A stretch of 64,000 nt of DNA from an uncultured Tateyamaria sp. (GTDB taxonomy: Bacteria > Pseudomonadota > Alphaproteobacteria > Rhodobacterales > Rhodobacteraceae): the NCBI RefSeq assembly GCF_947503465.1, contig NZ_CANNDN010000001.1, forward strand, positions 868,001 through 932,000, written 5' to 3'. The first letter of the stretch is position 1. Each line of letters starts with the position of its first letter. Both the position numbers and the translations under genes were made by a program. Below are positions 1 through 64,000 of this stretch, piece by piece. A model generated the notes under the pieces. It was not told the DNA's origin, ran no database searches, and saw nothing but the letters and a program-made list of their open reading frames with translations.

Positions 1-1058
1 CCGGCCGCCTTCTGGACCATTTCGAACGCGGCAAGCTGATCCTGAACGACGTGAAAGTCATGGTCGTGGACGAAGCGGACCGGATGCTCGACATGGGGTT
101 CATCCCCGACATCGAACGCATCTTCGGCCTAACACCCTTCACGCGCCAGACGCTGTTCTTCTCTGCCACCATGGCGCCCGAGATCGAGCGGATCACCAAT
201 ACGTTCCTGTCGAATCCGGAACGGATCGAAGTTGCCCGTCAGGCCACCGCGTCCGAGACGATCACCCAAGGTGTGGTCATGTTCAAAGGCTCGCGCCGTG
301 ACCGGGAGGCGTCGGAAAAGCGCAAGGTTCTGCGCGGCCTGATCGATGCCGAGGGCGAAAAGCTGACCAACGCGATCATCTTCTGCAACCGCAAGACGGA
401 TGTGGACATCGTCGCCAAGTCTTTGAAAAAGTACAAATATGATGCGGCTCCGATCCACGGCGACCTGGACCAGTCGCAACGCACACGCACGCTTGATGGG
501 TTTCGCAATGGCGAGTTGCGGATCCTTGTCGCCTCTGACGTGGCCGCCCGCGGGCTGGACGTGCCGTCGGTCAGCCACGTGTTCAACTTCGACGTTCCAG
601 GCCACCCCGAGGACTATGTGCACCGCATCGGCCGGACGGGCCGCGCGGGCCGCGAGGGCAAGGCGATCACCATCTGTATCCCACGCGATGAAAAGCAGTT
701 GGACGCGGTAGAGAAACTGATCCAGAGGGAAATCTCGCGCCTCGATAACCCGGTTGCAGCATCGACGCCCGAGGCAACGGATAAGCCCGAGGCAGAAGAA
801 AAACCCAAGTCCACGCGCAGCCGCTCGACCCGGTCCAAATCGGAACCAAAGTCCGACGCGCCGGCGGAGAAGGTAACCGAGGCCAAATCCGAAGCACCAC
901 GTGAAGAGGCAGCGCCCAAGTCGCGCAGCCGCTCGTCCTCCTCCAGCCGCAGCCGCTCGTCGTCCCGCGATGATCGCGGCGGCAACAAGGTGGTCGGGCT
1001 GGGCGATCACACGCCCAGCTTCATCGGTCTGAGTTTCGAAGAGCGTATGGCGAGCTGA
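1..1058 (+). CDS. DEAD-box ATP-dependent RNA helicase, 5'-truncated
   Basis: The gene enters from the left edge (reading frame from base 3), so the Walker A/motif I part is missing. Visible helicase motifs are [10 protein letters not shown] (motif Ib region), [12 protein letters not shown] (motif II, DEAD), SATM (motif III), [12 protein letters not shown] (motif IV), [14 protein letters not shown] (motif V) and [11 protein letters not shown] (motif VI). Such proteins unwind RNA in ribosome assembly or mRNA decay in the cytoplasm. After the helicase core, about 110 residues form a low-complexity tail of Lys/Glu/Pro/Ala followed by Arg-Ser repeats, ending in a more normal segment ([18 protein letters not shown]). 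RhlE-type helicases carry comparable basic tails, so rhlE is the likeliest subfamily, but the missing N-terminus leaves this open. Confidence 0.93.
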
Positions 1059-1066
1059 GCCCGTAG

Positions 1067-1118
1067 GGTGCGCCTTTACGGCGCACCATTGCCCCAAGGT
1101 GCGCCGTAAAGGCGCACC
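1067..1118. repeat. Pair of inverted palindromes in a convergent junction (REP/BIME-like)
   Basis: Bases 1067-1087 and 1098-1118 are perfect 21-bp reverse complements separated by 10 bases. Each arm is itself a palindrome: GGTGCGCC, a 5-base loop, then GGCGCACC. The element can fold as two small hairpins or one long one. It lies exactly between the stops of the helicase (+) and rnj (-), so it may act as a bidirectional transcription end or mRNA 3' stabiliser. There is no T-tract on either side, so a classic intrinsic terminator is not supported. It resembles the repeated extragenic palindromes of many proteobacteria; copy number elsewhere in the genome cannot be seen here. Confidence 0.8.
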
Positions 1119-1125
1119 CCACGCC

Positions 1126-2796
1126 CTAGTGCATCCTGCTGATCACCACGGTCACTTCGGGCTTCTTCCCAATCTCGTCCTGCGCTGACTTGCGCACGAT
1201 TCGACGCAAGGCTTCGGTCAGGTTGTCATCATCGCGCAGCGTCTTTGCGTCGGCCCGGCCCAGGAACTGGCTCATGTCCTCTTCCAGCACCTCGACCAGA
1301 GCGGCATTGCTGCGCCCGGTTTCCGACAGCCCCATCAACTCGCACCACGGCTCGCCCAGCGGCTCATCCTCTTCGTCAAGGATCAGCGTCACCGTCACAT
1401 GACCGTTCAATGCCATGCGGATACGGTCCCGCACGACCCCGTCCAAAGCGCCAATCTTGACCGAACCATCCAGGTACGTACGTCCGGTCTCGATGTACTC
1501 GGCCACCTTTGGCGCGTTGCCGCTCAGATCAATCATCATCCCGTTCACGGCCAGAACGCCCATGCGTCCCTTGCCCTCCGTCAACTTCACATGTTCGCGC
1601 AGATGCCGGTGTTCACCGTGCATGGGCACCACGATCTGCGGGTTCACGATGTCCTGCAATTCCTCAAGATCGGGGCGGTTGGCGTGCCCGGACACGTGAT
1701 ACAGGCCAGATAAGTCGTCGACCACGTCCACACCCTTCTCGCTCAACTGGTTCATGATGCGGATCACACCGCGCTCGTTGCCCGGAATGGTCTTGGAGGA
1801 GAACAGGAACAGATCGCCCTCCTTCAACTCAAGCCCCATATACTTGCCATTGGCCAGCTGCGCCGACGCCGCACGGCGTTCACCCTGCGAGCCCGTGACA
1901 AGCAGCATCAGGTTTTCGCGCGGAATGTTCCTGGCATCTTCCGGGCTTACGACCGACGGAAACTCGGTCAACACTCCGGTTTCAATCGCGGCCTCGATCA
2001 TCCGGCGCATCGCCCGGCCCAACAGGACAATGGACCGTCCCGCCCGCTCACCGGCCTCGGCCAGCGTTTTCACGCGGGCGACATTCGACGCAAAGGTCGT
2101 CGCAACCACGATGCCGGACGTGTGACCGCGCACCAGCTTCTCGATTTCCGGCCCCACAGAGACTTCGGATCGACCGGGATGGGGCGAAAAGATGTTGGTC
2201 GAATCGCAGATCAGCGCCTTCACGCCATCCTTGCTGACCTCGGCCCACAGATCGGGATCAAACGGTTCGCCCACAATCGGGGTCGGGTCCAGCTTGAAGT
2301 CGCCAGAATGGATCACCCGCCCCTCGGGACTGTCGATGATCAGTGCGGCACTTTCAGGGATCGAATGGGACATCGGCAAAAAGCCGACCTTGAACGGCCC
2401 CGCCTGCACCTGATCAGGCCACCCGGCCACGACCTGAACCGCATCCTCCGGGTGCCCGTGCTCATCCATCTTGCGACGTGCAATATTGGCCGTGAAGGGC
2501 CGCGCATAGACCGGCGCGCCCAGTTGGTCATAGGTATGGGCAACGGCGCCCACATGGTCCTCGTGCGCGTGGGTGATGAAAATCCCGTCGATGCGGTCGC
2601 GCCGCTCTGCCAACCACGTGATGTCGGGCAGGATCAGGTCCACACCCGGGGTGCCGTCCATATCGGGAAAGGTCACGCCGAGGTCGACCACGATCAGGCG
2701 TTCCCGATCAGGCGCGCCATAGCCGTAGACATAGGCATTCATGCCAATTTCACCCGCTCCCCCAAGGGGCAGGTAGATCAATCGTTCACTGCTCAT
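1126..2796 (-). CDS. rnj: Ribonuclease J
   Basis: 556 aa, the usual RNase J length. This is a metallo-beta-lactamase/beta-CASP nuclease acting as 5'-3' exonuclease and endonuclease in mRNA turnover and rRNA maturation. Seen in order: the zinc motif THAHEDHVGA (HxHxDH), MSHSIPES, SGDFKLDPTP, the beta-CASP region with VTGSQGE, HVSGHANRPDL, and the late histidine motif PMHGEHRHLREH. It is the last gene of the long minus-strand unit: its start lies 4 bases after the coaX stop. Alphaproteobacteria such as Sinorhizobium and Rhodobacter use RNase J alongside RNase E, and the linkage to coaX and birA behind nuoN is a recurrent alphaproteobacterial arrangement as far as I recall. Confidence 0.96.
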   Translation of the reverse strand: MSSERLIYLPLGGAGEIGMNAYVYGYGAPDRERLIVVDLGVTFPDMDGTPGVDLILPDITWLAERRDRIDGIFITHAHEDHVGAVAHTYDQLGAPVYARPFTANIARRKMDEHGHPEDAVQVVAGWPDQVQAGPFKVGFLPMSHSIPESAALIIDSPEGRVIHSGDFKLDPTPIVGEPFDPDLWAEVSKDGVKALICDSTNIFSPHPGRSEVSVGPEIEKLVRGHTSGIVVATTFASNVARVKTLAEAGERAGRSIVLLGRAMRRMIEAAIETGVLTEFPSVVSPEDARNIPRENLMLLVTGSQGERRAASAQLANGKYMGLELKEGDLFLFSSKTIPGNERGVIRIMNQLSEKGVDVVDDLSGLYHVSGHANRPDLEELQDIVNPQIVVPMHGEHRHLREHVKLTEGKGRMGVLAVNGMMIDLSGNAPKVAEYIETGRTYLDGSVKIGALDGVVRDRIRMALNGHVTVTLILDEEDEPLGEPWCELMGLSETGRSNAALVEVLEEDMSQFLGRADAKTLRDDDNLTEALRRIVRKSAQDEIGKKPEVTVVISRMH

Positions 2797-2800
2797 AGCT

Positions 2801-3574
2801 TTAGTTGTTTTCCTTGTTATAGCGATGGATGACCGTCAGGCCATGCATCGTCAAATCGTCTTGAAAGTCGTCAAACAGCTTTTCTGTTTGCTGGAACAAG
2901 GGGGCCAGCCCCCCGGTTGAGATCACGCGCATGTCGCGGGCGCGCTCCGCTTTAATTCGGGCACATATCTCACGAACAAGGCCCACGTAACCCCAAAAGA
3001 CACCGGACTGCATGCAGGCCACCGTGTTGGTGCCCACAACGGCCTGCGGCTTGGTGATGTCGACATGCGGCAAGGCGGCGGCGGCGTTATGCAGCGCCTC
3101 AAGGCTCAGGTTCACACCGGGCGCAATCACGCCACCGACATAGGCGCCGTCCGTATCCACCACGTCAAAGGTGGTGGCCGTGCCGAAATCCACCATGATC
3201 AGATCACCACCATAAAGGTCATGACCCGCCACCGTGTTCACCAACCGGTCCGGCCCCACCTGCGTGCCCTCGTCCACCCGCACGTCAACAGGCAACAGGC
3301 AATCGGGTTTGCCCACCACGATGGGTCGGGTGTTGTAGTACCTGTCCGCAAAGACACGCAGGTTGAACACCACGCGCGGCACGGTGGACGAGATGATGAT
3401 GTCGGTAATCTCGACGTCGATGTTCTGGAATTTCATCAGCGTCGACAGCCAGACATAATACTGGTCCGCCGTGCGCTGCCATTCGGTCGAGGTGCGCCAT
3501 GTGCCGATAAACGCGTCCCCGTCCCAGATGGCAAAGACGGTATTGGTGTTGCCGCAGTCAATGGCCAGAAGCAT
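2801..3574 (-). CDS. coaX: Type III pantothenate kinase
   Basis: 257 aa. Phosphorylates pantothenate, the first step of coenzyme A synthesis, in the cytoplasm. The N-terminal phosphate-binding motif AIDCGNTNTVFAIWDG and the second ASKHA motif DFGTATTFDVVD followed by GGVIAPG are diagnostic of the CoaX type; typical length is 250-260 aa. I take the ATG at 3574, directly before LLAIDCGNTNT. The frame stays open upstream, but the extra 57 residues are composition-biased and overlap the birA end. It sits 12 bases after birA and 4 bases before rnj, in one transcription unit with the nuo genes. Confidence 0.95.
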   Translation of the reverse strand: MLLAIDCGNTNTVFAIWDGDAFIGTWRTSTEWQRTADQYYVWLSTLMKFQNIDVEITDIIISSTVPRVVFNLRVFADRYYNTRPIVVGKPDCLLPVDVRVDEGTQVGPDRLVNTVAGHDLYGGDLIMVDFGTATTFDVVDTDGAYVGGVIAPGVNLSLEALHNAAAALPHVDITKPQAVVGTNTVACMQSGVFWGYVGLVREICARIKAERARDMRVISTGGLAPLFQQTEKLFDDFQDDLTMHGLTVIHRYNKENN

Positions 3575-3585
3575 GGGCCGCCCCC

Positions 3586-4335
3586 TCAGAAGTAAACATC
3601 GCCCGCCGGGATGGTGACCCGGCCCTTGGCCGTCTCTAGAACAAGTTGGCCGTCCGCGTCCACGTCCACAAAGGTTCCAACATGGGCGTCGCGTGTGGTG
3701 CGGGCGGTGATCACCTCGCCCAGTTTCGCGGCATGTGCCATCCAAGCGGTGCGGATAGGGGCAAAGCCATAGGTGCGAAACTGATCCTCGTACCGCGCAT
3801 AGGCAGCCGCCAGCAGTGTTAGAAACGCCTCGGGCGCAATGACAGTTCCCAGCGCGCTCGTCAGCGCAACAGGCGCAACCGCCCCCACCTCGACCTCGGC
3901 CGCACCCGGTGCCGCCGCAAGGTTCACACCGACGCCAATGGCAAGATGCGTCAACTTCGCCCCCGCCCCAACACTCTCAAGCAGGATACCCGCCACCTTG
4001 CCGCCCTGCAGCAAAACGTCATTGGGCCATTTCAACGCAAAGGCATCCGCGCGCCCGGTGGCAGCCACAAAGGCATCGTGCAAGGCCAGCGAGATCACAA
4101 AAGACCGCAACGCCGCCTGCCCCGGTGACTCCTGCACTGGCAGCACAAGCGTCGCTGCGAAATTCCCCGGCGGCATGGACCACGCGCGCCCGCGACGTCC
4201 CCGCGCCGCCGTCTGCTCCCGCGCCAAGATCCATTCAGGACCCGCCAGTTCAGGCGCAATCCGCGCCGCTTCACTCAGCGTCGAGTCCACAGAAGCCAAA
4301 ACGCGCCGCCCATAGCCTGATGGCCAAGCGCTCAT
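3586..4335 (-). CDS. birA: Biotin--[acetyl-CoA-carboxylase] ligase
   Basis: 249 aa. Attaches biotin to carrier lysines such as those of acetyl-CoA carboxylase and, in this genome, the methylcrotonyl-CoA carboxylase encoded at 30233-32173. Catalytic motifs are present: ARGRRGRAWSMPPGNF (the biotinyl-AMP loop, GRGR type), KWPNDVLLQGGKVAGILLE, and a small C-terminal SH3-like part ending PAGDVYF. There is no N-terminal helix-turn-helix, so this is a monofunctional ligase and not a BirA repressor. An AGAGAAGG ribosome site lies directly before the ATG. It follows nuoN by 54 bases. Confidence 0.94.
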   Translation of the reverse strand: MSAWPSGYGRRVLASVDSTLSEAARIAPELAGPEWILAREQTAARGRRGRAWSMPPGNFAATLVLPVQESPGQAALRSFVISLALHDAFVAATGRADAFALKWPNDVLLQGGKVAGILLESVGAGAKLTHLAIGVGVNLAAAPGAAEVEVGAVAPVALTSALGTVIAPEAFLTLLAAAYARYEDQFRTYGFAPIRTAWMAHAAKLGEVITARTTRDAHVGTFVDVDADGQLVLETAKGRVTIPAGDVYF

Positions 4336-4389
4336 GCCTTCTCTGGTTCCCCAAAATCCCCCCCGGAGGGCCGGTCTGCCATGAAACGC

Positions 4390-5826
4390 CTAGTTCACCA
4401 AAGTGAGCGCAGCCGCCGCCGCAGCCCCTTCGACACCAAACATGTTGATGATGCCAAGCACCATCACGGCTGCCGACCCCATGAGCATGGCCCACAGGAT
4501 CGGGGACTTGCCGCCGTTCAGGCGTTCCTCGTCCGCGTCACCGAAATACATGTAGAAAACGATGCGCAGGTAATAGTAGGCACCGATCACCGACGCGATC
4601 ACGCCTGCGATGGCCAACCAAGCCAGCCCACCTTCATACGCGGCACGCAGCACGTACAGCTTGCCAAAGAAGCCGAGCATCGGCGGCACGCCAGCCAGGC
4701 TGAACAGCAGCACCAGCATCGCAAGTGCCTTGCCGGGCTCTCGCTTGGAATACATCTTGAGCGAGTCAATCTCGACCACAGGCTGGCCATCCTTCTCCAT
4801 CATCAGGATGAAGGCGAAGGTGCCCACGTTCATTGTCACGTAGATGGCCATATAGACCAGCATTGCCTGCACACCCAAAACGGTCCCAGCAGCCAGCCCC
4901 ATCAGGGCATAGCCCATATGAGCAATCGACGAGAAGGCCATCAGACGCTTGATGTTGGTCTGTCCGATAGCGGCAAACGCGCCCAGGAACATCGACAGGA
5001 CCGACAGCAGCGCCATGATCTGCTGCCAATCGGCAACCGCACCGCCAAAGGCGTCGTGCATGACGCGGGCAAACAGCGCCATGGCCGCGACCTTTGGCGC
5101 CGTCGCAAAGAAGGCGGTGACCGGCGTGGGCGAACCTTCGTAGACGTCGGGTGTCCACATGTGGAACGGCACGGCAGAAACCTTGAAGGCAAAGCCCGCC
5201 ATCAGGAAGACAAGGCCAAAGAGCAGGCCCAGCGACACGCCCTCTTCCGCGACCTGCACGATGCCAGAGAACAGCGTGGTCCCGGCATACCCATAGACCA
5301 GCGACGCACCATAGAGCAGCAGACCCGACGACAAAGCGCCCAGTACGAAATACTTCAAACCCGCTTCGGTCGATTTCACCGAATCCCGGCGCAGCGACGC
5401 AACCACGTACAAAGCCAGCGATTGCAGTTCGAGGCCCATGTAAAGCGCCATCAGGTCACCTGCCGACACCATGGTCATCATGCCCACGGCCGCCAGCGCC
5501 ACCAGCATTGGATATTCGAACCGCAGCAATCCGCGCTGCGACATGTACCCTTCGCTCATCAACAGGACGGCGGCAGCCGACACAAGGATCGTCACCTTGG
5601 CAAAGCGCGAAAAGCCGTCATCCACAAACATGCCGCCGAAGGCGACATTCGTCCCCTCGCCCGTGAAGCCGATCCACGCGGCAACCGCAAGGAACACGGC
5701 AGCGGTCGCCCACAGCAGCGGCGAGGCCAGATCGTCCTTGGACGTGTAGACCGCGCCGATCAGGCCCAGCATGGCAAAGACGCTCAGCAGGATCTCGGGC
5801 AGGATGATGGTCAGATCAGCAGACAT
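4390..5826 (-). CDS. nuoN: NADH-quinone oxidoreductase subunit N
   Basis: 478 aa, about 14 predicted membrane spans. It is one of the three antiporter-like (Mrp-related) proton-pumping subunits of complex I in the inner membrane, and its conserved segments with membrane lysines and glutamates are visible (for example [17 protein letters not shown] and [17 protein letters not shown]). It lies last of the 14 nuo genes, 47 bases downstream of nuoM. That gap holds a weak hairpin just before the nuoN ATG but no obvious promoter. Confidence 0.97.
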
Positions 5827-5873
5827 ATTGACGTCCTCAAGTAACGTAGTGGTAGGACATGAAAAGCGTGTCC

Positions 5874-7415
5874 TTATTTCGACGCCACTTGCGTCGCGGC
5901 CTCGGCCGCGGCGAGCGCCGTATCGTAATTGCTTACCAGTGCCGCCACGGACGGCCCGATGATGTCAAGGATCAGCGCCGGGTACACCCCCAGCAGCAGG
6001 GTCATCACGACCAGCGGGGCAAAGATCGCCTTTTCCCGGCGGCTCATATCCGTGATCGACTTCAGGCTTTCCTTGATCAGGTCGCCCATGACGACGCGGC
6101 GGTACAACCACAGCGCATAGGCGGCCGAGAAGATCACGCCGGTCGTCGCCACTGCCGCGACCCATGTGTTCACCTGGAACACCGCCATCAGCGTCAGGAA
6201 CTCGCCCACGAAGCCGGACGTGCCCGGCAGGCCCACATTGGCCATGGTGAACAGCATGAAGATCAGCGCATAGGCGGGCATCTTGTTCACCAGCCCGCCA
6301 TAGGCATCAATCTCGCGCGTGTGCATCCGGTCATAGATGACGCCCACGCACAGGAACAGCGCGCCAGAGATGAAACCATGCGACAGCATCTGGAAGATGG
6401 CCCCGTCCAACCCCTGCTGGTTCGCCGCAAAGATGCCCATGGTCACAAAGCCCATGTGCGCGACGGACGAATAGGCAATCAGCTTCTTCATGTCCTCCTG
6501 CACCAGCGCCACGAGGCTGGTGTAGACAATCGCAATCGCCGACATCCACAGGACCAGCGGCGCCATCACATCGGACCCGACCGGGAACATGCCGATGGAA
6601 AAGCGGATGAAACCGTAACCGCCCAGCTTCAACAGGATCGCCGCCAGCACCACGGATCCGGCAGTCGGCGCCTGCACGTGCGCATCGGGCAACCAGGTGT
6701 GCACCGGCCACATCGGCATCTTGACCGCAAAGCTGGCAAAGAAGGCCAGGAACAGCAGCGTCTGCATGCCGCCCACGATCTGAATGCCTAACAGGCTGAA
6801 CGTCTCGGACCCGAACTGGTGGTTCAGCAGCATCTCGATATCGGTGGTGCCTGCATCCGCATACATGCCCACCATCGCCACCAGCATCAGCACCGAACCC
6901 AGGAAGGTGTAAAGGAAGAACTTGAAGCTCGCGTAGATCCGGTTCGCCCCGCCCCAGATGCCGATGATCAGGAACATCGGGATCAACCCGGCCTCGAAGA
7001 ACAGGTAGAACAGCACCAGATCCAGCGCCATGAACACACCCAGCATGAGCGTCTCAAGCAGAAGGAAGGCGATCATGTACTCCTTGACGCGGGTCGTCAC
7101 GGACCACGACGCGGCAATCACCAGCGGCATCATGAAGGTCGTCAGCATCACGAACAGAACACTGATGCCATCGACCCCCATCTTGTAGGTGAGGCCCATG
7201 ATCCACGTGCCTTCTTCCACGAATTGGAAGCCGGTGTCGTTGCGATCAAAGTCGAACAGGATGAACAGCGACGCAATGAACGTGATCACCGTCGCGGCCA
7301 TCGCCGCCCACTTGGCATTGCGCTGCGCCGCCTCGTCCTCGCCCCGCAGGAACACGGCCAAAATCAACGCGGCAATAGCGGGCAGGAAGGTGGTGATGGA
7401 GAGGATATTGTCCAT
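5874..7415 (-). CDS. nuoM: NADH-quinone oxidoreductase subunit M
   Basis: 513 aa, about 14 membrane spans, antiporter-like subunit of complex I. Recognisable segments include [36 protein letters not shown] and [15 protein letters not shown], all standard for NuoM. The ATG at 7415 follows the stop of the 72-aa membrane protein gene by 3 bases, so translation of the two is probably linked. Confidence 0.97.
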
Positions 7416-7418
7416 GGC

Positions 7419-7637
7419 TCAGTTCCAGAACTGCGTAAGAAATGAAAGCGCAACAAACGCCGCAAACAGGCCCAGGCCCACGGTCGGGCCAAACGCCGCC
7501 ATGCCGACAAGGCAGGCGCCGATGGCCCCCGCCACCACGCCGCCCTTGGCAAAGCGCCGCACATCCGAACGGTCGTCGCGCATGTACATCATGCCCGCAA
7601 ACATCATTCCCAATGAGACAAGCCCGATCAGCGGCAT
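7419..7637 (-). CDS. Small membrane protein between nuoL and nuoM
   Basis: 72 aa from the ATG at 7637, whose A is shared with the TGA stop of nuoL (TGATG). An in-frame ATG at 7667 would add 10 charged residues but lies inside nuoL; the overlap start is preferred. The product has a hydrophobic N-terminal segment rich in Met and Gly, a short charged loop (RDDRSDVRRFAKGG) and one or two further hydrophobic stretches to the C-terminus, so 2-3 membrane spans. No enzyme motif. Its place between two proton-pump subunits and its translational coupling suggest a complex I accessory or assembly role; this is inference only. Confidence 0.72.
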   Translation of the reverse strand: MPLIGLVSLGMMFAGMMYMRDDRSDVRRFAKGGVVAGAIGACLVGMAAFGPTVGLGLFAAFVALSFLTQFWN

Positions 7638-9703
7638 CAGTTGGCGCCCCCGCTCAGCGTCATCCATGTGATCAGAACCGCGATCCCGATCACCATGGCA
7701 AAGGCATAGGTAAAGATATAGCCGGACTGCGCGCGGCCCGCGAGGCGGGTGATGAAGGGCACAATGCCCATGGACACACCGTTGATCGTGCCGTCAATGA
7801 CGTTGCCGTCACCCTTCTTCCACAGCTTCTTGCCAACCCACAGGGCGGGCTGCACGAAGACAAAGTCATAGAGTTCGTCGAAGTACCACTTGTTCTTGAG
7901 GAACAGATACAGCGGGCGCTGGTTCTCGGCCAACCGACCGGGCAGCGCGGGATTCATGATGTAGAACCAGAAGGCCACGATAAAGCCCAGCAGCATCGAC
8001 ACAAACGGCGACAGCTTGACCCAAGTCGGCACATAATGCGCCTCGTGCAGCACGGTGTTCTCGGGGGCCATGTAGATCCCCGCCTCACCTGGTGCGCTTT
8101 CCATCACGTACTTCAGCTCGGACGCCTTCGGGCTGCGTTCGGCCACAGCGGTCTTAATGTCTTCCGCAGGTGCCGCGTACTCACCGCCGAAGAACTTGAT
8201 CACCTCGTTCGGCTTGCCAAAGAAAGACGAATACCAGATCGCCCCGGCAAAGATCGCACCCAAGCTCAGCACACCCAGCGGGATCAGCATGACCATCGGG
8301 CTTTCATGCGCATGCTCGTGCGTGTGTTTGTCCCCGCGCGGCGTGCCGTAGAAGGTCAGGAACATCAGACGCCAGGAATAGAAGGACGTGAACAGCGCTG
8401 CGATCACCAGCGCCCAGAAGGCAAAGGTGGACCCGACATAGGCGCTTTCGATCACCGCATCCTTGGACGCGAACCCGGCAAAGCCGATCCAGCCCGTCAG
8501 CGGAATGCCCACACCGGTGATGGCCAACGTGCCAATCATCATCGCCCAGAAGGTGTAGGGGATCTTCTTGCGCAGGCCCCCATAGTTCATCATGTCCTGC
8601 TCGTGGTGCATCGCGTGGATCACCGACCCGGCCCCAAGGAACAGCATCGCCTTGAAGAACGCGTGCGTGAACAGGTGGAACATCGCGACCGAATAGACCC
8701 CCACACCCGCCGCCACGAACATGTAGCCAAGCTGCGAGCAGGTCGAATAGGCAATGACGCGCTTGATGTCGGTTTGAACCAAGCCGACGGTCGCCGCAAA
8801 AAACGCGGTCATCGCGCCCAGCACGGTAACAAAGGCCATCGCTTCGGGCGCGAACTCCATCAGCGGCGACATGCGGCAGACCAGAAACACACCCGCCGTC
8901 ACCATGGTCGCGGCATGGATCAGCGCCGACACGGGCGTCGGACCTTCCATCGCGTCCGGCAGCCACGTGTGCAGGATCAACTGCGCCGACTTGCCCATCG
9001 CACCGATGAACAGCAGGAAGGCAATCAAGTTGGCGGCGTTCCATTCGCCCCACAAGAAGGTCAGCTGCGTTTGCGCCAGGTCCGGCGCGGCAGCAAAGAT
9101 ATCGTCGAACCTGATCGAGTCCGTCAGGAAGAACAGCGCAAAGATACCAAGCGCAAAGCCGAAGTCGCCCACACGGTTGACCACAAAGGCCTTGATGGCG
9201 GCGGCATTGGCGCTTGGCTTGCGGTAGTAGAACCCGATCAGCAGGTAAGACGCGACGCCCACACCTTCCCAGCCAAAGAACATCTGCACCAGGTTGTCTG
9301 CCGTCACCAGCATCAACATCGCGAAGGTGAAAAAGGACAGGTAGGCAAAGAAGCGCGGTTTGTAGCTTTCGCCCTCTTTCCACTGCGGATCGTGGTCCAT
9401 GTAGCCAAAGCTGTAGAGGTGGACGAGGCTCGACACGGTGGTGATCACGATCAGCATGATGGCCGTCAGCCGGTCCAGCCGGATGGACCAATCTGTGCTG
9501 AGGCTGCCGCTTTCAATAAAGCGCAGGATCTGGATCTGCTCCGTCGTGCCGTCAAAGGTCAGGAACACGATCCACGACAGGATGGCGCTTAGGAACAACA
9601 GGCCCGTCGCGATCCAGCAGGCCGCCGCCTCGCCAAACATGCGCCAGCCAAACCCGCACAGCAGCGCGCCAACGAGGGGGGCAAAGAGGATGATGGTTTC
9701 CAT
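7637..9703 (-). CDS. nuoL: NADH-quinone oxidoreductase subunit L
   Basis: 688 aa, the largest antiporter-like subunit of complex I, with about 16 spans including the long lateral amphipathic helix near the C-terminus. Seen: [51 protein letters not shown] and [18 protein letters not shown], all characteristic. The start ATG shares its A with the TAA of the tiny four-Cys protein gene upstream (TAATG), and the stop shares a base with the next ATG, so it is coupled at both ends. Confidence 0.97.
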
Positions 9704-9867
9704 TATTCTTCAGCACTCCGCATCTCTTGGCATTTCGGCGTGTCACATTTGCGTGGAGGCAATTCACCAATCGGAAAAACGTAAGGAGTCCCACAATCGT
9801 TACAAATGTGCTTTTTCATTCCATGCCCCGCATCGACAACGCGATAGGTTGTGAGGAAAATAGCCAT
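9703..9867 (-). CDS. 54-aa four-cysteine (zinc-ribbon-like) protein
   Basis: This short gene fills the gap between nuoK and nuoL. It reads from an ATG at 9867, 4 bases after the nuoK stop, to a TAA at 9705-9703 that overlaps the nuoL ATG (TAATG). The product begins [10 protein letters not shown] and carries [10 protein letters not shown] (Cys22, Cys25) and [10 protein letters not shown] (Cys41, Cys46), a CxxC...CxxxxC pattern that could hold one zinc ion. Codon use is clearly more AT-rich than in the flanking nuo genes (many TTT, AAA, ATT, TGT). Exact fit between two stop/start overlaps argues it is translated. No family recognised; recent acquisition is possible. Confidence 0.66.
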
Positions 9868-9871
9868 CCGC

Positions 9872-10177
9872 TCAGCCCTTCATCACGTTGACGTCTTCGA
9901 CGGCGATGGTGCCGCGGTTGCGGAAGAAACAGACCAGAATGGCAAGGCCGATGGCCGCCTCTGCCGCGGCGACGGTCAGGACAAACAGGGTGAACACCTG
10001 CCCGACGAGGTCATCCAGGAAAGACGAGAACGCCACAAGGTTGATGTTCACCGCCAGCAGCATCAATTCGATGCTCATCAGCAGGATGATCACGTTCTTG
10101 CGGTTCAGGAAAAGCCCGAAGATGCCGATAACGAACAGCGTCGCCGCGACGGTCAGGTAATGTTCAAGTCCTATCAT
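9872..10177 (-). CDS. nuoK: NADH-quinone oxidoreductase subunit K
   Basis: 101 aa, three membrane spans, homologous to mitochondrial ND4L. The segment [20 protein letters not shown] contains the conserved membrane glutamate that takes part in the proton path at the junction with NuoJ and NuoN. Exact family length. It is separated from nuoJ by one inserted exported-protein gene. Confidence 0.97.
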
Positions 10178-10222
10178 GTCGTCCCTCCGGGGCGTGTCCC
10201 CGCTTGTCGTCTGTTGCCGGGC

Positions 10223-10693
10223 TCAGCCCAGCATGAATTCCGTCTTGTCGCCCCGAGCGTCAGGGTAGAGTGCGGCGCAGGCACAGGGCTCTGCGTCCAG
10301 TGTGGTGATCTCAATATCCCGCGCGATGCCATCCAGATCGGCGGCCAGGCGGTCAAACGTGGCAAAGGCACGCGCCCCGCTCTCGTGCCGGTCGATCACG
10401 GCCAGCGCCTTGTCGGTTCGGTCAAAGGGCAAGCGGTTGCCCATGTTCTCTTCCTGCGTGCGAAAGATCAGCGTGGTTCCCGGCGCGCAGTCCACCAGGA
10501 CAAACGACGTCGCCGTTCCCTCTTGGCTCCACCACTCGCGCCACATCACACGGCCCGCGCCCAGATCAACATGATCCGCCTCGCCGCCATGAGATACATG
10601 GGTGACGCGGTCGCAATCGGTCAGGGAGAGCGCCATGGCTTCTCCACCGAGTATTGCGACAATCGCAACCAGATATGCGCACCGTGCGTTCAA
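10223..10693 (-). CDS. Exported protein of unknown function between nuoJ and nuoK
   Basis: 156 aa from a TTG start at 10693, 5 bases after the nuoJ stop. The TTG is chosen because it gives a proper signal peptide (Arg, then AYLVAIVAILGG, then an AMA cleavage site); starting at the internal Met would remove it. The mature part is small and acidic with four cysteines (two isolated, then a CAC pair), consistent with disulfides in the periplasm. No family recognised. Paracoccus and Rhodobacter nuo clusters are known to contain unidentified reading frames, and this is likely one of them. Confidence 0.7.
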   Translation of the reverse strand: MNARCAYLVAIVAILGGEAMALSLTDCDRVTHVSHGGEADHVDLGAGRVMWREWWSQEGTATSFVLVDCAPGTTLIFRTQEENMGNRLPFDRTDKALAVIDRHESGARAFATFDRLAADLDGIARDIEITTLDAEPCACAALYPDARGDKTEFMLG

Positions 10694-10697
10694 GGGT

Positions 10698-11300
10698 TCA
10701 CAGCCCCTGCCCCGGTTTGACGTCCTTCAGCTCCATCGCGACGGCCGGGTCACGCATCATCTGGGCCACCACATCCTGGCGTTTGACGTCCGAGCGGTGG
10801 CGCAGGGTCAGCACGATGGCCCCCACCATGGCGACCAGCAGGATCAGACCTGACAGCTGGAACAGCAGGAAATACTGGTCATAGAGGATCAGGCCCAAGG
10901 CTTCGGTATTGTGCCGATCCACGGGCGTCACCTGCGCGCGCAGCCCCTCGGCGGCGGCATTGGATTCCCAGGCGCCAAAGGCCATGACGAACTGCATCAG
11001 AATGACGACGCCGATCAACAGCGCGAGCGGCATGTACTTCGCCATCTCCGCCTTCAGCTCGGCGAAATCCACATCCAGCATCATCACCACGAACAGGAAC
11101 AGCACAGCAACCGCGCCCACGTAAACGATGATCAACAGCATCGCCACGAACTCGGCCCCCAGCAAGACGAACAGACCCGCCGCACTCAGGAACGACAGGA
11201 TCAACCACAGCACCGAATGGACCGGGTTGCGGCTGATCACGGTGAACAGGCCTCCGGTGATCACGCTGATCGCAAACAGGTAGAAGGCAAATACGGTCAT
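10698..11300 (-). CDS. nuoJ: NADH-quinone oxidoreductase subunit J
   Basis: 200 aa, five predicted spans, homologue of ND6. The segment [20 protein letters not shown] is the conserved third helix with the pi-bulge that moves during the complex I cycle. The ATG at 11300 overlaps the stop of the upstream CMD-like gene (ATGA). Confidence 0.97.
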
Positions 11301-11716
11301 GTCTCGTCCTCGTCATCGCCCATGACCTCTTGCGCCAATCCCATGGCGCGGGTCATGGCAGGCACCCCGGCGAACATCGCCATCATGCCCAAAGTCTCGG
11401 AAATCTGCTGGTCGGTGGCCCCCGCCTCGCGGGCGTGGCGCACGGTCTGACGGATCGCGGTGTCGGCCTGCGCGCCCTGCATGGTCAGGCCCGCAAGGGT
11501 GATCAGCAGCCGCGTCTTGGCATCCAACCCGTTTTCATTGAAGGCGTTGCCAAACCACGTTTCCATAACGTCCTTGGGCATGGTGGGCCACAAGGTCTCG
11601 AACATCTTGGGATCGAACCCCTTCGACGGGTCGAACGCCGCCATCTGCGGAAACGCCTTGGTCATTTCCTGCATCTGGGCCAGCATCGCGGCAAAGGGGT
11701 TCTTGTCGTCACTCAT
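11297..11716 (-). CDS. Carboxymuconolactone decarboxylase-like (AhpD-fold) protein without cysteines
   Basis: 139 aa. The ATG at 11716 overlaps the nuoI stop (ATGA), and its own stop overlaps the nuoJ ATG. The C-terminal 75 residues ([20 protein letters not shown] ... [20 protein letters not shown]) match the all-helical CMD/AhpD fold, with the usual 'activation' helix pattern. AhpD peroxidases need a CxxC pair; this protein has no cysteine at all, so that activity is excluded. The N-terminal 60 residues are Met/Phe/Pro-rich. It is probably a structural or unknown-ligand CMD protein made together with the membrane arm of complex I. Confidence 0.75.
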
Positions 11717-12207
11717 CGGTACGGCGCATCCAGTTCCAGATTGCGCGCGATCTCGGCTTCCCACCGCTCGCCATTGGCCAGCAGCTTGTCCTTGTCGTAA
11801 TACAGCTCTTCCCGCGTTTCGGTGCTGAATTCGAAATTCGGACCTTCAACGATGGCGTCCACGGGACAGGCTTCCTGACAGAACCCGCAATAGATGCACT
11901 TGGTCATGTCGATGTCATAACGCGTGGTGCGGCGGCTACCGTCCTCGCGCGGTTCCGCGTCAATGGTGATGGCCTGCGCGGGGCAAATCGCCTCGCACAG
12001 CTTGCAGGCGATGCAGCGCTCTTCCCCGTTGGGATAGCGGCGCAAGGCATGCTCCCCCCGAAACCGCGGGGACAACGGCCCCTTTTCATGCGGGTAGTTG
12101 AGCGTGGCCTTGGGGGCAAAGAAGTATTTCAGGCCCAGCTTCATGCCGACCCAGAAATCCTGCAGCAGGAAGTATTTGGCGGCGCGGCCGTAATCGATCT
12201 GCGTCAT
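11713..12207 (-). CDS. nuoI: NADH-quinone oxidoreductase subunit I (two 4Fe-4S)
   Basis: 164 aa. Carries clusters N6a and N6b that lead electrons toward N2: [16 protein letters not shown] and [16 protein letters not shown] are both complete with four cysteines each. N-terminal amphipathic helices ([20 protein letters not shown]) attach it to the membrane arm. The closing residues overlap the next gene by the ATGA motif. Confidence 0.98.
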
Positions 12208-12208
12208 G

Positions 12209-12403
12209 TCAGTCTCCCTGTGAGCCGTCGTTCAGATGCATATACGCCCAGGCCTTGAGGGCCGAGACGACGTCACCCGCGTCCGACTTGTCGAAATTGT
12301 CTTCGCTGTCGAGCGTGCCGATCGCGAACTCGGAATTCAGAAACGACACCAGATCGTCCAGATGCCGTTCAGGTGCTTCGTTGATGGCGGCAGCCAATCC
12401 CAT
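12209..12403 (-). CDS. 64-aa acidic protein between nuoH and nuoI
   Basis: Starts with ATG at 12403, one base after the nuoH stop (TGATATG), and ends 1 base before nuoI. The product ([20 protein letters not shown]...) is strongly acidic, with repeated Asp/Glu/Ser and one central amphipathic helix ([14 protein letters not shown]). No membrane segment, no cysteine, no recognised family. The tight packing on both sides supports a real gene. It may be one of the small unidentified frames reported in Paracoccus/Rhodobacter nuo operons; that match is not verified. Confidence 0.62.
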
Positions 12404-12404
12404 A

Positions 12405-13442
12405 TCAGCCCCCCACGGCCCAGCGGGCATAGATGCCCCAGAACCAGTCGAACTTGGCGGCAAAGGCCACAAACACGACCCAAACCAGGCTGAATGGCAG
12501 GAACACCTTCCACCCCAGACGCATCAACTGGTCATAGCGGTAGCGGGGTGTGATCGCCTTCACCATCGCGAACAGGAAGAAGAAGAACGCCATCTTCGCC
12601 ACCATCCACAGCACGCCGTCAGGCAGGCCGGGAATGGGCGACAACCAGCCGCCAAAGAACAGCAGCGACATCAGCGCACACATCAGGAAAATGGCGATGT
12701 ATTCACCGGCCATGAACAGCAGGAAGGGCGTGGACGAATATTCCACCTGATAGCCCGCAACCAGTTCTGATTCCGCTTCCGGCAGGTCGAAGGGCGGGCG
12801 GTTGGTTTCAGCCAAGGCACTGATAAAGAACAGGAACACCATGGGCAGATGCGGCAACCAATACCAGCCAAAGAAACCGTATCCGGTGTCTTGCGCATTC
12901 ACGATCGCGCCAAAGTTCAGCGATCCGGTGGACAGGATCACGCCGATGATGATCAGACCGATGCTGACTTCATAGGAAATCATTTGCGCCGCCGACCGGA
13001 GCGAGCCCAGGAACGGGTATTTCGAGTTCGACGCCCAGCCGCCGATGATCACGCCGTAAACCTCAAGCGAGGAAATGGCGAAGACATAGAGGATGGCGAC
13101 GTTGATATCCGACAGCACCCATCCATCGTTGAACGGGATCACGGCCCAGGCCACCATCGCCAGCACAAAGCTGGTCATCGGGGCAAGCATGAAAAGCGTC
13201 TTGTCCGCCCCCGCAGGCACGACAACCTCTTTCACGACGTATTTCAATGCGTCGGCCACGGTCTGCAACAGACCGTAGGCGCCCACCACGTTCGGGCCAC
13301 GCCGCATCTGGACCGCAGCCCAGATTTTCCGATCACCATAGACCAGGAACAACAGGCTGATCATGACAAACGCCACGACGGCCAGCACCTGTGCCAGGAT
13401 CAGGACGGCGATGCCGCCCGTTGTGGTAAAGAAATCAGCCAT
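12405..13442 (-). CDS. nuoH: NADH-quinone oxidoreductase subunit H
   Basis: 345 aa, eight spans, homologue of ND1, forming the quinone-binding junction between hydrophilic and membrane arms. Diagnostic segments: [20 protein letters not shown] near the N-terminus and [20 protein letters not shown] in the middle. The ATG at 13442 lies 6 bases after the stop of the upstream lipoprotein gene. Confidence 0.98.
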
Positions 13443-13448
13443 GCATCC

Positions 13449-13829
13449 TCACACCGTCGGTATTCCCTTTTCCGCGCAGGCGGCGGCCACGACTTCGGCG
13501 TCGATGGTCCGTATGCCCCGCGGCAAGGCTGGCGAGATGGTGTAAACAGCATCCGCTTTCCACACGCCACCCTCTTCTGTCACATTTGTTCGCAAATGAC
13601 GCGCAAATCCCCAGCCGCGGATCAACGTGTATCCCGCAGCCGCGCATTCGGCATAGTTCTCGACATCCGCAGCACTCAGGGCGTTGGTCATTTCCACGTC
13701 GAATTGGACCAGATCATCCGCCAGCAACTGCGTTTCGACGCCCCGGTAATCCGGGATGAAACGCTCCGCCGTCGGCACGGGCTCGCATGCCGCAAGCGGC
13801 AGCGCCGTTATGATCCAGGCCGCCTTCAT
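13449..13829 (-). CDS. Putative lipoprotein between nuoG and nuoH
   Basis: 126 aa. The ATG at 13829 overlaps the nuoG stop (ATGA). The N-terminus [18 protein letters not shown] is a short lipoprotein signal with lipobox LAAC, so Cys15 would be lipidated. Two further cysteines (ECAAAGYTL and AAACAEKG) may pair. The rest resembles small alphaproteobacterial lipoproteins of unknown function. Since it sits in the operon for an inner-membrane complex, a periplasmic-side accessory or assembly role is possible. Confidence 0.7.
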
Positions 13830-15844
13830 TCGGCGGCCATGGCCTCGGTCTTGCGCGCCTTGGCGCCCGCGCTCAGCTCAGCCATCAGCTGGCTGGCGCG
13901 GGCAATCGGGTTGGTCAGGTAGAAATCGGTGATGGTCGAACTCAGCGCACCGCCTTCGATCGTGCCCTGCGCAAGCGTGTCACCGGTGTTTTCTGCCACG
14001 ATGTCGATGTCGCCCAGATGCGGATGATCGGCGACCAGCTTCTGACGGAGTGCGGCAAGGCTGTCATAGGGCAGCGTTGCGCCCATCTCGCCCGACAGCG
14101 CGCGCAGAATGGCCCAGTTCTCCTTGGCCTCACCGGGGGCAAAGCTGGCGCGTTGGGCCAGTTGCGGACGCCCTTCGGTGTTCACGAACAGCCCACCCTC
14201 TTCGGTATAGGCCGCCCCCGGCAGGATCACGTCAGCGCGATGCGCGCCACGGTCGCCGTGGCTGCCCTGATAGATGACAAAGGCACCGTCGGCGATTTCA
14301 ATCTCGTCCGCGCCAAGGTTGTAGATTACGTCGGCGCCGTCCACAGCGGCCATGGCGTCGGGGTTGGTCGCCCCCACATCCATCGCGCCCACGCGGGACG
14401 CCGCAGTGTGCAGAACCATCAGCCTGGCCTGCGATTTTTTGGCCTGCACCATGGCCTCCGCCAGAATGGCCGCACCATCGCTTCGGCACAGCGCGCCAAG
14501 ACCCACGATCACAAGCGCCGGGCCATCGGAACCGGGATCGAAATTGCTCTGGTCCAGGTCTTTCAAGGCGGCGGGCTCGGTACCGATATGATGATAGTCA
14601 TAGGTCAGATCGACCGCCGCGCCGATCAGGCCGACATTGGCGCCGCGCGCCCAGGCCGACCGGATACGCGCATTGAGCACGGGTGCCTCAAGGCGCGGAT
14701 TGGTGCCGACAAGAAGGATGGCCTTGGCGCTTTCAATATCCCCTATCGCTGCCGTACCGACGTAGGCCGCTCGGTTGCCACTGGGCAGCTTCGCCCCATC
14801 GGTGCGGCATTCGACGATACCACCCTGCCCTTCGACCAACTCTTTGAGCGCATAGGTCGCCTCAACCGGTGCCAGATCACCAACCAAACCGGCTAGCTTG
14901 GTCGCGCCCTTGATCGCATCGGACGCCTTGCCAAGCGCTTCACCCCAGGACGCAGGCCGCAGCTTACCGTTCTCGCGCACATAAGGCTTGTCCAACCGCT
15001 GGCGGCGCAGCCCATCCCAAACGAAACGGGTCTTGTCCGAAATCCACTCCTCGTTCGTACCGTCATGGTTCAGCGGCAGGAACCGCATCACCTCGCGCCC
15101 CTTCGTATCCACACGGATGGAGGAGCCAAGGGCATCCATGACGTCGATGCTCTCGGTCTTGGTCAGTTCCCAAGGGCGGGCGGTGAAAGCATAGGGCTTC
15201 GACACCAGCGCGCCTACGGGGCACAGATCAATGATGTTGCCCTGCAAGTTCGAATCGAGGGTCTCACCCAGATAGGACGTGATCTCGCTATCCTCGCCGC
15301 GCCCCGTCTGACCCATCTGCGTGATGCCCGCGACTTCGGTCGTGAACCGCACACAGCGGGTGCACGAAATACAACGGGTCATATGCGTCTCGACCAGCGG
15401 ACCCAGATCCAGATCATCCACCGCGCGCTTCGGCTCGCGGAAGCGGCTGAAATCCACGCCATACGCCATGGCCTGATCCTGCAAATCACACTCGCCCCCC
15501 TGATCGCAGATCGGGCAATCCAGCGGATGGTTGATAAGCAGAAACTCCATCACCCCCTCGCGGGCCTTCTTGACCATGGGCGAGTTCGTCTTGACCACAG
15601 GCGGCTGGCCTTCGGGACCGGGGCGCAAATCGCGCACCTGCATGGCGCAGGACGCCGCAGGCTTCGGCGGGCCACCGACCACTTCCACAAGACACATCCG
15701 GCAATTGCCCGCGATCGACAGACGTTCGTGATAGCAAAAACGCGGGATCTCGATCCCCGCCTCTTCACAGGCCTGGATCAGGGTCATGGCCCCGTCCACC
15801 TCTACCTCTTGTCCGTCGATGATGATCTTGCGGAGGTCGCTCAT
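13826..15844 (-). CDS. nuoG: NADH-quinone oxidoreductase subunit G
   Basis: 672 aa, the mitochondrial/Paracoccus size class. N-terminal iron-sulfur domain: [18 protein letters not shown] and the later SCAM for the 2Fe-2S cluster N1b; the HxxxCxxCxxxxxC ligands of N5 in [18 protein letters not shown]; and N4 in [16 protein letters not shown] plus a later Cys (IDLCPVGAL). The C-terminal molybdopterin-oxidoreductase-like domain is kept without cofactor motifs. The extra CxxC motif of cluster N7 found in E. coli was not seen. It is followed directly by a lipoprotein gene in ATGA overlap. Confidence 0.97.
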
Positions 15845-15847
15845 GCG

Positions 15848-16246
15848 TCAGTTCATCCTCAATAGGGCGCCGATCTGGCCGCCTTTTTCAATTTCTGCGC
15901 GGCCAAGCATGCAATAGGTCGCGGGCTGGCCTGCGGTCACACCGCTGTTTTCCAGATAGGTGGCGCGCGCCGCCTTCAGGCGGGCCTTTTCGGTGTCGGA
16001 TGTCCGGTAGGCGTCGATCTCGGCATCTGAATACCCCATATCGCGGGCACGGCCCTTGAGGCTGTTGACGAGGGTCAGCGCCCGGAACATCCGGGCCGAA
16101 ATATCGGGGCAGTTCTTGCGAATCTCATCCGCGATCCCGACGGCCAACAGCGTCCCGTCAATCTCGGGCACATCCCGCAGGTGGGGCTTGGCCGAAAGGG
16201 CTCCGGCAGTCAGGCTTAGCATCAGGGCCATGGTCATTGCGCGCAT
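15848..16246 (-). CDS. Exported protein of unknown function upstream of nuoG (DUF5333-like)
   Basis: 132 aa, stop 3 bases before the nuoG ATG; a GGAGAGA ribosome site precedes its ATG. The signal peptide is MRAMTMALMLSLTAGALSA. The mature part is helical with two cysteines (RKNCPDI and TYCMLGRAE), probably a disulfide, and the motif ARDMGYSDAEIDAY. I recall a Rhodobacteraceae family DUF5333 at this locus, but could not check. The 120 bases between it and the previous gene contain a weak TTGTGC/TAGCAC pair that could be an internal promoter for nuoG onward; nothing stronger is visible there. Confidence 0.72.
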   Translation of the reverse strand: MRAMTMALMLSLTAGALSAKPHLRDVPEIDGTLLAVGIADEIRKNCPDISARMFRALTLVNSLKGRARDMGYSDAEIDAYRTSDTEKARLKAARATYLENSGVTAGQPATYCMLGRAEIEKGGQIGALLRMN

Positions 16247-16367
16247 CGTTTCTCTCCACGTTGTGCATCACGTCGATGCCATGTGAGAGCCGTCCTCGTG
16301 CTATGCAATAACATGGCGCAGCACAACCCGTCAGCGCGCAAAATGTCGCCTTATCCGGCGCTTGTGA

Positions 16368-16742
16368 TCACGCTGGTGTACAGGTGCCACGCAGAAGCAG
16401 TTTGTCACCGTTGATGCGCAGGGTGCCATCCTCTGCATCGGGGCCCGCGATCCAGTCGATGTCGGACGATCCGAACTGGCGGATGCAATAGCGGATCGCC
16501 TCATACCGGCCCGCCTCGCGCGCGCCGTCCAGCGATGCCGACACCGGGCTGACAGACACTTCGAACTGCTCGCGCTGCTTGTCGACCTTGCCCGAAGAGG
16601 CACGGAAGAACACGCCGTCAAATGCCACGCGATCCGCCTGGCGTTCATTGCACGCACTGAGCAGCAGAACCGCAATCAGCATCAAACCGGTCAGCAGGGC
16701 GGGACGCATGTCTGCCCATGTGCGCGTTTTCGTCTTGGTCAC
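16368..16742 (-). CDS. Putative lipoprotein between nuoF and nuoG
   Basis: 124 aa from a GTG at 16742, chosen because GGGGGAGAG lies about 6 bases upstream; an ATG at 16709 lacks a ribosome site. N-terminus TKTKTRTWADMRPALLTGL leads into a hydrophobic stretch and lipobox LLSAC. The mature domain (about 95 aa) has a pair of cysteines (IRYCIRQFG and RGTCTPA). The frame is open much further upstream, but that part is opposite the reading of the DUF3291 gene and not protein-like. No family assigned. Confidence 0.7.
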   Translation of the reverse strand: MTKTKTRTWADMRPALLTGLMLIAVLLLSACNERQADRVAFDGVFFRASSGKVDKQREQFEVSVSPVSASLDGAREAGRYEAIRYCIRQFGSSDIDWIAGPDAEDGTLRINGDKLLLRGTCTPA

Positions 16743-16764
16743 AGCACTCTCCCCCTGCCCCCGC

Positions 16765-17208
16765 TTAACCGCGGATGTGATCCCAACCAAAGGCGTGGTC
16801 CGTATTGCCATGGTTTTCAAGATGATGGAAGCGCTCCATCGCGTCTGTGATCGTGGGTTTATACCCCGGCGCCACCCACCACATGACAAAGCGCAATCCT
16901 TGGTCCGGATCATACCACTCGCCCTTGCGGTCATAGAATTGCTTGTGAACGGTGTTGAAGGTGAAAGCATGCAGGCTTTCAACGTCTTCCCAGACGGACA
17001 AAGTGCTGGCCGTGCGGGGATTGCCCCCAAGCGGGCCATCAGGGTCAAGCTGAGCCGCCTCCATATCCTCGCCTTCCAGATGCCAGACATAGCCGGGCGA
17101 GCGGCGCGCGATGTCATAGACACGGTCAAGGTTGTTCTGGAAGTCGGCTACGCGCGGGTCGTCCCAATCGTATTTCAATGTGCCGATGTTGAATTCAGCG
17201 AGGTGCAT
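16765..17208 (-). CDS. DUF3291 family protein
   Basis: 147 aa. MHLAEFNIGTL, SPGYVWHLEGE, TLSVWEDVESLHAFTF and the WYD...FVMWWVAPG pattern match the DUF3291 family, small cytoplasmic proteins with a dimeric alpha-beta barrel (monooxygenase/antibiotic-synthesis-like) fold and no proven function. The gene begins 3 bases after the stop of the zinc-ribbon/TM protein gene and ends 22 bases before the next GTG start, so it is part of the nuo transcript although nothing links the family to respiration. Confidence 0.8.
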   Translation of the reverse strand: MHLAEFNIGTLKYDWDDPRVADFQNNLDRVYDIARRSPGYVWHLEGEDMEAAQLDPDGPLGGNPRTASTLSVWEDVESLHAFTFNTVHKQFYDRKGEWYDPDQGLRFVMWWVAPGYKPTITDAMERFHHLENHGNTDHAFGWDHIRG

Positions 17209-17211
17209 TTT

Positions 17212-17502
17212 TCAGAACACTGAAAAGAACAGGATGAACGCCAGTACCAGGAACACTCCGAAAATGATGGGGAGACGAATATCTCCTCGCGTTGGCACGT
17301 TGCGATGCGGTTCCAATTCCTGCGTCGGATGCAAGATCGGTTCGACATCGGACCCGCACTGTTTACAGAGAATTGTCCCGAATGTAGCCTCGTTCTGATA
17401 ACCACAAACGTCGCACAAGCCGCCGTTTGGCCGGCTTTCCAGGGGATAGGGAAGTCTACTCAGCCGCAATTCGCTTGCCCGCAATCCGATCCTCGATCTC
17501 AT
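17212..17502 (-). CDS. Zinc-ribbon protein with C-terminal membrane anchor
   Basis: The reading frame overlaps the 3' end of nuoF. No ATG, GTG or ribosome site exists after the nuoF stop, so I give the ATG at 17502 (96 aa), with TTG codons at 17487 or 17475 as alternatives; the start is uncertain. The recognisable part is LCDVCGYQ ... ILCKQCGSD, two CxxC knuckles of a rubredoxin-like zinc ribbon, followed by a Pro/His-rich linker and one transmembrane helix ([17 protein letters not shown]) at the extreme C-terminus. Such a tail-anchored layout puts the zinc ribbon in the cytoplasm. Base composition is closer to 50% GC than the flanking nuo genes. Confidence 0.6.
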
Positions 17503-18736
17503 CCCGGAAGTTCCGAATAAGCCCCTGGATCGGCCACGCCGCCGCATCGCCAAGCGCACAGATCGTGTGCCCCTCGACCTGCTTGGTCACATCCAGCAGC
17601 ATGTCGATTTCCTCGACCTCTGCCTCGCCATGCACCAGACGGTCCATCACGCGCATCATCCAGCCGGTGCCTTCGCGACAAGGCGTGCACTGGCCACAAG
17701 ATTCGTGCTTGTAAAACTTCGACAACCGCCAGATCGCCTTGATGATATCCGTGCTCTGGTCCATCACGATCACCGCCGCCGTGCCCAGACCCGACTGCAG
17801 ATCGTTCCGCAGATAGTCGAAGTCCATGATGGCGTCCTTCATCTTCTCCCCGCGCACGCAAGGAACGGACGATCCACCGGGGATGACGGCCTTGAGGTTG
17901 TCCCAGCCACCGCGAATGCCGCCGCAATGCTTTTCAATCAGTTCTTCGAACGTGATCGACATCGCCTCTTCCACGACGCACGGGTTGTTCACGTGGCCCG
18001 AGATGGCAAACAGCTTGGTGCCCGCATTGTTGGGACGCCCAAAGCCCGAGAACCACGAGGCCCCCCGGCGCAGGATCGTCGGCACAACGGCAATGGATTC
18101 GACATTGTTCACAGTGGTCGGGCAGCCATAAAGGCCCGCACCGGCCGGGAATGGCGGCTTCATGCGCGGCATCCCCTTCTTGCCTTCCAGCGATTCCAGC
18201 AGCGCGGTTTCTTCACCGCAAATATAGGCCCCTGCCCCGTGATGCAGGTAAATCTCGAAATCCCAACCGGACCCGGCAGCGTTCTTGCCGACCAGCCCCG
18301 CATCATAGGCTTCGTCAATCGCCGCTTGCAGCGCTTCCTTCTCGCGGATGTATTCGCCACGAATATAGATATAGCAGGCGTTGGCATTCATCGCGAAGGA
18401 CGCGATCAGGCACCCTTCGATCAACGTGTGCGGATCATGGCGCATGATCTCGCGGTCCTTGCAGGTTCCCGGCTCTGATTCATCTGCATTTACAACAAGA
18501 TAGCTGGGCCGCCCGTCGCTTTCCTTGGGCATGAAGGACCATTTCAGTCCGGTGGGAAAGCCCGCGCCGCCCCGGCCCCGCAGGCCGCTGTCTTTCATTT
18601 CCTGAACGATCCAGTCGCGGCCCTTCTTGATCAGGTTGCCGGTGCCGTCCCAATGCCCCCGCGCCTGCGCGCCTTTCAGCGTGCGGTCGTGCATGCCGTA
18701 GAGGTTGGTAAAGATGCGATCCTTGTCAGCCAGCAT
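17456..18736 (-). CDS. nuoF: NADH-quinone oxidoreductase subunit F (FMN, 4Fe-4S)
   Basis: 426 aa from the ATG at 18736, which has AAAGGA 6 bases upstream; a GTG seven codons earlier is less likely. It binds NADH, FMN and cluster N3. Seen: [19 protein letters not shown] (NADH/FMN Gly-rich loop), [28 protein letters not shown], and [15 protein letters not shown] with the distant Cys of [13 protein letters not shown] completing the 4Fe-4S ligands. Its 3' end overlaps the zinc-ribbon/TM frame. Confidence 0.98.
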
Positions 18737-18810
18737 GGGTACGTCCTTTTGTAACACGCGATATGGCGCGTGATCCTTTGCCTAGTCGCTCTGCGCGCCG
18801 AGCGGTGAAA

Positions 18811-19026
18811 TCAGTCGCGGCTGTTTTGCCAAATCCTGACCGCCACCACCAGTGCCCAAATGAACGCAGCCAGGGCAAAAAGCAGAATCAGGATTTCATA
18901 GCGTTGCGCCAGTCCAAGGGCGCTGACGATGACCGGCGCAAAGATCGACAGCAAAGCGGCCCCTGCAATGACAAGGGCCGCGATACGGCCCTGTCGGGCC
19001 AGTTTCGGGTCAAGCCGGTCGGACAT
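18811..19026 (-). CDS. Two-span small membrane protein between nuoE block and nuoF (DUF5337-like)
   Basis: 71 aa beginning MSDRLDPKLARQGRIAAL, then two hydrophobic helices (LVIAGAALLSIFAPVIVSAL and ILILLFALAAFIWALVVAV) joined by a short polar turn, with a basic C-terminus. The ATG follows the stop of the membrane HhH protein by 3 bases. It resembles what I recall as DUF5337, a family found at this spot in Rhodobacteraceae; unverified. It leaves a 74-base gap to nuoF in which only the nuoF ribosome site is visible. Confidence 0.74.
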   Translation of the reverse strand: MSDRLDPKLARQGRIAALVIAGAALLSIFAPVIVSALGLAQRYEILILLFALAAFIWALVVAVRIWQNSRD

Positions 19027-19029
19027 GCG

Positions 19030-19794
19030 TCAGTAAACGCCGCCCTTGTCGACCTTCTTGGAGAACTCTGTCTCGCCACCGGCGGCCAGGATCTTGGCCT
19101 GCGCGACCCAGTCGTCGCGGCTGACACGGCCCTTGAAGCCTTGCAGGTTCTGATCGACCCACGCCACCTCGTCCGCGCCCCAGCTCGCCACCTGATCAAA
19201 GTGGTAAAAGCCCATCGAATGCAGCAACGCCTCCAACTTCGGACCTACACCCTTGATTTCCTTGAGGTTATCTGGTCCGCTTTCGCGTGCCGCAGACAAG
19301 GTCTCCGGTTTGGACCCAGCCCCGTCTGCAGCCGGTGCGTCGTCCGTCTTCTTGGCCGCCGCTTTCTTGGGGGCCGCTTTCTTGGCCGCGGGCTTGGCTT
19401 TGGGCTTGGGGTTCGCCTCGTATTTCCACTCGCCCTTGCGCTCGGCCAGATCCGCCTCACCCGGCAGCGGTGTCGAGGGTTTGACCGCGGCGGCGGGGGT
19501 GGCCGTAGCCGCCGCAGCAGGTGCCGCCGCCGCTGCGGGTGTCGCAACCGGGCGCTCTGCTGCGTCGGTCGGTTCCGACGCACCGGGTGCGTCGCCAAGT
19601 GCGGGCAGCGGTTTGCAGATGATCCAAGCCAGCAGCGCGCCTGCGATCCCGAAGATCACCACGCCCGCGAACACGCCTTGCATGAAGGTCCAGCCGCCCA
19701 GCACCATCAGCAGCATCGCCGCCAACACACCGCCCAGCAGCGCAACCAGCCAGCACCCGATGGCACAGCTGATCATTCCCTCGTTCTTATCCAT
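19030..19794 (-). CDS. Membrane-anchored helix-hairpin-helix protein, paralogous to the NuoE C-terminus
   Basis: 254 aa in three parts. Residues about 8-60 form two membrane helices with a short loop. Residues about 65-170 are a low-complexity linker of Ala, Pro, Thr and then Lys-Ala repeats. The last 85 residues are a helix-hairpin-helix domain (LKEIKGVGPKLEALL, then [25 protein letters not shown]). By hand alignment 49 of 78 positions are identical to the C-terminal domain of NuoE encoded just upstream. The gene follows nuoE by 26 bases. Function unknown; HhH domains often bind nucleic acid but also serve as protein contacts, and a role tethering or assembling complex I is inference. Confidence 0.82.
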   Translation of the reverse strand: MDKNEGMISCAIGCWLVALLGGVLAAMLLMVLGGWTFMQGVFAGVVIFGIAGALLAWIICKPLPALGDAPGASEPTDAAERPVATPAAAAAPAAAATATPAAAVKPSTPLPGEADLAERKGEWKYEANPKPKAKPAAKKAAPKKAAAKKTDDAPAADGAGSKPETLSAARESGPDNLKEIKGVGPKLEALLHSMGFYHFDQVASWGADEVAWVDQNLQGFKGRVSRDDWVAQAKILAAGGETEFSKKVDKGGVY

Positions 19795-19820
19795 TACGAT
19801 ATCTCCCCCGTTTCAGGATG

Positions 19821-21059
19821 TTATCCCTTATAGATATCGTCTTTTTTCGCGCGTTGGGAAAATTCTGTCTCATCTCCCCGTGCAAGCGCCTGTGCCTGCG
19901 TGACCCAATTGTCACGGCTCACCCGTCCTTTGAAGCGCACAAGGTGTTGATCGGCCCACGCAACTTCCTCGGGCGTCCACGACGCAAGCTGGTCGAAATG
20001 ATAGACACCCGCGGCGTTCAATTCCTTTTCCAGCCCCGGACCAACGCCCTTGATCAGCTTCAGATCATCCGCACCACCGTCGCGCGGGGCCGTCAAAAGC
20101 TCGGGTTTTGTCCCCGCGGGGACAGCCTTATCCGCCTGTTTTTGCGGCGATTTATTTTCCGTTACCGCAGCGTCCGCCTTCGGCTTCGCCGCCGCCTTGG
20201 CCTGAGGTGCTTCGCCGGGCACTTCCGATGTCTTGTCAGACGCGTCACCCCGCTTGCGCGGTGCGGGCGCTTCGGCCTTGGTCCGCCCACCCTGTTTTCC
20301 GTCCGGGCCGTCGGGGGGCATCATGTCGCCGCTCGGGGCCACATTGTCGTTTGCCTTGCCCCAGGGCGCCAGCAGCGGCACTTCGGTGCCGTCGATACGC
20401 TTGACCGTGTCACCGATATCCGTCGCCAACTGGACCGAAGCATTGTATTTGGTGTGGCCGCTGTCAAAATCCTTGAGGGTGGTCAGACCGCCCAAGGGTT
20501 CGGCAGCATACCGCCCATTTTGCGGGCCGGGCGTAGGCACTTTGCCTGCGGCAAGTTCGTCGATGATCTCGCCCATACGGGCAGCGGTCAGGTCCTCGTA
20601 GTAATCCTTGCCGATCTGGGCCATGGGCGCGTTGGCGCAGGAGCCGAGGCATTCGACCTCTTCCCACGAAAACTTGCCATCGGCCGACAATTGGTGCGGC
20701 TTGGCGGCGATCTTGTCCTTGCAGACGGCCACGAGGTCTTCGGCCCCGCAGATCATGCAGGACGTTGTGCCGCAGACCTGGATATGTGCAACGGACCCAA
20801 CGGGTTGCAGCTGAAACATGAAGTAGAACGAGGCCACTTCGAGCGCGCGGATATAAGCGAGATCCAGCATGTCCGCGACAGCTTCGATCGCCGGACGGGT
20901 CAGCCAACCCTCTTGTTCCTGCGCGCGCCAGAGCAGCGGGATGATGGCGCTGGCCTGACGGCCCTCGGGGTACTTGGTAATCTGCGCGTCGGCCCAGGCC
21001 TGGTTGGCGGGCGTGAAGGCGAAGCTGTCGGGTTGGTCTGGGTGGAGACGGCGGAGCAT
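19821..21059 (-). CDS. nuoE: NADH-quinone oxidoreductase subunit E with long C-terminal HhH extension
   Basis: 412 aa, against about 165-240 for most NuoE/24-kDa subunits. The first ~200 residues are the thioredoxin-like 2Fe-2S domain holding cluster N1a ([15 protein letters not shown] and [14 protein letters not shown]). Then follows a charged, Ala/Lys/Pro-rich linker of ~110 residues and a C-terminal helix-hairpin-helix domain ([15 protein letters not shown]) nearly the same as that of the next gene product. Extended NuoE proteins are known in Rhodobacter relatives. The ATG shares its A with the stop of the DUF559 gene (TAATG). Confidence 0.95.
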
Positions 21060-21604
21060 TAGAGTGTGTGTCCCATCGAGAAGTTGAGGTGTGCGACGCG
21101 CTCCCCCCCTCCGTCCCGGAGGGGGGTCAGGGGGGAGGCGTTCGCCTGAAGTGCGTCGATCACGTCCCGGATCGCGGTTGTGACACCGTACAGGTTTTGC
21201 AGGACGTCATTGTTCCAGAAGCGCAGGACGGAGATGCCGTGCGCGTTCAGAGCATGCGTGCGGGCTGCGTCGGACGTGCTGTCGGCATGTTGACCGCCGT
21301 CAACCTCGATGGCGAGGCGGATGGACGGTGCATAGAAATCGAGGATGTAGCGTTGCAGAACCGGAATTTGGCGGCGAAAGCGCAGGCCCAAGGCATCGAG
21401 GCGCAATGCGTTCCAGAGCGCGCGTTCGGCGTCTGTCGGGTCGGACCGCAGGGCGCGTGCCTTGAGCGTCATGCCGGGGCCGCGGGTGAAGGCCTCCCCC
21501 TTGATCCCCCTCCCCACGGGAGGGGGAGACGACAGAGGCTGGCGCCAGGCGCTGTTCCCCCCTCCGTTTCGGAGGGGGGTTAGGGGGGAGGCGCGTTCGC
21601 TCAC
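21059..21604 (-). CDS. DUF559 / Vsr-like endonuclease-fold protein inserted between nuoD and nuoE
   Basis: 181 aa from a GTG at 21604 that overlaps the nuoD stop (GTGA) and has GGAGAG 8 bases upstream within nuoD. The core starts at an internal ATG (21472): [40 protein letters not shown] and [10 protein letters not shown], i.e. the D...ExD pattern of the PD-(D/E)xK fold typical of DUF559. Residues before the core and after it ([12 protein letters not shown] near the N-terminus, [12 protein letters not shown] near the C-terminus) are translations of direct repeat copies that bound the gene. The stop overlaps the nuoE start (TAATG). Function of DUF559 is not established; it is unrelated to respiration. 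Confidence 0.8.
21101..21145. repeat. GC-rich palindromic repeat, copy 1 (direct)
   Basis: 45-bp copy at the 3' end of the DUF559 gene, containing CCCCCTCC / GGAGGGGG inverted arms around GTCCC, followed by TCAGGGGGGAGGCG. About 40 of 45 positions match the copy at 21556-21600 in the same orientation. It is translated as [12 protein letters not shown] within the DUF559 frame. Confidence 0.85.
21493..21531. repeat. GC-rich palindromic repeat, copy 2 (inverted)
   Basis: A diverged copy in the opposite orientation to the two outer copies: on the minus strand it reads as the family pattern reversed (CCCCCTTGATCCCCCTCCCC, then GGGAGGGGGAGACG). It falls in the N-terminal region of the DUF559 frame, upstream of the conserved core. 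Confidence 0.7.
21556..21600. repeat. GC-rich palindromic repeat, copy 3 (direct)
   Basis: 45-bp copy immediately after the nuoD stop, at the 5' end of the DUF559 gene; arms CCCCCCTCCG / CGGAGGGGGG around TTT, then TTAGGGGGGAGGCG. Same orientation as copy 1, so copies 1 and 3 frame a 500-bp cassette. Translated as [12 protein letters not shown]. Confidence 0.85.
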
Positions 21605-22821
21605 CTGTCAATCTCTCCGAACACCACGTCCATCGTGCCGATGATGGCGGCGACATCCGCCAACTGGTGCCCCTTGGAGATGTAGTCCATCGCCTGCAAA
21701 TGCAGGAAGCCCGGAGCGCGCAGCTTGGCGCGGTACGGTTTGTTCGACCCGTCCGCGACGAGGTAGACGCCGAACTCGCCCTTGGGCGCTTCGACCGCGC
21801 AGTACACTTCGCCTTCGGGGACGTGGAACCCTTCGGTATAAAGCTTGAAGTGGTGGATCAGCGATTCCATCGACGTTTTCATGTCGGTGCGCGACGGCGG
21901 CGTGATCTTGCCGCGCGCAAGGATGTCGCCCGGGCAATCGCGCAACTTGCCGATGGCCTGTTTGATGATGCCGATCGACTGGCGCATCTCTTCCATGCGG
22001 ACGAGGTAGCGGTCATAGCAGTCGCCGTTCTTGCCCACGGGGATCTGGAAGTCGAATTCATCGTAGCATTCGTAGGGCTGCGACCGGCGCAGGTCCCAAG
22101 CAAGGCCAGAGCCCCGCACCATCACGCCGGAGAAGCCGTATTTCAGGATGTCATCTTCGGTCACGATGCCGATGTCGGCGTTGCGCTGTTTGAAGATGCG
22201 GTTTTCGGTCAGGAGGCCATCGATATCCTCCATGAAACCGGACATGAACTTGTGGGCCCATTCCTCGATATCATCAAGCAGTTCGGGCGGCAGGTCCTGA
22301 TGCACACCGCCGGGGCGGAAATAGGCCGCGTGCAGACGTGCGCCACAGGCCCGTTCGTAGAAGATCATCAGCTGCTCACGCTCTTCAAAGCCCCAGAGCG
22401 GGGGCGTGAGCGCGCCCACGTCGAGCGCTTGGGTGGTGATGTTGAGCAGGTGGTTCAGGACGCGGCCAATCTCGCAAAAAAGCACGCGAATGAGGCTGGC
22501 GCGGCGTGGCACTTCGACGCCTGTCAGCTTTTCGATGGCCAGACACCAGGCGTGTTCCTGGTTCATCGGGGCCACATAGTCGAGCCGGTCGAAATAAGGC
22601 AGGTTTTGCAGGTAGGTCCTGCTTTCCATCAGCTTTTCGGTGCCACGGTGCAGCAGGCCGATATGCGGGTCGCAGCGTTCCACGATCTCGCCGTCCAGTT
22701 CCAGGACAAGCCGCAGAACCCCGTGTGCCGCAGGGTGTTGCGGGCCGAAGTTGATGTTGAAGTTGCGGATTTTCTGTTCGCCGGTGAGGGCGTCGTCGAA
22801 ACCTTTGGAGCCGTCCATCAT
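21601..22821 (-). CDS. nuoD: NADH-quinone oxidoreductase subunit D (49-kDa)
   Basis: 406 aa from the first of two ATG codons at 22821/22818, with AAGGAG 8 bases upstream (inside the end of the preceding gene). Forms the quinone site with NuoB. Seen: [18 protein letters not shown] with the quinone-site His, [26 protein letters not shown] and the C-terminal [14 protein letters not shown], all standard. Confidence 0.98.
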
Positions 22822-22826
22822 TGTCC

Positions 22827-23213
22827 TTACTCCTTGTCCAGATGCGCCGCCGTGCGGAACACCTTTGTCAGTAATTTCCAAGCGCCACCCACGTGGACAA
22901 AGCCCAAGTGGTCCTCGTAACGCAGGGGCGGCACATCGACAGTCAGATGAACCCGCGCGATGTCTCCACCCGCCTCATCGATGCTGAGCATGTTGTATTT
23001 CGCGGGGGCCGGAAACGGGTCACGCCCGCGCACGCGGTCGAGATAGGCCGCTTTATCCCAGAACGTCGCCGCATCGTTTTCGATGTGCGTCATCTGGAAT
23101 TTCTCGTGGCACAGTACTTCGAACACGTCCGCCTTGGCGAAGTACACCGCGTCGCAATAGGCCAGCGCGGCGGCTTCCAGTTCAGCATGGATATCGGCAG
23201 CACCATCGGCCAT
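22827..23213 (-). CDS. NTF2-like / lumazine-binding-type protein between nuoC and nuoD
   Basis: 128 aa. [21 protein letters not shown] begins a SnoaL/NTF2-like fold; the pattern [24 protein letters not shown] and later [14 protein letters not shown] fits the Lumazine_bd_2/NTF2 group that includes many unassigned small proteins and some ligand-binding ones. The ATG shares its A with the TGA of the 55-aa gene upstream (TGATG). Nothing in the sequence shows a substrate. Confidence 0.74.
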
Positions 23214-23380
23214 CACCGCTTCTCCAGCTCTTGCAGCTTCATTGCCATGATCCACAGCAGCACGATGGTCCCCACGGGCAGGATGCAGAACAGCGCCCAG
23301 TATTGGTTGATCCCGAAATGGGGCAGCAGCTTGAACATCGGGATGATGCTTGCCGCTGCGATGAGGAGCCACCAGAGCAT
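23213..23380 (-). CDS. 55-aa two-span membrane protein after nuoC
   Basis: Reads from the ATG at 23380, 5 bases after the nuoC TAG, to a TGA that overlaps the next ATG (TGATG). The product starts MLWWLLIAAASIIPMF, has a short loop HFGINQYW, a second hydrophobic helix (ALFCILPVGTIVLLWIMAM) and a charged end KLQELEKR. No family is recognised. Its presence explains the otherwise empty 170 bases between nuoC and the NTF2-like gene. Confidence 0.68.
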   Translation of the reverse strand: MLWWLLIAAASIIPMFKLLPHFGINQYWALFCILPVGTIVLLWIMAMKLQELEKR

Positions 23381-23385
23381 GTCCA

Positions 23386-23994
23386 CTACTTCGCCTCCGC
23401 TTCCTTTTCATCCCCCGGAAGGATGTATTCGGCCCCTTCCCAAGGCGACATGAAGTCGAACTGGCGGTATTCCTGCACAAGGCTGACGGGTTCGTAGACG
23501 ACGCGCTTTTCCGCCTCGTCATAGCGGACCTCGGTGTAGCCCGTTGTGGGGAAGTCCTTGCGCAGCGGGTAGCCGCGAAAGCCGTAATCCGTGAGGATGC
23601 GCCGCAGGTCCGGGTGGCCCGAGAAGAGGATGCCGAACATGTCGAACACCTCGCGTTCGAACCAGTTGGCGGAGGGGTGGATATCGACCAGTGACGGTAC
23701 GATCTGGTCCTCGCGGATCGACACGCGCAGGCGGATGCGGTGGTTCTGGTACATCGACAGGAAGTGGTAGACGACGTCGAACCGCTTGGCCCGGCCCGGG
23801 TAATCCACGGCCGTGATGTCCACCAGCGTCGAGAATTTGCAGGTGCTGTCGGCGGTGATGAATTCGACAAAGCCGGTCAGGCTGGCGGGCGCCACGTCGA
23901 TGTTCAACTCACCATGGGTGACGTCCCAGGCCAGCACGCAATCGGGGCGCTTGGCTTCAAGATAGGTGCCAAGTTCGGTCATTGCTTCGGACAT
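23386..23994 (-). CDS. nuoC: NADH-quinone oxidoreductase subunit C (30-kDa)
   Basis: 202 aa, separate from NuoD as in Paracoccus and mitochondria (not the NuoCD fusion of E. coli). The C-terminal signature [20 protein letters not shown] followed by [19 protein letters not shown] is complete. Its start is 9 bases after the nuoB stop. Confidence 0.98.
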
Positions 23995-24003
23995 GGGTTC
24001 CCC

Positions 24004-24899
<896 letters not shown>

Positions 24900-24965
24900 G
24901 TTGGGCTCCTTTTCTTGGCGCGAGACGTGACGCACCAGGTCAAGTGGCAAAGTTGACTGGGCACG

Positions 24966-24994
24966 GGTTTACGCCCGCCGCATGTCAGGGTCAA
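24966..24994 (-). promoter_or_regulatory. Candidate promoter of the nuo operon
   Basis: On the minus strand TTGACC (24994-24989) is separated by 17 bases from TAAACC (24971-24966), placing the start of transcription about 58 bases before nuoA. The -35 box is good, the -10 box partial. No other promoter of similar quality is seen in the 160 bases between the GAF-protein gene and nuoA. Inference from pattern only. Confidence 0.42.
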
Positions 24995-25059
24995 TAAAGC
25001 CCGGGGCGGAAGTCGCGGAAAAGGACGGGTGATTTCGCCGCAGCGTGGACAATTTGATG

Positions 25060-25839
25060 TCAGGCGGGATCAGTGCGGCTCCATTCCGCCAGGGTCAGCC
25101 CGGCCTTGGGCGCATAAAGCTGCACATGCAATGCGTGGCTGGGCCGTCCAGGCATGTCGACCGACACATCGCCCGAGCGGGCACCGCCGCTGGCCAGCCG
25201 CTGTGCCGCATGCGGCAAGACCAGCAGTTCCTGATAGGTCAATTCCAGGTCCGCCCGCGTCGCATCATTGGCAAACACCAGTTCACCGGCATCGTTGTGG
25301 ATGGTGATGGCCGTGCCGCTGGCTTCGGCCAGGGTGGTCAGAATGGCATCGTTCTCGGCCAGCGCATCACTCAACGCCTTTTGCTCGTATCGCAGTACCA
25401 GGCGTTCAATCTTGCTTTCGACCAGATCGGCAATGGCTTCGAGATAGGCAAGCTCGGCATTGCTCCAGATCCGGGGGGACGCGGACAGAGCGCACATCGC
25501 CCCCATCGGCGTGCCATCGTCCGACCGCAGCGGCACGCCCATATAGGCCCCGATGTTCATCGTGCGGACCGTGGGCGCATCGCGGAACCGCCTGTCCGCG
25601 TGCACATCAGGGACGCGCAACGCCGCCCCTGCCTGCATCGTATGCACACAGATCGTATCGCGGGCCAGAACCGACCGCTCTGAAAACGGTTCGTCCGCAC
25701 TGGAATGGCCCAGCGCCAAGAGCGCGTCATCCTGCAACACGCTCACCAGGCTGAGAGCGCAGTTCAGTTTCGCCGCGACCGATTGCGCCAAGGCGTCAAA
25801 TTCGGCCATGTTGCTCACGTCGAGCGTCAGTTCCGCCAT
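25060..25839 (-). CDS. GAF domain sensor protein with PAS-like C-terminus
   Basis: 259 aa from the ATG at 25839 with GGAAGA upstream; the frame continues upstream but without protein-like sequence. Residues about 10-150 form a GAF domain of the class often fused to sensor kinases (SLVSVLQDDALLALGHSS, RDTICVHTMQAG, GAYMGVPLRSDDGTPMGAMC). Residues about 165-250 look PAS-like (ILTTLAEASGTAITIHNDAG). There is no kinase, GGDEF, EAL or HTH output domain, so its partner must be elsewhere. The gene stands alone between nuo and the DUF1330 gene; it is cytoplasmic. Confidence 0.8.
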   Translation of the reverse strand: MAELTLDVSNMAEFDALAQSVAAKLNCALSLVSVLQDDALLALGHSSADEPFSERSVLARDTICVHTMQAGAALRVPDVHADRRFRDAPTVRTMNIGAYMGVPLRSDDGTPMGAMCALSASPRIWSNAELAYLEAIADLVESKIERLVLRYEQKALSDALAENDAILTTLAEASGTAITIHNDAGELVFANDATRADLELTYQELLVLPHAAQRLASGGARSGDVSVDMPGRPSHALHVQLYAPKAGLTLAEWSRTDPA

Positions 25840-25981
25840 TGTGATCTTCCGTAACGCCGTACCCTGCGCGCTGCCGAAACAGGCGCGCCTTTTTGAAAAT
25901 ATCGCAAAGTTGACGCTACGTAAAACAAAATGGTCCAAAACAACGCGAAACGTGGCAGATCATTTCAGTTTCTGATCAGGT

Positions 25982-25997
25982 GCGCGGAGTCCCGCGC
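25982..25997 (-). terminator. Hairpin after the DUF1330 gene
   Basis: GCGCGG, loop of 4, CCGCGC forms a perfect 6-bp GC stem 6 bases after the DUF1330 stop. No T-run follows, so it may only be part of a factor-dependent end. A longer, weaker repeat (GATCA...TGATC) lies just beyond. Confidence 0.38.
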
Positions 25998-26002
25998 ATG
26001 AT

Positions 26003-26284
26003 TTACATCAGGATGATATCGGATACCCCTGCCCCACGGCGCAGGGCGTGCACGCTTTGCAAATCGGGGTCGGCCATCCACGCCTCGGCGGCGGCGCGGT
26101 CGGGAAAGCGCACGACAGCCAATGCATCGGGCAGAATGGGCGCCCCTTCCAGGATCGACAGGTCGGGCGAGGCTTGCACAACCTCGCCACCATGCCGCGC
26201 CAAGGCGTTGGCGGCGAGTTCGCGGTACTGGGCCAGGCTGTCCGGATTGGTGATGCGCAACATGACAACGGCGTGAGTGGTCAT
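26003..26284 (-). CDS. DUF1330 domain protein
   Basis: 93 aa, family-typical length. HAVVMLRITNPDSLAQYREL, HGGEVVQASPD and VVRFPDRAAAEAWMADPDLQ match DUF1330, a dimeric alpha-beta barrel family with no settled function. AAAGGA lies 8 bases before the ATG. Divergent from the LysR-type regulator, which probably controls it, since LysR regulators commonly govern the adjacent divergent gene. Confidence 0.85.
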   Translation of the reverse strand: MTTHAVVMLRITNPDSLAQYRELAANALARHGGEVVQASPDLSILEGAPILPDALAVVRFPDRAAAEAWMADPDLQSVHALRRGAGVSDIILM

Positions 26285-26403
26285 CTTCTTGGTCCTTTCG
26301 GGTTGGTCAGGCGCACGCTATCGCTGCCTAACCTGTGAAAGAAACGAGTGTGTTTGCGCCCCGCCTGTGCAAAAACGATCAGGTGCACACACAGGAGCAA
26401 GTG

Positions 26404-27282
26404 ATGGATTGGGGTGATTTGCGCTTTGTTCTGGAAACAGCGCGTCAGGGCGGCCTGAGCGGTGCAGCCCGCGCCCTGGGCGTGAACCATGCAACCGTCG
26501 CCCGGCGCATTGCAGCCGCCGAGGCGGCCCTGGGCACGCCGCTGTTTGATCGCCGCCCGTCGGGCTATGTGCCCACGCAGGCCGGTCGGGATGCCGCCCG
26601 CACCGCCGAAGCGTTCGAGGCCGAACAGGCCGCCCTGTCCCGCGCAATTGCCGCGCGGGATGCGGCCTTGAGCGGCCCGCTGACCGTCACCGCCCCGCAT
26701 TTGATGGTGCATTCGGTCCTCGCGCCCGTTTTCGGTGCCTTTGCGCGGGCGCATCCCGAGATCGCGTTGTCCGTGCTGGGCTCGATCGAGACGCTGAACC
26801 TGGCTGAACGCGAAGCGGACGTTGCGATCCGTATCTCGGACGCGCCGGATCCGGACCTGGTGGGCCGTCAGGTCGCCGTCCAGAAATCAGCGGTCTATGC
26901 CAGCAAGGACTATCTCGACCGGTTCGAACGTGATCCGGGTCGCGGCCTGCACTGGCTGCGGTTCCTGCATTGGCACCCGACGCCGAAGGAGGTGCTGGAC
27001 GTGTACCCCAATGCCCGCACCGTCATGGCGCTGGACGATATGGTCGCGATGATCGGGGCCATGCGTGCCGGATTGGGTGCGTCGCGCGCGCCGTGCATTC
27101 TCGGCGATGCCGATCCGAGCCTTGCCCGCGTGCCGGGCCTGCCGCTGATGTCCTACCCCTCAATCTGGGTCCTGACCCATGCGGACCTGCGTGCCGTGCC
27201 GCGCATCGCGGCCTTTACCGACTTCGTATCGGCGGCGCTGCGCAGAAAGCGTGCGGCCTTTGCTGGCAACGCCGGGGCCTAG
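26404..27282 (+). CDS. LysR-family transcriptional regulator
   Basis: 292 aa from the ATG at 26404, with GGAG 8 bases upstream. The N-terminal winged helix-turn-helix is clear: LRFVLETARQGGLSGAARAL, VNHATVARRIAAAEAALGT and LFDRRPSGYVPTQAG. The effector domain follows (residues 90-290). The N-terminal DWGDLRFVLE wording is typical of the subgroup with short regulatory domains that lack a known ligand. It ends 3 bases into the stop of the convergent hydratase gene. Confidence 0.92.
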   Translation: MDWGDLRFVLETARQGGLSGAARALGVNHATVARRIAAAEAALGTPLFDRRPSGYVPTQAGRDAARTAEAFEAEQAALSRAIAARDAALSGPLTVTAPHLMVHSVLAPVFGAFARAHPEIALSVLGSIETLNLAEREADVAIRISDAPDPDLVGRQVAVQKSAVYASKDYLDRFERDPGRGLHWLRFLHWHPTPKEVLDVYPNARTVMALDDMVAMIGAMRAGLGASRAPCILGDADPSLARVPGLPLMSYPSIWVLTHADLRAVPRIAAFTDFVSAALRRKRAAFAGNAGA

Positions 27283-28064
27283 TCCGGCATCCAGGCCGCC
27301 TTGCGCTTGGCAAAGAAGGCGTCGATGCCTTCGGCGGCCTCGGCGCTTTCCCAGCGGGATTTCAGGGCCGCCACGGATGACGCAATGGTGGCCTCGTCAA
27401 TGCGCGGTCCAAAGCTGCGCGCCAGTGCCTTGGCCGCGGCCACCGCACCGGGGGCGCAGTTGAGGTAGGGCGCGACCTCGGCCTCGATCGCCTGTGCCAG
27501 ATCGTCCACCGGAACGATCCGCGTCAGAAGGCCCAGGTCCACCGCTTCGGCGGCGTCAAACAGGCGCGAGGACATGAAGACGCGCCGCGCCCGCCCCTCG
27601 CCCATGCGCGCCACGACATAAGGCCCGATGGTGGCCGGGATGATCCCCAGCCGTGTTTCGGTAAGGCCCATGCGGATGTGATCGGCCCCGATGGCCACGT
27701 CGCAGACCGACGCCATGCCCACGCCGCCGCCAAAGGCATTGCCATGCACCGCCCCGATCAGCGGTTTGGGCATCGTGTTGAGCGCATGCAGCATATGCGC
27801 CAGCTTGCCCGCCTCGCGCGCGCGGGTGTCCGCATCCGACTGCATATGGTCGCGCATCCAGCCCAGATCACCGCCCGCGCAGAATGTCTTGCCCGCCGCG
27901 GCCAGCACGACCACACGCACGCTGTCATCCGCGCCCAGCGCTTGGGCTGCATCGTGCAGGTCCGCGATCATCTGTGCGTTCATCGCGTTATGCTTGTCCG
28001 CGCGGTCAAGGCGCAGGGTTGCGACGCCGCGAGCATCGGTCGAGATCGAAAGCGTACCGGTCAC
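27279..28064 (-). CDS. liuC: Methylglutaconyl-CoA hydratase (enoyl-CoA hydratase family)
   Basis: 261 aa from a GTG at 28064, one base after the HMG-CoA lyase stop. Adds water to 3-methylglutaconyl-CoA, giving HMG-CoA in leucine breakdown. Crotonase motifs: AAAGKTFCAGGDLGWM (oxyanion loop), AVHGNAFGGGVGMASVCDVA with the second oxyanion glycine, and LTETRLGIIPATIGPYV with the catalytic Glu of hydratases. Family membership is certain; the specific substrate rests on the operon, which supplies the enzymes before and after it. Confidence 0.9.
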   Translation of the reverse strand: MTGTLSISTDARGVATLRLDRADKHNAMNAQMIADLHDAAQALGADDSVRVVVLAAAGKTFCAGGDLGWMRDHMQSDADTRAREAGKLAHMLHALNTMPKPLIGAVHGNAFGGGVGMASVCDVAIGADHIRMGLTETRLGIIPATIGPYVVARMGEGRARRVFMSSRLFDAAEAVDLGLLTRIVPVDDLAQAIEAEVAPYLNCAPGAVAAAKALARSFGPRIDEATIASSVAALKSRWESAEAAEGIDAFFAKRKAAWMPD

Positions 28065-28065
28065 G

Positions 28066-28929
28066 TCAGCCGTCCTTGTCTGCGCTGCGCATGGCGCGGG
28101 CCATGTCCGCGGCCTGGGCGATGATGTCGAGGTCGAGGCCGGTGTCATAGCCCAGGCGGGCCAGATGCGCGGCCACGGCCTCGGTTGCGACATTGCCAGC
28201 GGCCCCCGGCGCATAGGGGCACCCGCCAAGCCCCCCGACCGCCGCGTCAAAGACCCGAACGCCCAGCGCCAGTGCGGCATCGATATTGTCCAGCGCCCGC
28301 CCGTCCGTGTCGTGAAAATGCCCGGCCAGTCGGCCCACGGGCACAACGTCGCGCACCGCCAGCAGCATCCGGGCCACCGCGTCGGGTGTGCCCCGCCCGA
28401 TCGTGTCGCCCAGGCTGACCTCGTAACAGCCCATGGCAAACAGCCGGTCTGCCACCCGTGCGACCGCATCCGGCGCGACCGCCCCGTCATAGGGACAGTC
28501 CACAACGCAGGACACGTAGCCACGCACCGGCAGGTCGATGGCACGGGCCGCATCGATGACCGGGGCAAACCTGTCCAGCGCCTCGTCGATGCCGGCGTTG
28601 ATGTTGGCGCGCGAGAACCCTTCGCTGGCAGAGCCGAACACCGCAACTTCGTCCGCGCCGGCGGCGCGCGCATCGTCAAAGCCGCGCATGTTCGGGGTCA
28701 GCGCGGCATACCGCACGCCCCGCGCGCGGGTGATGCCCGCCAGCACCTCGGCACTGCCGGCCATTTGCGGCACCCATTTCGGGCTGACAAAGCTCGCGCA
28801 TTCGATGCGTTGGAACCCTGCACGGCTGAGCACGTCGACCAGGGCCACCTTCTCGGCAACCGGGATCTCGCGCGCTTCGTTCTGCAGGCCGTCGCGTGGC
28901 CCCACTTCGTAGATTTCGACCCTGTCCAT
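28066..28929 (-). CDS. liuE: Hydroxymethylglutaryl-CoA lyase
   Basis: 287 aa. Splits HMG-CoA into acetyl-CoA and acetoacetate, the last step of leucine catabolism. TIM-barrel motifs: EVGPRDGLQNEAR (metal and substrate binding), AVFGSASEGFSRANIN, SCVVDCPYDG, LGDTIGRGTPD and HFHDTDGRALDN with metal-binding His, and the catalytic loop GLGGCPYAPGAAGNVATE with its cysteine. It starts directly after the GST gene and overlaps nothing. Confidence 0.95.
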   Translation of the reverse strand: MDRVEIYEVGPRDGLQNEAREIPVAEKVALVDVLSRAGFQRIECASFVSPKWVPQMAGSAEVLAGITRARGVRYAALTPNMRGFDDARAAGADEVAVFGSASEGFSRANINAGIDEALDRFAPVIDAARAIDLPVRGYVSCVVDCPYDGAVAPDAVARVADRLFAMGCYEVSLGDTIGRGTPDAVARMLLAVRDVVPVGRLAGHFHDTDGRALDNIDAALALGVRVFDAAVGGLGGCPYAPGAAGNVATEAVAAHLARLGYDTGLDLDIIAQAADMARAMRSADKDG

Positions 28930-29595
28930 CTATTCCTCCCACGCCGCATAAAAATCCTGATCGTACAGTCGCGCCTCGGGCGCGGGCAAGCTGGCCTGAA
29001 AAGCGGGCCGTTCGGTGATCCGCGTGTACCATTGCGCCAGTTCCGGATGCTGGTCCAACCCGCGAAAGTGCCGCGCCATGTAAATCGCCTGCCCGACCGA
29101 GATGTCCGCCGCCGAAAACCCGGAGGTGAGCAGGTAATCCCGGTTTTCCACCGGTGTCGACAACCGCGCCTCGATCGCGTCATAGCATTTGCCCAGCCGT
29201 GCCGCTTCCAGCTTCATGATGGTCGGGCTGCGCATCGCATCATCGTAAAGCACGACATGCTGCTGCGTCAGGGCCGCCGCATGCTGGCTGACCGTTTCGG
29301 CAAAATGCACCCAGACCAGCCACGCCATCCGGTCCGGGCTGGCCACACTGCGGCCCATGCGGTCCGGACTGAACCGTTCGCACAGGTATTGGGTGATGGC
29401 GCCTGTCTCGAACATGCGCTCGCCCTCGATTTCCAGCGCGGGCACGCGGCCTGCCGGGCTCAGGCTCAGAAATTCGGGCGCGCGCAGGGACTTGTCGAAC
29501 GGATGGACCTGTACGTGAAAGGGAACATCCAGCTCATGCAACAGCCAGAGCGTACGCATGGACCGGGTCTGGGGACAGTGATGCAGGGTGATCAT
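28930..29595 (-). CDS. Glutathione S-transferase family protein (1)
   Basis: 221 aa from the ATG at 29595, which overlaps the stop of the upstream GST gene (ATGA). Thioredoxin-like N-terminal domain (MITLHHCPQTRSMRTLWLLH; SPAGRVPALEIEGERMFETG with the cis-Pro and the Glu/Thr glutathione contact) followed by the helical domain (FSAADISVGQAIYMARH with the N-capping motif). Its stop codon is directly followed by the HMG-CoA lyase start region. Physiological substrate unknown; placement within the leucine operon suggests action on a CoA-ester or reactive side product. Confidence 0.88.
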   Translation of the reverse strand: MITLHHCPQTRSMRTLWLLHELDVPFHVQVHPFDKSLRAPEFLSLSPAGRVPALEIEGERMFETGAITQYLCERFSPDRMGRSVASPDRMAWLVWVHFAETVSQHAAALTQQHVVLYDDAMRSPTIMKLEAARLGKCYDAIEARLSTPVENRDYLLTSGFSAADISVGQAIYMARHFRGLDQHPELAQWYTRITERPAFQASLPAPEARLYDQDFYAAWEE

Positions 29596-30232
29596 GGGGC
29601 CTCTTTCGTGGTCAATGCGTCCCAATGCGGGCGCGTGGTGCGGAATATGCGTGTTTCGGACAGGGCCGCAAACCATGCAGACAGGTTTGGCCGCGCGGCA
29701 AGCATGTCTGCCGCTTCCGGCACCATCTGAAAGGTGTCGATCATCGGGGCAAGATGGCAATCCGCGCGGGTCAACGTGCCGGGGGTCAGGACCAGCCCTT
29801 CGGCTGCGATGGTTTCGAGCATGTCCAGAACCGGCGCCGCATCACGCAACCCCTGCACCACCAGACCGGCCTGTGCATCTGCACCAAAGGCCGGGCGAAA
29901 CCAGCCGTGGGAAAAGACATGGCGCACGAGGGGCCAATACGCATAGGCATCCGCGATACCCCCGACCTGTACCGCACGGGCCTGCACCAACGGCGGGGCC
30001 TGCCAGCCCCGGTGCGCATCGCACCACGTCAGAAGGGCGGCGGTTTCGTATAGCGTCGTGTCGCCCAGGTGCAGGACTGGCACGCGGCGCATCGGGTGTG
30101 CCTGTACCAGTGTGTCCGCGTGATCGAACGGGTTCGCCTCGCGGTAGTCATAGCTCAGACCGGCCAAGTCCAGCGCCATGCGGGCGGTCCGCGTGTAAAC
30201 GCTGTAGCGATATCCGGTCAGGCCAATGTCCA

Positions 30233-30233
<1 letters not shown>
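29592..30233 (-). CDS. Glutathione S-transferase-like protein (2)
   Basis: 213 aa from the ATG at 30233, whose A is the last base of the mccA TGA (TGATG). N-terminal thioredoxin fold is visible (DIGLTGYRYSVYTRTARMAL; HPMRRVPVLHLGDTTLYETA with cis-Pro and the following ETA contact), C-terminal helical half is diverged. It is distinct in sequence from the neighbouring GST, so the pair is not a recent duplication. Function in leucine catabolism is unknown. Confidence 0.82.
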
Positions 30234-32173
<1,940 letters not shown>

Positions 32174-32217
32174 CTTGGCCCCTACTTTCTTCTGGCCGGA
32201 AATACTTCGGGGAGCAC

Positions 32218-32233
32218 GAGGGGCTGGCCCCTC
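32218..32233 (-). other. Intercistronic hairpin between mcc beta and alpha genes
   Basis: GAGGGG, a 4-base loop CTGG, CCCCTC: a perfect 6-bp GC stem in the only sizeable gap of the liu operon. No T-tract, so it is more likely to influence mRNA processing or stability than to end transcription. Confidence 0.4.
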
Positions 32234-32266
32234 GGTCCGGCGGGTGCGGCACGCACTGTCCCATGA

Positions 32267-33871
32267 TCACATCCGGAACACGCCAAAGCGTGTCTCTTCA
32301 ATCGGGGCGTTCAGGGCGGCGGACAGGCTGAGGTGCAACACATCCCGGGCCTTGCGGGGGTCGATTACGCCATCATCCCACAGGCGCGCACTGGCATAAA
32401 GCGGGTGGGATTGTTCCTCGAACATGTCGATGGTGGGCTGTTTGAAGGCAGCTTCCTCATCCGCCGACCATGTACCCCCGCCCCGTTCGATCCCGTCGCG
32501 CTTGACGGTTGCAAGGACACCCGCCGCCTGCGCGCCGCCCATGACGGAAATGCGGGAATTGGGCCAGGACCACAGGAACCGCGGGGAATAGGCACGCCCT
32601 GCCATGCCGTAATTGCCCGCCCCGAAGGAGCCGCCGACCAGCATCGTCACCTTGGGGACGGAGGTTGTGGCCACCGCCGTCACCATCTTGGCGCCGTGCC
32701 GCGCGATGCCTTCGTTTTCGTATTTCCGGCCGACCATGAAGCCGGTGATGTTTTGCAGGAAGACCAGCGGAATTTTCCGTTGGCTGCACAGTTCCACGAA
32801 ATGCGCGCCTTTCTGCGCGGCCTCGGAAAACAGCACGCCGTTGTTGGCGATAATGCCGACGGGCACGCCCTTGATATGGGCAAAGCCGCAGACCAGTGTT
32901 TCGCCAAAGCGCGCCTTGAACGGATCGAAGCGCGAGCCGTCGACAATGCGGGCGATCACCTCGTTGATGTCGTAGGGCGTGCGCAGGTCGGCAGGCACGA
33001 CGCCCAGGATCTCTTCGGGATCGTATGCGGGGTCTTCCGGATTTTGCAAAGTGACTGTCGTCGGTTTGCAAAGGTTCAGGTTTCCGACACTTCTGCGGGC
33101 CAGGGCCAGCGCGTGGGCGTCATCTTCGGCTAGATAGTCGGCCACACCGGACAGGCGCGTGTGCACGTCGCCGCCCCCCAGATCTTCGGCGCTCACCACC
33201 TCGCCCGTGGCCGCCTTGACCAGCGGCGGACCGGCCAGGAAGATCGTGCCTTGTTCCTTCACGATAATCGTCACGTCGGACATGGCAGGCACATAGGCCC
33301 CACCGGCCGTACACGAGCCCATAACGACGGCGATCTGCGGAATGCCCTTGGCGCTCATCTGCGCCTGGTTGAAGAAGATGCGGCCGAAATGGTCGCGGTC
33401 GGGGAACACTTCGTCCTGGTTGGGCAGGTTCGCACCGCCGCTGTCGACCAGGTAGATGCAGGGCAGATGGTTCTGCTCGGCGATCTCTTGTGCGCGCAGG
33501 TGCTTTTTGACCGTCATCGGGTAGTAGGTGCCGCCCTTTACGGTGGCGTCATTGCAGACGACCATCACCTCGTGCCCCATGATGCGGCCAATGCCCGCAA
33601 TCACGCCGGCACAGGGCGCCGCGCCGTCATAAAGGCCATGGGCCGCCGTTGCGCCCACTTCCAGAAAGGGTGATCCGGGATCCAACAGGTTTGCAACCCG
33701 TTCGCGCGGCAGCATCTTGCCCCGGCTGACATGCCTGTCACGGGACCTTGCCCCACCGCCTGCCGCAGCCTGATCTGCTGCTCTTTGCACAACGGCCAGC
33801 GCCTCAAGATGCGCGGCACGGTTGGATTTGAAGGTTTCGGATGACGGGAGGGCTTGGGTGGTCAGTTTCAT
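32267..33871 (-). CDS. liuB: Methylcrotonyl-CoA carboxylase carboxyl transferase (beta) subunit
   Basis: 534 aa. Transfers CO2 from carboxybiotin to 3-methylcrotonyl-CoA. Carboxyltransferase motifs: [57 protein letters not shown], the second oxyanion glycines near [15 protein letters not shown], and [17 protein letters not shown], which is characteristic of MccB rather than PccB. The ATG overlaps the stop of the upstream four-Cys protein gene (ATGA). Confidence 0.95.
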
Positions 33872-34455
33872 GTGCGAAGCATCTTCTTCACTTTGGGCAC
33901 CAATGTCTTTCGTGCGCGTGCAGTTTTGAAAACGGTCGGAAGGACGCGATCAAACCAGTATTGATAACGTGGCAGGCGCGTTTGGGGCCTGGACAAAAGC
34001 GTCAGGTAGCCAATGACATGGTCGCGATCCTCGAACCACAATCGCTTGCCCAAGAAACTCAATTGATAGTGCGCATCATCCGGCCAGTTTATTTCGATCT
34101 TCTGTGGGGTATGGCACGTACTGCACACCGAAGTGCCGATGTTGATTGCACCGTCGAGGCACGGACCCCAAATGTCATAGTCTTCGCTTACCTGCCGGTG
34201 ACCCAATCCCCGGTATTGAAATGTGTGTGGCCGATGTCGTGACACATCCACGCGACCGGTCCTGGCAAAGTTGAAAAGACCTTCGTTCTTGCCTGGCGTC
34301 CACCCTTGGGCAATGGCGCGTTTCAGCGGACGTCGCACGTCTGCCGCAAGAAACCGAGCTTCAGCGCCGCAATTCGGACAGGGTATCGCGGCTCCGTTCG
34401 GGACCGATAACCGATGTCCATTGTTCAGTACGGGGATGTTTGCAACTTGGGTCAT
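33868..34455 (-). CDS. Four-cysteine protein of unknown function inside the leucine operon
   Basis: 195 aa, coupled at both ends by ATGA overlaps (with the acyl-CoA synthetase before it and liuB after it). Two CxxC knuckles are separated by about 80 residues ([10 protein letters not shown] at Cys26/29 and [10 protein letters not shown] at Cys111/114), which together could bind one zinc. The C-terminal 50 residues are strongly basic ([17 protein letters not shown]). Base composition is visibly lower in GC than the neighbouring liu genes. No family recognised; not a known leucine pathway enzyme. Transfer into the operon is plausible. Confidence 0.72.
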
Positions 34456-35930
34456 GTCACTGCCTCGGCATCTAATTCTGCTGCGGCGCGCGCCTTCAAT
34501 TCCTTGCGGATCACCTTGCCTGTGACGGTCATGGGCAGGGCATCCAGAAATGCAATCTCTCTTGGATATGAATAGCTTGCAAGACGATCTTTGACCCAGC
34601 GCTGCAAGGTGGCTGCATCCGTCGACGCGCCCGGCTTGCGCACCACATACGCTTTGACGATCTCGGTGCGCAGCGGGTCCGGTTTACCCACCACCCCCAC
34701 CGTCGCCACATCCGGGTGGGTCAGCAGGCAATCCTCGATCTCGGCTGGTCCGATCCGGTAGCCCGCCGATGTGATCACATCGTCATCGCGTCCAACGAAA
34801 CGGAGGTCCTGTCCGTCTTGCTGGCCTCGATCCCCGGTCAGCATCCAATCGCCCCGAAACTTTTCTGCCGTGGCATCGGGACGGCCCCAATATTCCAGCA
34901 TCATGGACGGTGCGCCGCGCCTGACCGCTATATCGCCCTCGTCCTCTGTTACGTTGCCTGTATCGTCGATCACGGCGACATCGAACCCGGGCACGGCCCG
35001 TCCCATGCAGCCCGGTTTCGTGGGGTAACGGGTCGCACACGACGTCACCACCATATTGCACTCGGTCTGGCCGTAGAATTCATTGATCGTCACCCCCAGC
35101 GCATCACGGCTGCAGGCCAGCATTTCCGCGCCCAGCGGTTCACCCCCGCTTGCCACGGATCGCAAACCGTCTAGGCGGGCGCCTTCCGACTTCAACAACC
35201 GCAGCGCGGTTGGTGGAAAAAAAACATTTTTAACAGATCCTTCCGAGATGATCCTCATGCAGTCTTCGGGGGTGAACTTGGCCATCCGCGCCGCCACCAC
35301 CGGCACACCCAGGGCAAGCCCCGGCATCAGCACATCAAAAAGCCCACCGATCCAGGCCCAGTCGGCCGGGGTCCACAGGCAATCCCCCGCTTGCCCCAAA
35401 TCATCATGGCTGAGCGTGACACCCGGCAGGTGCCCATCCAGAACGGCGTGGCCATGCAGGGCCCCCTTGGGGGGGCCGGTTGTGCCCGAGGTGTAGATCA
35501 GCACGGCGGGCGTCTGCGCGGATGCGTCAAACACAGGCACCGGATCGCCGGTTTGCCCAACCTGATCCACCATCCAACACGCGGCCAGATCGCCCACAAG
35601 CGCCGCGCCCGCCGTGTCCGTCAGCACGACGGTCAGCCCGGCATCCCCGATGCGGGACGCCAGCGCATCCGACTTGAAGAGCTTGAACAAAGGCACTGAA
35701 ATTGCGCCAATTTTCCAAAGCGCGAGATGCGCCGCCGCGCACCAGGGCGATTGCGACAGCAACACGCCGATGCGATCGCCGGGCTGCACCGTGCGCAGAA
35801 GAGCGCGCGCGAGCCCATCGGCCTGTTCGGCCAGCATGGCATAGGTGACATCTGTGCGCGTCTGGCCCGTCAGATCAATGATCGCCACCTGATCCGGCGG
35901 ATGCGCGAGGCACTGCAGGGCCATGTTCAT
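34452..35930 (-). CDS. AMP-forming acyl-CoA synthetase
   Basis: 492 aa from the ATG at 35930, with AGGAGG 7 bases upstream. ANL-superfamily motifs: LIYTSGTTGPPKGALHGHAV (P-loop), NEFYGQTECNMVV, LTGDRGQQDGQDLRFVGRDD (adenylate binding) and MTVTGKVIRKELKARA with the catalytic C-terminal Lys. Closest in style to medium-chain/acetyl-type synthetases of the acs-like group. In this operon it could activate isovalerate, methylcrotonate or acetoacetate to the CoA ester; the sequence does not decide which. Confidence 0.88.
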   Translation of the reverse strand: MNMALQCLAHPPDQVAIIDLTGQTRTDVTYAMLAEQADGLARALLRTVQPGDRIGVLLSQSPWCAAAHLALWKIGAISVPLFKLFKSDALASRIGDAGLTVVLTDTAGAALVGDLAACWMVDQVGQTGDPVPVFDASAQTPAVLIYTSGTTGPPKGALHGHAVLDGHLPGVTLSHDDLGQAGDCLWTPADWAWIGGLFDVLMPGLALGVPVVAARMAKFTPEDCMRIISEGSVKNVFFPPTALRLLKSEGARLDGLRSVASGGEPLGAEMLACSRDALGVTINEFYGQTECNMVVTSCATRYPTKPGCMGRAVPGFDVAVIDDTGNVTEDEGDIAVRRGAPSMMLEYWGRPDATAEKFRGDWMLTGDRGQQDGQDLRFVGRDDDVITSAGYRIGPAEIEDCLLTHPDVATVGVVGKPDPLRTEIVKAYVVRKPGASTDAATLQRWVKDRLASYSYPREIAFLDALPMTVTGKVIRKELKARAAAELDAEAVT

Positions 35931-36202
35931 ATGCCGCCCTCCTGCTGCATACGCGTGACACGTCCCCAGCGATCCACTGCATAGAGCATGGCGCCGCACC
36001 GGACATGGAATACCGCGTCCTCGCGGCCTGGCCAGCCTACGCATTGCGCCCGGTCGCCGCCGTGGTCAGCCACATGCGCATCGGCCACCGCCTCGATCAC
36101 GCCACTGGCGTCCACTGTGACCTGCCTTTGGCCCAGCCAGTAGCCAACCAAAGCGGCCAGAACGACCAGGGTCGCCGTGGTGATCACAACCTGCCGCGGC
36201 AT
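35927..36202 (-). CDS. Small membrane or exported protein between ivd and acyl-CoA synthetase
   Basis: 91 aa from the ATG at 36202, overlapping the ivd stop (TGATG); its own stop overlaps the synthetase start (ATGA). N-terminal hydrophobic helix VVITTATLVVLAALVGYWLG preceded by one Arg, then a small soluble domain with two cysteines (RAQCVGW and HVRCGAM), so probably anchored with the domain in the periplasm. No recognised family. Confidence 0.66.
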   Translation of the reverse strand: MPRQVVITTATLVVLAALVGYWLGQRQVTVDASGVIEAVADAHVADHGGDRAQCVGWPGREDAVFHVRCGAMLYAVDRWGRVTRMQQEGGI

Positions 36203-37365
36203 CACATCATGGCCGAGACCAGTTCGCGCCCGACCAGCATGCGCCGGATTTCGGACGTACCTGCCCCGATCTCCATCAGCTTGGCATCGCGGAAAATGCG
36301 GGCAACAGGTGCGTCATTCAGGAACCCGGCACCGCCCATGGCCTGTACGGCCTGATGCGCCTGTTTCATCGCCTCTTCCGACGCATAAAGACAGCAGGCC
36401 GCCGCATCCTGACGTGTCACTTCGCCCCGGTCACAGGCCCTGGCCACTTCGTAGACATAGGCGCGGGCAGAATTCATCGCGGCATACATATCGGCGATCT
36501 TGCCCTGCATCAGTTGAAAATTCCCGATGGGCTGGCCGAACTGCTTGCGTTCGGTGACGTAGGGCATGACCTCATCCAGACAGGCCGCCATGATGCCAAG
36601 GCCGATGCCCGCCAGCACCACCCGTTCGTAATCAAGGCCGGACATCAGCACCGCCACACCGCGCCCCTCTTCGCCCAGGATATTTTCAAACGGCACTTCG
36701 ACATTGTCAAATACCAGCTCGGCCGTGTTCGATCCGCGCATGCCCAGCTTGTCGAAATGGGGGGATGTGGAAAAGCCCGTCATTTCCTTTTCGATCAGAA
36801 AGGCAGTCATCCCCTTGGCACCTGCCTCGGGGTCCGTCTTGGCATAGACCACAAGCGTGTCTGCGTCGGGCCCGTTTGTGATCCAGTATTTCGTGCCGTT
36901 CAGGATGAACCGGTCATTGCGCTTTTCCGCGTGCAGCTTCATCGACACGACGTCGGACCCGGCCCCGGCCTCGGACATGGCCAGCGCGCCGACATGGGCG
37001 CCGCTGATCAGACCCGGCAGGTACTTGGCCCGCTGATCCGGGGTGCCGTTCAGCTTGATCTGGTTCACGCACAGGTTCGAATGCGCACCATAGCTGAGCG
37101 AGACGGACGCGCTGGCGCGCGCGATCTCTTCGATGGCGACTGTGTGCGCAAGGTAGCCCATGCCAGCCCCGCCATCTTCTTCGTTCACGGTGATTCCAAG
37201 CAGACCAAGCGCGCCCATCTCGGGCCACAGCGCGGGTGGGAAGCTGTTGTCGCTGTCGATCTGGGCCGCCATCGGTTTGACGCGGTCCTGCGCCCAGCGA
37301 TGCACCATGTCGCGCAGCGCGCCAATCTCGTCGCCCAGATCAAATTTCATGGATGCGTGGAACAT
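36202..37365 (-). CDS. liuA: Isovaleryl-CoA dehydrogenase
   Basis: 387 aa; GGGAGG lies just before the ATG. FAD flavoprotein converting isovaleryl-CoA to 3-methylcrotonyl-CoA. Seen: ALAMSEAGAGSDVVSMK, YWITNGPDADTLVVYAKT, FDKLGMRGSNTAELVFDNV, and C-terminal VARIFRDAKLMEIGAGTSEI. The catalytic base of this subfamily is a Glu in helix G, here in SGLDYERVVLAG, which separates it from other acyl-CoA dehydrogenases whose base lies near the C-terminus. First gene of the leucine operon. Confidence 0.94.
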   Translation of the reverse strand: MFHASMKFDLGDEIGALRDMVHRWAQDRVKPMAAQIDSDNSFPPALWPEMGALGLLGITVNEEDGGAGMGYLAHTVAIEEIARASASVSLSYGAHSNLCVNQIKLNGTPDQRAKYLPGLISGAHVGALAMSEAGAGSDVVSMKLHAEKRNDRFILNGTKYWITNGPDADTLVVYAKTDPEAGAKGMTAFLIEKEMTGFSTSPHFDKLGMRGSNTAELVFDNVEVPFENILGEEGRGVAVLMSGLDYERVVLAGIGLGIMAACLDEVMPYVTERKQFGQPIGNFQLMQGKIADMYAAMNSARAYVYEVARACDRGEVTRQDAAACCLYASEEAMKQAHQAVQAMGGAGFLNDAPVARIFRDAKLMEIGAGTSEIRRMLVGRELVSAMM

Positions 37366-37394
37366 AGGCCCTCCCCCGATATCCGCAGATAAAT

Positions 37395-37408
37395 TGAACG
37401 CTTGTTCA
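37395..37408. promoter_or_regulatory. Palindromic operator candidate upstream of the leucine operon
   Basis: Perfect inverted repeat TGAAC-GCTT-GTTCA, 30-43 bases before the liuA ATG, in a locally AT-rich stretch. The size and spacing fit a TetR-family operator. No regulator gene adjoins it here. In other proteobacteria liu genes are controlled by LiuR (MerR family) or LiuQ (TetR family); I cannot tell whether this site matches either. Confidence 0.5.
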
Positions 37409-37465
37409 TAAATAGCGGGGAAGGGTATCCGTGTCGAGTCCCGGCATGGGTCAGGTCCGGGGCCG

Positions 37466-38194
37466 TCAGTGGTTCATGAATTCCCGCAGGCTGACCACCC
37501 CGTCGCCATCTGCATCCAGGAACGCGACAATCTCGGGCGCGCGCGCCGCACTTTGCATGCCGATCGCGGCGCGGCATTCGGCGTGAATCTTTGCTTCGTC
37601 GATCCTGTAGGCGGCGGCCAGCTCGTCCTCGGTGACAAACCCGTCGCCGTCCGTATCGGCTTCGACGAACTCCTTGGCGCGTTTGCGATCATGGGCGGCA
37701 ACAAATTCATTAAGTGTCGCGACACCATCATCATTGCCGTCATAGAATTCCATGTGACCATCCGCCAGCATCTGCGGCGTGGCCTGCCACCTGATTTCCC
37801 ATTCCGTGCCTTTGCAGACCGCCGGCACATCGGCCTTGGCAATACGTTGCGCCATGTCGACAATCAGTTCATCGCGGTCGATCACGCCATTTCTGTCCGC
37901 GTCCTTGGCCCGGAACAGGCCTTTGAAGTCGGTTTTTGTATCGGCCTCGGCGCCCGCGAGGGATGCTGCGACAAGAACAGCAGCGGTGATGGCAGCCGGA
38001 ACGCCGGCAATCAGGGTTTTTCGCCACATGGGAACCTCTTTCGACAAGAGTTGAGGCACGGCATCTTCCGCAATCAACCGGCGCAGGGCGGCGCTCATTG
38101 ATTCTCCGCGCGCTGCTGCCCGCGCGGCAAACGCCGTCTTTTCCGAATGGCTGACCCGAATTTCGAGCGTTTCAGATTTCTTTTCAGAGCGCAT
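37466..38194 (-). CDS. Ribbon-helix-helix / transmembrane / four EF-hand fusion protein
   Basis: 242 aa. Residues 8-45 look like a ribbon-helix-helix DNA-binding domain (ETLEIRVSHSEKTAFAARAA, then GESMSAALRRLIAED). Residues 59-82 are one hydrophobic segment after Arg58-Lys59, ending AGAEA. The rest carries four EF-hand loops at about 98-109 (DADRNGVIDRDE), 152-163 (DGNDDGVATLNE), 180-191 (DTDGDGFVTEDE) and 227-238 (DADGDGVVSLRE), so likely calcium-binding. An internal ATG at 38029 (MWRKTLIAG) has AAAGAGG just upstream and would give a secreted EF-hand protein without the RHH part. Either both forms are made or one reading is wrong. It ends about 100 bases before liuA. Confidence 0.8.
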   Translation of the reverse strand: MRSEKKSETLEIRVSHSEKTAFAARAAARGESMSAALRRLIAEDAVPQLLSKEVPMWRKTLIAGVPAAITAAVLVAASLAGAEADTKTDFKGLFRAKDADRNGVIDRDELIVDMAQRIAKADVPAVCKGTEWEIRWQATPQMLADGHMEFYDGNDDGVATLNEFVAAHDRKRAKEFVEADTDGDGFVTEDELAAAYRIDEAKIHAECRAAIGMQSAARAPEIVAFLDADGDGVVSLREFMNH

Positions 38195-38287
38195 GGTCGA
38201 TGGATTGCTTGGATGTCGTGCTGCCTGTCACAGGCCACATGTTGTGCCACAAATGCTAGCATCAGCCTGCCCGGACGCACGGTTTTT

Positions 38288-38301
38288 CGTGTCCCGACAC
38301 G
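38288..38301. promoter_or_regulatory. CGTGTC-CC-GACACG palindrome upstream of the RHH/EF-hand gene
   Basis: A perfect 6-bp inverted repeat with a 2-base centre, 94-107 bases before the ATG of the RHH/EF-hand gene and just after the stop of the aminotransferase gene. A run of A lies on its minus-strand 3' side rather than T, so it is not a terminator for the minus-strand genes. An operator, possibly for the RHH protein itself, is one reading; evidence is weak. The remaining ~130 bases hold no other clear signal. Confidence 0.28.
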
Positions 38302-38324
38302 TGGTTTCGTCGCGATTCCGTCGC

Positions 38325-39524
38325 TCAGGCCATGCTGCGATTATGGGCCCGTGCGACTTCGTCCCGGATGATGCGGGCAATCAGCGCGCAGTCTTCGAGG
38401 CTGAAGGTCAATGGAACCCGAAGGTCCACGATGCCTGCCAGAACCCGGTCGCTGGCCGCCATGGGTTTGGACGGGGCATAGCGCCAACTGTCGTAACGGC
38501 TGGTGAAGGCCACGGGTTCAGCGGCACCGAACCATTTCAGTTCCACCCCGCGCGCCGCACATTTGGCGATGACATCGCGCACGGCTGATGCGGCCCAATC
38601 CAGCAGAAGGAACTGGAACGATGACCCCACGATCGTTTCGACCTCGGGCCGGTCGATGACGGTCAGGCCGGGTGTGTCCCGCAACCCGTCTTCGAGCACG
38701 CGGTAGCGGTCATTCCAGCGTTGGCACTGGGTTGCCAGATCAGCGATCTGCGGGCGCAGGATCGCGGCCCGCAGATTGTCCATGCGGCCCGATATGTTGG
38801 GCGTGTGGTACTTGATGTCGTCAAACGCCTCTTTCGGCGGGGCCGCGAGGTGGCGTTCGTAGAGCATGTAGCTGCCCGACAGCATCACCGCCTTGGCCGC
38901 GAGATGCGGATCGTCGGTCACCAGAAACCCGCCCTCGCCCGAATTGACATGCTTGTAGGTCTGGCAGGAATAACATCCGATGGCCCCGAACCGCCCCGAC
39001 GGCACGCCGTTCCAGGCCGCGCCCATCGTGTGGGCACAATCCTCGACCACCGCGACGCCGGCTGCGTTGCACATGGTCATGAGCCGGTCCATGTCGCAGA
39101 TATGGCCGCGCATGTGGCTGAGCAGAAGGACACGCGCCTCGCCCAACTTGGGCTTAAGATCATCGAGGTCGATGGTCAGCGCCTCTGTCACCCCGACAAA
39201 GACCGGCACGGCACCCAAGGATGCAATCGCACCGGGCACCGGGGCCAGCGTGAAGGCATTCGACAGCACCTTGTCGCCCGGCTGTACCCCCAGGGCGCGC
39301 AAGGCCGTCGCCATGGCATAGCCGCCAGACGCAACCGCGAGGCAGTACTGGGATCCGACGGTGGCCGCGAATTCCTGTTCCAGCAGTGCCGTTTCCGACA
39401 CTTCGCCCGGCGCTGTGTTGTACCGGTGCAGACGCCCGTGACGCATCACGGCAATTGCGGCTTCGATCCCTGCTTCGGGGATCGGTTCCTGCTGGGTGAA
39501 GCTGCCGGTGAAATGCTCTGTCAT
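38325..39524 (-). CDS. DegT/DnrJ/EryC1/StrS-family PLP aminotransferase
   Basis: 399 aa from the ATG at 39524; a TTG twelve codons earlier is possible. Motifs: LAVASGGYAMATALRALGV (PLP phosphate contact), VAVVEDCAHTMGAAWNG (Asp contact to the pyridine nitrogen), and CYSCQTYKHVNSGEGGFLV, in which Lys is the Schiff-base residue. Members usually aminate keto-sugars, but no nucleotide-sugar genes are near, and its N-terminus (FTGSFTQQEPIPEAGI) is unlike the sugar enzymes I know. The substrate is therefore open. Confidence 0.85.
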   Translation of the reverse strand: MTEHFTGSFTQQEPIPEAGIEAAIAVMRHGRLHRYNTAPGEVSETALLEQEFAATVGSQYCLAVASGGYAMATALRALGVQPGDKVLSNAFTLAPVPGAIASLGAVPVFVGVTEALTIDLDDLKPKLGEARVLLLSHMRGHICDMDRLMTMCNAAGVAVVEDCAHTMGAAWNGVPSGRFGAIGCYSCQTYKHVNSGEGGFLVTDDPHLAAKAVMLSGSYMLYERHLAAPPKEAFDDIKYHTPNISGRMDNLRAAILRPQIADLATQCQRWNDRYRVLEDGLRDTPGLTVIDRPEVETIVGSSFQFLLLDWAASAVRDVIAKCAARGVELKWFGAAEPVAFTSRYDSWRYAPSKPMAASDRVLAGIVDLRVPLTFSLEDCALIARIIRDEVARAHNRSMA

Positions 39525-39604
39525 GGCGATGTTTGTGGGATGTGCAATGGGCACCGTCAAGCCGTCGTGCGCGGATTTCAGGTTCTGAAACCGAAGCTGC
39601 AGGT

Positions 39605-40270
39605 TCAGCCCAGCGGCAGCAACGCCCCAACGACGCCCGGAAGGGCCGCGTAGTCATGCAGCAACGCTTCCGGCTCCAACGCTGCCATATCCTCGCCCGA
39701 CGGACCAAAGGTGACGAGGATCGAAGGGACGCCAGCCGCACGTGCCGTGTTGCGGTCGGTGTCACTGTCGCCCACCAGAACGCAGGCGGAGGGGTCTATG
39801 CCCAGCCGCCGGGTCGCTTCGTACAGCGGTTCGGGATCGGGTTTGCGCACCGGCAGCGTGTCGGCACCCACCAGGCTGCCAAAGGCATCGCGCACCCCCA
39901 GATCCTGCATCAGCTGTTCGGCCAGTCCTTCGGGCTTGTTCGTGCAGATGCCGATGGCGTAACCCTGTGCGGACAGGACGGCGATAGCCTCCATTGTGCC
40001 GGGGTACAGCGTCGTTCGGCTTGAGATGTCGGCCCCGTAGGCTTCCAGAAGAACGGGATAGTAGCGATCAATCACCGCCTCATCCATGCGCCCCATACGC
40101 GTCAGTCCTGTGCGCAGCATCATGCGCCCACCGCGCAACGCCACGCCCGCATCCCCCGGGCCCAGCACATCGCCCAGCCCCATGTCGCGGAAACAGTGGT
40201 TGGCCGCCGCCAACAGGTCGCCGCTGGTGTCCGCCAACGTGCCGTCCAGATCGAAAATCACCGCTGCCAT
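39605..40270 (-). CDS. gph: Phosphoglycolate phosphatase-like HAD hydrolase
   Basis: 221 aa from the ATG at 40270 with AAGGGG upstream. HAD motif I VIFDLDGTLADTSGDL, motif II ICTNKP, motif III Lys in PVRKPDPEPLYEA, motif IV VLVGDSDTDRNTARAAG. The helical cap after motif I is the Gph type; Gph removes phosphate from 2-phosphoglycolate formed in DNA repair or by photorespiration-like side reactions. Divergent from glmU across 138 bases. Confidence 0.87.
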   Translation of the reverse strand: MAAVIFDLDGTLADTSGDLLAAANHCFRDMGLGDVLGPGDAGVALRGGRMMLRTGLTRMGRMDEAVIDRYYPVLLEAYGADISSRTTLYPGTMEAIAVLSAQGYAIGICTNKPEGLAEQLMQDLGVRDAFGSLVGADTLPVRKPDPEPLYEATRRLGIDPSACVLVGDSDTDRNTARAAGVPSILVTFGPSGEDMAALEPEALLHDYAALPGVVGALLPLG

Positions 40271-40351
40271 GTCTGCCCCTTGCTGACGTGCTGTGGCGGA
40301 TGCCCGCCTGTTCCTGTTGCAAGTCGAAACCATGTTTGATGGCCCGCCCGC

Positions 40352-40379
40352 TTGCGCCTTTGCGCCCAGCGGATAAACA
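40352..40379 (+). promoter_or_regulatory. Candidate glmU promoter
   Basis: TTGCGC (40352-40357), 16 bases, then TAAACA (40374-40379), about 30 bases before the glmU ATG. The -35 box matches well in its first four positions, the -10 box only partly. No alternative of better quality is seen in the divergent gap. Confidence 0.33.
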
Positions 40380-40408
40380 GGGCGGCATAAAAAGACAAAG
40401 AGAAAGCC

Positions 40409-41764
40409 ATGAGCGTTGCACTGATCATCCTGGCCGCGGGCAAGGGCACACGGATGAAATCGGACCTGCCGAAGGTTCTTCACCCCATTGCCGGCGCACC
40501 GATGCTGCACCACGCCCTGCGGGCGGCCACGGTTCTCGAACCTGCGCATACCATCGTGGTGGCAGGCCATGGCAGCGACCAGGTGCGCGCTGCCGCCGTC
40601 GCGTACGACCCCGATGTTCAGGTGGTCCTGCAGGACAAGCAGATGGGCACCGGCCACGCCGTGGACCAGGCGCGCGCGGCCTTGCAGGGCTTTGACGGGG
40701 ACGTGGTTGTCCTGTTCGGTGACACCCCGTTTCTGCAACCGGACACCTTGACCCGCATGATCGAGGCCCGGCGCACCCATGATGTTGTTGTGCTAGGCTT
40801 TGATATCGCAGAGGTCCAGCCGCGGTATGGCCGGTTGGTCATGGACGGCGACCGGTTGGTCAAAATCGTCGAATACAAGGACGCGACCGAGGACGAACGC
40901 GCGATCCGCTTTACCAACAGTGGTCTGATGGCCTGCGACGCCAAGATCCTGTTCGAGGTGCTGTCCGAGGTCACGAATGACAACGCATCCGGTGAATATT
41001 ACCTCACTGCGGTTCCCGAACTGGCGAACGCACGCGGGTTGAACGTTACCGCCGTGAAATGTGACGAGGCGGAAACGCTTGGCATCGACAGCCGTGCAAA
41101 CCTGGCAGACGCCGAAGCGATCTTTCAGAAGGCCGCCCGCCGCGCGCTGTTGGACAGCGGTGTCAGCATGGTGGCGCCGGACACGGTGTTTCTGTCTTTT
41201 GACACCGTGATCGGGCGTGACGCGCTGATCGAGCCGAACGTGGTGTTTGGCCCCGGCGTCACCGTCGAAAGCGGCGCAACGATCCGCGCCTTTTCCCATC
41301 TTGAGGGCTGCCACGTGTCGCGCGGTGCCATCGTTGGCCCCTATGCCCGCCTGCGCCCGGGTGCGGAACTGGCCGAGGACGTGCGCATCGGCAACTTCGT
41401 CGAGATCAAGAATGCGACCCTGGCAGAAGGGGCCAAGGTCAATCACCTGTCCTATATCGGTGACGCGACGATTGGCGAGGCAAGCAATATCGGCGCTGGT
41501 ACGATCACCTGCAACTATGACGGCGTGATGAAGCACCGGACCCAGATCGGCGCGCGCGCCTTTATCGGGTCAAACACGATGCTGGTCGCCCCTGTCTCGG
41601 TCGGCGATGAGGCGATGACCGGGTCCGGTTCGGTCATCACGTCGGATGTGGATGATGGCGCGTTGGCCATTGCCCGCGCCCCGCAGGTCGAAAAACCGGG
41701 CATGGCCCGCAAGCTTTTTGAGATGTTGAAGGCCAAAAAGGCCCGTATGAGCAGAGGCAGCTAA
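40409..41764 (+). CDS. glmU: Bifunctional N-acetylglucosamine-1-phosphate uridyltransferase / glucosamine-1-phosphate acetyltransferase
   Basis: 451 aa. Makes UDP-GlcNAc for peptidoglycan and lipopolysaccharide. N-terminal pyrophosphorylase: LIILAAGKGTRMKSDLPKVL; QMGTGHAV; GDTPFL. C-terminal left-handed beta-helix acetyltransferase: NVVFGPGVTVESGATIRAFS, HLSYIGDATIGEASNIGAGT, NYDGVMKHRTQIG. Its stop is immediately followed by the glmS ATG, so both enzymes of amino-sugar synthesis are co-expressed. Confidence 0.97.
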   Translation: MSVALIILAAGKGTRMKSDLPKVLHPIAGAPMLHHALRAATVLEPAHTIVVAGHGSDQVRAAAVAYDPDVQVVLQDKQMGTGHAVDQARAALQGFDGDVVVLFGDTPFLQPDTLTRMIEARRTHDVVVLGFDIAEVQPRYGRLVMDGDRLVKIVEYKDATEDERAIRFTNSGLMACDAKILFEVLSEVTNDNASGEYYLTAVPELANARGLNVTAVKCDEAETLGIDSRANLADAEAIFQKAARRALLDSGVSMVAPDTVFLSFDTVIGRDALIEPNVVFGPGVTVESGATIRAFSHLEGCHVSRGAIVGPYARLRPGAELAEDVRIGNFVEIKNATLAEGAKVNHLSYIGDATIGEASNIGAGTITCNYDGVMKHRTQIGARAFIGSNTMLVAPVSVGDEAMTGSGSVITSDVDDGALAIARAPQVEKPGMARKLFEMLKAKKARMSRGS

Positions 41765-43585
41765 ATGTGCGGAATTGTAGGTGTTCTGGGCGATCACGAG
41801 GTCGCCCCCATCCTGGTCGAGGCGCTGAAGCGGCTGGAATACCGGGGCTATGACAGCGCGGGCATCGCCACGATCAACGGCGGCGTGCTGGACCGCCGCA
41901 GGGCCGTTGGCAAGCTGGTGAACCTCAGTGATCGGCTGGTGCATGAACCACTGGCCGGCAAGGCCGGGATCGGGCACACCCGCTGGGCCACCCACGGTGC
42001 GCCGACCGAAGGCAATGCGCACCCGCACCGCGCCGGTCCCGTGGCGGTTGTGCACAACGGCATTGTCGAGAATTTTCGCGAATTGCGGGCAGAGCTGGCC
42101 GAGGCAGGCATTGGTTTTGAAACCGACACGGACACCGAGACCGTGGCGTTGCTGACCCACCACCATATGCAGGAAGGCATGAACGCGGTTGCGGCCGCGT
42201 TTGCCACCATCGACCGCCTTGAGGGTGCCTTTGCCCTCGCGTTCCTGTTTGATGGTGAGGATGACCTGATCGTGGCTGCCCGCAAGGGATCACCCCTCGC
42301 CATCGGGCATGGCGACGGGGAAATGTTCGTGGGTTCTGACGCAATCGCGCTTGCACCGCTGACGGACCGGATCACCTATCTCGAGGAAGGCGACCGCGCT
42401 GTTGTGACCCGTGCCGGGGTCGAGATCCGGGACGCGAACGGCAGCCTTGCCAACCGGGCCGTGCGCCAGATCCAGGTGGATGCCGCCCGCGTGGACAAGG
42501 CCGGGCACAAGCATTTCATGGCCAAGGAAATCGCCGAACAACCCGCTGTGCTGAACACGACCCTCGTGAACTACCTGGGCAGCGACGGCCAGATCACCCT
42601 GCCCGATCCCGGTATCGATTTTACCGCCATCGACCGCGTGACCATGGTGGCCTGCGGCACGGCCTACTATGCCTGCCTGACAGCAAAGTACTGGTTCGAA
42701 CAAGTGGCGCGCCTGCCGGTCGAAGTCGATGTGGCGTCCGAATTCCGCTACCGTGAACCGCCTATTCCGGGCCGCACCCTTGCCCTGTTTGTCAGCCAAT
42801 CCGGAGAGACAGCCGACACCCTGGCCGCTCTGCGCTATTGTGAGGGCAAGGCCGACAAGATCGTGTCGGTGATCAATGTTCCCGAAAGTTCGATCGCGCG
42901 CGAAAGTGATCTGGCCCTGCCCATCCATGCGGGAGTTGAGGTGGGCGTGGCGTCAACCAAGGCATTCACCTGTCAGTTGACCGTTCTGCTGATGCTGGCC
43001 CTGCGTGCCGCACGGGACCGGGGCGAGATCGACGCGGCCCGGTTTGCGGATCACGTGTCCGCGTTGCGCGGATTGCCGGCCCTGATGACCCATGGCATCG
43101 ACCGCAGCGCGGCGATGCAGCGCACCGCGCGCAAGCTGGCCGAAGCCCGCGACATTCTGTTTCTGGGCCGCGGCGTGATGTATCCCCTGGCCCTTGAAGG
43201 TGCGCTTAAACTAAAGGAAATCAGCTATATACACGCCGAAGCGTATGCATCAGGCGAACTGAAGCATGGACCCATCGCCTTGATCGACAAGCATGTGCCC
43301 GTGGTTGTCATGGCGCCCAAGGACGGTCTTTTCGACAAGACGGTGTCGAACATGCAAGAGGTCATGGCGCGCAAAGGCAAGGTGGTTCTGGTGTCCAACG
43401 CGGCAGGCATAGCCGAGGCGGGCGACGGTGTCTGGGAAGAGATCGCAATGCCGGATTGCCCCGACATCGTGGCCCCGATCCTCTATGCTTTGCCCGCGCA
43501 GCTTTTGGCCTATCACACCGCTGTAGCCAAGGGCACGGATGTGGACCAGCCCCGCAACCTGGCCAAGTCCGTGACCGTGGAATGA
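41765..43585 (+). CDS. glmS: Glutamine--fructose-6-phosphate aminotransferase
   Basis: 606 aa. N-terminal glutaminase with the catalytic Cys right after Met (MCGIVGVLGDHEV), HTRWATHGAPTEGNAHPH and GIVENF; C-terminal isomerase with two SIS domains (VACGTAYYACLTAKYW, SQSGETADTLAALRYC, EVGVASTKAFTCQLT) and the C-terminal DQPRNLAKSVTVE. Produces glucosamine-6-phosphate, the first amino sugar. Its TGA overlaps the next gene's ATG. Confidence 0.98.
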   Translation: MCGIVGVLGDHEVAPILVEALKRLEYRGYDSAGIATINGGVLDRRRAVGKLVNLSDRLVHEPLAGKAGIGHTRWATHGAPTEGNAHPHRAGPVAVVHNGIVENFRELRAELAEAGIGFETDTDTETVALLTHHHMQEGMNAVAAAFATIDRLEGAFALAFLFDGEDDLIVAARKGSPLAIGHGDGEMFVGSDAIALAPLTDRITYLEEGDRAVVTRAGVEIRDANGSLANRAVRQIQVDAARVDKAGHKHFMAKEIAEQPAVLNTTLVNYLGSDGQITLPDPGIDFTAIDRVTMVACGTAYYACLTAKYWFEQVARLPVEVDVASEFRYREPPIPGRTLALFVSQSGETADTLAALRYCEGKADKIVSVINVPESSIARESDLALPIHAGVEVGVASTKAFTCQLTVLLMLALRAARDRGEIDAARFADHVSALRGLPALMTHGIDRSAAMQRTARKLAEARDILFLGRGVMYPLALEGALKLKEISYIHAEAYASGELKHGPIALIDKHVPVVVMAPKDGLFDKTVSNMQEVMARKGKVVLVSNAAGIAEAGDGVWEEIAMPDCPDIVAPILYALPAQLLAYHTAVAKGTDVDQPRNLAKSVTVE

Positions 43586-44256
43586 CACCTGATGACGCAT
43601 TGGCCCAGATCCGCGCACATGCGGATGCAGATCGCGCCAAAGGGGCAAAGGCGTATCACAAGTCGGACCGGCTGCATCTGGGTGTGCCGAACCCGGTTCT
43701 GAATGACCTGACAAAAGCATGGCGCCAAAGCCTGGATGTTCCACGCCGCGTGGCGCTGGCCGATGGGCTTTGGCAAACAGACATCTACGAAGGGCGGGTG
43801 GCGGCGGCCAAGCTGCTGACGCAGGCCCGTATCCGCCCCGATGATGCGGCATGGGGCCTGATCGCATCCTGGGTGCCCGATTTCGACAGCTGGGCCATTG
43901 CCGATCACGCCTGCATGGCGGGGCAAAAACGGCTGGTGGCTGATCCTGCACGCCTTGACATGGTCGGAAGTTGGACAACGTCCGAGCATATGTGGACGCG
44001 CCGGGCGGCGTTGGTCATCACCCTGCCCTGGACCAAACAGAACAATCCGAAACCGCTCGACATCACGATCCGGGATCGGGTGCTGGGATGGGCCGCGACC
44101 TATGTGCCCGACCACACATGGTTCATTCAAAAGGCAATTGCCTGGTGGCTGCGAGAATTGTCAAAGCATGACGCACCGCGCGCCACCGCGTTTCTGGAGG
44201 CGCATGGCGCTGCGATGAAACCCTTCGCGGTCAGGGAGGCGCGCAAGTACCTGTAG
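43582..44256 (+). CDS. DNA alkylation repair (AlkD-like) HEAT-repeat protein
   Basis: 224 aa. The ATG at 43582 overlaps the glmS stop (ATGA). Features of the AlkC/AlkD superfamily: HKSDRLHLGVPNPVLNDLTK, EGRVAAAKLLTQ, ISSW-like WVPDFDSWAIADHACM and the C-terminal KPFAVREARKYL; repeats of two-helix HEAT units are evident. AlkD is a glycosylase for alkylated bases. The association with amino-sugar genes looks incidental, though coupled translation is striking. Confidence 0.86.
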   Translation: MTPDDALAQIRAHADADRAKGAKAYHKSDRLHLGVPNPVLNDLTKAWRQSLDVPRRVALADGLWQTDIYEGRVAAAKLLTQARIRPDDAAWGLIASWVPDFDSWAIADHACMAGQKRLVADPARLDMVGSWTTSEHMWTRRAALVITLPWTKQNNPKPLDITIRDRVLGWAATYVPDHTWFIQKAIAWWLRELSKHDAPRATAFLEAHGAAMKPFAVREARKYL

Positions 44257-44303
44257 CCGGGCATTGTGCCTTTGCGCCTTGGGTCATCCGTATCGGAACG
44301 CCG

Positions 44304-44765
44304 CTACCCGGCAAACACATCGACCTCGGGCAATCCGGTCAGGGGCGCCCCCAGCGCCTGCATGGCCGCCAGTGACAAGCGGCTGCCTGCCGTGTCGGGC
44401 CCTTCGATCGGGATCAGGGTCACGTCCACCGTCGTATTTGTTTGCGCATAGTAGACGCGGCCCCGCTGTTCCGCCGTCACAAGCGGGGTCTTGAGCCACA
44501 GCCCCGGTTCGGCAGCATTGCCCAGCGACGCAATTGTGCGGCCCAGAGTGCCAACAGACACCTCTGGTGCGGGGGCCGCCGTCGTCTCGTCCTCGGCCGT
44601 GTCGCGCGTATCGGGCGTGTCTACGCCCACATCCCCGGACGCGGGCGGCGGTGTTTCGACCGGCGTCGCTACCGGCTGGCCATCTGGGGTACGAACCGCC
44701 CATTCCGGCAACAGGTCGCACCCAACCAGTACCACGGCACATATACTCAACACCATCCACCGCAT
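44304..44765 (-). CDS. Putative lipoprotein
   Basis: 153 aa from the ATG at 44765, with GAGGGAG 6 bases upstream. Signal [16 protein letters not shown] has lipobox LVGC. A Pro/Thr/Asp-rich linker follows (about residues 25-65), then a compact domain ending [17 protein letters not shown] that includes [20 protein letters not shown]. Similar lipoproteins occur in Rhodobacterales as far as I recall; no function known. Divergent from moaA across 77 bases in which no clear promoter stands out. Confidence 0.75.
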
Positions 44766-44842
44766 CTTGCGCTCCCTCGACTTTGGTCGTTTCTGGCCTG
44801 ATCCCCCTTGCAGGGAACCCATACCACGCCTACCACTATCCT

Positions 44843-45850
44843 ATGACCGCTCCTTTGATCGACCCCTTCCAGCGCGCGATTACCTATCTGCGCGTGTCCG
44901 TCACCGACAGGTGCGATTTCCGCTGCGTCTATTGCATGTCGGAAAACATGACCTTTCTGCCGAAGAAAGAGCTTTTGACGCTGGAAGAACTGGATCGCAT
45001 GTGTTCGACCTTTGTGGGTCTGGGCGTTGAAAAGCTGCGCATCACCGGCGGCGAACCTCTGGTTCGGCGGGACATCATGACCTTTTTCAACGGTATGGGA
45101 CGGCATCTTGACGCGGGCACACTCAAGGAACTGACGCTGACGACCAATGGCAGCCAACTCGAACGCTTTGCCAAGGATCTGTATGCAGCGGGCGTGCGCC
45201 GCGTGAACGTGTCGCTGGACACGCTGGACGAACAGAAATTCGCCGACATCACGCGGTGGGGTCGCCTGCCCCAGGTTTTGCGCGGCATTGATGCGGCACA
45301 GGCGGCAGGATTACGGATCAAGATCAATGCCGTCGCCCTGAAGGGCTTTAACGAAGACGAATTGCCGACCATCACGCAGTGGTGCGCCGAACGCGATATG
45401 GACCTGACCTGGATCGAGGTCATGCCCATGGGCGACATCGGGAATGAAGACCGATTGGGCCAGTACTGGTCCCTGAAGGATGTGCGCGCGCGCTATGCCG
45501 ACCACTACACCGTGACCGATCTGGCAGAGCGCACAGGCGGCCCGGCCCGTTACGTGCGGCTGGAGGAGACGGGTCAGAAGATCGGCTTCATCACACCGCT
45601 CAGCCACAATTTCTGCGAAAGCTGCAACCGCGTGCGCATCACCTGCACGGGCGAGATCTACATGTGCCTCGGTCAGGAAGACATGGCCGACCTGCGGGCA
45701 CCGCTGCGCGCCCATCCGGACGACAACACCCCCCTCGAAGAGGCCATTCGCGCGGCTATCCGGCTCAAGCCCAAGGGGCACGATTTCGATTATTCCCGTC
45801 AAAAGCTGGATGGGCAGATGCCCCGGCACATGAGCCATACAGGCGGCTGA
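44843..45850 (+). CDS. moaA: GTP 3',8-cyclase (molybdenum cofactor synthesis protein A)
   Basis: 335 aa from the ATG at 44843; the open frame upstream overlaps the lipoprotein gene on the other strand. Radical SAM enzyme making the precursor of cyclic pyranopterin monophosphate. Motif [14 protein letters not shown] (CxxxCxxC), the SAM glycine motif ITGGEPL, and the second cluster [21 protein letters not shown]-terminal Gly-Gly (SHTGG) required for activity is present. Other moa genes are not in the window. Confidence 0.97.
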
Positions 45851-45856
45851 CACCTC

Positions 45857-47152
45857 ATGCGGCCCACGGCCCTGTTTCAGTTCTATCGCATGCTCAGCAC
45901 AATTGCCTTGCCCTTTGCGGCCCGGTCGGCTGTCAACAAGCTGCGCCGCGCAGGCATATCCGTGGACCGGGCCCATGAACGGCTGGGGCATGCAACGGCG
46001 CAACGCCCATTGGGGCCGTTGATCTGGGTGCATGGCGCTTCAGTGGGTGAGGCAAAATCCGTCTTGCCCCTCTTGTCGCGTATGCGCGCGGTGTCGCCCG
46101 GCACGCAGGTTCTTTTGACCTCTGGCACCGCGACCTCGGCCGAGGCGGTTGCGCCGCGTCTGCCAGATGGCGTGATCCACCAGTTCAGCCCGCTTGATGG
46201 CACCGGTCCGCTGAACCGTTTTCTGGACCGCTGGCGCCCTGATCTGTGCGTGCTGGTCGAATCCGAACTCTGGCCCAACCTGCTGGACCTGTGCGCGCGC
46301 CGGGACGTGCCAATCGCCCTCTTGAATGCCCGCCTGTCAGATCGCAGCGCCGAAGGCTGGAGGAATTTTCCCGCGACTGCCACCTATGTTCTGCGCGGCA
46401 TCGCCTGGGCGCATTGCCAGGATCGGCGCAGCCGCGATCACTTGCGCGCCATGGGGCTGAGCAGTGCGGAGCAAGGCACCAACCTGAAATCCATCCTGGG
46501 TGCGCCGCGCGTGACCGCGCAGGCGCTGGATGCGGCCCACAACGCCCTGGGCGGACGGCCCGTGTGGGTTGCTGCATCCACCCATCCCGGAGAAGAGGGA
46601 CAGGTGCTTGCAGCGCACAAGGCCCTTCTGGCGGATCATCCGACCTTGTGTTTGATCCTGGTCCCGCGCCACCCGGAGCGCGCAGATGATATCCTGACGC
46701 TGATCAGAGGCGCGGGACTGAGCGTCGCACAGCGCAGTGCGGGGGCTGACATGTCGGAGGGTGCCCAAGTCTATCTTGCCGATACGATGGGTGAAACTGA
46801 TCTCTGGTATGCGCTGAGCCCCATCGTTTTTCTGGGCGGATCCTTTACCGATGTCGGCGGCCATACCCCGTTCGAACCGGCAGCGGCCCATACTGCCATC
46901 CTGCACGGACCGCATTACGCGAACTTTGCCGAAGCATACGCCGCCTTCCAGATGCGGGATGCAAGCCTTCAGGTGACAGACGGCGCCGCCCTTGGCACCG
47001 CCGTGGGTGATCTATTGACGCATCCCAGTCGCGCCGCACAACTGGCAGGCAATGCCCGTCCGCTGGCCCCGACAGGAACCGAGGCACTGGACGCGATCGC
47101 GCAGCGCCTCTTTTCGCTGATGGATGAGAACGGTATGGACCGACATGCCTGA
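45857..47152 (+). CDS. waaA: 3-deoxy-D-manno-octulosonic acid transferase
   Basis: 431 aa. Adds Kdo to lipid A at the cytoplasmic face of the inner membrane. Seen: PLIWVHGASVGEAKSVLPLL (conserved Glu base), LLTSGTATSAEA, VESELWPNLLDLCARRDVP, NARLSDRSAEGW, AASTHPGEEG, and the nucleotide-sugar site region GGSFTDVGGHTPFEPAA. N-terminal hydrophobic anchor is short. Begins 6 bases after moaA; its stop lies inside the start of the glycosyltransferase gene. Confidence 0.95.
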   Translation: MRPTALFQFYRMLSTIALPFAARSAVNKLRRAGISVDRAHERLGHATAQRPLGPLIWVHGASVGEAKSVLPLLSRMRAVSPGTQVLLTSGTATSAEAVAPRLPDGVIHQFSPLDGTGPLNRFLDRWRPDLCVLVESELWPNLLDLCARRDVPIALLNARLSDRSAEGWRNFPATATYVLRGIAWAHCQDRRSRDHLRAMGLSSAEQGTNLKSILGAPRVTAQALDAAHNALGGRPVWVAASTHPGEEGQVLAAHKALLADHPTLCLILVPRHPERADDILTLIRGAGLSVAQRSAGADMSEGAQVYLADTMGETDLWYALSPIVFLGGSFTDVGGHTPFEPAAAHTAILHGPHYANFAEAYAAFQMRDASLQVTDGAALGTAVGDLLTHPSRAAQLAGNARPLAPTGTEALDAIAQRLFSLMDENGMDRHA

Positions 47153-48194
47153 TCTTGCCCAAATCGATGTCATTGCCCCCAATTTCAAACGGCGCCTGTC
47201 AGGGGTCACGGCCACGGTTGCGCGGCTTGTGCCCCTGCAGGCGCAATCCATTGCCATTACAGCCTGTGCGCCCGAGATGCCGAACGAAGTGCCCAATGTG
47301 CATTGGTCCCGGCTGCTAACACTGCCGCGCCATGGCCCGTCGGGCCCACGCGTCTGGCACGCCCGCCGCAATATCGAGATGATTGCCGGCCTCGCCCTGC
47401 GCGGTCTCCTGGGCAAGCGGTTCAAGTTGCTGTTCACATCGGCCAGCCAGCGGCAGCACACCGGGCTGACCAAGGCGTTGATCGCGCGTATGGACGCCGT
47501 GATTGCCACATCGGCAAAGACAGCCGGCTATCTTGAAAGGCCCGCCACCATCATCCATCACGGCATCGACACCGACACCTTCAGCCCGCATTCCGACAAG
47601 GCCGCGCTGCGCCGCACCCTCGGACTGCCAAAGGGGCCGCTCATGGGCTGCTTTGGCCGCATTCGCGCACAGAAGGGCACGGACGTGTTTGTAGATGCGA
47701 TGATCCGGGTGTTGGGAGACCACCCGGACGCCGCGGCCATCGTCATGGGCCGCGCGGTGGACAAGGATCAAGCCTTTCTTGACGATCTCAAGGCGCGTGT
47801 TCAAACCGCCGGTCTGGCCGACAGGCTGCTTTTTCTGCCCGAAGTGCCCGTGTGGGAAACACCCCGCTTCTATCAGGCGCTCGACATCTATATCGCGCCG
47901 CAACGCTGGGAGGGGTTTGGCCTCACCCCGCTTGAGGCCATGGCCTGTGGCGCACCCGCTATCGCCACCCGCGTCGGTGCGTTCGAAGAGCTGATCACCG
48001 AGGGCGCGACCGGCACCCTGATCGACGCGGGCAACATCGACCAGATGGTCGACGCGACGAACGCCCTGCTGAAAGACCCGGCCACGCTGGCCGCGTGGAG
48101 CACAAGCGCCCGACAGCACATGGTCGACCACTTTCAGCTAAAGCAGGAAGCGGACGCCATTATTGCGATCTACCGCGACCTTCTGGGCCACTGA
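47145..48194 (+). CDS. Glycosyltransferase family 4 protein, probably LPS core
   Basis: 349 aa; the ATG at 47145 overlaps the end of the Kdo transferase gene by 8 bases, a usual coupling. GT-B fold with FKRRLSGVTATVARLVPLQ near the N-terminus, IIHHGIDTDTFSP, MGCFGRIRAQKGTDVFVDAM and the donor-site motif QRWEGFGLTPLEAMACGAPA (EX7E type). Adjacent to waaA and resembling rhizobial LpcC-type mannosyltransferases, it most likely adds the first core sugar onto Kdo; the sugar itself is inferred. Confidence 0.86.
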   Translation: MPDLAQIDVIAPNFKRRLSGVTATVARLVPLQAQSIAITACAPEMPNEVPNVHWSRLLTLPRHGPSGPRVWHARRNIEMIAGLALRGLLGKRFKLLFTSASQRQHTGLTKALIARMDAVIATSAKTAGYLERPATIIHHGIDTDTFSPHSDKAALRRTLGLPKGPLMGCFGRIRAQKGTDVFVDAMIRVLGDHPDAAAIVMGRAVDKDQAFLDDLKARVQTAGLADRLLFLPEVPVWETPRFYQALDIYIAPQRWEGFGLTPLEAMACGAPAIATRVGAFEELITEGATGTLIDAGNIDQMVDATNALLKDPATLAAWSTSARQHMVDHFQLKQEADAIIAIYRDLLGH

Positions 48195-48213
48195 ACCAGC
48201 TGGTGCCGCCCGC

Positions 48214-48229
48214 ACCGCCGCGCGGCGGT
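48214..48229. other. ACCGCCGC/GCGGCGGT palindrome between convergent genes
   Basis: A perfect 16-bp palindrome in the 35-base gap between the stops of the glycosyltransferase (+) and amidohydrolase (-) genes. A transcription-end role for both is possible, but no T-tract exists. Confidence 0.35.
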
Positions 48230-49396
48230 TCAGGACGCAAGCGGCAGGCGCTGCTCGACGATTTCCGCCCACCAGGAACATCCTGCCGGGATCGCCTCGT
48301 CATTGAAGTTGTATTCGGGATGGTGCACCGCCGCGGTATCGCCATTGCCCACAAGGATATAGGCGCCGGGACGTTCTTCGAGCATGAAGGCGAAATCCTC
48401 GCCTCCCATGACCAGCGGCGCTTCTTCGCATTGACCGGACACCGATTGTGCCACGCGGGCCGCAAATTCGGTCTGTTCATCATGGTTGACCATGACCGGA
48501 TAGTTCCGGTTGTACGTGACCCTGGCCACGCCGCCGAACGTGCTGGCGACACCTTCGCAAATCTCGACCACGCGTTTTTCAGCAAGGTCGCGCGCCTCCG
48601 CGCTCATGGTGCGTACCGTGCCCATGATCTGCACCTTCTGCGGGATCACGTTGAAGGCCTTCGAGGATGTCTCGAACGAGGTGATCGACACCACGATCCG
48701 GTCGATGGGATCCGCATTTCGGCTGACAATGGATTGCAGCATGGTCACCGCATGTGACGCCATAAGGGTGGTATCGATGGTCTCTTGCGGCTTTGCGGCA
48801 TGCCCGCCCAGGCCCTCGAACTCAATCTCAAGCAGGTCGGTTGCGGCAAAGAACGGCCCCGGCCGGATCGAGAATTCGCCCACGGGTCGGCCGGGCCAAT
48901 TGTGCATTCCGTAGACCTCGTTGATGCCCCAACGGTCCATCATGCCGTCATTGCACATTTCGCGCCCACCGCCGCCACCTTCTTCGGCGGGTTGAAAGAT
49001 CACCACGACCGTGCCGTCAAAGTTGCGCGTTTCCGACAGGTATTGCGCCGCGCCAAGCAGCATCGCGGTATGGCCGTCATGGCCGCAGGCGTGCATCGCG
49101 TTTGGGGTTTGGGATGCGTACTCGACCCCCGTCTGTTCGTGGATAGGCAGCGCGTCCATATCAGCGCGCAGGCCAACCACCTTGCCCGACCCGTCCGCCT
49201 TGCCCTTGATCACGCCGACAACGCCCGTGCGCCCGATGCCTTCCACCACCTCGTCACAGCCAAAGGCACGCAGCTTCTCAGCGACCAGCGCACTGGTGCG
49301 GTGGGTTTCGAACAGGATTTCCGGGTGCTGGTGGATGTCACGCCGCCAGGCTGTGATGTCGGCGTGCATTTCGGCGAAACGGTTCTTGATCGGCAT
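48230..49396 (-). CDS. M20-family amidohydrolase (1), tandem paralogue
   Basis: 388 aa. Zinc-dependent hydrolase of the IAA-Leu/hippurate/N-acyl-amino-acid group: RRDIHQHPEILFETHRTS, GLRADMDALPIHE, HACGHDGHTAMLLGAAQ, QPAEEGGGGG and C-terminal GGEDFAFML; the dimerisation domain sits at residues about 190-295. Same length as, and highly similar to, the gene just upstream, so a tandem duplication. Cytoplasmic: no signal peptide. It would free amino acids from N-acyl conjugates imported by the neighbouring ABC transporter. Confidence 0.92.
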   Translation of the reverse strand: MPIKNRFAEMHADITAWRRDIHQHPEILFETHRTSALVAEKLRAFGCDEVVEGIGRTGVVGVIKGKADGSGKVVGLRADMDALPIHEQTGVEYASQTPNAMHACGHDGHTAMLLGAAQYLSETRNFDGTVVVIFQPAEEGGGGGREMCNDGMMDRWGINEVYGMHNWPGRPVGEFSIRPGPFFAATDLLEIEFEGLGGHAAKPQETIDTTLMASHAVTMLQSIVSRNADPIDRIVVSITSFETSSKAFNVIPQKVQIMGTVRTMSAEARDLAEKRVVEICEGVASTFGGVARVTYNRNYPVMVNHDEQTEFAARVAQSVSGQCEEAPLVMGGEDFAFMLEERPGAYILVGNGDTAAVHHPEYNFNDEAIPAGCSWWAEIVEQRLPLAS

Positions 49397-49410
49397 GGCG
49401 TGTCCTTTGG

Positions 49411-50577
49411 TTACTGCGCGGGCATACGTTGTTCGACCAGTTCCACGAACCAGCTGGCCCCGGCGGGGATGGCATCGTCATCGAACCGGTATTCGGGGTG
49501 GTGGACCATTGGCCCGTCCCCGTTGCCCAGCATGATGTAGGCGCCGGGACAGGCATTCAACATGAATGCGAAGTCTTCGGCGGCCATTATGGGGGGCGTG
49601 TCCGTGATCACATCACCCGCGACGGCCCGCGCGGCGGCGGCAGCATATTCCGTGTGTGCGTCGTGATTGACAGTGACGGGGTATCCGACACGGTAATCGA
49701 CCTGCACCTCGCATTGGTGCGCCGTGCCGATGGCCGTGGCAATCTCGGTCACCCGCGCCTCGACCTGATCGCGAACCTCTGGGTTCAGCGCACGGACCGT
49801 ACCGGTCATGCGGGTCACCTGCGGGATGATGTTGTGCGTGTCGATGTCGGAATGCAGGGCACAGATCGACACCACGGCTGAGTCCAGCGGATCGACGTTC
49901 CGGCTCGCGATGCTTTGCAACCCCAGAATGATCTGTGCGGCCGCCACATTGGGGTCAATCGCCTGATGCGGGGCTGCGGCATGCCCGCCTTTGCCCGTGA
50001 CTGTCAGGTAAAACTCATCCGCCGACGCCAACAGCGCCCCCGACCGGATCGCGAACTGACCTGTCGGCAAACCCGGCATATTGTGCAACCCGTAAATCTC
50101 TTGAATGCCCCAGCGGTCGATCAGCCCGTCATTGACCATCTCGCGGCCCCCGCCGCCCCCCTCTTCTGCGGGTTGAAAGGCCAGGACAACGGTGCCGTCG
50201 AAATTTCGCGTCTCCGCCAGATATTGCGCGGCACCCAGCAGGATCGACGTATGCCCATCATGCCCGCAGGCATGCATCTTGCCGGGATGTTTGGAGGCGT
50301 AGTCGAGCCCGGTCGCTTCTTCAATCGGCAGCGCATCCATGTCCGCACGCAGGCCCACGACGCGCCCCTTGGTATCTGTGCGGCCCTTGATGACCGCAAC
50401 GACGCCGGTCTTGCCAATGCCCGTGGTGATGTCATCCACCCCGAATTCGCGCAACCGGTCCACCACGAAAGCGGCTGTTTCATGCACATCGAAATCCAGC
50501 TCAGGGTGGGCGTGCAGATGGCGACGCCAGCCGGTGATCTCGGCATGGGTCTCGGCAAGGCGATTCTTGATGGGCAT
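49411..50577 (-). CDS. M20-family amidohydrolase (2), tandem paralogue
   Basis: 388 aa, 14 bases upstream of its paralogue. RRHLHAHPELDFDVHETA, GLRADMDALPIEE, HACGHDGHTSILLGAAQ, QPAEEGGGGG and AAEDFAFML are all kept, so both copies should be active. Differences between the two cluster in the dimerisation domain and substrate-facing loops (for example PGRPVGEFSIRPG versus PGLPTGQFAIRSG), suggesting different acyl or amino-acid preference. It follows the FAD oxidoreductase gene by 13 bases. Confidence 0.92.
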   Translation of the reverse strand: MPIKNRLAETHAEITGWRRHLHAHPELDFDVHETAAFVVDRLREFGVDDITTGIGKTGVVAVIKGRTDTKGRVVGLRADMDALPIEEATGLDYASKHPGKMHACGHDGHTSILLGAAQYLAETRNFDGTVVLAFQPAEEGGGGGREMVNDGLIDRWGIQEIYGLHNMPGLPTGQFAIRSGALLASADEFYLTVTGKGGHAAAPHQAIDPNVAAAQIILGLQSIASRNVDPLDSAVVSICALHSDIDTHNIIPQVTRMTGTVRALNPEVRDQVEARVTEIATAIGTAHQCEVQVDYRVGYPVTVNHDAHTEYAAAAARAVAGDVITDTPPIMAAEDFAFMLNACPGAYIMLGNGDGPMVHHPEYRFDDDAIPAGASWFVELVEQRMPAQ

Positions 50578-50590
50578 GGATCAGATCCTG

Positions 50591-51934
50591 TCAGACAGAG
50601 GGACCGATGCGCATCTTGCTGCCATCGGAAAAGCGGCCCAGGCGGAACCGTGCCAGATCATGACCCGGATCGTTGCCCATGACCAGAGCGGCCAGCACCT
50701 TTCCGATCCCCGGTCCGATGCCAAAGCCGTGCCCGCTCATCCCTGTGCCGACGGTGACGCCCGGCAGGGCAGCAACCCGGTCCACAACGGGAACGACATC
50801 CGGCATCGTGTCGATCATGCCGGCCCAGGCCGCCTTGATCCGGATTGGCCCCAGATCGGGGAACAGGGTGGCGAAATCACGGGTCAACTGTGCGACCTTG
50901 CGGCGGTTCGGCGCAGGATCCAGGATACGCACCCCCTCGAACGGGCTGGGCGCGTCGCCGTCCCACTGGCGCGGCGTCGTCCATGCATCGGGAAAGCCGC
51001 GCGGCGCGCCCGGCAAGAACCGCGTGCCGAACGGATCCGCGCGCAGCTGCGTCAGGAATTTGGGCAATGCGCGAAACGCGTCGGGTCCGACAAATAATTC
51101 GTGGAAACCGCCCGCCGCCAGCGAATACCCCCCATCCTTGCGTGGCCGAAAGGCGATGTCGTCATCCGCGGCACCGCCTGGATAGATCATGGGCAGCGCT
51201 TGGGTTGCGGCGACGGTGGCGCGGACCGAAAGCTGCGGCAGGTCGATACCGTGGCGGCGCAGGAACAGGGCCGACCATGCGCCGCCGGCCAGCACAACTT
51301 CGGGCGCCGCAATCCGGCCCGCCTCGGTGACGACACCGGCGACCCGGCCACCCACGATATCAAGGGTGCGCACCGCACAATGTTCGACAATCGTGGCACC
51401 GGCGCGTGCCGCCACCCCGGCCAAGGCGGGTACCGCCACCCAGGGCTCGGCCCGCATGTCGGATGCGGTATAGAGCGCACCGATATAGGATTTGGTCATC
51501 CCTGGCACCAGATCGGCAACTTCGCGCGTGCCAAGAAGGCGACTGTCCACGCGATGCGCCCTGGCGTGATGCAACCAGTCGGCATATTTCGCCATCTCAG
51601 CCTCGGACCGGGCCAGATAGGTCACCCCGCCCTGGGTCAGGCCAATGTCCACATTGGTGCGCCTGGCCAGATCGCGCCACAGCGCGTTCGCCTCGACCAT
51701 GATCGGCAATTCGTCGGGGTCGCGTCCCTGTTGTCTGATCCAGCCCCAGTTTCGGCTGGATTGCTCGCCCGCGATACGGCCCTTTTCCAACAGCACAACG
51801 CGCTGGCCCGCCTCGGCCAGGTAGAGGGCCGTGCAGACGCCAATCACGCCACCGCCAATCACCACGACATCCGCGGTGTCGGGCACGGGGCCGGGCCACG
51901 TGACCGGCGAAGCGTCGTTGATGGGAAAGGCCAT
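50591..51934 (-). CDS. FAD-dependent oxidoreductase of the D-amino-acid/glycine oxidase family
   Basis: 447 aa. N-terminal dinucleotide fold DVVVIGGGVIGVCTALYLAE with the trailing acidic LLEKG; SRNWGWIRQQGRDPDELPIM is typical for the DadA-like subgroup; C-terminal TVGTGMSGHGFGIGPGIGKV closes the FAD site. Likely oxidises a free amino acid (D- or N-alkylated) to the keto acid. In this locus it would act after the amidohydrolases release the amino acid. Confidence 0.88.
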   Translation of the reverse strand: MAFPINDASPVTWPGPVPDTADVVVIGGGVIGVCTALYLAEAGQRVVLLEKGRIAGEQSSRNWGWIRQQGRDPDELPIMVEANALWRDLARRTNVDIGLTQGGVTYLARSEAEMAKYADWLHHARAHRVDSRLLGTREVADLVPGMTKSYIGALYTASDMRAEPWVAVPALAGVAARAGATIVEHCAVRTLDIVGGRVAGVVTEAGRIAAPEVVLAGGAWSALFLRRHGIDLPQLSVRATVAATQALPMIYPGGAADDDIAFRPRKDGGYSLAAGGFHELFVGPDAFRALPKFLTQLRADPFGTRFLPGAPRGFPDAWTTPRQWDGDAPSPFEGVRILDPAPNRRKVAQLTRDFATLFPDLGPIRIKAAWAGMIDTMPDVVPVVDRVAALPGVTVGTGMSGHGFGIGPGIGKVLAALVMGNDPGHDLARFRLGRFSDGSKMRIGPSV

Positions 51935-51943
51935 ATGCCGTCC

Positions 51944-53098
51944 TCAGGTCAGTCGCGCCACCAGATCCTTCATAAAGGCGTGCCCCGCCTTGAATTGTGC
52001 CACGGTGATGAATTCATTGGGCTGATGCGCTTGTGCAATATCGCCGGGGCCGCAAACAACGGCCGAGTAGCCCGCGGCCTGAAACTGTCCCGCCTCGGTG
52101 CCGTAGCTGACCACATGGGTGCCGTTGTCACCGGTGATCGCCCGAACAAGACCTTCGGCGGCACCGTTGTCTTCGGGCCGCAGTGGCGGCACGTCAAATC
52201 GCGTTTCGATATCGACGCGCGCCTCTGGATGGGTCGCCTTCATGCCCTGTTCGATCTTGGCCACATGCGCGAGATACGCCTCTTTCAAGGCGACGGTGTC
52301 GTCACCCGGAACCGCGCGGACATCCATGGAGAACCGGCAATCCTTGGCCGTGATGTTGTGTGCCGTGCCGCCCTGCACCTGCCCCACATGCCAGGTGGTA
52401 AAGGGGGGATCGAACATGGCGGCCAGCGGCGATGGCTCGGCCGCCATGTTCTCGGCATTGCGGTGATTGGCAAAGTCGATGATTTTCGCGCCTTCCAGAA
52501 TGGCACTTACCCCCTGCGGCAGCAGCGACGAATGCACTTCGAACCCTACAACATGGGTGTCAAAGCCCTGCCCGCCCTTGTGGCCGGTCACCGCCCGCAT
52601 CATCGATGGCTCGCCGACGATCACGGGGCCGCCCTTGGGCACAACACCGTGCATCGCCTCGATCATCGGCGGCGCGCCAAGACACCCGATCTCTTCATCG
52701 AAGCTCAGCGCGATCTGCATGGGTTTGGCTGCATGATGCGCCTCGACCAGCGCCCATATGGCAAGAGCATCGAACCCTTTCATATCGCAAGTGCCGCGCC
52801 CGAAATACTTGCCGTCCTTTTCGGTCACGACAAACGGATCCGTATCCCATGGTTGACCGTCCACGGGCACCACGTCCGTGTGCCCTGACAGCACGACGGC
52901 GCCCTCGACCTGCGGACCCGCATGCGCAAACAGCGCAGCCTTGGGTTGATCGGGGTGATAGTAGCGGTGGGCCGTGATGCCATGATCGGACAGATAGTCT
53001 TCGACCCAATCCACCAGCGGCAAGTTTGTATCGCGGCTGACGGTGGGAAAGCTGATCAACTTGGTCATCAGCTCGAGCGGCGTCATGCGCACGGTCAT
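51944..53098 (-). CDS. argE: Acetylornithine deacetylase (ArgE-type M20)
   Basis: 384 aa. M20A deacetylase: VVLSGHTDVVPVDGQPWDTD, GRGTCDMKGFDALAIWALVE, LSFDEEIGCLGAPPMIEAM, and a C-terminal His region (CGPGDIAQAHQPNEFI). Real arginine-synthesis ArgE and related N-acyl-amino-acid deacylases are hard to tell apart. Given the transporter and two other amidohydrolases, a catabolic N-acetyl-amino-acid deacetylase is as likely. The ATG overlaps the stop of the VOC gene (ATGA). Confidence 0.86.
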   Translation of the reverse strand: MTVRMTPLELMTKLISFPTVSRDTNLPLVDWVEDYLSDHGITAHRYYHPDQPKAALFAHAGPQVEGAVVLSGHTDVVPVDGQPWDTDPFVVTEKDGKYFGRGTCDMKGFDALAIWALVEAHHAAKPMQIALSFDEEIGCLGAPPMIEAMHGVVPKGGPVIVGEPSMMRAVTGHKGGQGFDTHVVGFEVHSSLLPQGVSAILEGAKIIDFANHRNAENMAAEPSPLAAMFDPPFTTWHVGQVQGGTAHNITAKDCRFSMDVRAVPGDDTVALKEAYLAHVAKIEQGMKATHPEARVDIETRFDVPPLRPEDNGAAEGLVRAITGDNGTHVVSYGTEAGQFQAAGYSAVVCGPGDIAQAHQPNEFITVAQFKAGHAFMKDLVARLT

Positions 53099-53463
53099 GG
53101 CGCAATGGCCTCACCAAAGAAGATCAGCGTGCAGTCTTCGTCCTTCACATGAAATTCGCGTTGCCCATAATCCTGGTCAAAGGGCGCACGGACACGGCCG
53201 TCTGGCAAGGTGTCAAGCTGCGCTTTCAAGTCGGCATAGACTGCGTCAACGCCTTCGACATCAATGTAGAACGACATCTCGCGCTCAGGATGGCTCAGAT
53301 CTGCAGTCACCTCCACCAGGCGCACCGCAGCGCCGTCGCGGTGAAGATAGGCATAGTTGTCTGCTCGGAACCCAACCGTAAAGCCCAATACATCGCGAAA
53401 GAAGGTGACCTGCTGTTCCAGCGATGTGCAAGGCACAAACGGTGTGGCCTGGATCAGGCGCAT
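53095..53463 (-). CDS. VOC/glyoxalase-superfamily protein (bleomycin-resistance-like)
   Basis: 122 aa from the ATG at 53463, sharing its A with the TGA of the ABC ATPase gene. The beta-alpha-beta-beta-beta repeats are visible: FVPCTSLEQQVTFFRDVLGF, YAYLHRDGAAVRLVEV, MSFYIDVEGVDAVYADLKAQ, YGQREFHVKDEDCTLIFFGE. Glu in the last strand and His in DLSHPERE may be metal ligands. Substrate unknown; co-translation with the transporter and deacetylase suggests a part in processing the imported compound. Confidence 0.82.
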   Translation of the reverse strand: MRLIQATPFVPCTSLEQQVTFFRDVLGFTVGFRADNYAYLHRDGAAVRLVEVTADLSHPEREMSFYIDVEGVDAVYADLKAQLDTLPDGRVRAPFDQDYGQREFHVKDEDCTLIFFGEAIAP

Positions 53464-55295
53464 CAATACCCGCTGTCTGTTGTCAGCACCAAATGCCCCG
53501 GCTCGACTTCGTTGTATTCTGATGGCGCGGGTTCATAATCCACCGGATGGATCGGTGACGGGATTGGCTTGAAATTGAGGTCCTTTTCGGCCTTGCGCTG
53601 GCGCGGGTCGGCGATGGGCACGGCCTTCATCAGCGCCTGCGTATAGGGGTGCTGGGGATTTTCGAACACGCGCGCACGCGGCCCCATTTCAACGATCCGG
53701 CCCAGATACATGACACCCACATAGTGGCTGACGCGCTCCACAACGGCCATGTCATGGCTGATGAACAGGAAGGACAGGCCCATTTCAGCCTGCAGTTCCA
53801 TCATCAGGTTCAACACTTGCGCCTGTACGGACACATCCAGCGCCGACACCGCCTCGTCCGCGATGATCAGCTTGGGGTTTAACGCAAGCGCGCGGGCGAT
53901 CGCCACACGTTGGCGTTGGCCGCCAGACAATTCATGGGGAAAGCGGCGCATGAAGCTGCGCGGCAATTCCACGCGGTCAAACAGCATCTCGACCCGTTTC
54001 TTGCCTTCGTCGCCCTTGAACATGCCAAAATTCTGCATGGGTTCGGCGACCTGATCGGCCAGTTGCATCTGTGGGTTCAACGACGCGAACGGGTCCTGGA
54101 AAATCATCTGCATGTCGCGCCGCGCATCGCGCAGATCGCGGTCGTTCAGCGCCATGATGTCGGTGCCATCCAGCATGATGTGGCCGGCTTGGGGCTCGAC
54201 CAGCCGCAGGATGGACCGCCCGGCGGATGACTTGCCGCAGCCGCTCTCGCCCACAAGGCTGAGGGTCTGCCCCTTGTTGAGGGTAAACGACACGTCCTCG
54301 ACCGCATGCACATTCGCCACCAACCGGCGGAAAAATCCGCCGCGTACCGGGAAACGCGTGGTCAGGTTTCTGACCTCAAGCAGCTTGTCTTCCGTGCCCG
54401 GGATCGGTTTGATCTCTCCCTGGTCGCGGCCCAGCAGCTTCATGGGTTCGGGATAGGCCTTGCCGCTCATCTCGCCCAGTTTCGGCACAGCGGCGAGCAG
54501 CGCCTTGGTATAGGGGTGCTGCGGATTCTCGAAAATCTCGGCAACGGGCCCCTCTTCGACCTTGTTGCCGCGGAACATGACCACGACGCGGTCCGCCATC
54601 TGCGCCACAACGGCCATGTCATGGGTGATGAACATCACGGCAGTGCCGGTTTCGCGCTTGAGGCGGTCCATCAGGGCCAGGATTTCAGCCTGAATGGTCA
54701 CATCCAGCGCTGTGGTCGGTTCATCCGCAATCAGAAGGCGCGGTTCGCAGGCCAGCGCCATTGCGATAACGACGCGCTGGCGCATCCCGCCGGACAATTC
54801 GTGCGGATACTGTTTGAGGCGGCGCTCGGGTTCGGGAATGCGGACCTGTTTGAGCAGCGACAGCGCGCGTTCTTCAGCCTGCGCCTTGCTGAGGTTGCGG
54901 TGCAGGCGCAGCCCCTCGGTCAACTGACGACCCACCGTGAAAACCGGGTTCAGCGCCGTCATCGGTTCCTGAAAAATCATTCCGATTTCGTTGCCACGTA
55001 TGGTGCGCATCAAATCCTGATTGGTTGCGGCCAGGTCAATACTATCCGCATCCTTGCGATCAAAGACCAGGCGCCCGCCGGCGATTTCGCCGCCGCCAAA
55101 CTCGACCAGTCGCATCAGCGACAGCGACGACACAGACTTTCCAGACCCGGATTCGCCCACGATACAAACGGTTTCGCCCGGGTGAACCTCGAAGGAGACG
55201 TCCTCGACCCCCACGACCGGACCGTCCTTGGTCTGGAATTCTACCCGCAAATTCTGAATGTTGGCGATTGGCGACGTATCAGTCTGATCGAGCAT
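53463..55295 (-). CDS. Oligopeptide-type ABC transporter, fused double ATPase
   Basis: 610 aa from the ATG at 55295. Two complete DppD/DppF-like nucleotide-binding domains in one chain: first with IVGESGSGKSVSSLSL, LSGGMRQRVVIAMAL, LIADEPTTALDVT; second with LVGESGCGKSSAGRSI, LSGGQRQRVAIARAL, IIADEAVSALDVS. Each has the C-terminal oligopeptide motif (HPYTKALLAAVP, HPYTQALMKAVP). Such fusions (GsiA, YejF) energise peptide or glutathione uptake. The binding protein and permeases are divergent at 55589-59370. Confidence 0.94.
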   Translation of the reverse strand: MLDQTDTSPIANIQNLRVEFQTKDGPVVGVEDVSFEVHPGETVCIVGESGSGKSVSSLSLMRLVEFGGGEIAGGRLVFDRKDADSIDLAATNQDLMRTIRGNEIGMIFQEPMTALNPVFTVGRQLTEGLRLHRNLSKAQAEERALSLLKQVRIPEPERRLKQYPHELSGGMRQRVVIAMALACEPRLLIADEPTTALDVTIQAEILALMDRLKRETGTAVMFITHDMAVVAQMADRVVVMFRGNKVEEGPVAEIFENPQHPYTKALLAAVPKLGEMSGKAYPEPMKLLGRDQGEIKPIPGTEDKLLEVRNLTTRFPVRGGFFRRLVANVHAVEDVSFTLNKGQTLSLVGESGCGKSSAGRSILRLVEPQAGHIMLDGTDIMALNDRDLRDARRDMQMIFQDPFASLNPQMQLADQVAEPMQNFGMFKGDEGKKRVEMLFDRVELPRSFMRRFPHELSGGQRQRVAIARALALNPKLIIADEAVSALDVSVQAQVLNLMMELQAEMGLSFLFISHDMAVVERVSHYVGVMYLGRIVEMGPRARVFENPQHPYTQALMKAVPIADPRQRKAEKDLNFKPIPSPIHPVDYEPAPSEYNEVEPGHLVLTTDSGY

Positions 55296-55337
55296 TTCTA
55301 TCCCCGCGATTGAGCCTTTTCGGCTCGACTTTTTTGA

Positions 55338-55366
55338 AGAGTGGGCGAAGGGACAGGCACTGTCAA
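55338..55366 (-). promoter_or_regulatory. Candidate promoter of the ABC ATPase / amidohydrolase operon
   Basis: TTGACA, a consensus -35 box, at 55366-55361 (minus strand), with CACTCT 17 bases on at 55343-55338 as a weak -10. It lies about 45 bases before the ATPase ATG. The rest of the ~290-base divergent gap holds a short hairpin (CACGG GGAAA CCGTG) and AT-rich patches but no clear promoter for the plus-strand arm. Confidence 0.36.
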
Positions 55367-55588
55367 ACAATCACCTACGAATTTCATCGTTGACCGCACG
55401 CAACGCTTGCATTTTCCCCAAAAGCTGTTTCGATATCGGGGTGCGCTTGGGGGGCCAAGAGTAAAAATCACGGGGAAACCGTGGGTTAACACGTAGTCCT
55501 TGCCAATCCCAAGCCGGACGTGTGCCGCAAAGCGTGCGGCGCGAACCTGACGCGCAGGACAAACCTGCGGTCCAACAAGGAGTATGAT

Positions 55589-57292
55589 ATGTCCCTGAAA
55601 CCCCTTTTGATGGGTGCCGTGGCCGCCACTGCGCTGGCCCCTGCCGCCTTTGCCGAGCGTGGCTCGGACGGCGAGCTGCGCATCATCTACTGGCAAGCCC
55701 CGTCCATCCTGAACCCCTATCTGTCGGGCGGCACAAAAGACATCGAATCCGCTTCGATGGTCATCGAACCCCTTGCCCGCTATGACGAAACCGGCGCGCT
55801 GACCCCTTGGCTGGCCACGGAAATCCCGACCGTCGGCAATGGCGGCGTGAGCGAGGACCTCACCACCATCACCTGGAAGATCAAGGAAGGCATCGTCTGG
55901 TCGGACGGCACGCCCTTTACCTCCGCTGATGTGAAATTCACCGCTGAATACTGCATGCACCCCGAAGGCGGCTGTGCCCAGGCATCCTTTTTCGACGGTG
56001 TCGAAAATGTGGAAGCGCTGGACGACCTGACGGTCAAGGTCACGTTCAACCAACCCAAGCCTAACCCCTACGGCCCATTCGTCGGCGGCCAGTCACCCAT
56101 CATCCAGGCCGCACAATTTGCCGACTGCCTGGGCGCCAAGGCCCCCGAGTGCACCGAGGCCAACTTCAACCCCATCGGTACGGGCGGTTTCAAGGTCGAA
56201 GAATTCCGCCCCAATGACGTGATCACCATGGTCGCGAATGAAAATTACCGCGAGGCTGACAAGCCCGCCTTTGCCCGCGTGACCTTCAAAGGCGGCGGCG
56301 ACGCGACGGCCGCAGGCCGCGCCGTGCTGGAAACCGGCGAATTTGACTATGCCTGGAACCTGCAACTGGCACCCGACGTGATCTCCCGTATGGAAGAGGC
56401 TGGCCAGGGCAAGGCGATCGCAGGCTTCGGCCCGCTGGTGGAACGTCTGGAAATGAACCTGACGGACCCGTCGCCTGACCTGCCGGAAGGCGAGCGCGCG
56501 ACCGTTGCGCATCCCCACCCGTTCCTCAGCGACATCAACGTCCGCAAGGCCCTGTCGATGGCAATCGATCGCGCCCTGCTGGTCGAAGTCGGCTATGGTC
56601 AAGCGGGTAAAGTCACCTGCGATCTGGTCCCCGCACCCGACATGTTCGCCTCAGGCGATCAGCACTGCTTTGAACAGGACATCGAAGGCGCCAAGGCGCT
56701 GTTGGACGAAGCCGGTTGGGTCGACAGCAATGGCAACGGCATCCGCGACAAGGATGGTGTTGAGCTGAACATCCTTTACCAGACCTCGACCAACGCCGTG
56801 CGTCAGGATTTCCAGGCCCTGATCAAGCAGTGGTGGAGCGAGATCGGCGTTGAAACAGAACTGCGCAACCTCGATGCCTCCGTGTTCTTCGGTGGCGACC
56901 CCGGTTCGCCCGACACCTTCCAGAAGTTCTATGCAGACGTGGAAATGTACGCCAACACGTTCAACGGCACAGACCCCCAGCAATACCTGGCGGCCTATCG
57001 TTGTGGCAACGAACCCAAGCCCGCGTCCCAGTGGCAGGGTGAGAACATCAACCGTTTCTGCGATCCCGAATATGACGCTTTGATCGATGAGCTGGCCCGT
57101 ACCGGTGAAATCGAGAAACGCGCCGAAATCGCGATCAAGATGAACAACATGCTGACCAAGGACACATTCACCATCGTGCCGCTTGTGCACCGTGGCCGTG
57201 TTTCCGCCCACTCGAACACGCTGGGCGGCGTCAAACTGAATGTCTGGGACAGCGAAATCTGGAACACGGCCGACTGGTATCGGATCGACTGA
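55589..57292 (+). CDS. Peptide ABC transporter substrate-binding protein
   Basis: 567 aa from the ATG at 55589 with AAGGAG 7 bases upstream. Signal peptide SLKPLLMGAVAATALAPAAF cleaves after AFA. Family 5 solute-binding protein: IEPLARYDETGALTPWLATE, WKIKEGIVWSDGTPFTSADV, FNPIGTGGFKVEEF and NVRKALSMAIDRALL; two cysteine pairs occur in the mature protein. Periplasmic. Binds peptides or related N-substituted amino acids and delivers them to the DppBC-type permeases that follow. Confidence 0.95.
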   Translation: MSLKPLLMGAVAATALAPAAFAERGSDGELRIIYWQAPSILNPYLSGGTKDIESASMVIEPLARYDETGALTPWLATEIPTVGNGGVSEDLTTITWKIKEGIVWSDGTPFTSADVKFTAEYCMHPEGGCAQASFFDGVENVEALDDLTVKVTFNQPKPNPYGPFVGGQSPIIQAAQFADCLGAKAPECTEANFNPIGTGGFKVEEFRPNDVITMVANENYREADKPAFARVTFKGGGDATAAGRAVLETGEFDYAWNLQLAPDVISRMEEAGQGKAIAGFGPLVERLEMNLTDPSPDLPEGERATVAHPHPFLSDINVRKALSMAIDRALLVEVGYGQAGKVTCDLVPAPDMFASGDQHCFEQDIEGAKALLDEAGWVDSNGNGIRDKDGVELNILYQTSTNAVRQDFQALIKQWWSEIGVETELRNLDASVFFGGDPGSPDTFQKFYADVEMYANTFNGTDPQQYLAAYRCGNEPKPASQWQGENINRFCDPEYDALIDELARTGEIEKRAEIAIKMNNMLTKDTFTIVPLVHRGRVSAHSNTLGGVKLNVWDSEIWNTADWYRID

Positions 57293-57300
57293 TTTCCCTC

Positions 57301-57331
57301 GGGGTGGGCGTTCGCGCCCGCCCCACCTTTT
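57301..57331 (+). terminator. UUCG-loop hairpin after the binding-protein gene (attenuator)
   Basis: GGGGTGGGCG - TTCG - CGCCCGCCCC: a 10-bp stem (one G-U pair in RNA) with a UUCG tetraloop, 8 bases after the stop, followed by ACC and a short T-run. Between a binding-protein gene and its permeases, such a structure typically stops part of transcription or protects the upstream mRNA, giving more binding protein than permease. Confidence 0.72.
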
Positions 57332-57374
57332 CTGACCAACGACAAAAAGACCTCCGCAAAAGGACTGGCCTTAT

Positions 57375-58382
57375 ATGCTGACCTTCACGATCCGCCGGTT
57401 GATCCTGTCGATCCCGACGCTTTTGTTCATCAGCTTCGTTATTTTCGGACTGCTCCAGCTTGCGCCCGGCGATCCCATGGCCCAGGTTCCGCTGACCGTG
57501 CCCCCCGAAGTCAAAGAGAAGATGCGCGAGGCGCTTGGCCTTGGTCAGGCGTGGTACATCCAGTACTGGAAATGGCTGGTCCAGTTTTTCTGGGTCGAAC
57601 CGCAAGTGCTGGTCGATCATTGGTTCGGCACGTCCTTCTCGGAAGGCAAGCAACGCATTCTCTCCTGGCAGACACGCAGCCCCGTGATGGACACGGTTGT
57701 GCAGCGCATTCCCCAAACGCTTTGGGTTGTGGGCCTGGCTTACGTCGTCGGCATCCTGATCGCCCTGCCCATCGGCATCTATTCGGCTTACCGCCACTAC
57801 TCAGTCTTTGATCAGGCCGGTACATTTGTGACGATGATCGGTTTCTCGATCCCACCCTTCTTCACCGGCCCGCTGCTGATCGTGATCTTTTCAGTCTATC
57901 TGGGCTGGCTGCCTTCGATCTATGACACCACCCATGTGGTCAATGACTGGGCCAGCTTCAAAATCCAGTTCCAACAGATGATCATGCCGGTCATGGTGTT
58001 GGCGCTGCAAACGACGGCGCAAATCTCGCGCTACATGCGCGGCGCGATGCTGGACAACCTGAACCAGGACTATGTGCGCACCGCGCGGGCCAAGGGGCTT
58101 AAGGAAAGTGTCGTGGTCATGGTGCACGTGGTGCGCAATTCGATGATCCCGGTCGTGACAGTGATCGCCCTTGGCGTGCCTGCCATCTTCGGGGGTGCGA
58201 TCATCACCGAAAACGTATTCAAGGTGAATGGCATCGGGCAGCTGCTGCTGACCTGGCTTTTTGCCAACGACCTGCCCGGCGTCATGACGCTGACTTTCAT
58301 CTTCGCGATCCTGATCGTGCTTTTCAACCTGATCGCAGACGTGCTCTACGGTGTGCTCGACCCGAGGATCCGCTATGACTGA
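57375..58382 (+). CDS. ABC transporter permease (DppB-type)
   Basis: 335 aa, six spans. N-terminal MLTFTIRRLILSIPTLLFIS is typical of DppB/OppB; the EAA loop ARAKGLKESVVVMVHVVRNS contacts the ATPase; a long periplasmic loop follows helix 1. Its last codons overlap the second permease gene (TATGACTGA). Confidence 0.95.
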   Translation: MLTFTIRRLILSIPTLLFISFVIFGLLQLAPGDPMAQVPLTVPPEVKEKMREALGLGQAWYIQYWKWLVQFFWVEPQVLVDHWFGTSFSEGKQRILSWQTRSPVMDTVVQRIPQTLWVVGLAYVVGILIALPIGIYSAYRHYSVFDQAGTFVTMIGFSIPPFFTGPLLIVIFSVYLGWLPSIYDTTHVVNDWASFKIQFQQMIMPVMVLALQTTAQISRYMRGAMLDNLNQDYVRTARAKGLKESVVVMVHVVRNSMIPVVTVIALGVPAIFGGAIITENVFKVNGIGQLLLTWLFANDLPGVMTLTFIFAILIVLFNLIADVLYGVLDPRIRYD

Positions 58383-59370
58383 ACCTGTCCCATCCGGTCC
58401 AGAGGCCGACGCCGAATTCATCACTGCCCTGCAGGACAAGGCGGCCACGACCGCCCCGTCCAGCCAATGGCGGGACGTCTGGTACCAGTTCCGTCGCCAC
58501 AAGGGCGCGATGTTTGGCGGTGCGTTCCTGCTGTTCATCACACTGGCTGTCATCCTGGGGCCCTACATCTGGGCGATAGATGCCCAGGCGCTGGACATCC
58601 GCAATCGCGACATGCGCCCGATCTGGGTTGGCCTGTGGGACAGTTCGGCCAAGGTCGGCTGGAACCGCCCATTGGGGACGGACAATCTGGGCCGCGACAT
58701 CCTCGCCACCATTATCGCGGGCGGGCGCGTGTCCATGGCTGTCGGCTGGGCCGCGATGCTGCTGGCGCTGCTGATCGGCACGCTGATCGGCGTCTTGTCG
58801 GGGTACTTCCGTCGCCTCGACTTCTGGCTGATGCGGTTCACCGACCTGGTGCTGTCGCTGCCGATCCTACCACTGGTTCTTTTGGCCGTGACATTGTTCC
58901 GCCAACCCCTGACGAACACATTCGGCGGACCCGAGGCGGGCATGTTCGTGTTGATCGTGGGGGTCATCGGTCTGACCAACTGGATGCCCACCGCCCGGAT
59001 CGTGCGTGGTGACATCCTTGCATTGAAGGAACGCGAGTTCATCCTCGCGGCCCGGTCCATCGGCACGTCGTCAAGCGCCATCATCCGCAGGCATCTTCTG
59101 CCCAACGTGATTTCACCCATCGTCGTATCTGCGACGCTGGGTCTTGCCACGGCAATCATCACCGAAAGCGCGCTGTCTTTCCTGGGCGTTGGCTTCCCGT
59201 CTGACTTCCCGACCTGGGGCAAGCTGCTGTCAGATGCGGTGCCACGGATGCAGGAATACCCCGAACGGGTCATGTTGCCCGGCATCATGATCTCGTTGAC
59301 CGTGTTAAGCGTGAACTATCTGGGCGACGGCTTGCGCGACGCGCTGGATCCGCGGATCCGGGGGCGCTGA
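58375..59370 (+). CDS. ABC transporter permease (DppC-type)
   Basis: 331 aa from the ATG at 58375, inside the end of the first permease gene. N-terminal cytoplasmic stretch of ~40 residues, then WYQFRRHKGAMFGGAFLLFI (OppC_N domain), six spans, and the EAA loop ILAARSIGTSSSAIIRRHLL. Forms the channel with the DppB-type subunit. Confidence 0.95.
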   Translation: MTEPVPSGPEADAEFITALQDKAATTAPSSQWRDVWYQFRRHKGAMFGGAFLLFITLAVILGPYIWAIDAQALDIRNRDMRPIWVGLWDSSAKVGWNRPLGTDNLGRDILATIIAGGRVSMAVGWAAMLLALLIGTLIGVLSGYFRRLDFWLMRFTDLVLSLPILPLVLLAVTLFRQPLTNTFGGPEAGMFVLIVGVIGLTNWMPTARIVRGDILALKEREFILAARSIGTSSSAIIRRHLLPNVISPIVVSATLGLATAIITESALSFLGVGFPSDFPTWGKLLSDAVPRMQEYPERVMLPGIMISLTVLSVNYLGDGLRDALDPRIRGR

Positions 59371-59406
59371 AACCTGCCATCAGACCGGGCAAGGTACTGC
59401 GGTCCG

Positions 59407-60240
59407 CTATGGCTCTGCCGAAGCGGACAGTGAAACACCATAACGGTCGGTGATGGCCGCCCACTCCCCCGAGCGCAGCAGGTCCGGCAGCGCGTTCTGA
59501 ACAAAGCGGTGCAGAGCGCCCAACCGAGGCTGGATCATGATGTGGCGTTGATACCGCGAATGCGGCGTGTCCGAGACATGCACGTTGGCGGCAAGGCCCA
59601 GATCCTGGACGTAATACTGCACAGCCGAATGCGCGATGATGGCCACCCGCCCGCGTCCGCTGGCGATGAACTGCACAAGGCTGTGTTCGGACCGGACGTC
59701 AACCCGGTCAACCAGCCCTTGCGCCACCAGGCGGTCCACATCCTGATACCGGTGCCCGCGAATGCCGACCATGGTCATTCCAGTCAGCGATCGTGGTCCG
59801 GTGTAGTCAAACGCAATGCCCGTCGGAGAGATGACACTGTTCCGGTCACTCAGGATGGCATCGGTCCAAAGAAACCGGGTCCGGTCCTGGTCCCCGAACC
59901 ACACCGGGTTCACCCACGCCACCATGCCCGGCTGCCCGGCCTCAAGGTTTTGGTTCAGGCGTTGGCGCGGCAGGACCATGACGCGAAACCTGTAATGCCC
60001 TTGCGCCATGTCGGTCAGTACGCGGGCCAGGTCATAGCTGAGGCCCTCTTCCGCCTCGGCATCGACCACGTACGGGGGATAGTTGTGATAGACCCAAACC
60101 GTGATATCTTCCGCAGCTGCGCCCGCAGGTTTGGACACCATGACCAGAAGGGTCAGCACGGCAGCGCAAACCGCGCGCACCGCACCCGCAGAGATGTCTC
60201 GATGTTTGATATGAACCTCCACAGAAAAGACAGAACGCAC
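59407..60240 (-). CDS. Extracellular solute-binding (PBPb/SBP_bac_3-like) protein
   Basis: 277 aa from a GTG at 60240. A GGAGG motif lies within the first codons, so the true start could be further in and is uncertain. A signal peptide is visible (AVCAAVLTLLVMVSKPAGAA). Mature part shows the type 3 binding-protein pattern: DITVWVYHNYPPYVVDAEAE, GLSYDLARVLTDMAQGHYRF, MVGIRGHRYQDVDRLV and the closing GEWAAITDRYGVSL. No permease or ATPase adjoins it, and its stop faces the stop of the permease gene 37 bases away, so it may be a stand-alone sensor or an orphan binding protein. Confidence 0.82.
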   Translation of the reverse strand: MRSVFSVEVHIKHRDISAGAVRAVCAAVLTLLVMVSKPAGAAAEDITVWVYHNYPPYVVDAEAEEGLSYDLARVLTDMAQGHYRFRVMVLPRQRLNQNLEAGQPGMVAWVNPVWFGDQDRTRFLWTDAILSDRNSVISPTGIAFDYTGPRSLTGMTMVGIRGHRYQDVDRLVAQGLVDRVDVRSEHSLVQFIASGRGRVAIIAHSAVQYYVQDLGLAANVHVSDTPHSRYQRHIMIQPRLGALHRFVQNALPDLLRSGEWAAITDRYGVSLSASAEP

Positions 60241-60299
60241 AAAACCCGATCCACGTTAAGAACAGGTTTCGGACGGCCGATTGGCAATGGCCCAAGAGG

Positions 60300-61583
60300 T
60301 TACTTTTCGACTGCCTTGCGCAAGCGGCGGATCATACCCCAAACCAACAGGACAACCGGCACGGTCACCAGCGCCGTCAGAATGCCCTTGGACAAGCCTG
60401 TCGGTGCCTCAAGCGGATACAGCAAATAGCCAGCCAACGACACGGCGTAATAGCTGATCGCCACAACCGAGAGCCCCTCAACGGTGCGTTGCAGACGCAA
60501 TTGCAGGTCCGATCGCTTGTCCATGCTTTCCAGCAAGGCCTGGTTCTGGGCGGATCGTTCCACATCCACACGCGTCCGCAAAAGGTTGGCTGCCCGCACA
60601 CCCCGGTTCGACATGGCTCCCAACCGATCCTCGGCAGATCTCACGGTCCGCATGGCAGGTTGGTAGCGTCGCATCATGAATTCGGCAAAGGTCTGGCGCC
60701 CCTCGTACCGCGCCTCGCGTAGCGCTTCGATCCGTTCGTTCACGATGGCCTCGTAAGCCCAGGTGGCACCGAACCGAAAGGATGATTGGGCCGCGAGCGT
60801 TTCCAACTCGGCTGAAATCTCCAACAGGGCTTTCAATGTCGCTTCGGCCTCGGACCGCTCGCCCGACATGGATTCCACCAGTTCGATCAACCGTGTGTCC
60901 AGGGCCGTCAGTTGCGCGCCCATGGACCGCACGCGGGCAAAGCCCAGCATCGACATGGATTTGTAGGTCTCGATCTCGCACAGCCGTTGCACGATCCGGC
61001 CCACGCGACGCTGGCCTGTGCCTTCTGAGGCGAAGACGGCAAACCGCATGTGCCCGTTCTGATCGATGCGGAAATCTCCGCCGATCACCGCCGCGTCCTC
61101 AAGGACTGAACTGACGGCAAGGCTTTCGGGCACAAACCACTCGTTCAGACTGTCCTGAATGCTGTCAGCCGCGCGTCGCGGCTCGACCCGGATCAGGATC
61201 GACGTCACCCGTTGGCCGGGTGCATCTTCCAACCAGTCCTGCGGGAACGGATCGAAGGCGCGTGGATCAAAGGGGCGGTCTTCGACCCCTTCCGAGAAGA
61301 TGGTGTAGGTGACAAATTCCGTGTGCTGTTCCCATTTCAGCCAATGCCGCCCGATCTGGCCGTAATAATGCGTGGCGCCGGGCTGTGGATGCGGCGCGCC
61401 ATGTCGGTCCAGCAAGGCCTGAAGGTGCGCAACATCCAGCGCCCTGTCACGGTTGGCGGCCATCTCCGGCTGCTTGAACGCGACATATGCCACAGCACAA
61501 GGCGCGCGCATCGATGGAAACGGGCGCGCATGCAGCTCATTCGCCAGCTTGTAGCGCAGGGGATGATCTTCGATGGGGGCCAT
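60300..61583 (-). CDS. DUF3422 family membrane protein
   Basis: 427 aa from the ATG at 61583 with GGAG upstream. The pattern HPLRYKLANELHARPFPSMR, HYYGQIGRHWLKWEQHTEF and EGVEDRPFDPRAF is DUF3422. A long helical middle (residues about 180-360) precedes two C-terminal membrane spans (VVAISYYAVSLAGYLLYPLE and ILTALVTVPVVLLVWGMIR), so the N-terminal bulk is probably cytoplasmic. Function not known. It is preceded by an AT-rich palindrome. Confidence 0.88.
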   Translation of the reverse strand: MAPIEDHPLRYKLANELHARPFPSMRAPCAVAYVAFKQPEMAANRDRALDVAHLQALLDRHGAPHPQPGATHYYGQIGRHWLKWEQHTEFVTYTIFSEGVEDRPFDPRAFDPFPQDWLEDAPGQRVTSILIRVEPRRAADSIQDSLNEWFVPESLAVSSVLEDAAVIGGDFRIDQNGHMRFAVFASEGTGQRRVGRIVQRLCEIETYKSMSMLGFARVRSMGAQLTALDTRLIELVESMSGERSEAEATLKALLEISAELETLAAQSSFRFGATWAYEAIVNERIEALREARYEGRQTFAEFMMRRYQPAMRTVRSAEDRLGAMSNRGVRAANLLRTRVDVERSAQNQALLESMDKRSDLQLRLQRTVEGLSVVAISYYAVSLAGYLLYPLEAPTGLSKGILTALVTVPVVLLVWGMIRRLRKAVEK

Positions 61584-61635
61584 GGCTGCTCCGGCACGTC
61601 TTTGGAGCGCATATAATGCAATAACCTGTAAAGGC

Positions 61636-61656
61636 AAAGTATTTTAATTATACTTT
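61636..61656. promoter_or_regulatory. AT-rich palindrome AAAGTAT-N7-ATACTTT upstream of DUF3422 gene
   Basis: Perfect 7-bp inverted repeat with 7-base spacer, 53-73 bases before the DUF3422 ATG, within ~80 bases of unusually AT-rich DNA. It sits where a promoter is expected. The symmetry fits a dimeric regulator site; the regulator cannot be named. Confidence 0.48.
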
Positions 61657-61717
61657 TCAATGTCTTATGTGAATGCAATTGTATACCATGGCGACATCCT
61701 CGGTGGATTGCACTGCG

Positions 61718-62614
61718 TCACCGGCCTGCGCCCTGCCCCAAGGCCCTGCGGGCTCGGTCCTGCAAGACCGGAAAGGACCAGTCCGGGTGACTGGTCTGCA
61801 ATTGCGCCAAGGCACGCGCCACAAGACCCGTGTGCCCCCTGTCCAACCCGGCGCGCAACACCAGACGTGCCTGCATGCCCGAGCGATCCGCCGACCGCAC
61901 GGTACGGCGAAACCCGCGTGCGGTCAGATCACCGTCAAAGGCGGCGCGCACCACCGTTTGCATCTGACCTGTGCGCCGCAAAACAGGGCCCGCATGATGG
62001 ATCGACCACGGCAAGCGCAACGGCACAAGGTTGCCCTTGTCCAGACGCGCCACGTGGCGCGCATCGGGGGCAAAATAAGGATCATAAAGAACGTAGACCC
62101 GGGCCGCACACCGTGCCCCGTCAACGGCATCCAGATACGAGCCTGACCAGTCGCCCTGACGGAACCCATCATCATAGCGTGTCTCGAATGGCACGACGGA
62201 TGGATCAAGATGCGTCTGTGGGACCAGCGCGACAATGCGGCACCCGGGCGCCGCGCGGGCAAAGGTCAACGCGCCGTAGCCACCCATGGAACTGCCGTAG
62301 AACACGACCTCGGCAAAACGGTCGAAAAAACCATCGGCCTGCAGACCGTCGAACATCGCCCATACGTCGCTGTGCCGAAACCAGTCCGCTGGCCCTGCCA
62401 TCATCACGCCCAGATGCGACGCCCCTATGCGATCCACAAATCCATATTCCCAAGGGTAGTGGGGGACCGGCGCATTGGCGCTTTCAAGGTTGTCGAAAGT
62501 CACGACAAGTCGGTCGGTGCTCCGCTCGAAAAACAGCGCCAGATGGGCCGCCATGTCGTGAACAAAGCCCGTCGCGGCGGCTGCCGCCTCTTGATGTCGC
62601 TCTTGCACGGCCAT
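61718..62614 (-). CDS. Alpha/beta-hydrolase-like protein of unknown function
   Basis: 298 aa. The nucleophile elbow is clear: VVFYGSSMGGYGALTFARAA, with Ser in GxSxGG, and FVDRIGASHLGVMMAGPADW and IVALVPQTHLDPSV frame the fold. The first 30 residues are Ala-rich and helical. I recall that homologues in roseobacters are sometimes labelled phosphoadenosine phosphosulfate reductase, but no PAPS-reductase cysteine motif is present, so that name should not be used. The catalytic acid and His are not certain. It stands alone between DUF3422 and pntB. Confidence 0.7.
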   Translation of the reverse strand: MAVQERHQEAAAAATGFVHDMAAHLALFFERSTDRLVVTFDNLESANAPVPHYPWEYGFVDRIGASHLGVMMAGPADWFRHSDVWAMFDGLQADGFFDRFAEVVFYGSSMGGYGALTFARAAPGCRIVALVPQTHLDPSVVPFETRYDDGFRQGDWSGSYLDAVDGARCAARVYVLYDPYFAPDARHVARLDKGNLVPLRLPWSIHHAGPVLRRTGQMQTVVRAAFDGDLTARGFRRTVRSADRSGMQARLVLRAGLDRGHTGLVARALAQLQTSHPDWSFPVLQDRARRALGQGAGR

Positions 62615-62660
62615 GTCGGCATTTGGCCCCGACCATCACCGAAACGCAATTGCGCGATGA

Positions 62661-62691
62661 AAAAAAGGCGGGCCCGTTGACCCGCCTTTTT
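62661..62691 (-). terminator. Intrinsic terminator after pntB
   Basis: GGCGGG - 8-base loop - CCCGCC, flanked by a run of six A on one side and five T on the other, 40 bases beyond the pntB stop. Reads as a hairpin with T-tract on both strands, so it ends pntB transcription and would also stop anything arriving from the left. Confidence 0.86.
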
Positions 62692-62730
62692 CTTCAGTCG
62701 CAGCGCAAGGATACCCTGCGCGTCAAATCG

Positions 62731-64000
62731 TCAGTCGATCATCGGCAACAGCTTGTCGATCGACGCCTTTGCATCGCCATAGAACATGCGCGTGTTCTCT
62801 TTGAAGAACAGCGGGTTTTCGATACCAGAGTAGCCCGTGCCTTGGCCACGCTTGGACACAAATACCTGCTTGGCCTTCCAGCATTCAAGCACTGGCATCC
62901 CGGCGATGGGGCTGTTCGGATCGTCCTGCGCGGCCGGGTTCACGATGTCGTTCGAACCGATGACGATGGCGACATCCGTGTCAGGGAAATCGTCGTTGAT
63001 CTCGTCCATCTCCAGCACGATGTCATAAGGTACCTTGGCTTCGGCAAGCAGCACGTTCATGTGGCCGGGCAGACGACCGGCAACGGGGTGGATGGCGAAC
63101 CGCACCTCTTTGCCGGCCGCACGCAACTTGCGTGTCAGTTCGGCCACGCCTTGCTGGGCTTGCGCCACGGCCATGCCGTAACCGGGGATGATGATGACGC
63201 TGTCCGCCTCGTTGAGCGCCGTGGCGACGCCATCCGCCTCGATGGCGATCTGTTCGCCTTCCACGGCCATCTGTTCACCCGCAGGACCACCAAAGCCACC
63301 CAGGATCACAGAGACGAAGGACCGGTTCATGGCCTTGCACATGATGTAGGACAGGATCGCACCGGACGAGCCGACAAGCGCGCCCACAACAATCAAGAGG
63401 TCGTTGCCGAGGCTGAAGCCGATGGCCGCCGCCGCCCAGCCTGAATAGCTGTTCAGCATTGACACAACGACAGGCATGTCAGCCCCGCCGATACCCATGA
63501 TCAAGTGCCAGCCGATGAACAGCGCCAGCAGCGTCAGCAGGATCAGGGACAGCACGCTGCCTGTGCTGAAATAGACGATGGCAAGCACCAGCGACGCAGC
63601 CGCAGCAGACGCGTTCAGGATATGGCCGCCTGGCAGCTTGGTGGCGGAACTGTCGACCTTGCCCGACAGCTTGCCCCAGGCCACGTAAGAGCCTGTGAAG
63701 GTGACGGCGCCAATCCAGATGCCCAGGACCAGTTCAATCTGCAGGATCGTGATCTCGACGGATGTCTTCTTGGCAATCAACTGGCCAAAGGCCGAAAGCG
63801 GTTCAAGCACCGACTTTTCAACCGACTGGACCCATTGGCCGTCTACGATCGCACCCCCCAAAGCGGCCCCGTTCTCGGCCAGATGATGGTCCACAAAGCC
63901 GATCATGATATGTGCATTGAAGCCGATGAAGACAGCGGCCAGACCGACCAGCGCGTGCATCCCCGCCACAAGCTCGGGCATCTGCGTCATCTCGACCTTG
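62731..64000 (-). CDS. pntB: NAD(P) transhydrogenase beta subunit, 5'-truncated by window edge
   Basis: At least 423 aa; the frame runs through the right edge ([13 protein letters not shown]...), so the first membrane helices are missing (full length about 460-480). Proton-translocating transhydrogenase making NADPH from NADH in the inner membrane. Seen: [18 protein letters not shown], several membrane helices, then the soluble NADP-binding dIII domain with [57 protein letters not shown] and [18 protein letters not shown]. pntA is expected beyond the edge. Confidence 0.96.

Follow-up and report, generated by a model that had tools for sequence, protein, structure and literature searches.

Gene and Domain Architecture

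The minus strand of the window (the whole 64,000-nucleotide stretch of DNA that was analyzed) carries an ATG-initiated open reading frame of 242 codons plus a stop, the product of which combines (i) an N-terminal ribbon-helix-helix (RHH) domain, (ii) a hydrophobic helix and (iii) four EF hands (Table 1). The original prediction of an RHH, a membrane segment and four EF hands in one chain is confirmed by the open reading frame, the Pfam EF-hand matches, the structural models and the relatives, and the layout is thus real.

Table 1. Features of the gene, its upstream region and related loci (positions are those of the window unless a locus is named).
Feature	Position	Strand	Basis
RHH, hydrophobic helix and four EF hands, 242 aa	37466..38194	-	ORF, Pfam, alignment, AlphaFold
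RHH domain, residues 1-48	38051..38194	-	alignments, AlphaFold, Foldseek, dN/dS
Predicted ribbon, approximately residues 8-14; helices 16-28 and 33-44	in RHH domain 38051..38194	-	
Hydrophobic helix, residues 65-82, low model confidence; A-E-A at 82-84 after the helix	37949..38002	-	
EF loop 1, residues 98-109	37868..37903	-	Pfam and translation
EF loop 2, residues 152-163	37706..37741	-	Pfam and translation
EF loop 3, residues 180-191	37622..37657	-	Pfam and translation
EF loop 4, residues 227-238	37481..37516	-	Pfam and translation
Internal ribosome site AAAGAGG (38041-38035) and Met56 ATG (38029-38027)	38027..38041	-	
-10-like TAGCAT, putative promoter element	38253..38258	-	read by eye
Candidate operator site II, CGTCCGGGCA, 22 bp center to center from site I	38268..38277	-	read by eye
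Candidate operator site I, CGTGTCGGGACACGAAA, palindrome 38301-38288	38285..38301	-	
TGTCATGACA, site form to set against a T9K protein			
Additional signal peptidase I gene, preceded by an operator-like site and convergent with a short gene for an RHH, a helix and EF hands	L179-L181, L208-L210, L212-L215		
Neighbor genes with an operator-like site in front	L216:2492-3586, L217:662-1690		

The EF-hand portion matches EF-hand_1 of Pfam over the cut-off (E = 1.7e-15), its four loops are canonical and 12 residues long, and the same model is matched at E 0.01 by 23 of 24 family members. AlphaFold places the EF domain (approximately residues 90-241) at a block pLDDT of 80-97 and the membrane helix at a low-confidence 46-57, with a disordered linker between the RHH helices and the hydrophobic helix. 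NCBIfam returned sub-cut-off matches alone for this protein. Two cysteines, Cys127 and Cys207 (37814-37816 and 37574-37576, minus strand), are invariant in 12 of 12 aligned relatives and may form a periplasmic disulfide.

The RHH assignment draws on profile and structural comparison. The window protein is matched by NikA-like (E = 8e-4, 19.9 bits) and RHH_1 (E = 0.03, 14.7 bits) of Pfam, under the curated cut-offs of 27 and 20.5 bits, respectively, and a relative (L137) clears the RHH_1 cut-off at 22.7 bits. Helices at residues 16-28 and 33-44 are present in the whole-protein AlphaFold model, built with 24 aligned homologs, and at 16-28 and 33-51 when residues 1-52 are modeled alone. No strand is assigned in either of these single-chain models; the strand of an RHH forms only in the dimer. 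Foldseek of the whole model returned solely calmodulin-like proteins among the 50 matches listed, and the RHH part was therefore modeled apart. With residues 1-52 as the query, the top of the list is mostly RHH proteins (AtaR, DinJ, ParD, Arc, the PutA RHH, AmrZ, VapB12 and FitA), but at E-values of 0.45 and above. The two helices in place, together with these mostly RHH matches, fit a strand-helix-helix fold.

A rival identity for the RHH is an antitoxin or a NikA-type mobilization protein; NikA-like is the best single RHH-type Pfam match, reached by 16 of 24 members at E 0.01, and a sequence comparison with the PDB puts antitoxins first. This identity is nevertheless very improbable, given a NikA-like score below its cut-off, an RHH joined to a helix and EF hands, and conserved neighbors that by eye resemble an aminotransferase and an acyl-CoA dehydrogenase.

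Conservation and Distribution

Relatives with the whole layout in one chain, which the original prediction had called for, occur in 9 of 20 genomes of the same genus, the source genome included, and in wider relatives; the gene is patchy, being absent from the other 11 genus genomes. Across 149 genomes of the same taxonomic family, 50 have a match, which starts by residue 4 in four (again counting the source genome) and covers mainly the EF part in the other 46. Contig records hold 18 loci, seven of them in Tateyamaria and the rest in Ruegeria, Pelagimonas, Nitratireductor, Kordiimonas, Hyphobacterium, Maricaulis, Algimonas and metagenome bins; thus, the relatives are spread across the Alphaproteobacteria. 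The module is single-copy in the source genome at E 0.01, and a search of a plasmid collection gave no match.

With the RHH part as the query, matches are found in 30 of 398 genomes of the phylum at E 1e-5, in 5 of 385 of the class at 1e-9, and the module is present in 68 of 200 genomes of another order (that of G826). In the phylum search, those read among the 13 places at 2.5e-14 or better consist of an RHH and a hydrophobic helix, and the seven weaker places read are without such a helix (best 19-residue mean of 0.84 or less). All 31 open reading frames read, four of which repeat proteins already counted, continue into a hydrophobic stretch with a 19-residue mean of at least 1.35.

The RHH is the slowest-evolving part of the protein. 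Among the nine genus sequences and Ruegeria (n = 10), the RHH has a dN of 0.072 and a dN/dS of 0.095, while the EF part has a dN of 0.251 with saturated dS; in a 24-row alignment, seven of the eight invariant columns fall in the RHH. A gene that truly starts at Met56, with residues 1-55 as a chance open frame, would account for the lack of a ribosome site at the first ATG in 8 of 9 genus sequences, but is practically negligible as an explanation in view of the RHH dN/dS and the conservation of the domain over many families. Homologs starting consistently at the internal Met, or an unconserved N-terminus, had been named as outcomes that would speak against the prediction; instead, 12 close and 24 wider aligned relatives start before the RHH and keep it, and residues 1-55 include a domain under the constraint given above.

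The outer domains of the family are mostly EF hands. That of L096 is a TonB_C domain by Pfam, and no EF pattern is found in the outer parts of L128, L134, L136, L137, L140, L143 and L147. Tandem second RHH-helix genes are seen at L086:7005-7682 and L087:4934-5872, the first of which has a non-EF outer domain.

Candidate Operator

Most family genes have a palindrome resembling TGTCCGGACACGAAA some 100 bp upstream, with the form TGTCnnGACACGAAA and often with a weaker second copy 21-22 bp on. When the regions upstream of the gene in the genus (nine sequences) and in Ruegeria are aligned, TGTCCGGACACGA is found in nine and TGTCGGGACACGA in the window. An exact TGTCnnGACA occurs within 350 bp upstream in 33 of 53 members. 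A matrix made from the sites of the same set, and applied by leave-one-out with the ten genus and Ruegeria rows omitted together, outscores all 60 shuffles in 47 of the 53, the exceptions being L084, L131, L142, L145, L146 and L149. The weaker copy at 21-22 bp is seen in many members and appears at the 50% level in the consensus of 48 aligned sites.

Genomes that carry the module have the strict motif TGTCCGGACACGAWW in 31 of 80 cases, and genomes without the module in 2 of 80; the 49 module-bearing genomes that are missing it include the source genome, which has GG at the center. The search returned 32 places, two of which are both strands of one palindrome, leaving 31 distinct sites, and by comparison of coordinates all 31 adjoin a family gene. 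These sites lie (i) 90-153 bp before the RHH match of the family gene in 27 cases and (ii) before a neighbor in four, namely three signal peptidase genes (G964, G1004 and G1049) and one other neighbor in Kordiimonas (G842). The two copies in genomes without the module are at L176:1501 and L177:1501, where no RHH gene was recognized among the downstream frames examined. Thus, the palindrome at 38288-38301, flagged earlier for comparison with other upstream palindromes, has related sites upstream of the relatives and is, by sequence comparison, the strongest candidate operator. The palindrome goes with the family gene.

In the source genome, the 14-bp site has one exact copy, at its own gene. 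A wider regulon there is unsupported because this exact site is single and near sites are not in excess (140 two-mismatch matches on both strands versus 214 for the reversed control). The window also holds a one-mismatch copy of the operator, CGTGCCCGGACACG, at 1683-1696. A palindrome of a different motif, TGAACAAGCGTTCA, lies at 37395-37408 between the gene and the acyl-CoA dehydrogenase gene, and parts of it are visible beside some genus relatives.

One residue of the predicted ribbon, T9 in the window protein, tracks the operator center. A comparison of 72 rows, 68 of them with an operator call (two Lys and two Thr rows were left out, and the neighbor's operator was entered by hand for five rows of the neighbor type), gives AT at the operator center in 9 of 11 proteins with Lys after K-[KR]-[ST]-E and in 0 of 57 with other residues. 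The Lys exceptions are L134, the second site of which has AT, and L151. In the tree analysis, a tie rule placed L150 (Lys) among the non-AT rows, while direct reading gives AT. Only three independent pairs, one of them on well-supported branches, are available on the tree, too few for a usable phylogenetic test; the link is strong as a pattern in the sequences but is not independent of descent.

Candidate Internal Translation Start

The original prediction of an internal start with a better ribosome site agrees with the calculated energies in the window gene, which are -7.0 kcal/mol for Met56 versus +0.3 kcal/mol for the first ATG, and such a start recurs among relatives. Translation from Met56 would give a 187-aa EF protein that lacks the RHH and has a signal-peptide-like beginning. 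Other internal Met codons of the window gene score similarly (Met142 at -7.0, Met33 and Met148 at -6.6); Met56 is thus singled out by conservation over the relatives and not by its energy in the window. Five bases before Met56, the genus members have AAGGAGG in six of nine and a GAGG-type site in three of nine, and Ruegeria has a TTG with AAGGAGG near the equivalent of Met56. Codon 53 is GAG in 10 of 10 sequences of the genus and Ruegeria, which use GAA for Glu at codons 4, 8 and 11 in 29 of 30 cases.

An in-frame ATG preceded by a ribosome site lies between the RHH and the helix in 22 of 38 non-redundant members versus 4.8 expected from codon shuffles, and frames +1 and +2 have one each. This count uses a threshold of -5 kcal/mol or below that was picked after earlier energy data had been seen; at -6 the count is 18 of 38 versus 2.6 expected, and at -7 it is 11 versus 1.3. 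By type, the internal start is present in 35 of 48 members that are not of the neighbor type (every row outside the neighbor list, whether or not its own operator is strong) and in 0 of 12 that are. It is not universal, as 13 of the 48 (L046, L047, L078, L088, L127-L130, L137, L140 and L146-L148) have no internal ATG with a ribosome site, although L078 has a TTG with a strong one. The contrast between the types is as expected if the internal start makes a regulated product apart from the regulator, albeit over few lineages and not independently of descent; four independent pairs on the tree, two of them on well-supported branches, are too few for a usable phylogenetic test.

Neighboring Genes and Signal Peptidase

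All ten module-bearing genomes of family f63 have a signal peptidase I gene, its product over the Pfam cut-off, that converges with a short gene of the RHH-helix-EF type, and the Pfam match of the peptidase is preceded by an operator-like site. For L208 and L181 the site falls inside the longest possible peptidase frame, and so the true start of the peptidase matters. Two f181 genomes (L216 and L217) have the site before a convergent neighbor gene; it is weaker in L217 (12.4 bits), and the RHH protein of L216 is that of Kordiimonas sediminis L084. No Pfam family is over the cut-off for either neighbor product and no NCBIfam match was found for that of L216, which holds an HExxH motif.

The link to signal peptidase makes a monitor of protein export the main rival reading, one that is unlikely but to be taken seriously. 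The hydrophobic helix would be a cleavable signal peptide, and the full-length protein a precursor for export with a DNA-binding domain as its cap. Whether the RHH is tethered or freed would depend on export and on cleavage by signal peptidase, perhaps followed by intramembrane proteolysis, such that the operator would read out export or processing capacity and calcium binding would be a property of the cargo. In addition to the pairing described above, each of the ten f63 genomes has two full-length signal peptidases versus one in five of seven others (the source genome included), and Ala84 is conserved across at least 90% of the 24 aligned rows. Against it, G820 and G826, the other two of those seven genomes outside f63, likewise have multiple Peptidase_S26 matches (three and two, respectively), and no signal peptidase or operator was seen at the second RHH place of G1064 (L211). 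A-x-A-like motifs follow the helix core in 51 of 60 proteins, with none in nine, versus 44.0 expected from shuffled alanine-rich windows; this count is near the shuffle level and therefore gives no evidence of cleavage. Cleavage of a signal peptide as a proven feature was thus rejected. If the precursor's export and its processing by signal peptidase did set the free or tethered RHH that reaches the operator, a prospect of the same low order, the family would consist of transcriptional export monitors, to which the window member adds a calcium binder produced independently by way of an internal start. The f63 device would then control an extra signal peptidase, with the enzyme's own substrate reporting on the enzyme.

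Simpler, and somewhat less likely again than export monitoring, is plain autoregulation, in which the RHH represses its own gene and the membrane link just disposes of the repressor with no outside signal. The single exact operator of the source genome, at the gene itself, fits this account, whereas the joining of the RHH and outer domain in one chain over deep divergence and the operator at a neighbor in f63 and f181 genomes do not.

Proposed Mechanism

The favored reading, which we consider rather probable, is that the gene encodes an autoregulatory, membrane-tethered, one-component RHH regulator and also yields an exported calcium binder without the RHH. The RHH would be cytoplasmic and the EF domain periplasmic. 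Bound as dimers to the tandem operator, the RHH may control the promoter of its own gene, where repression is somewhat likelier than activation because site II would overlap the -35 region. Calcium binding in the periplasm, perhaps by pairing the EF hands of two chains, would alter the RHH dimer or its access to DNA, while the bulk output would come from the internal start as an exported calcium-binding protein. The gene would thereby adjust calcium binding in the periplasm to demand. The same regulator may, in some relatives, be wired instead to a neighbor such as the extra signal peptidase I.

Of the calcium-to-DNA signaling device originally predicted, the one-chain layout, the recurrent internal start and, by sequence comparison, the palindrome have stood; we infer the calcium control, the topology and the sign of regulation, with the EF loops as the one pointer to calcium dependence. 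A calcium-only reading of the family is weakened by the members with TonB_C or other outer domains, and since some outer domains are non-EF, calcium is not the sole possible input. With positions assigned to the operator, the specificity residue and the internal start, each step is directly testable.

Comparison with Known Systems

Periplasmic EF-hand proteins with ties to gene control are described from other bacteria. EfhP of Pseudomonas aeruginosa senses calcium in the periplasm with its EF hands and is linked to gene control (PMC9132961; PMC11559002); it has two EF hands versus the four found here, and the term 'DNA-binding' is absent from the available main text of PMC9132961. CaBP of Caulobacter vibrioides, an alphaproteobacterial periplasmic EF-hand protein tied to transcription, has 133 residues, a signal peptide and three EF hands, and its link to SigV is called unresolved in PMC13171946, the available text of which has neither 'ribbon' nor 'CopG'. 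Two further papers (PMC5847659 and PMC11237479) deal, in their available portions, with other proteins, and searches of open-licence PMC papers turned up no description of such a family.

The relatives, together with the DNA site that they share, point to a new family of gene switches tethered to the membrane. If true, an unrelated DNA-binding fold is added to the class of membrane-integrated regulators, bacterial EF hands gain a direct route to DNA, and a single gene makes both a regulator and its exported output. Arc, AmrZ, the PutA N-domain, FitA and DinJ resemble residues 1-52 in fold, at weak E-values, and likewise have a palindromic site. No RHH regulator or antitoxin is known to be joined to a membrane helix and EF hands.

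In its predicted layout, as far as the available descriptions go, the window protein is similar to the ToxR/CadC-type regulators, which join a DNA-binding domain, a membrane helix and an outer sensor in one chain. The ToxR/CadC-type regulators use a winged helix-turn-helix. Such an N-domain was not found in the window protein by Pfam or Foldseek, which gave RHH-type matches instead. Thus, the window protein differs from the ToxR/CadC type in the fold of its DNA-binding domain, a predicted RHH, and in an internal start from which the outer domain would be made on its own.
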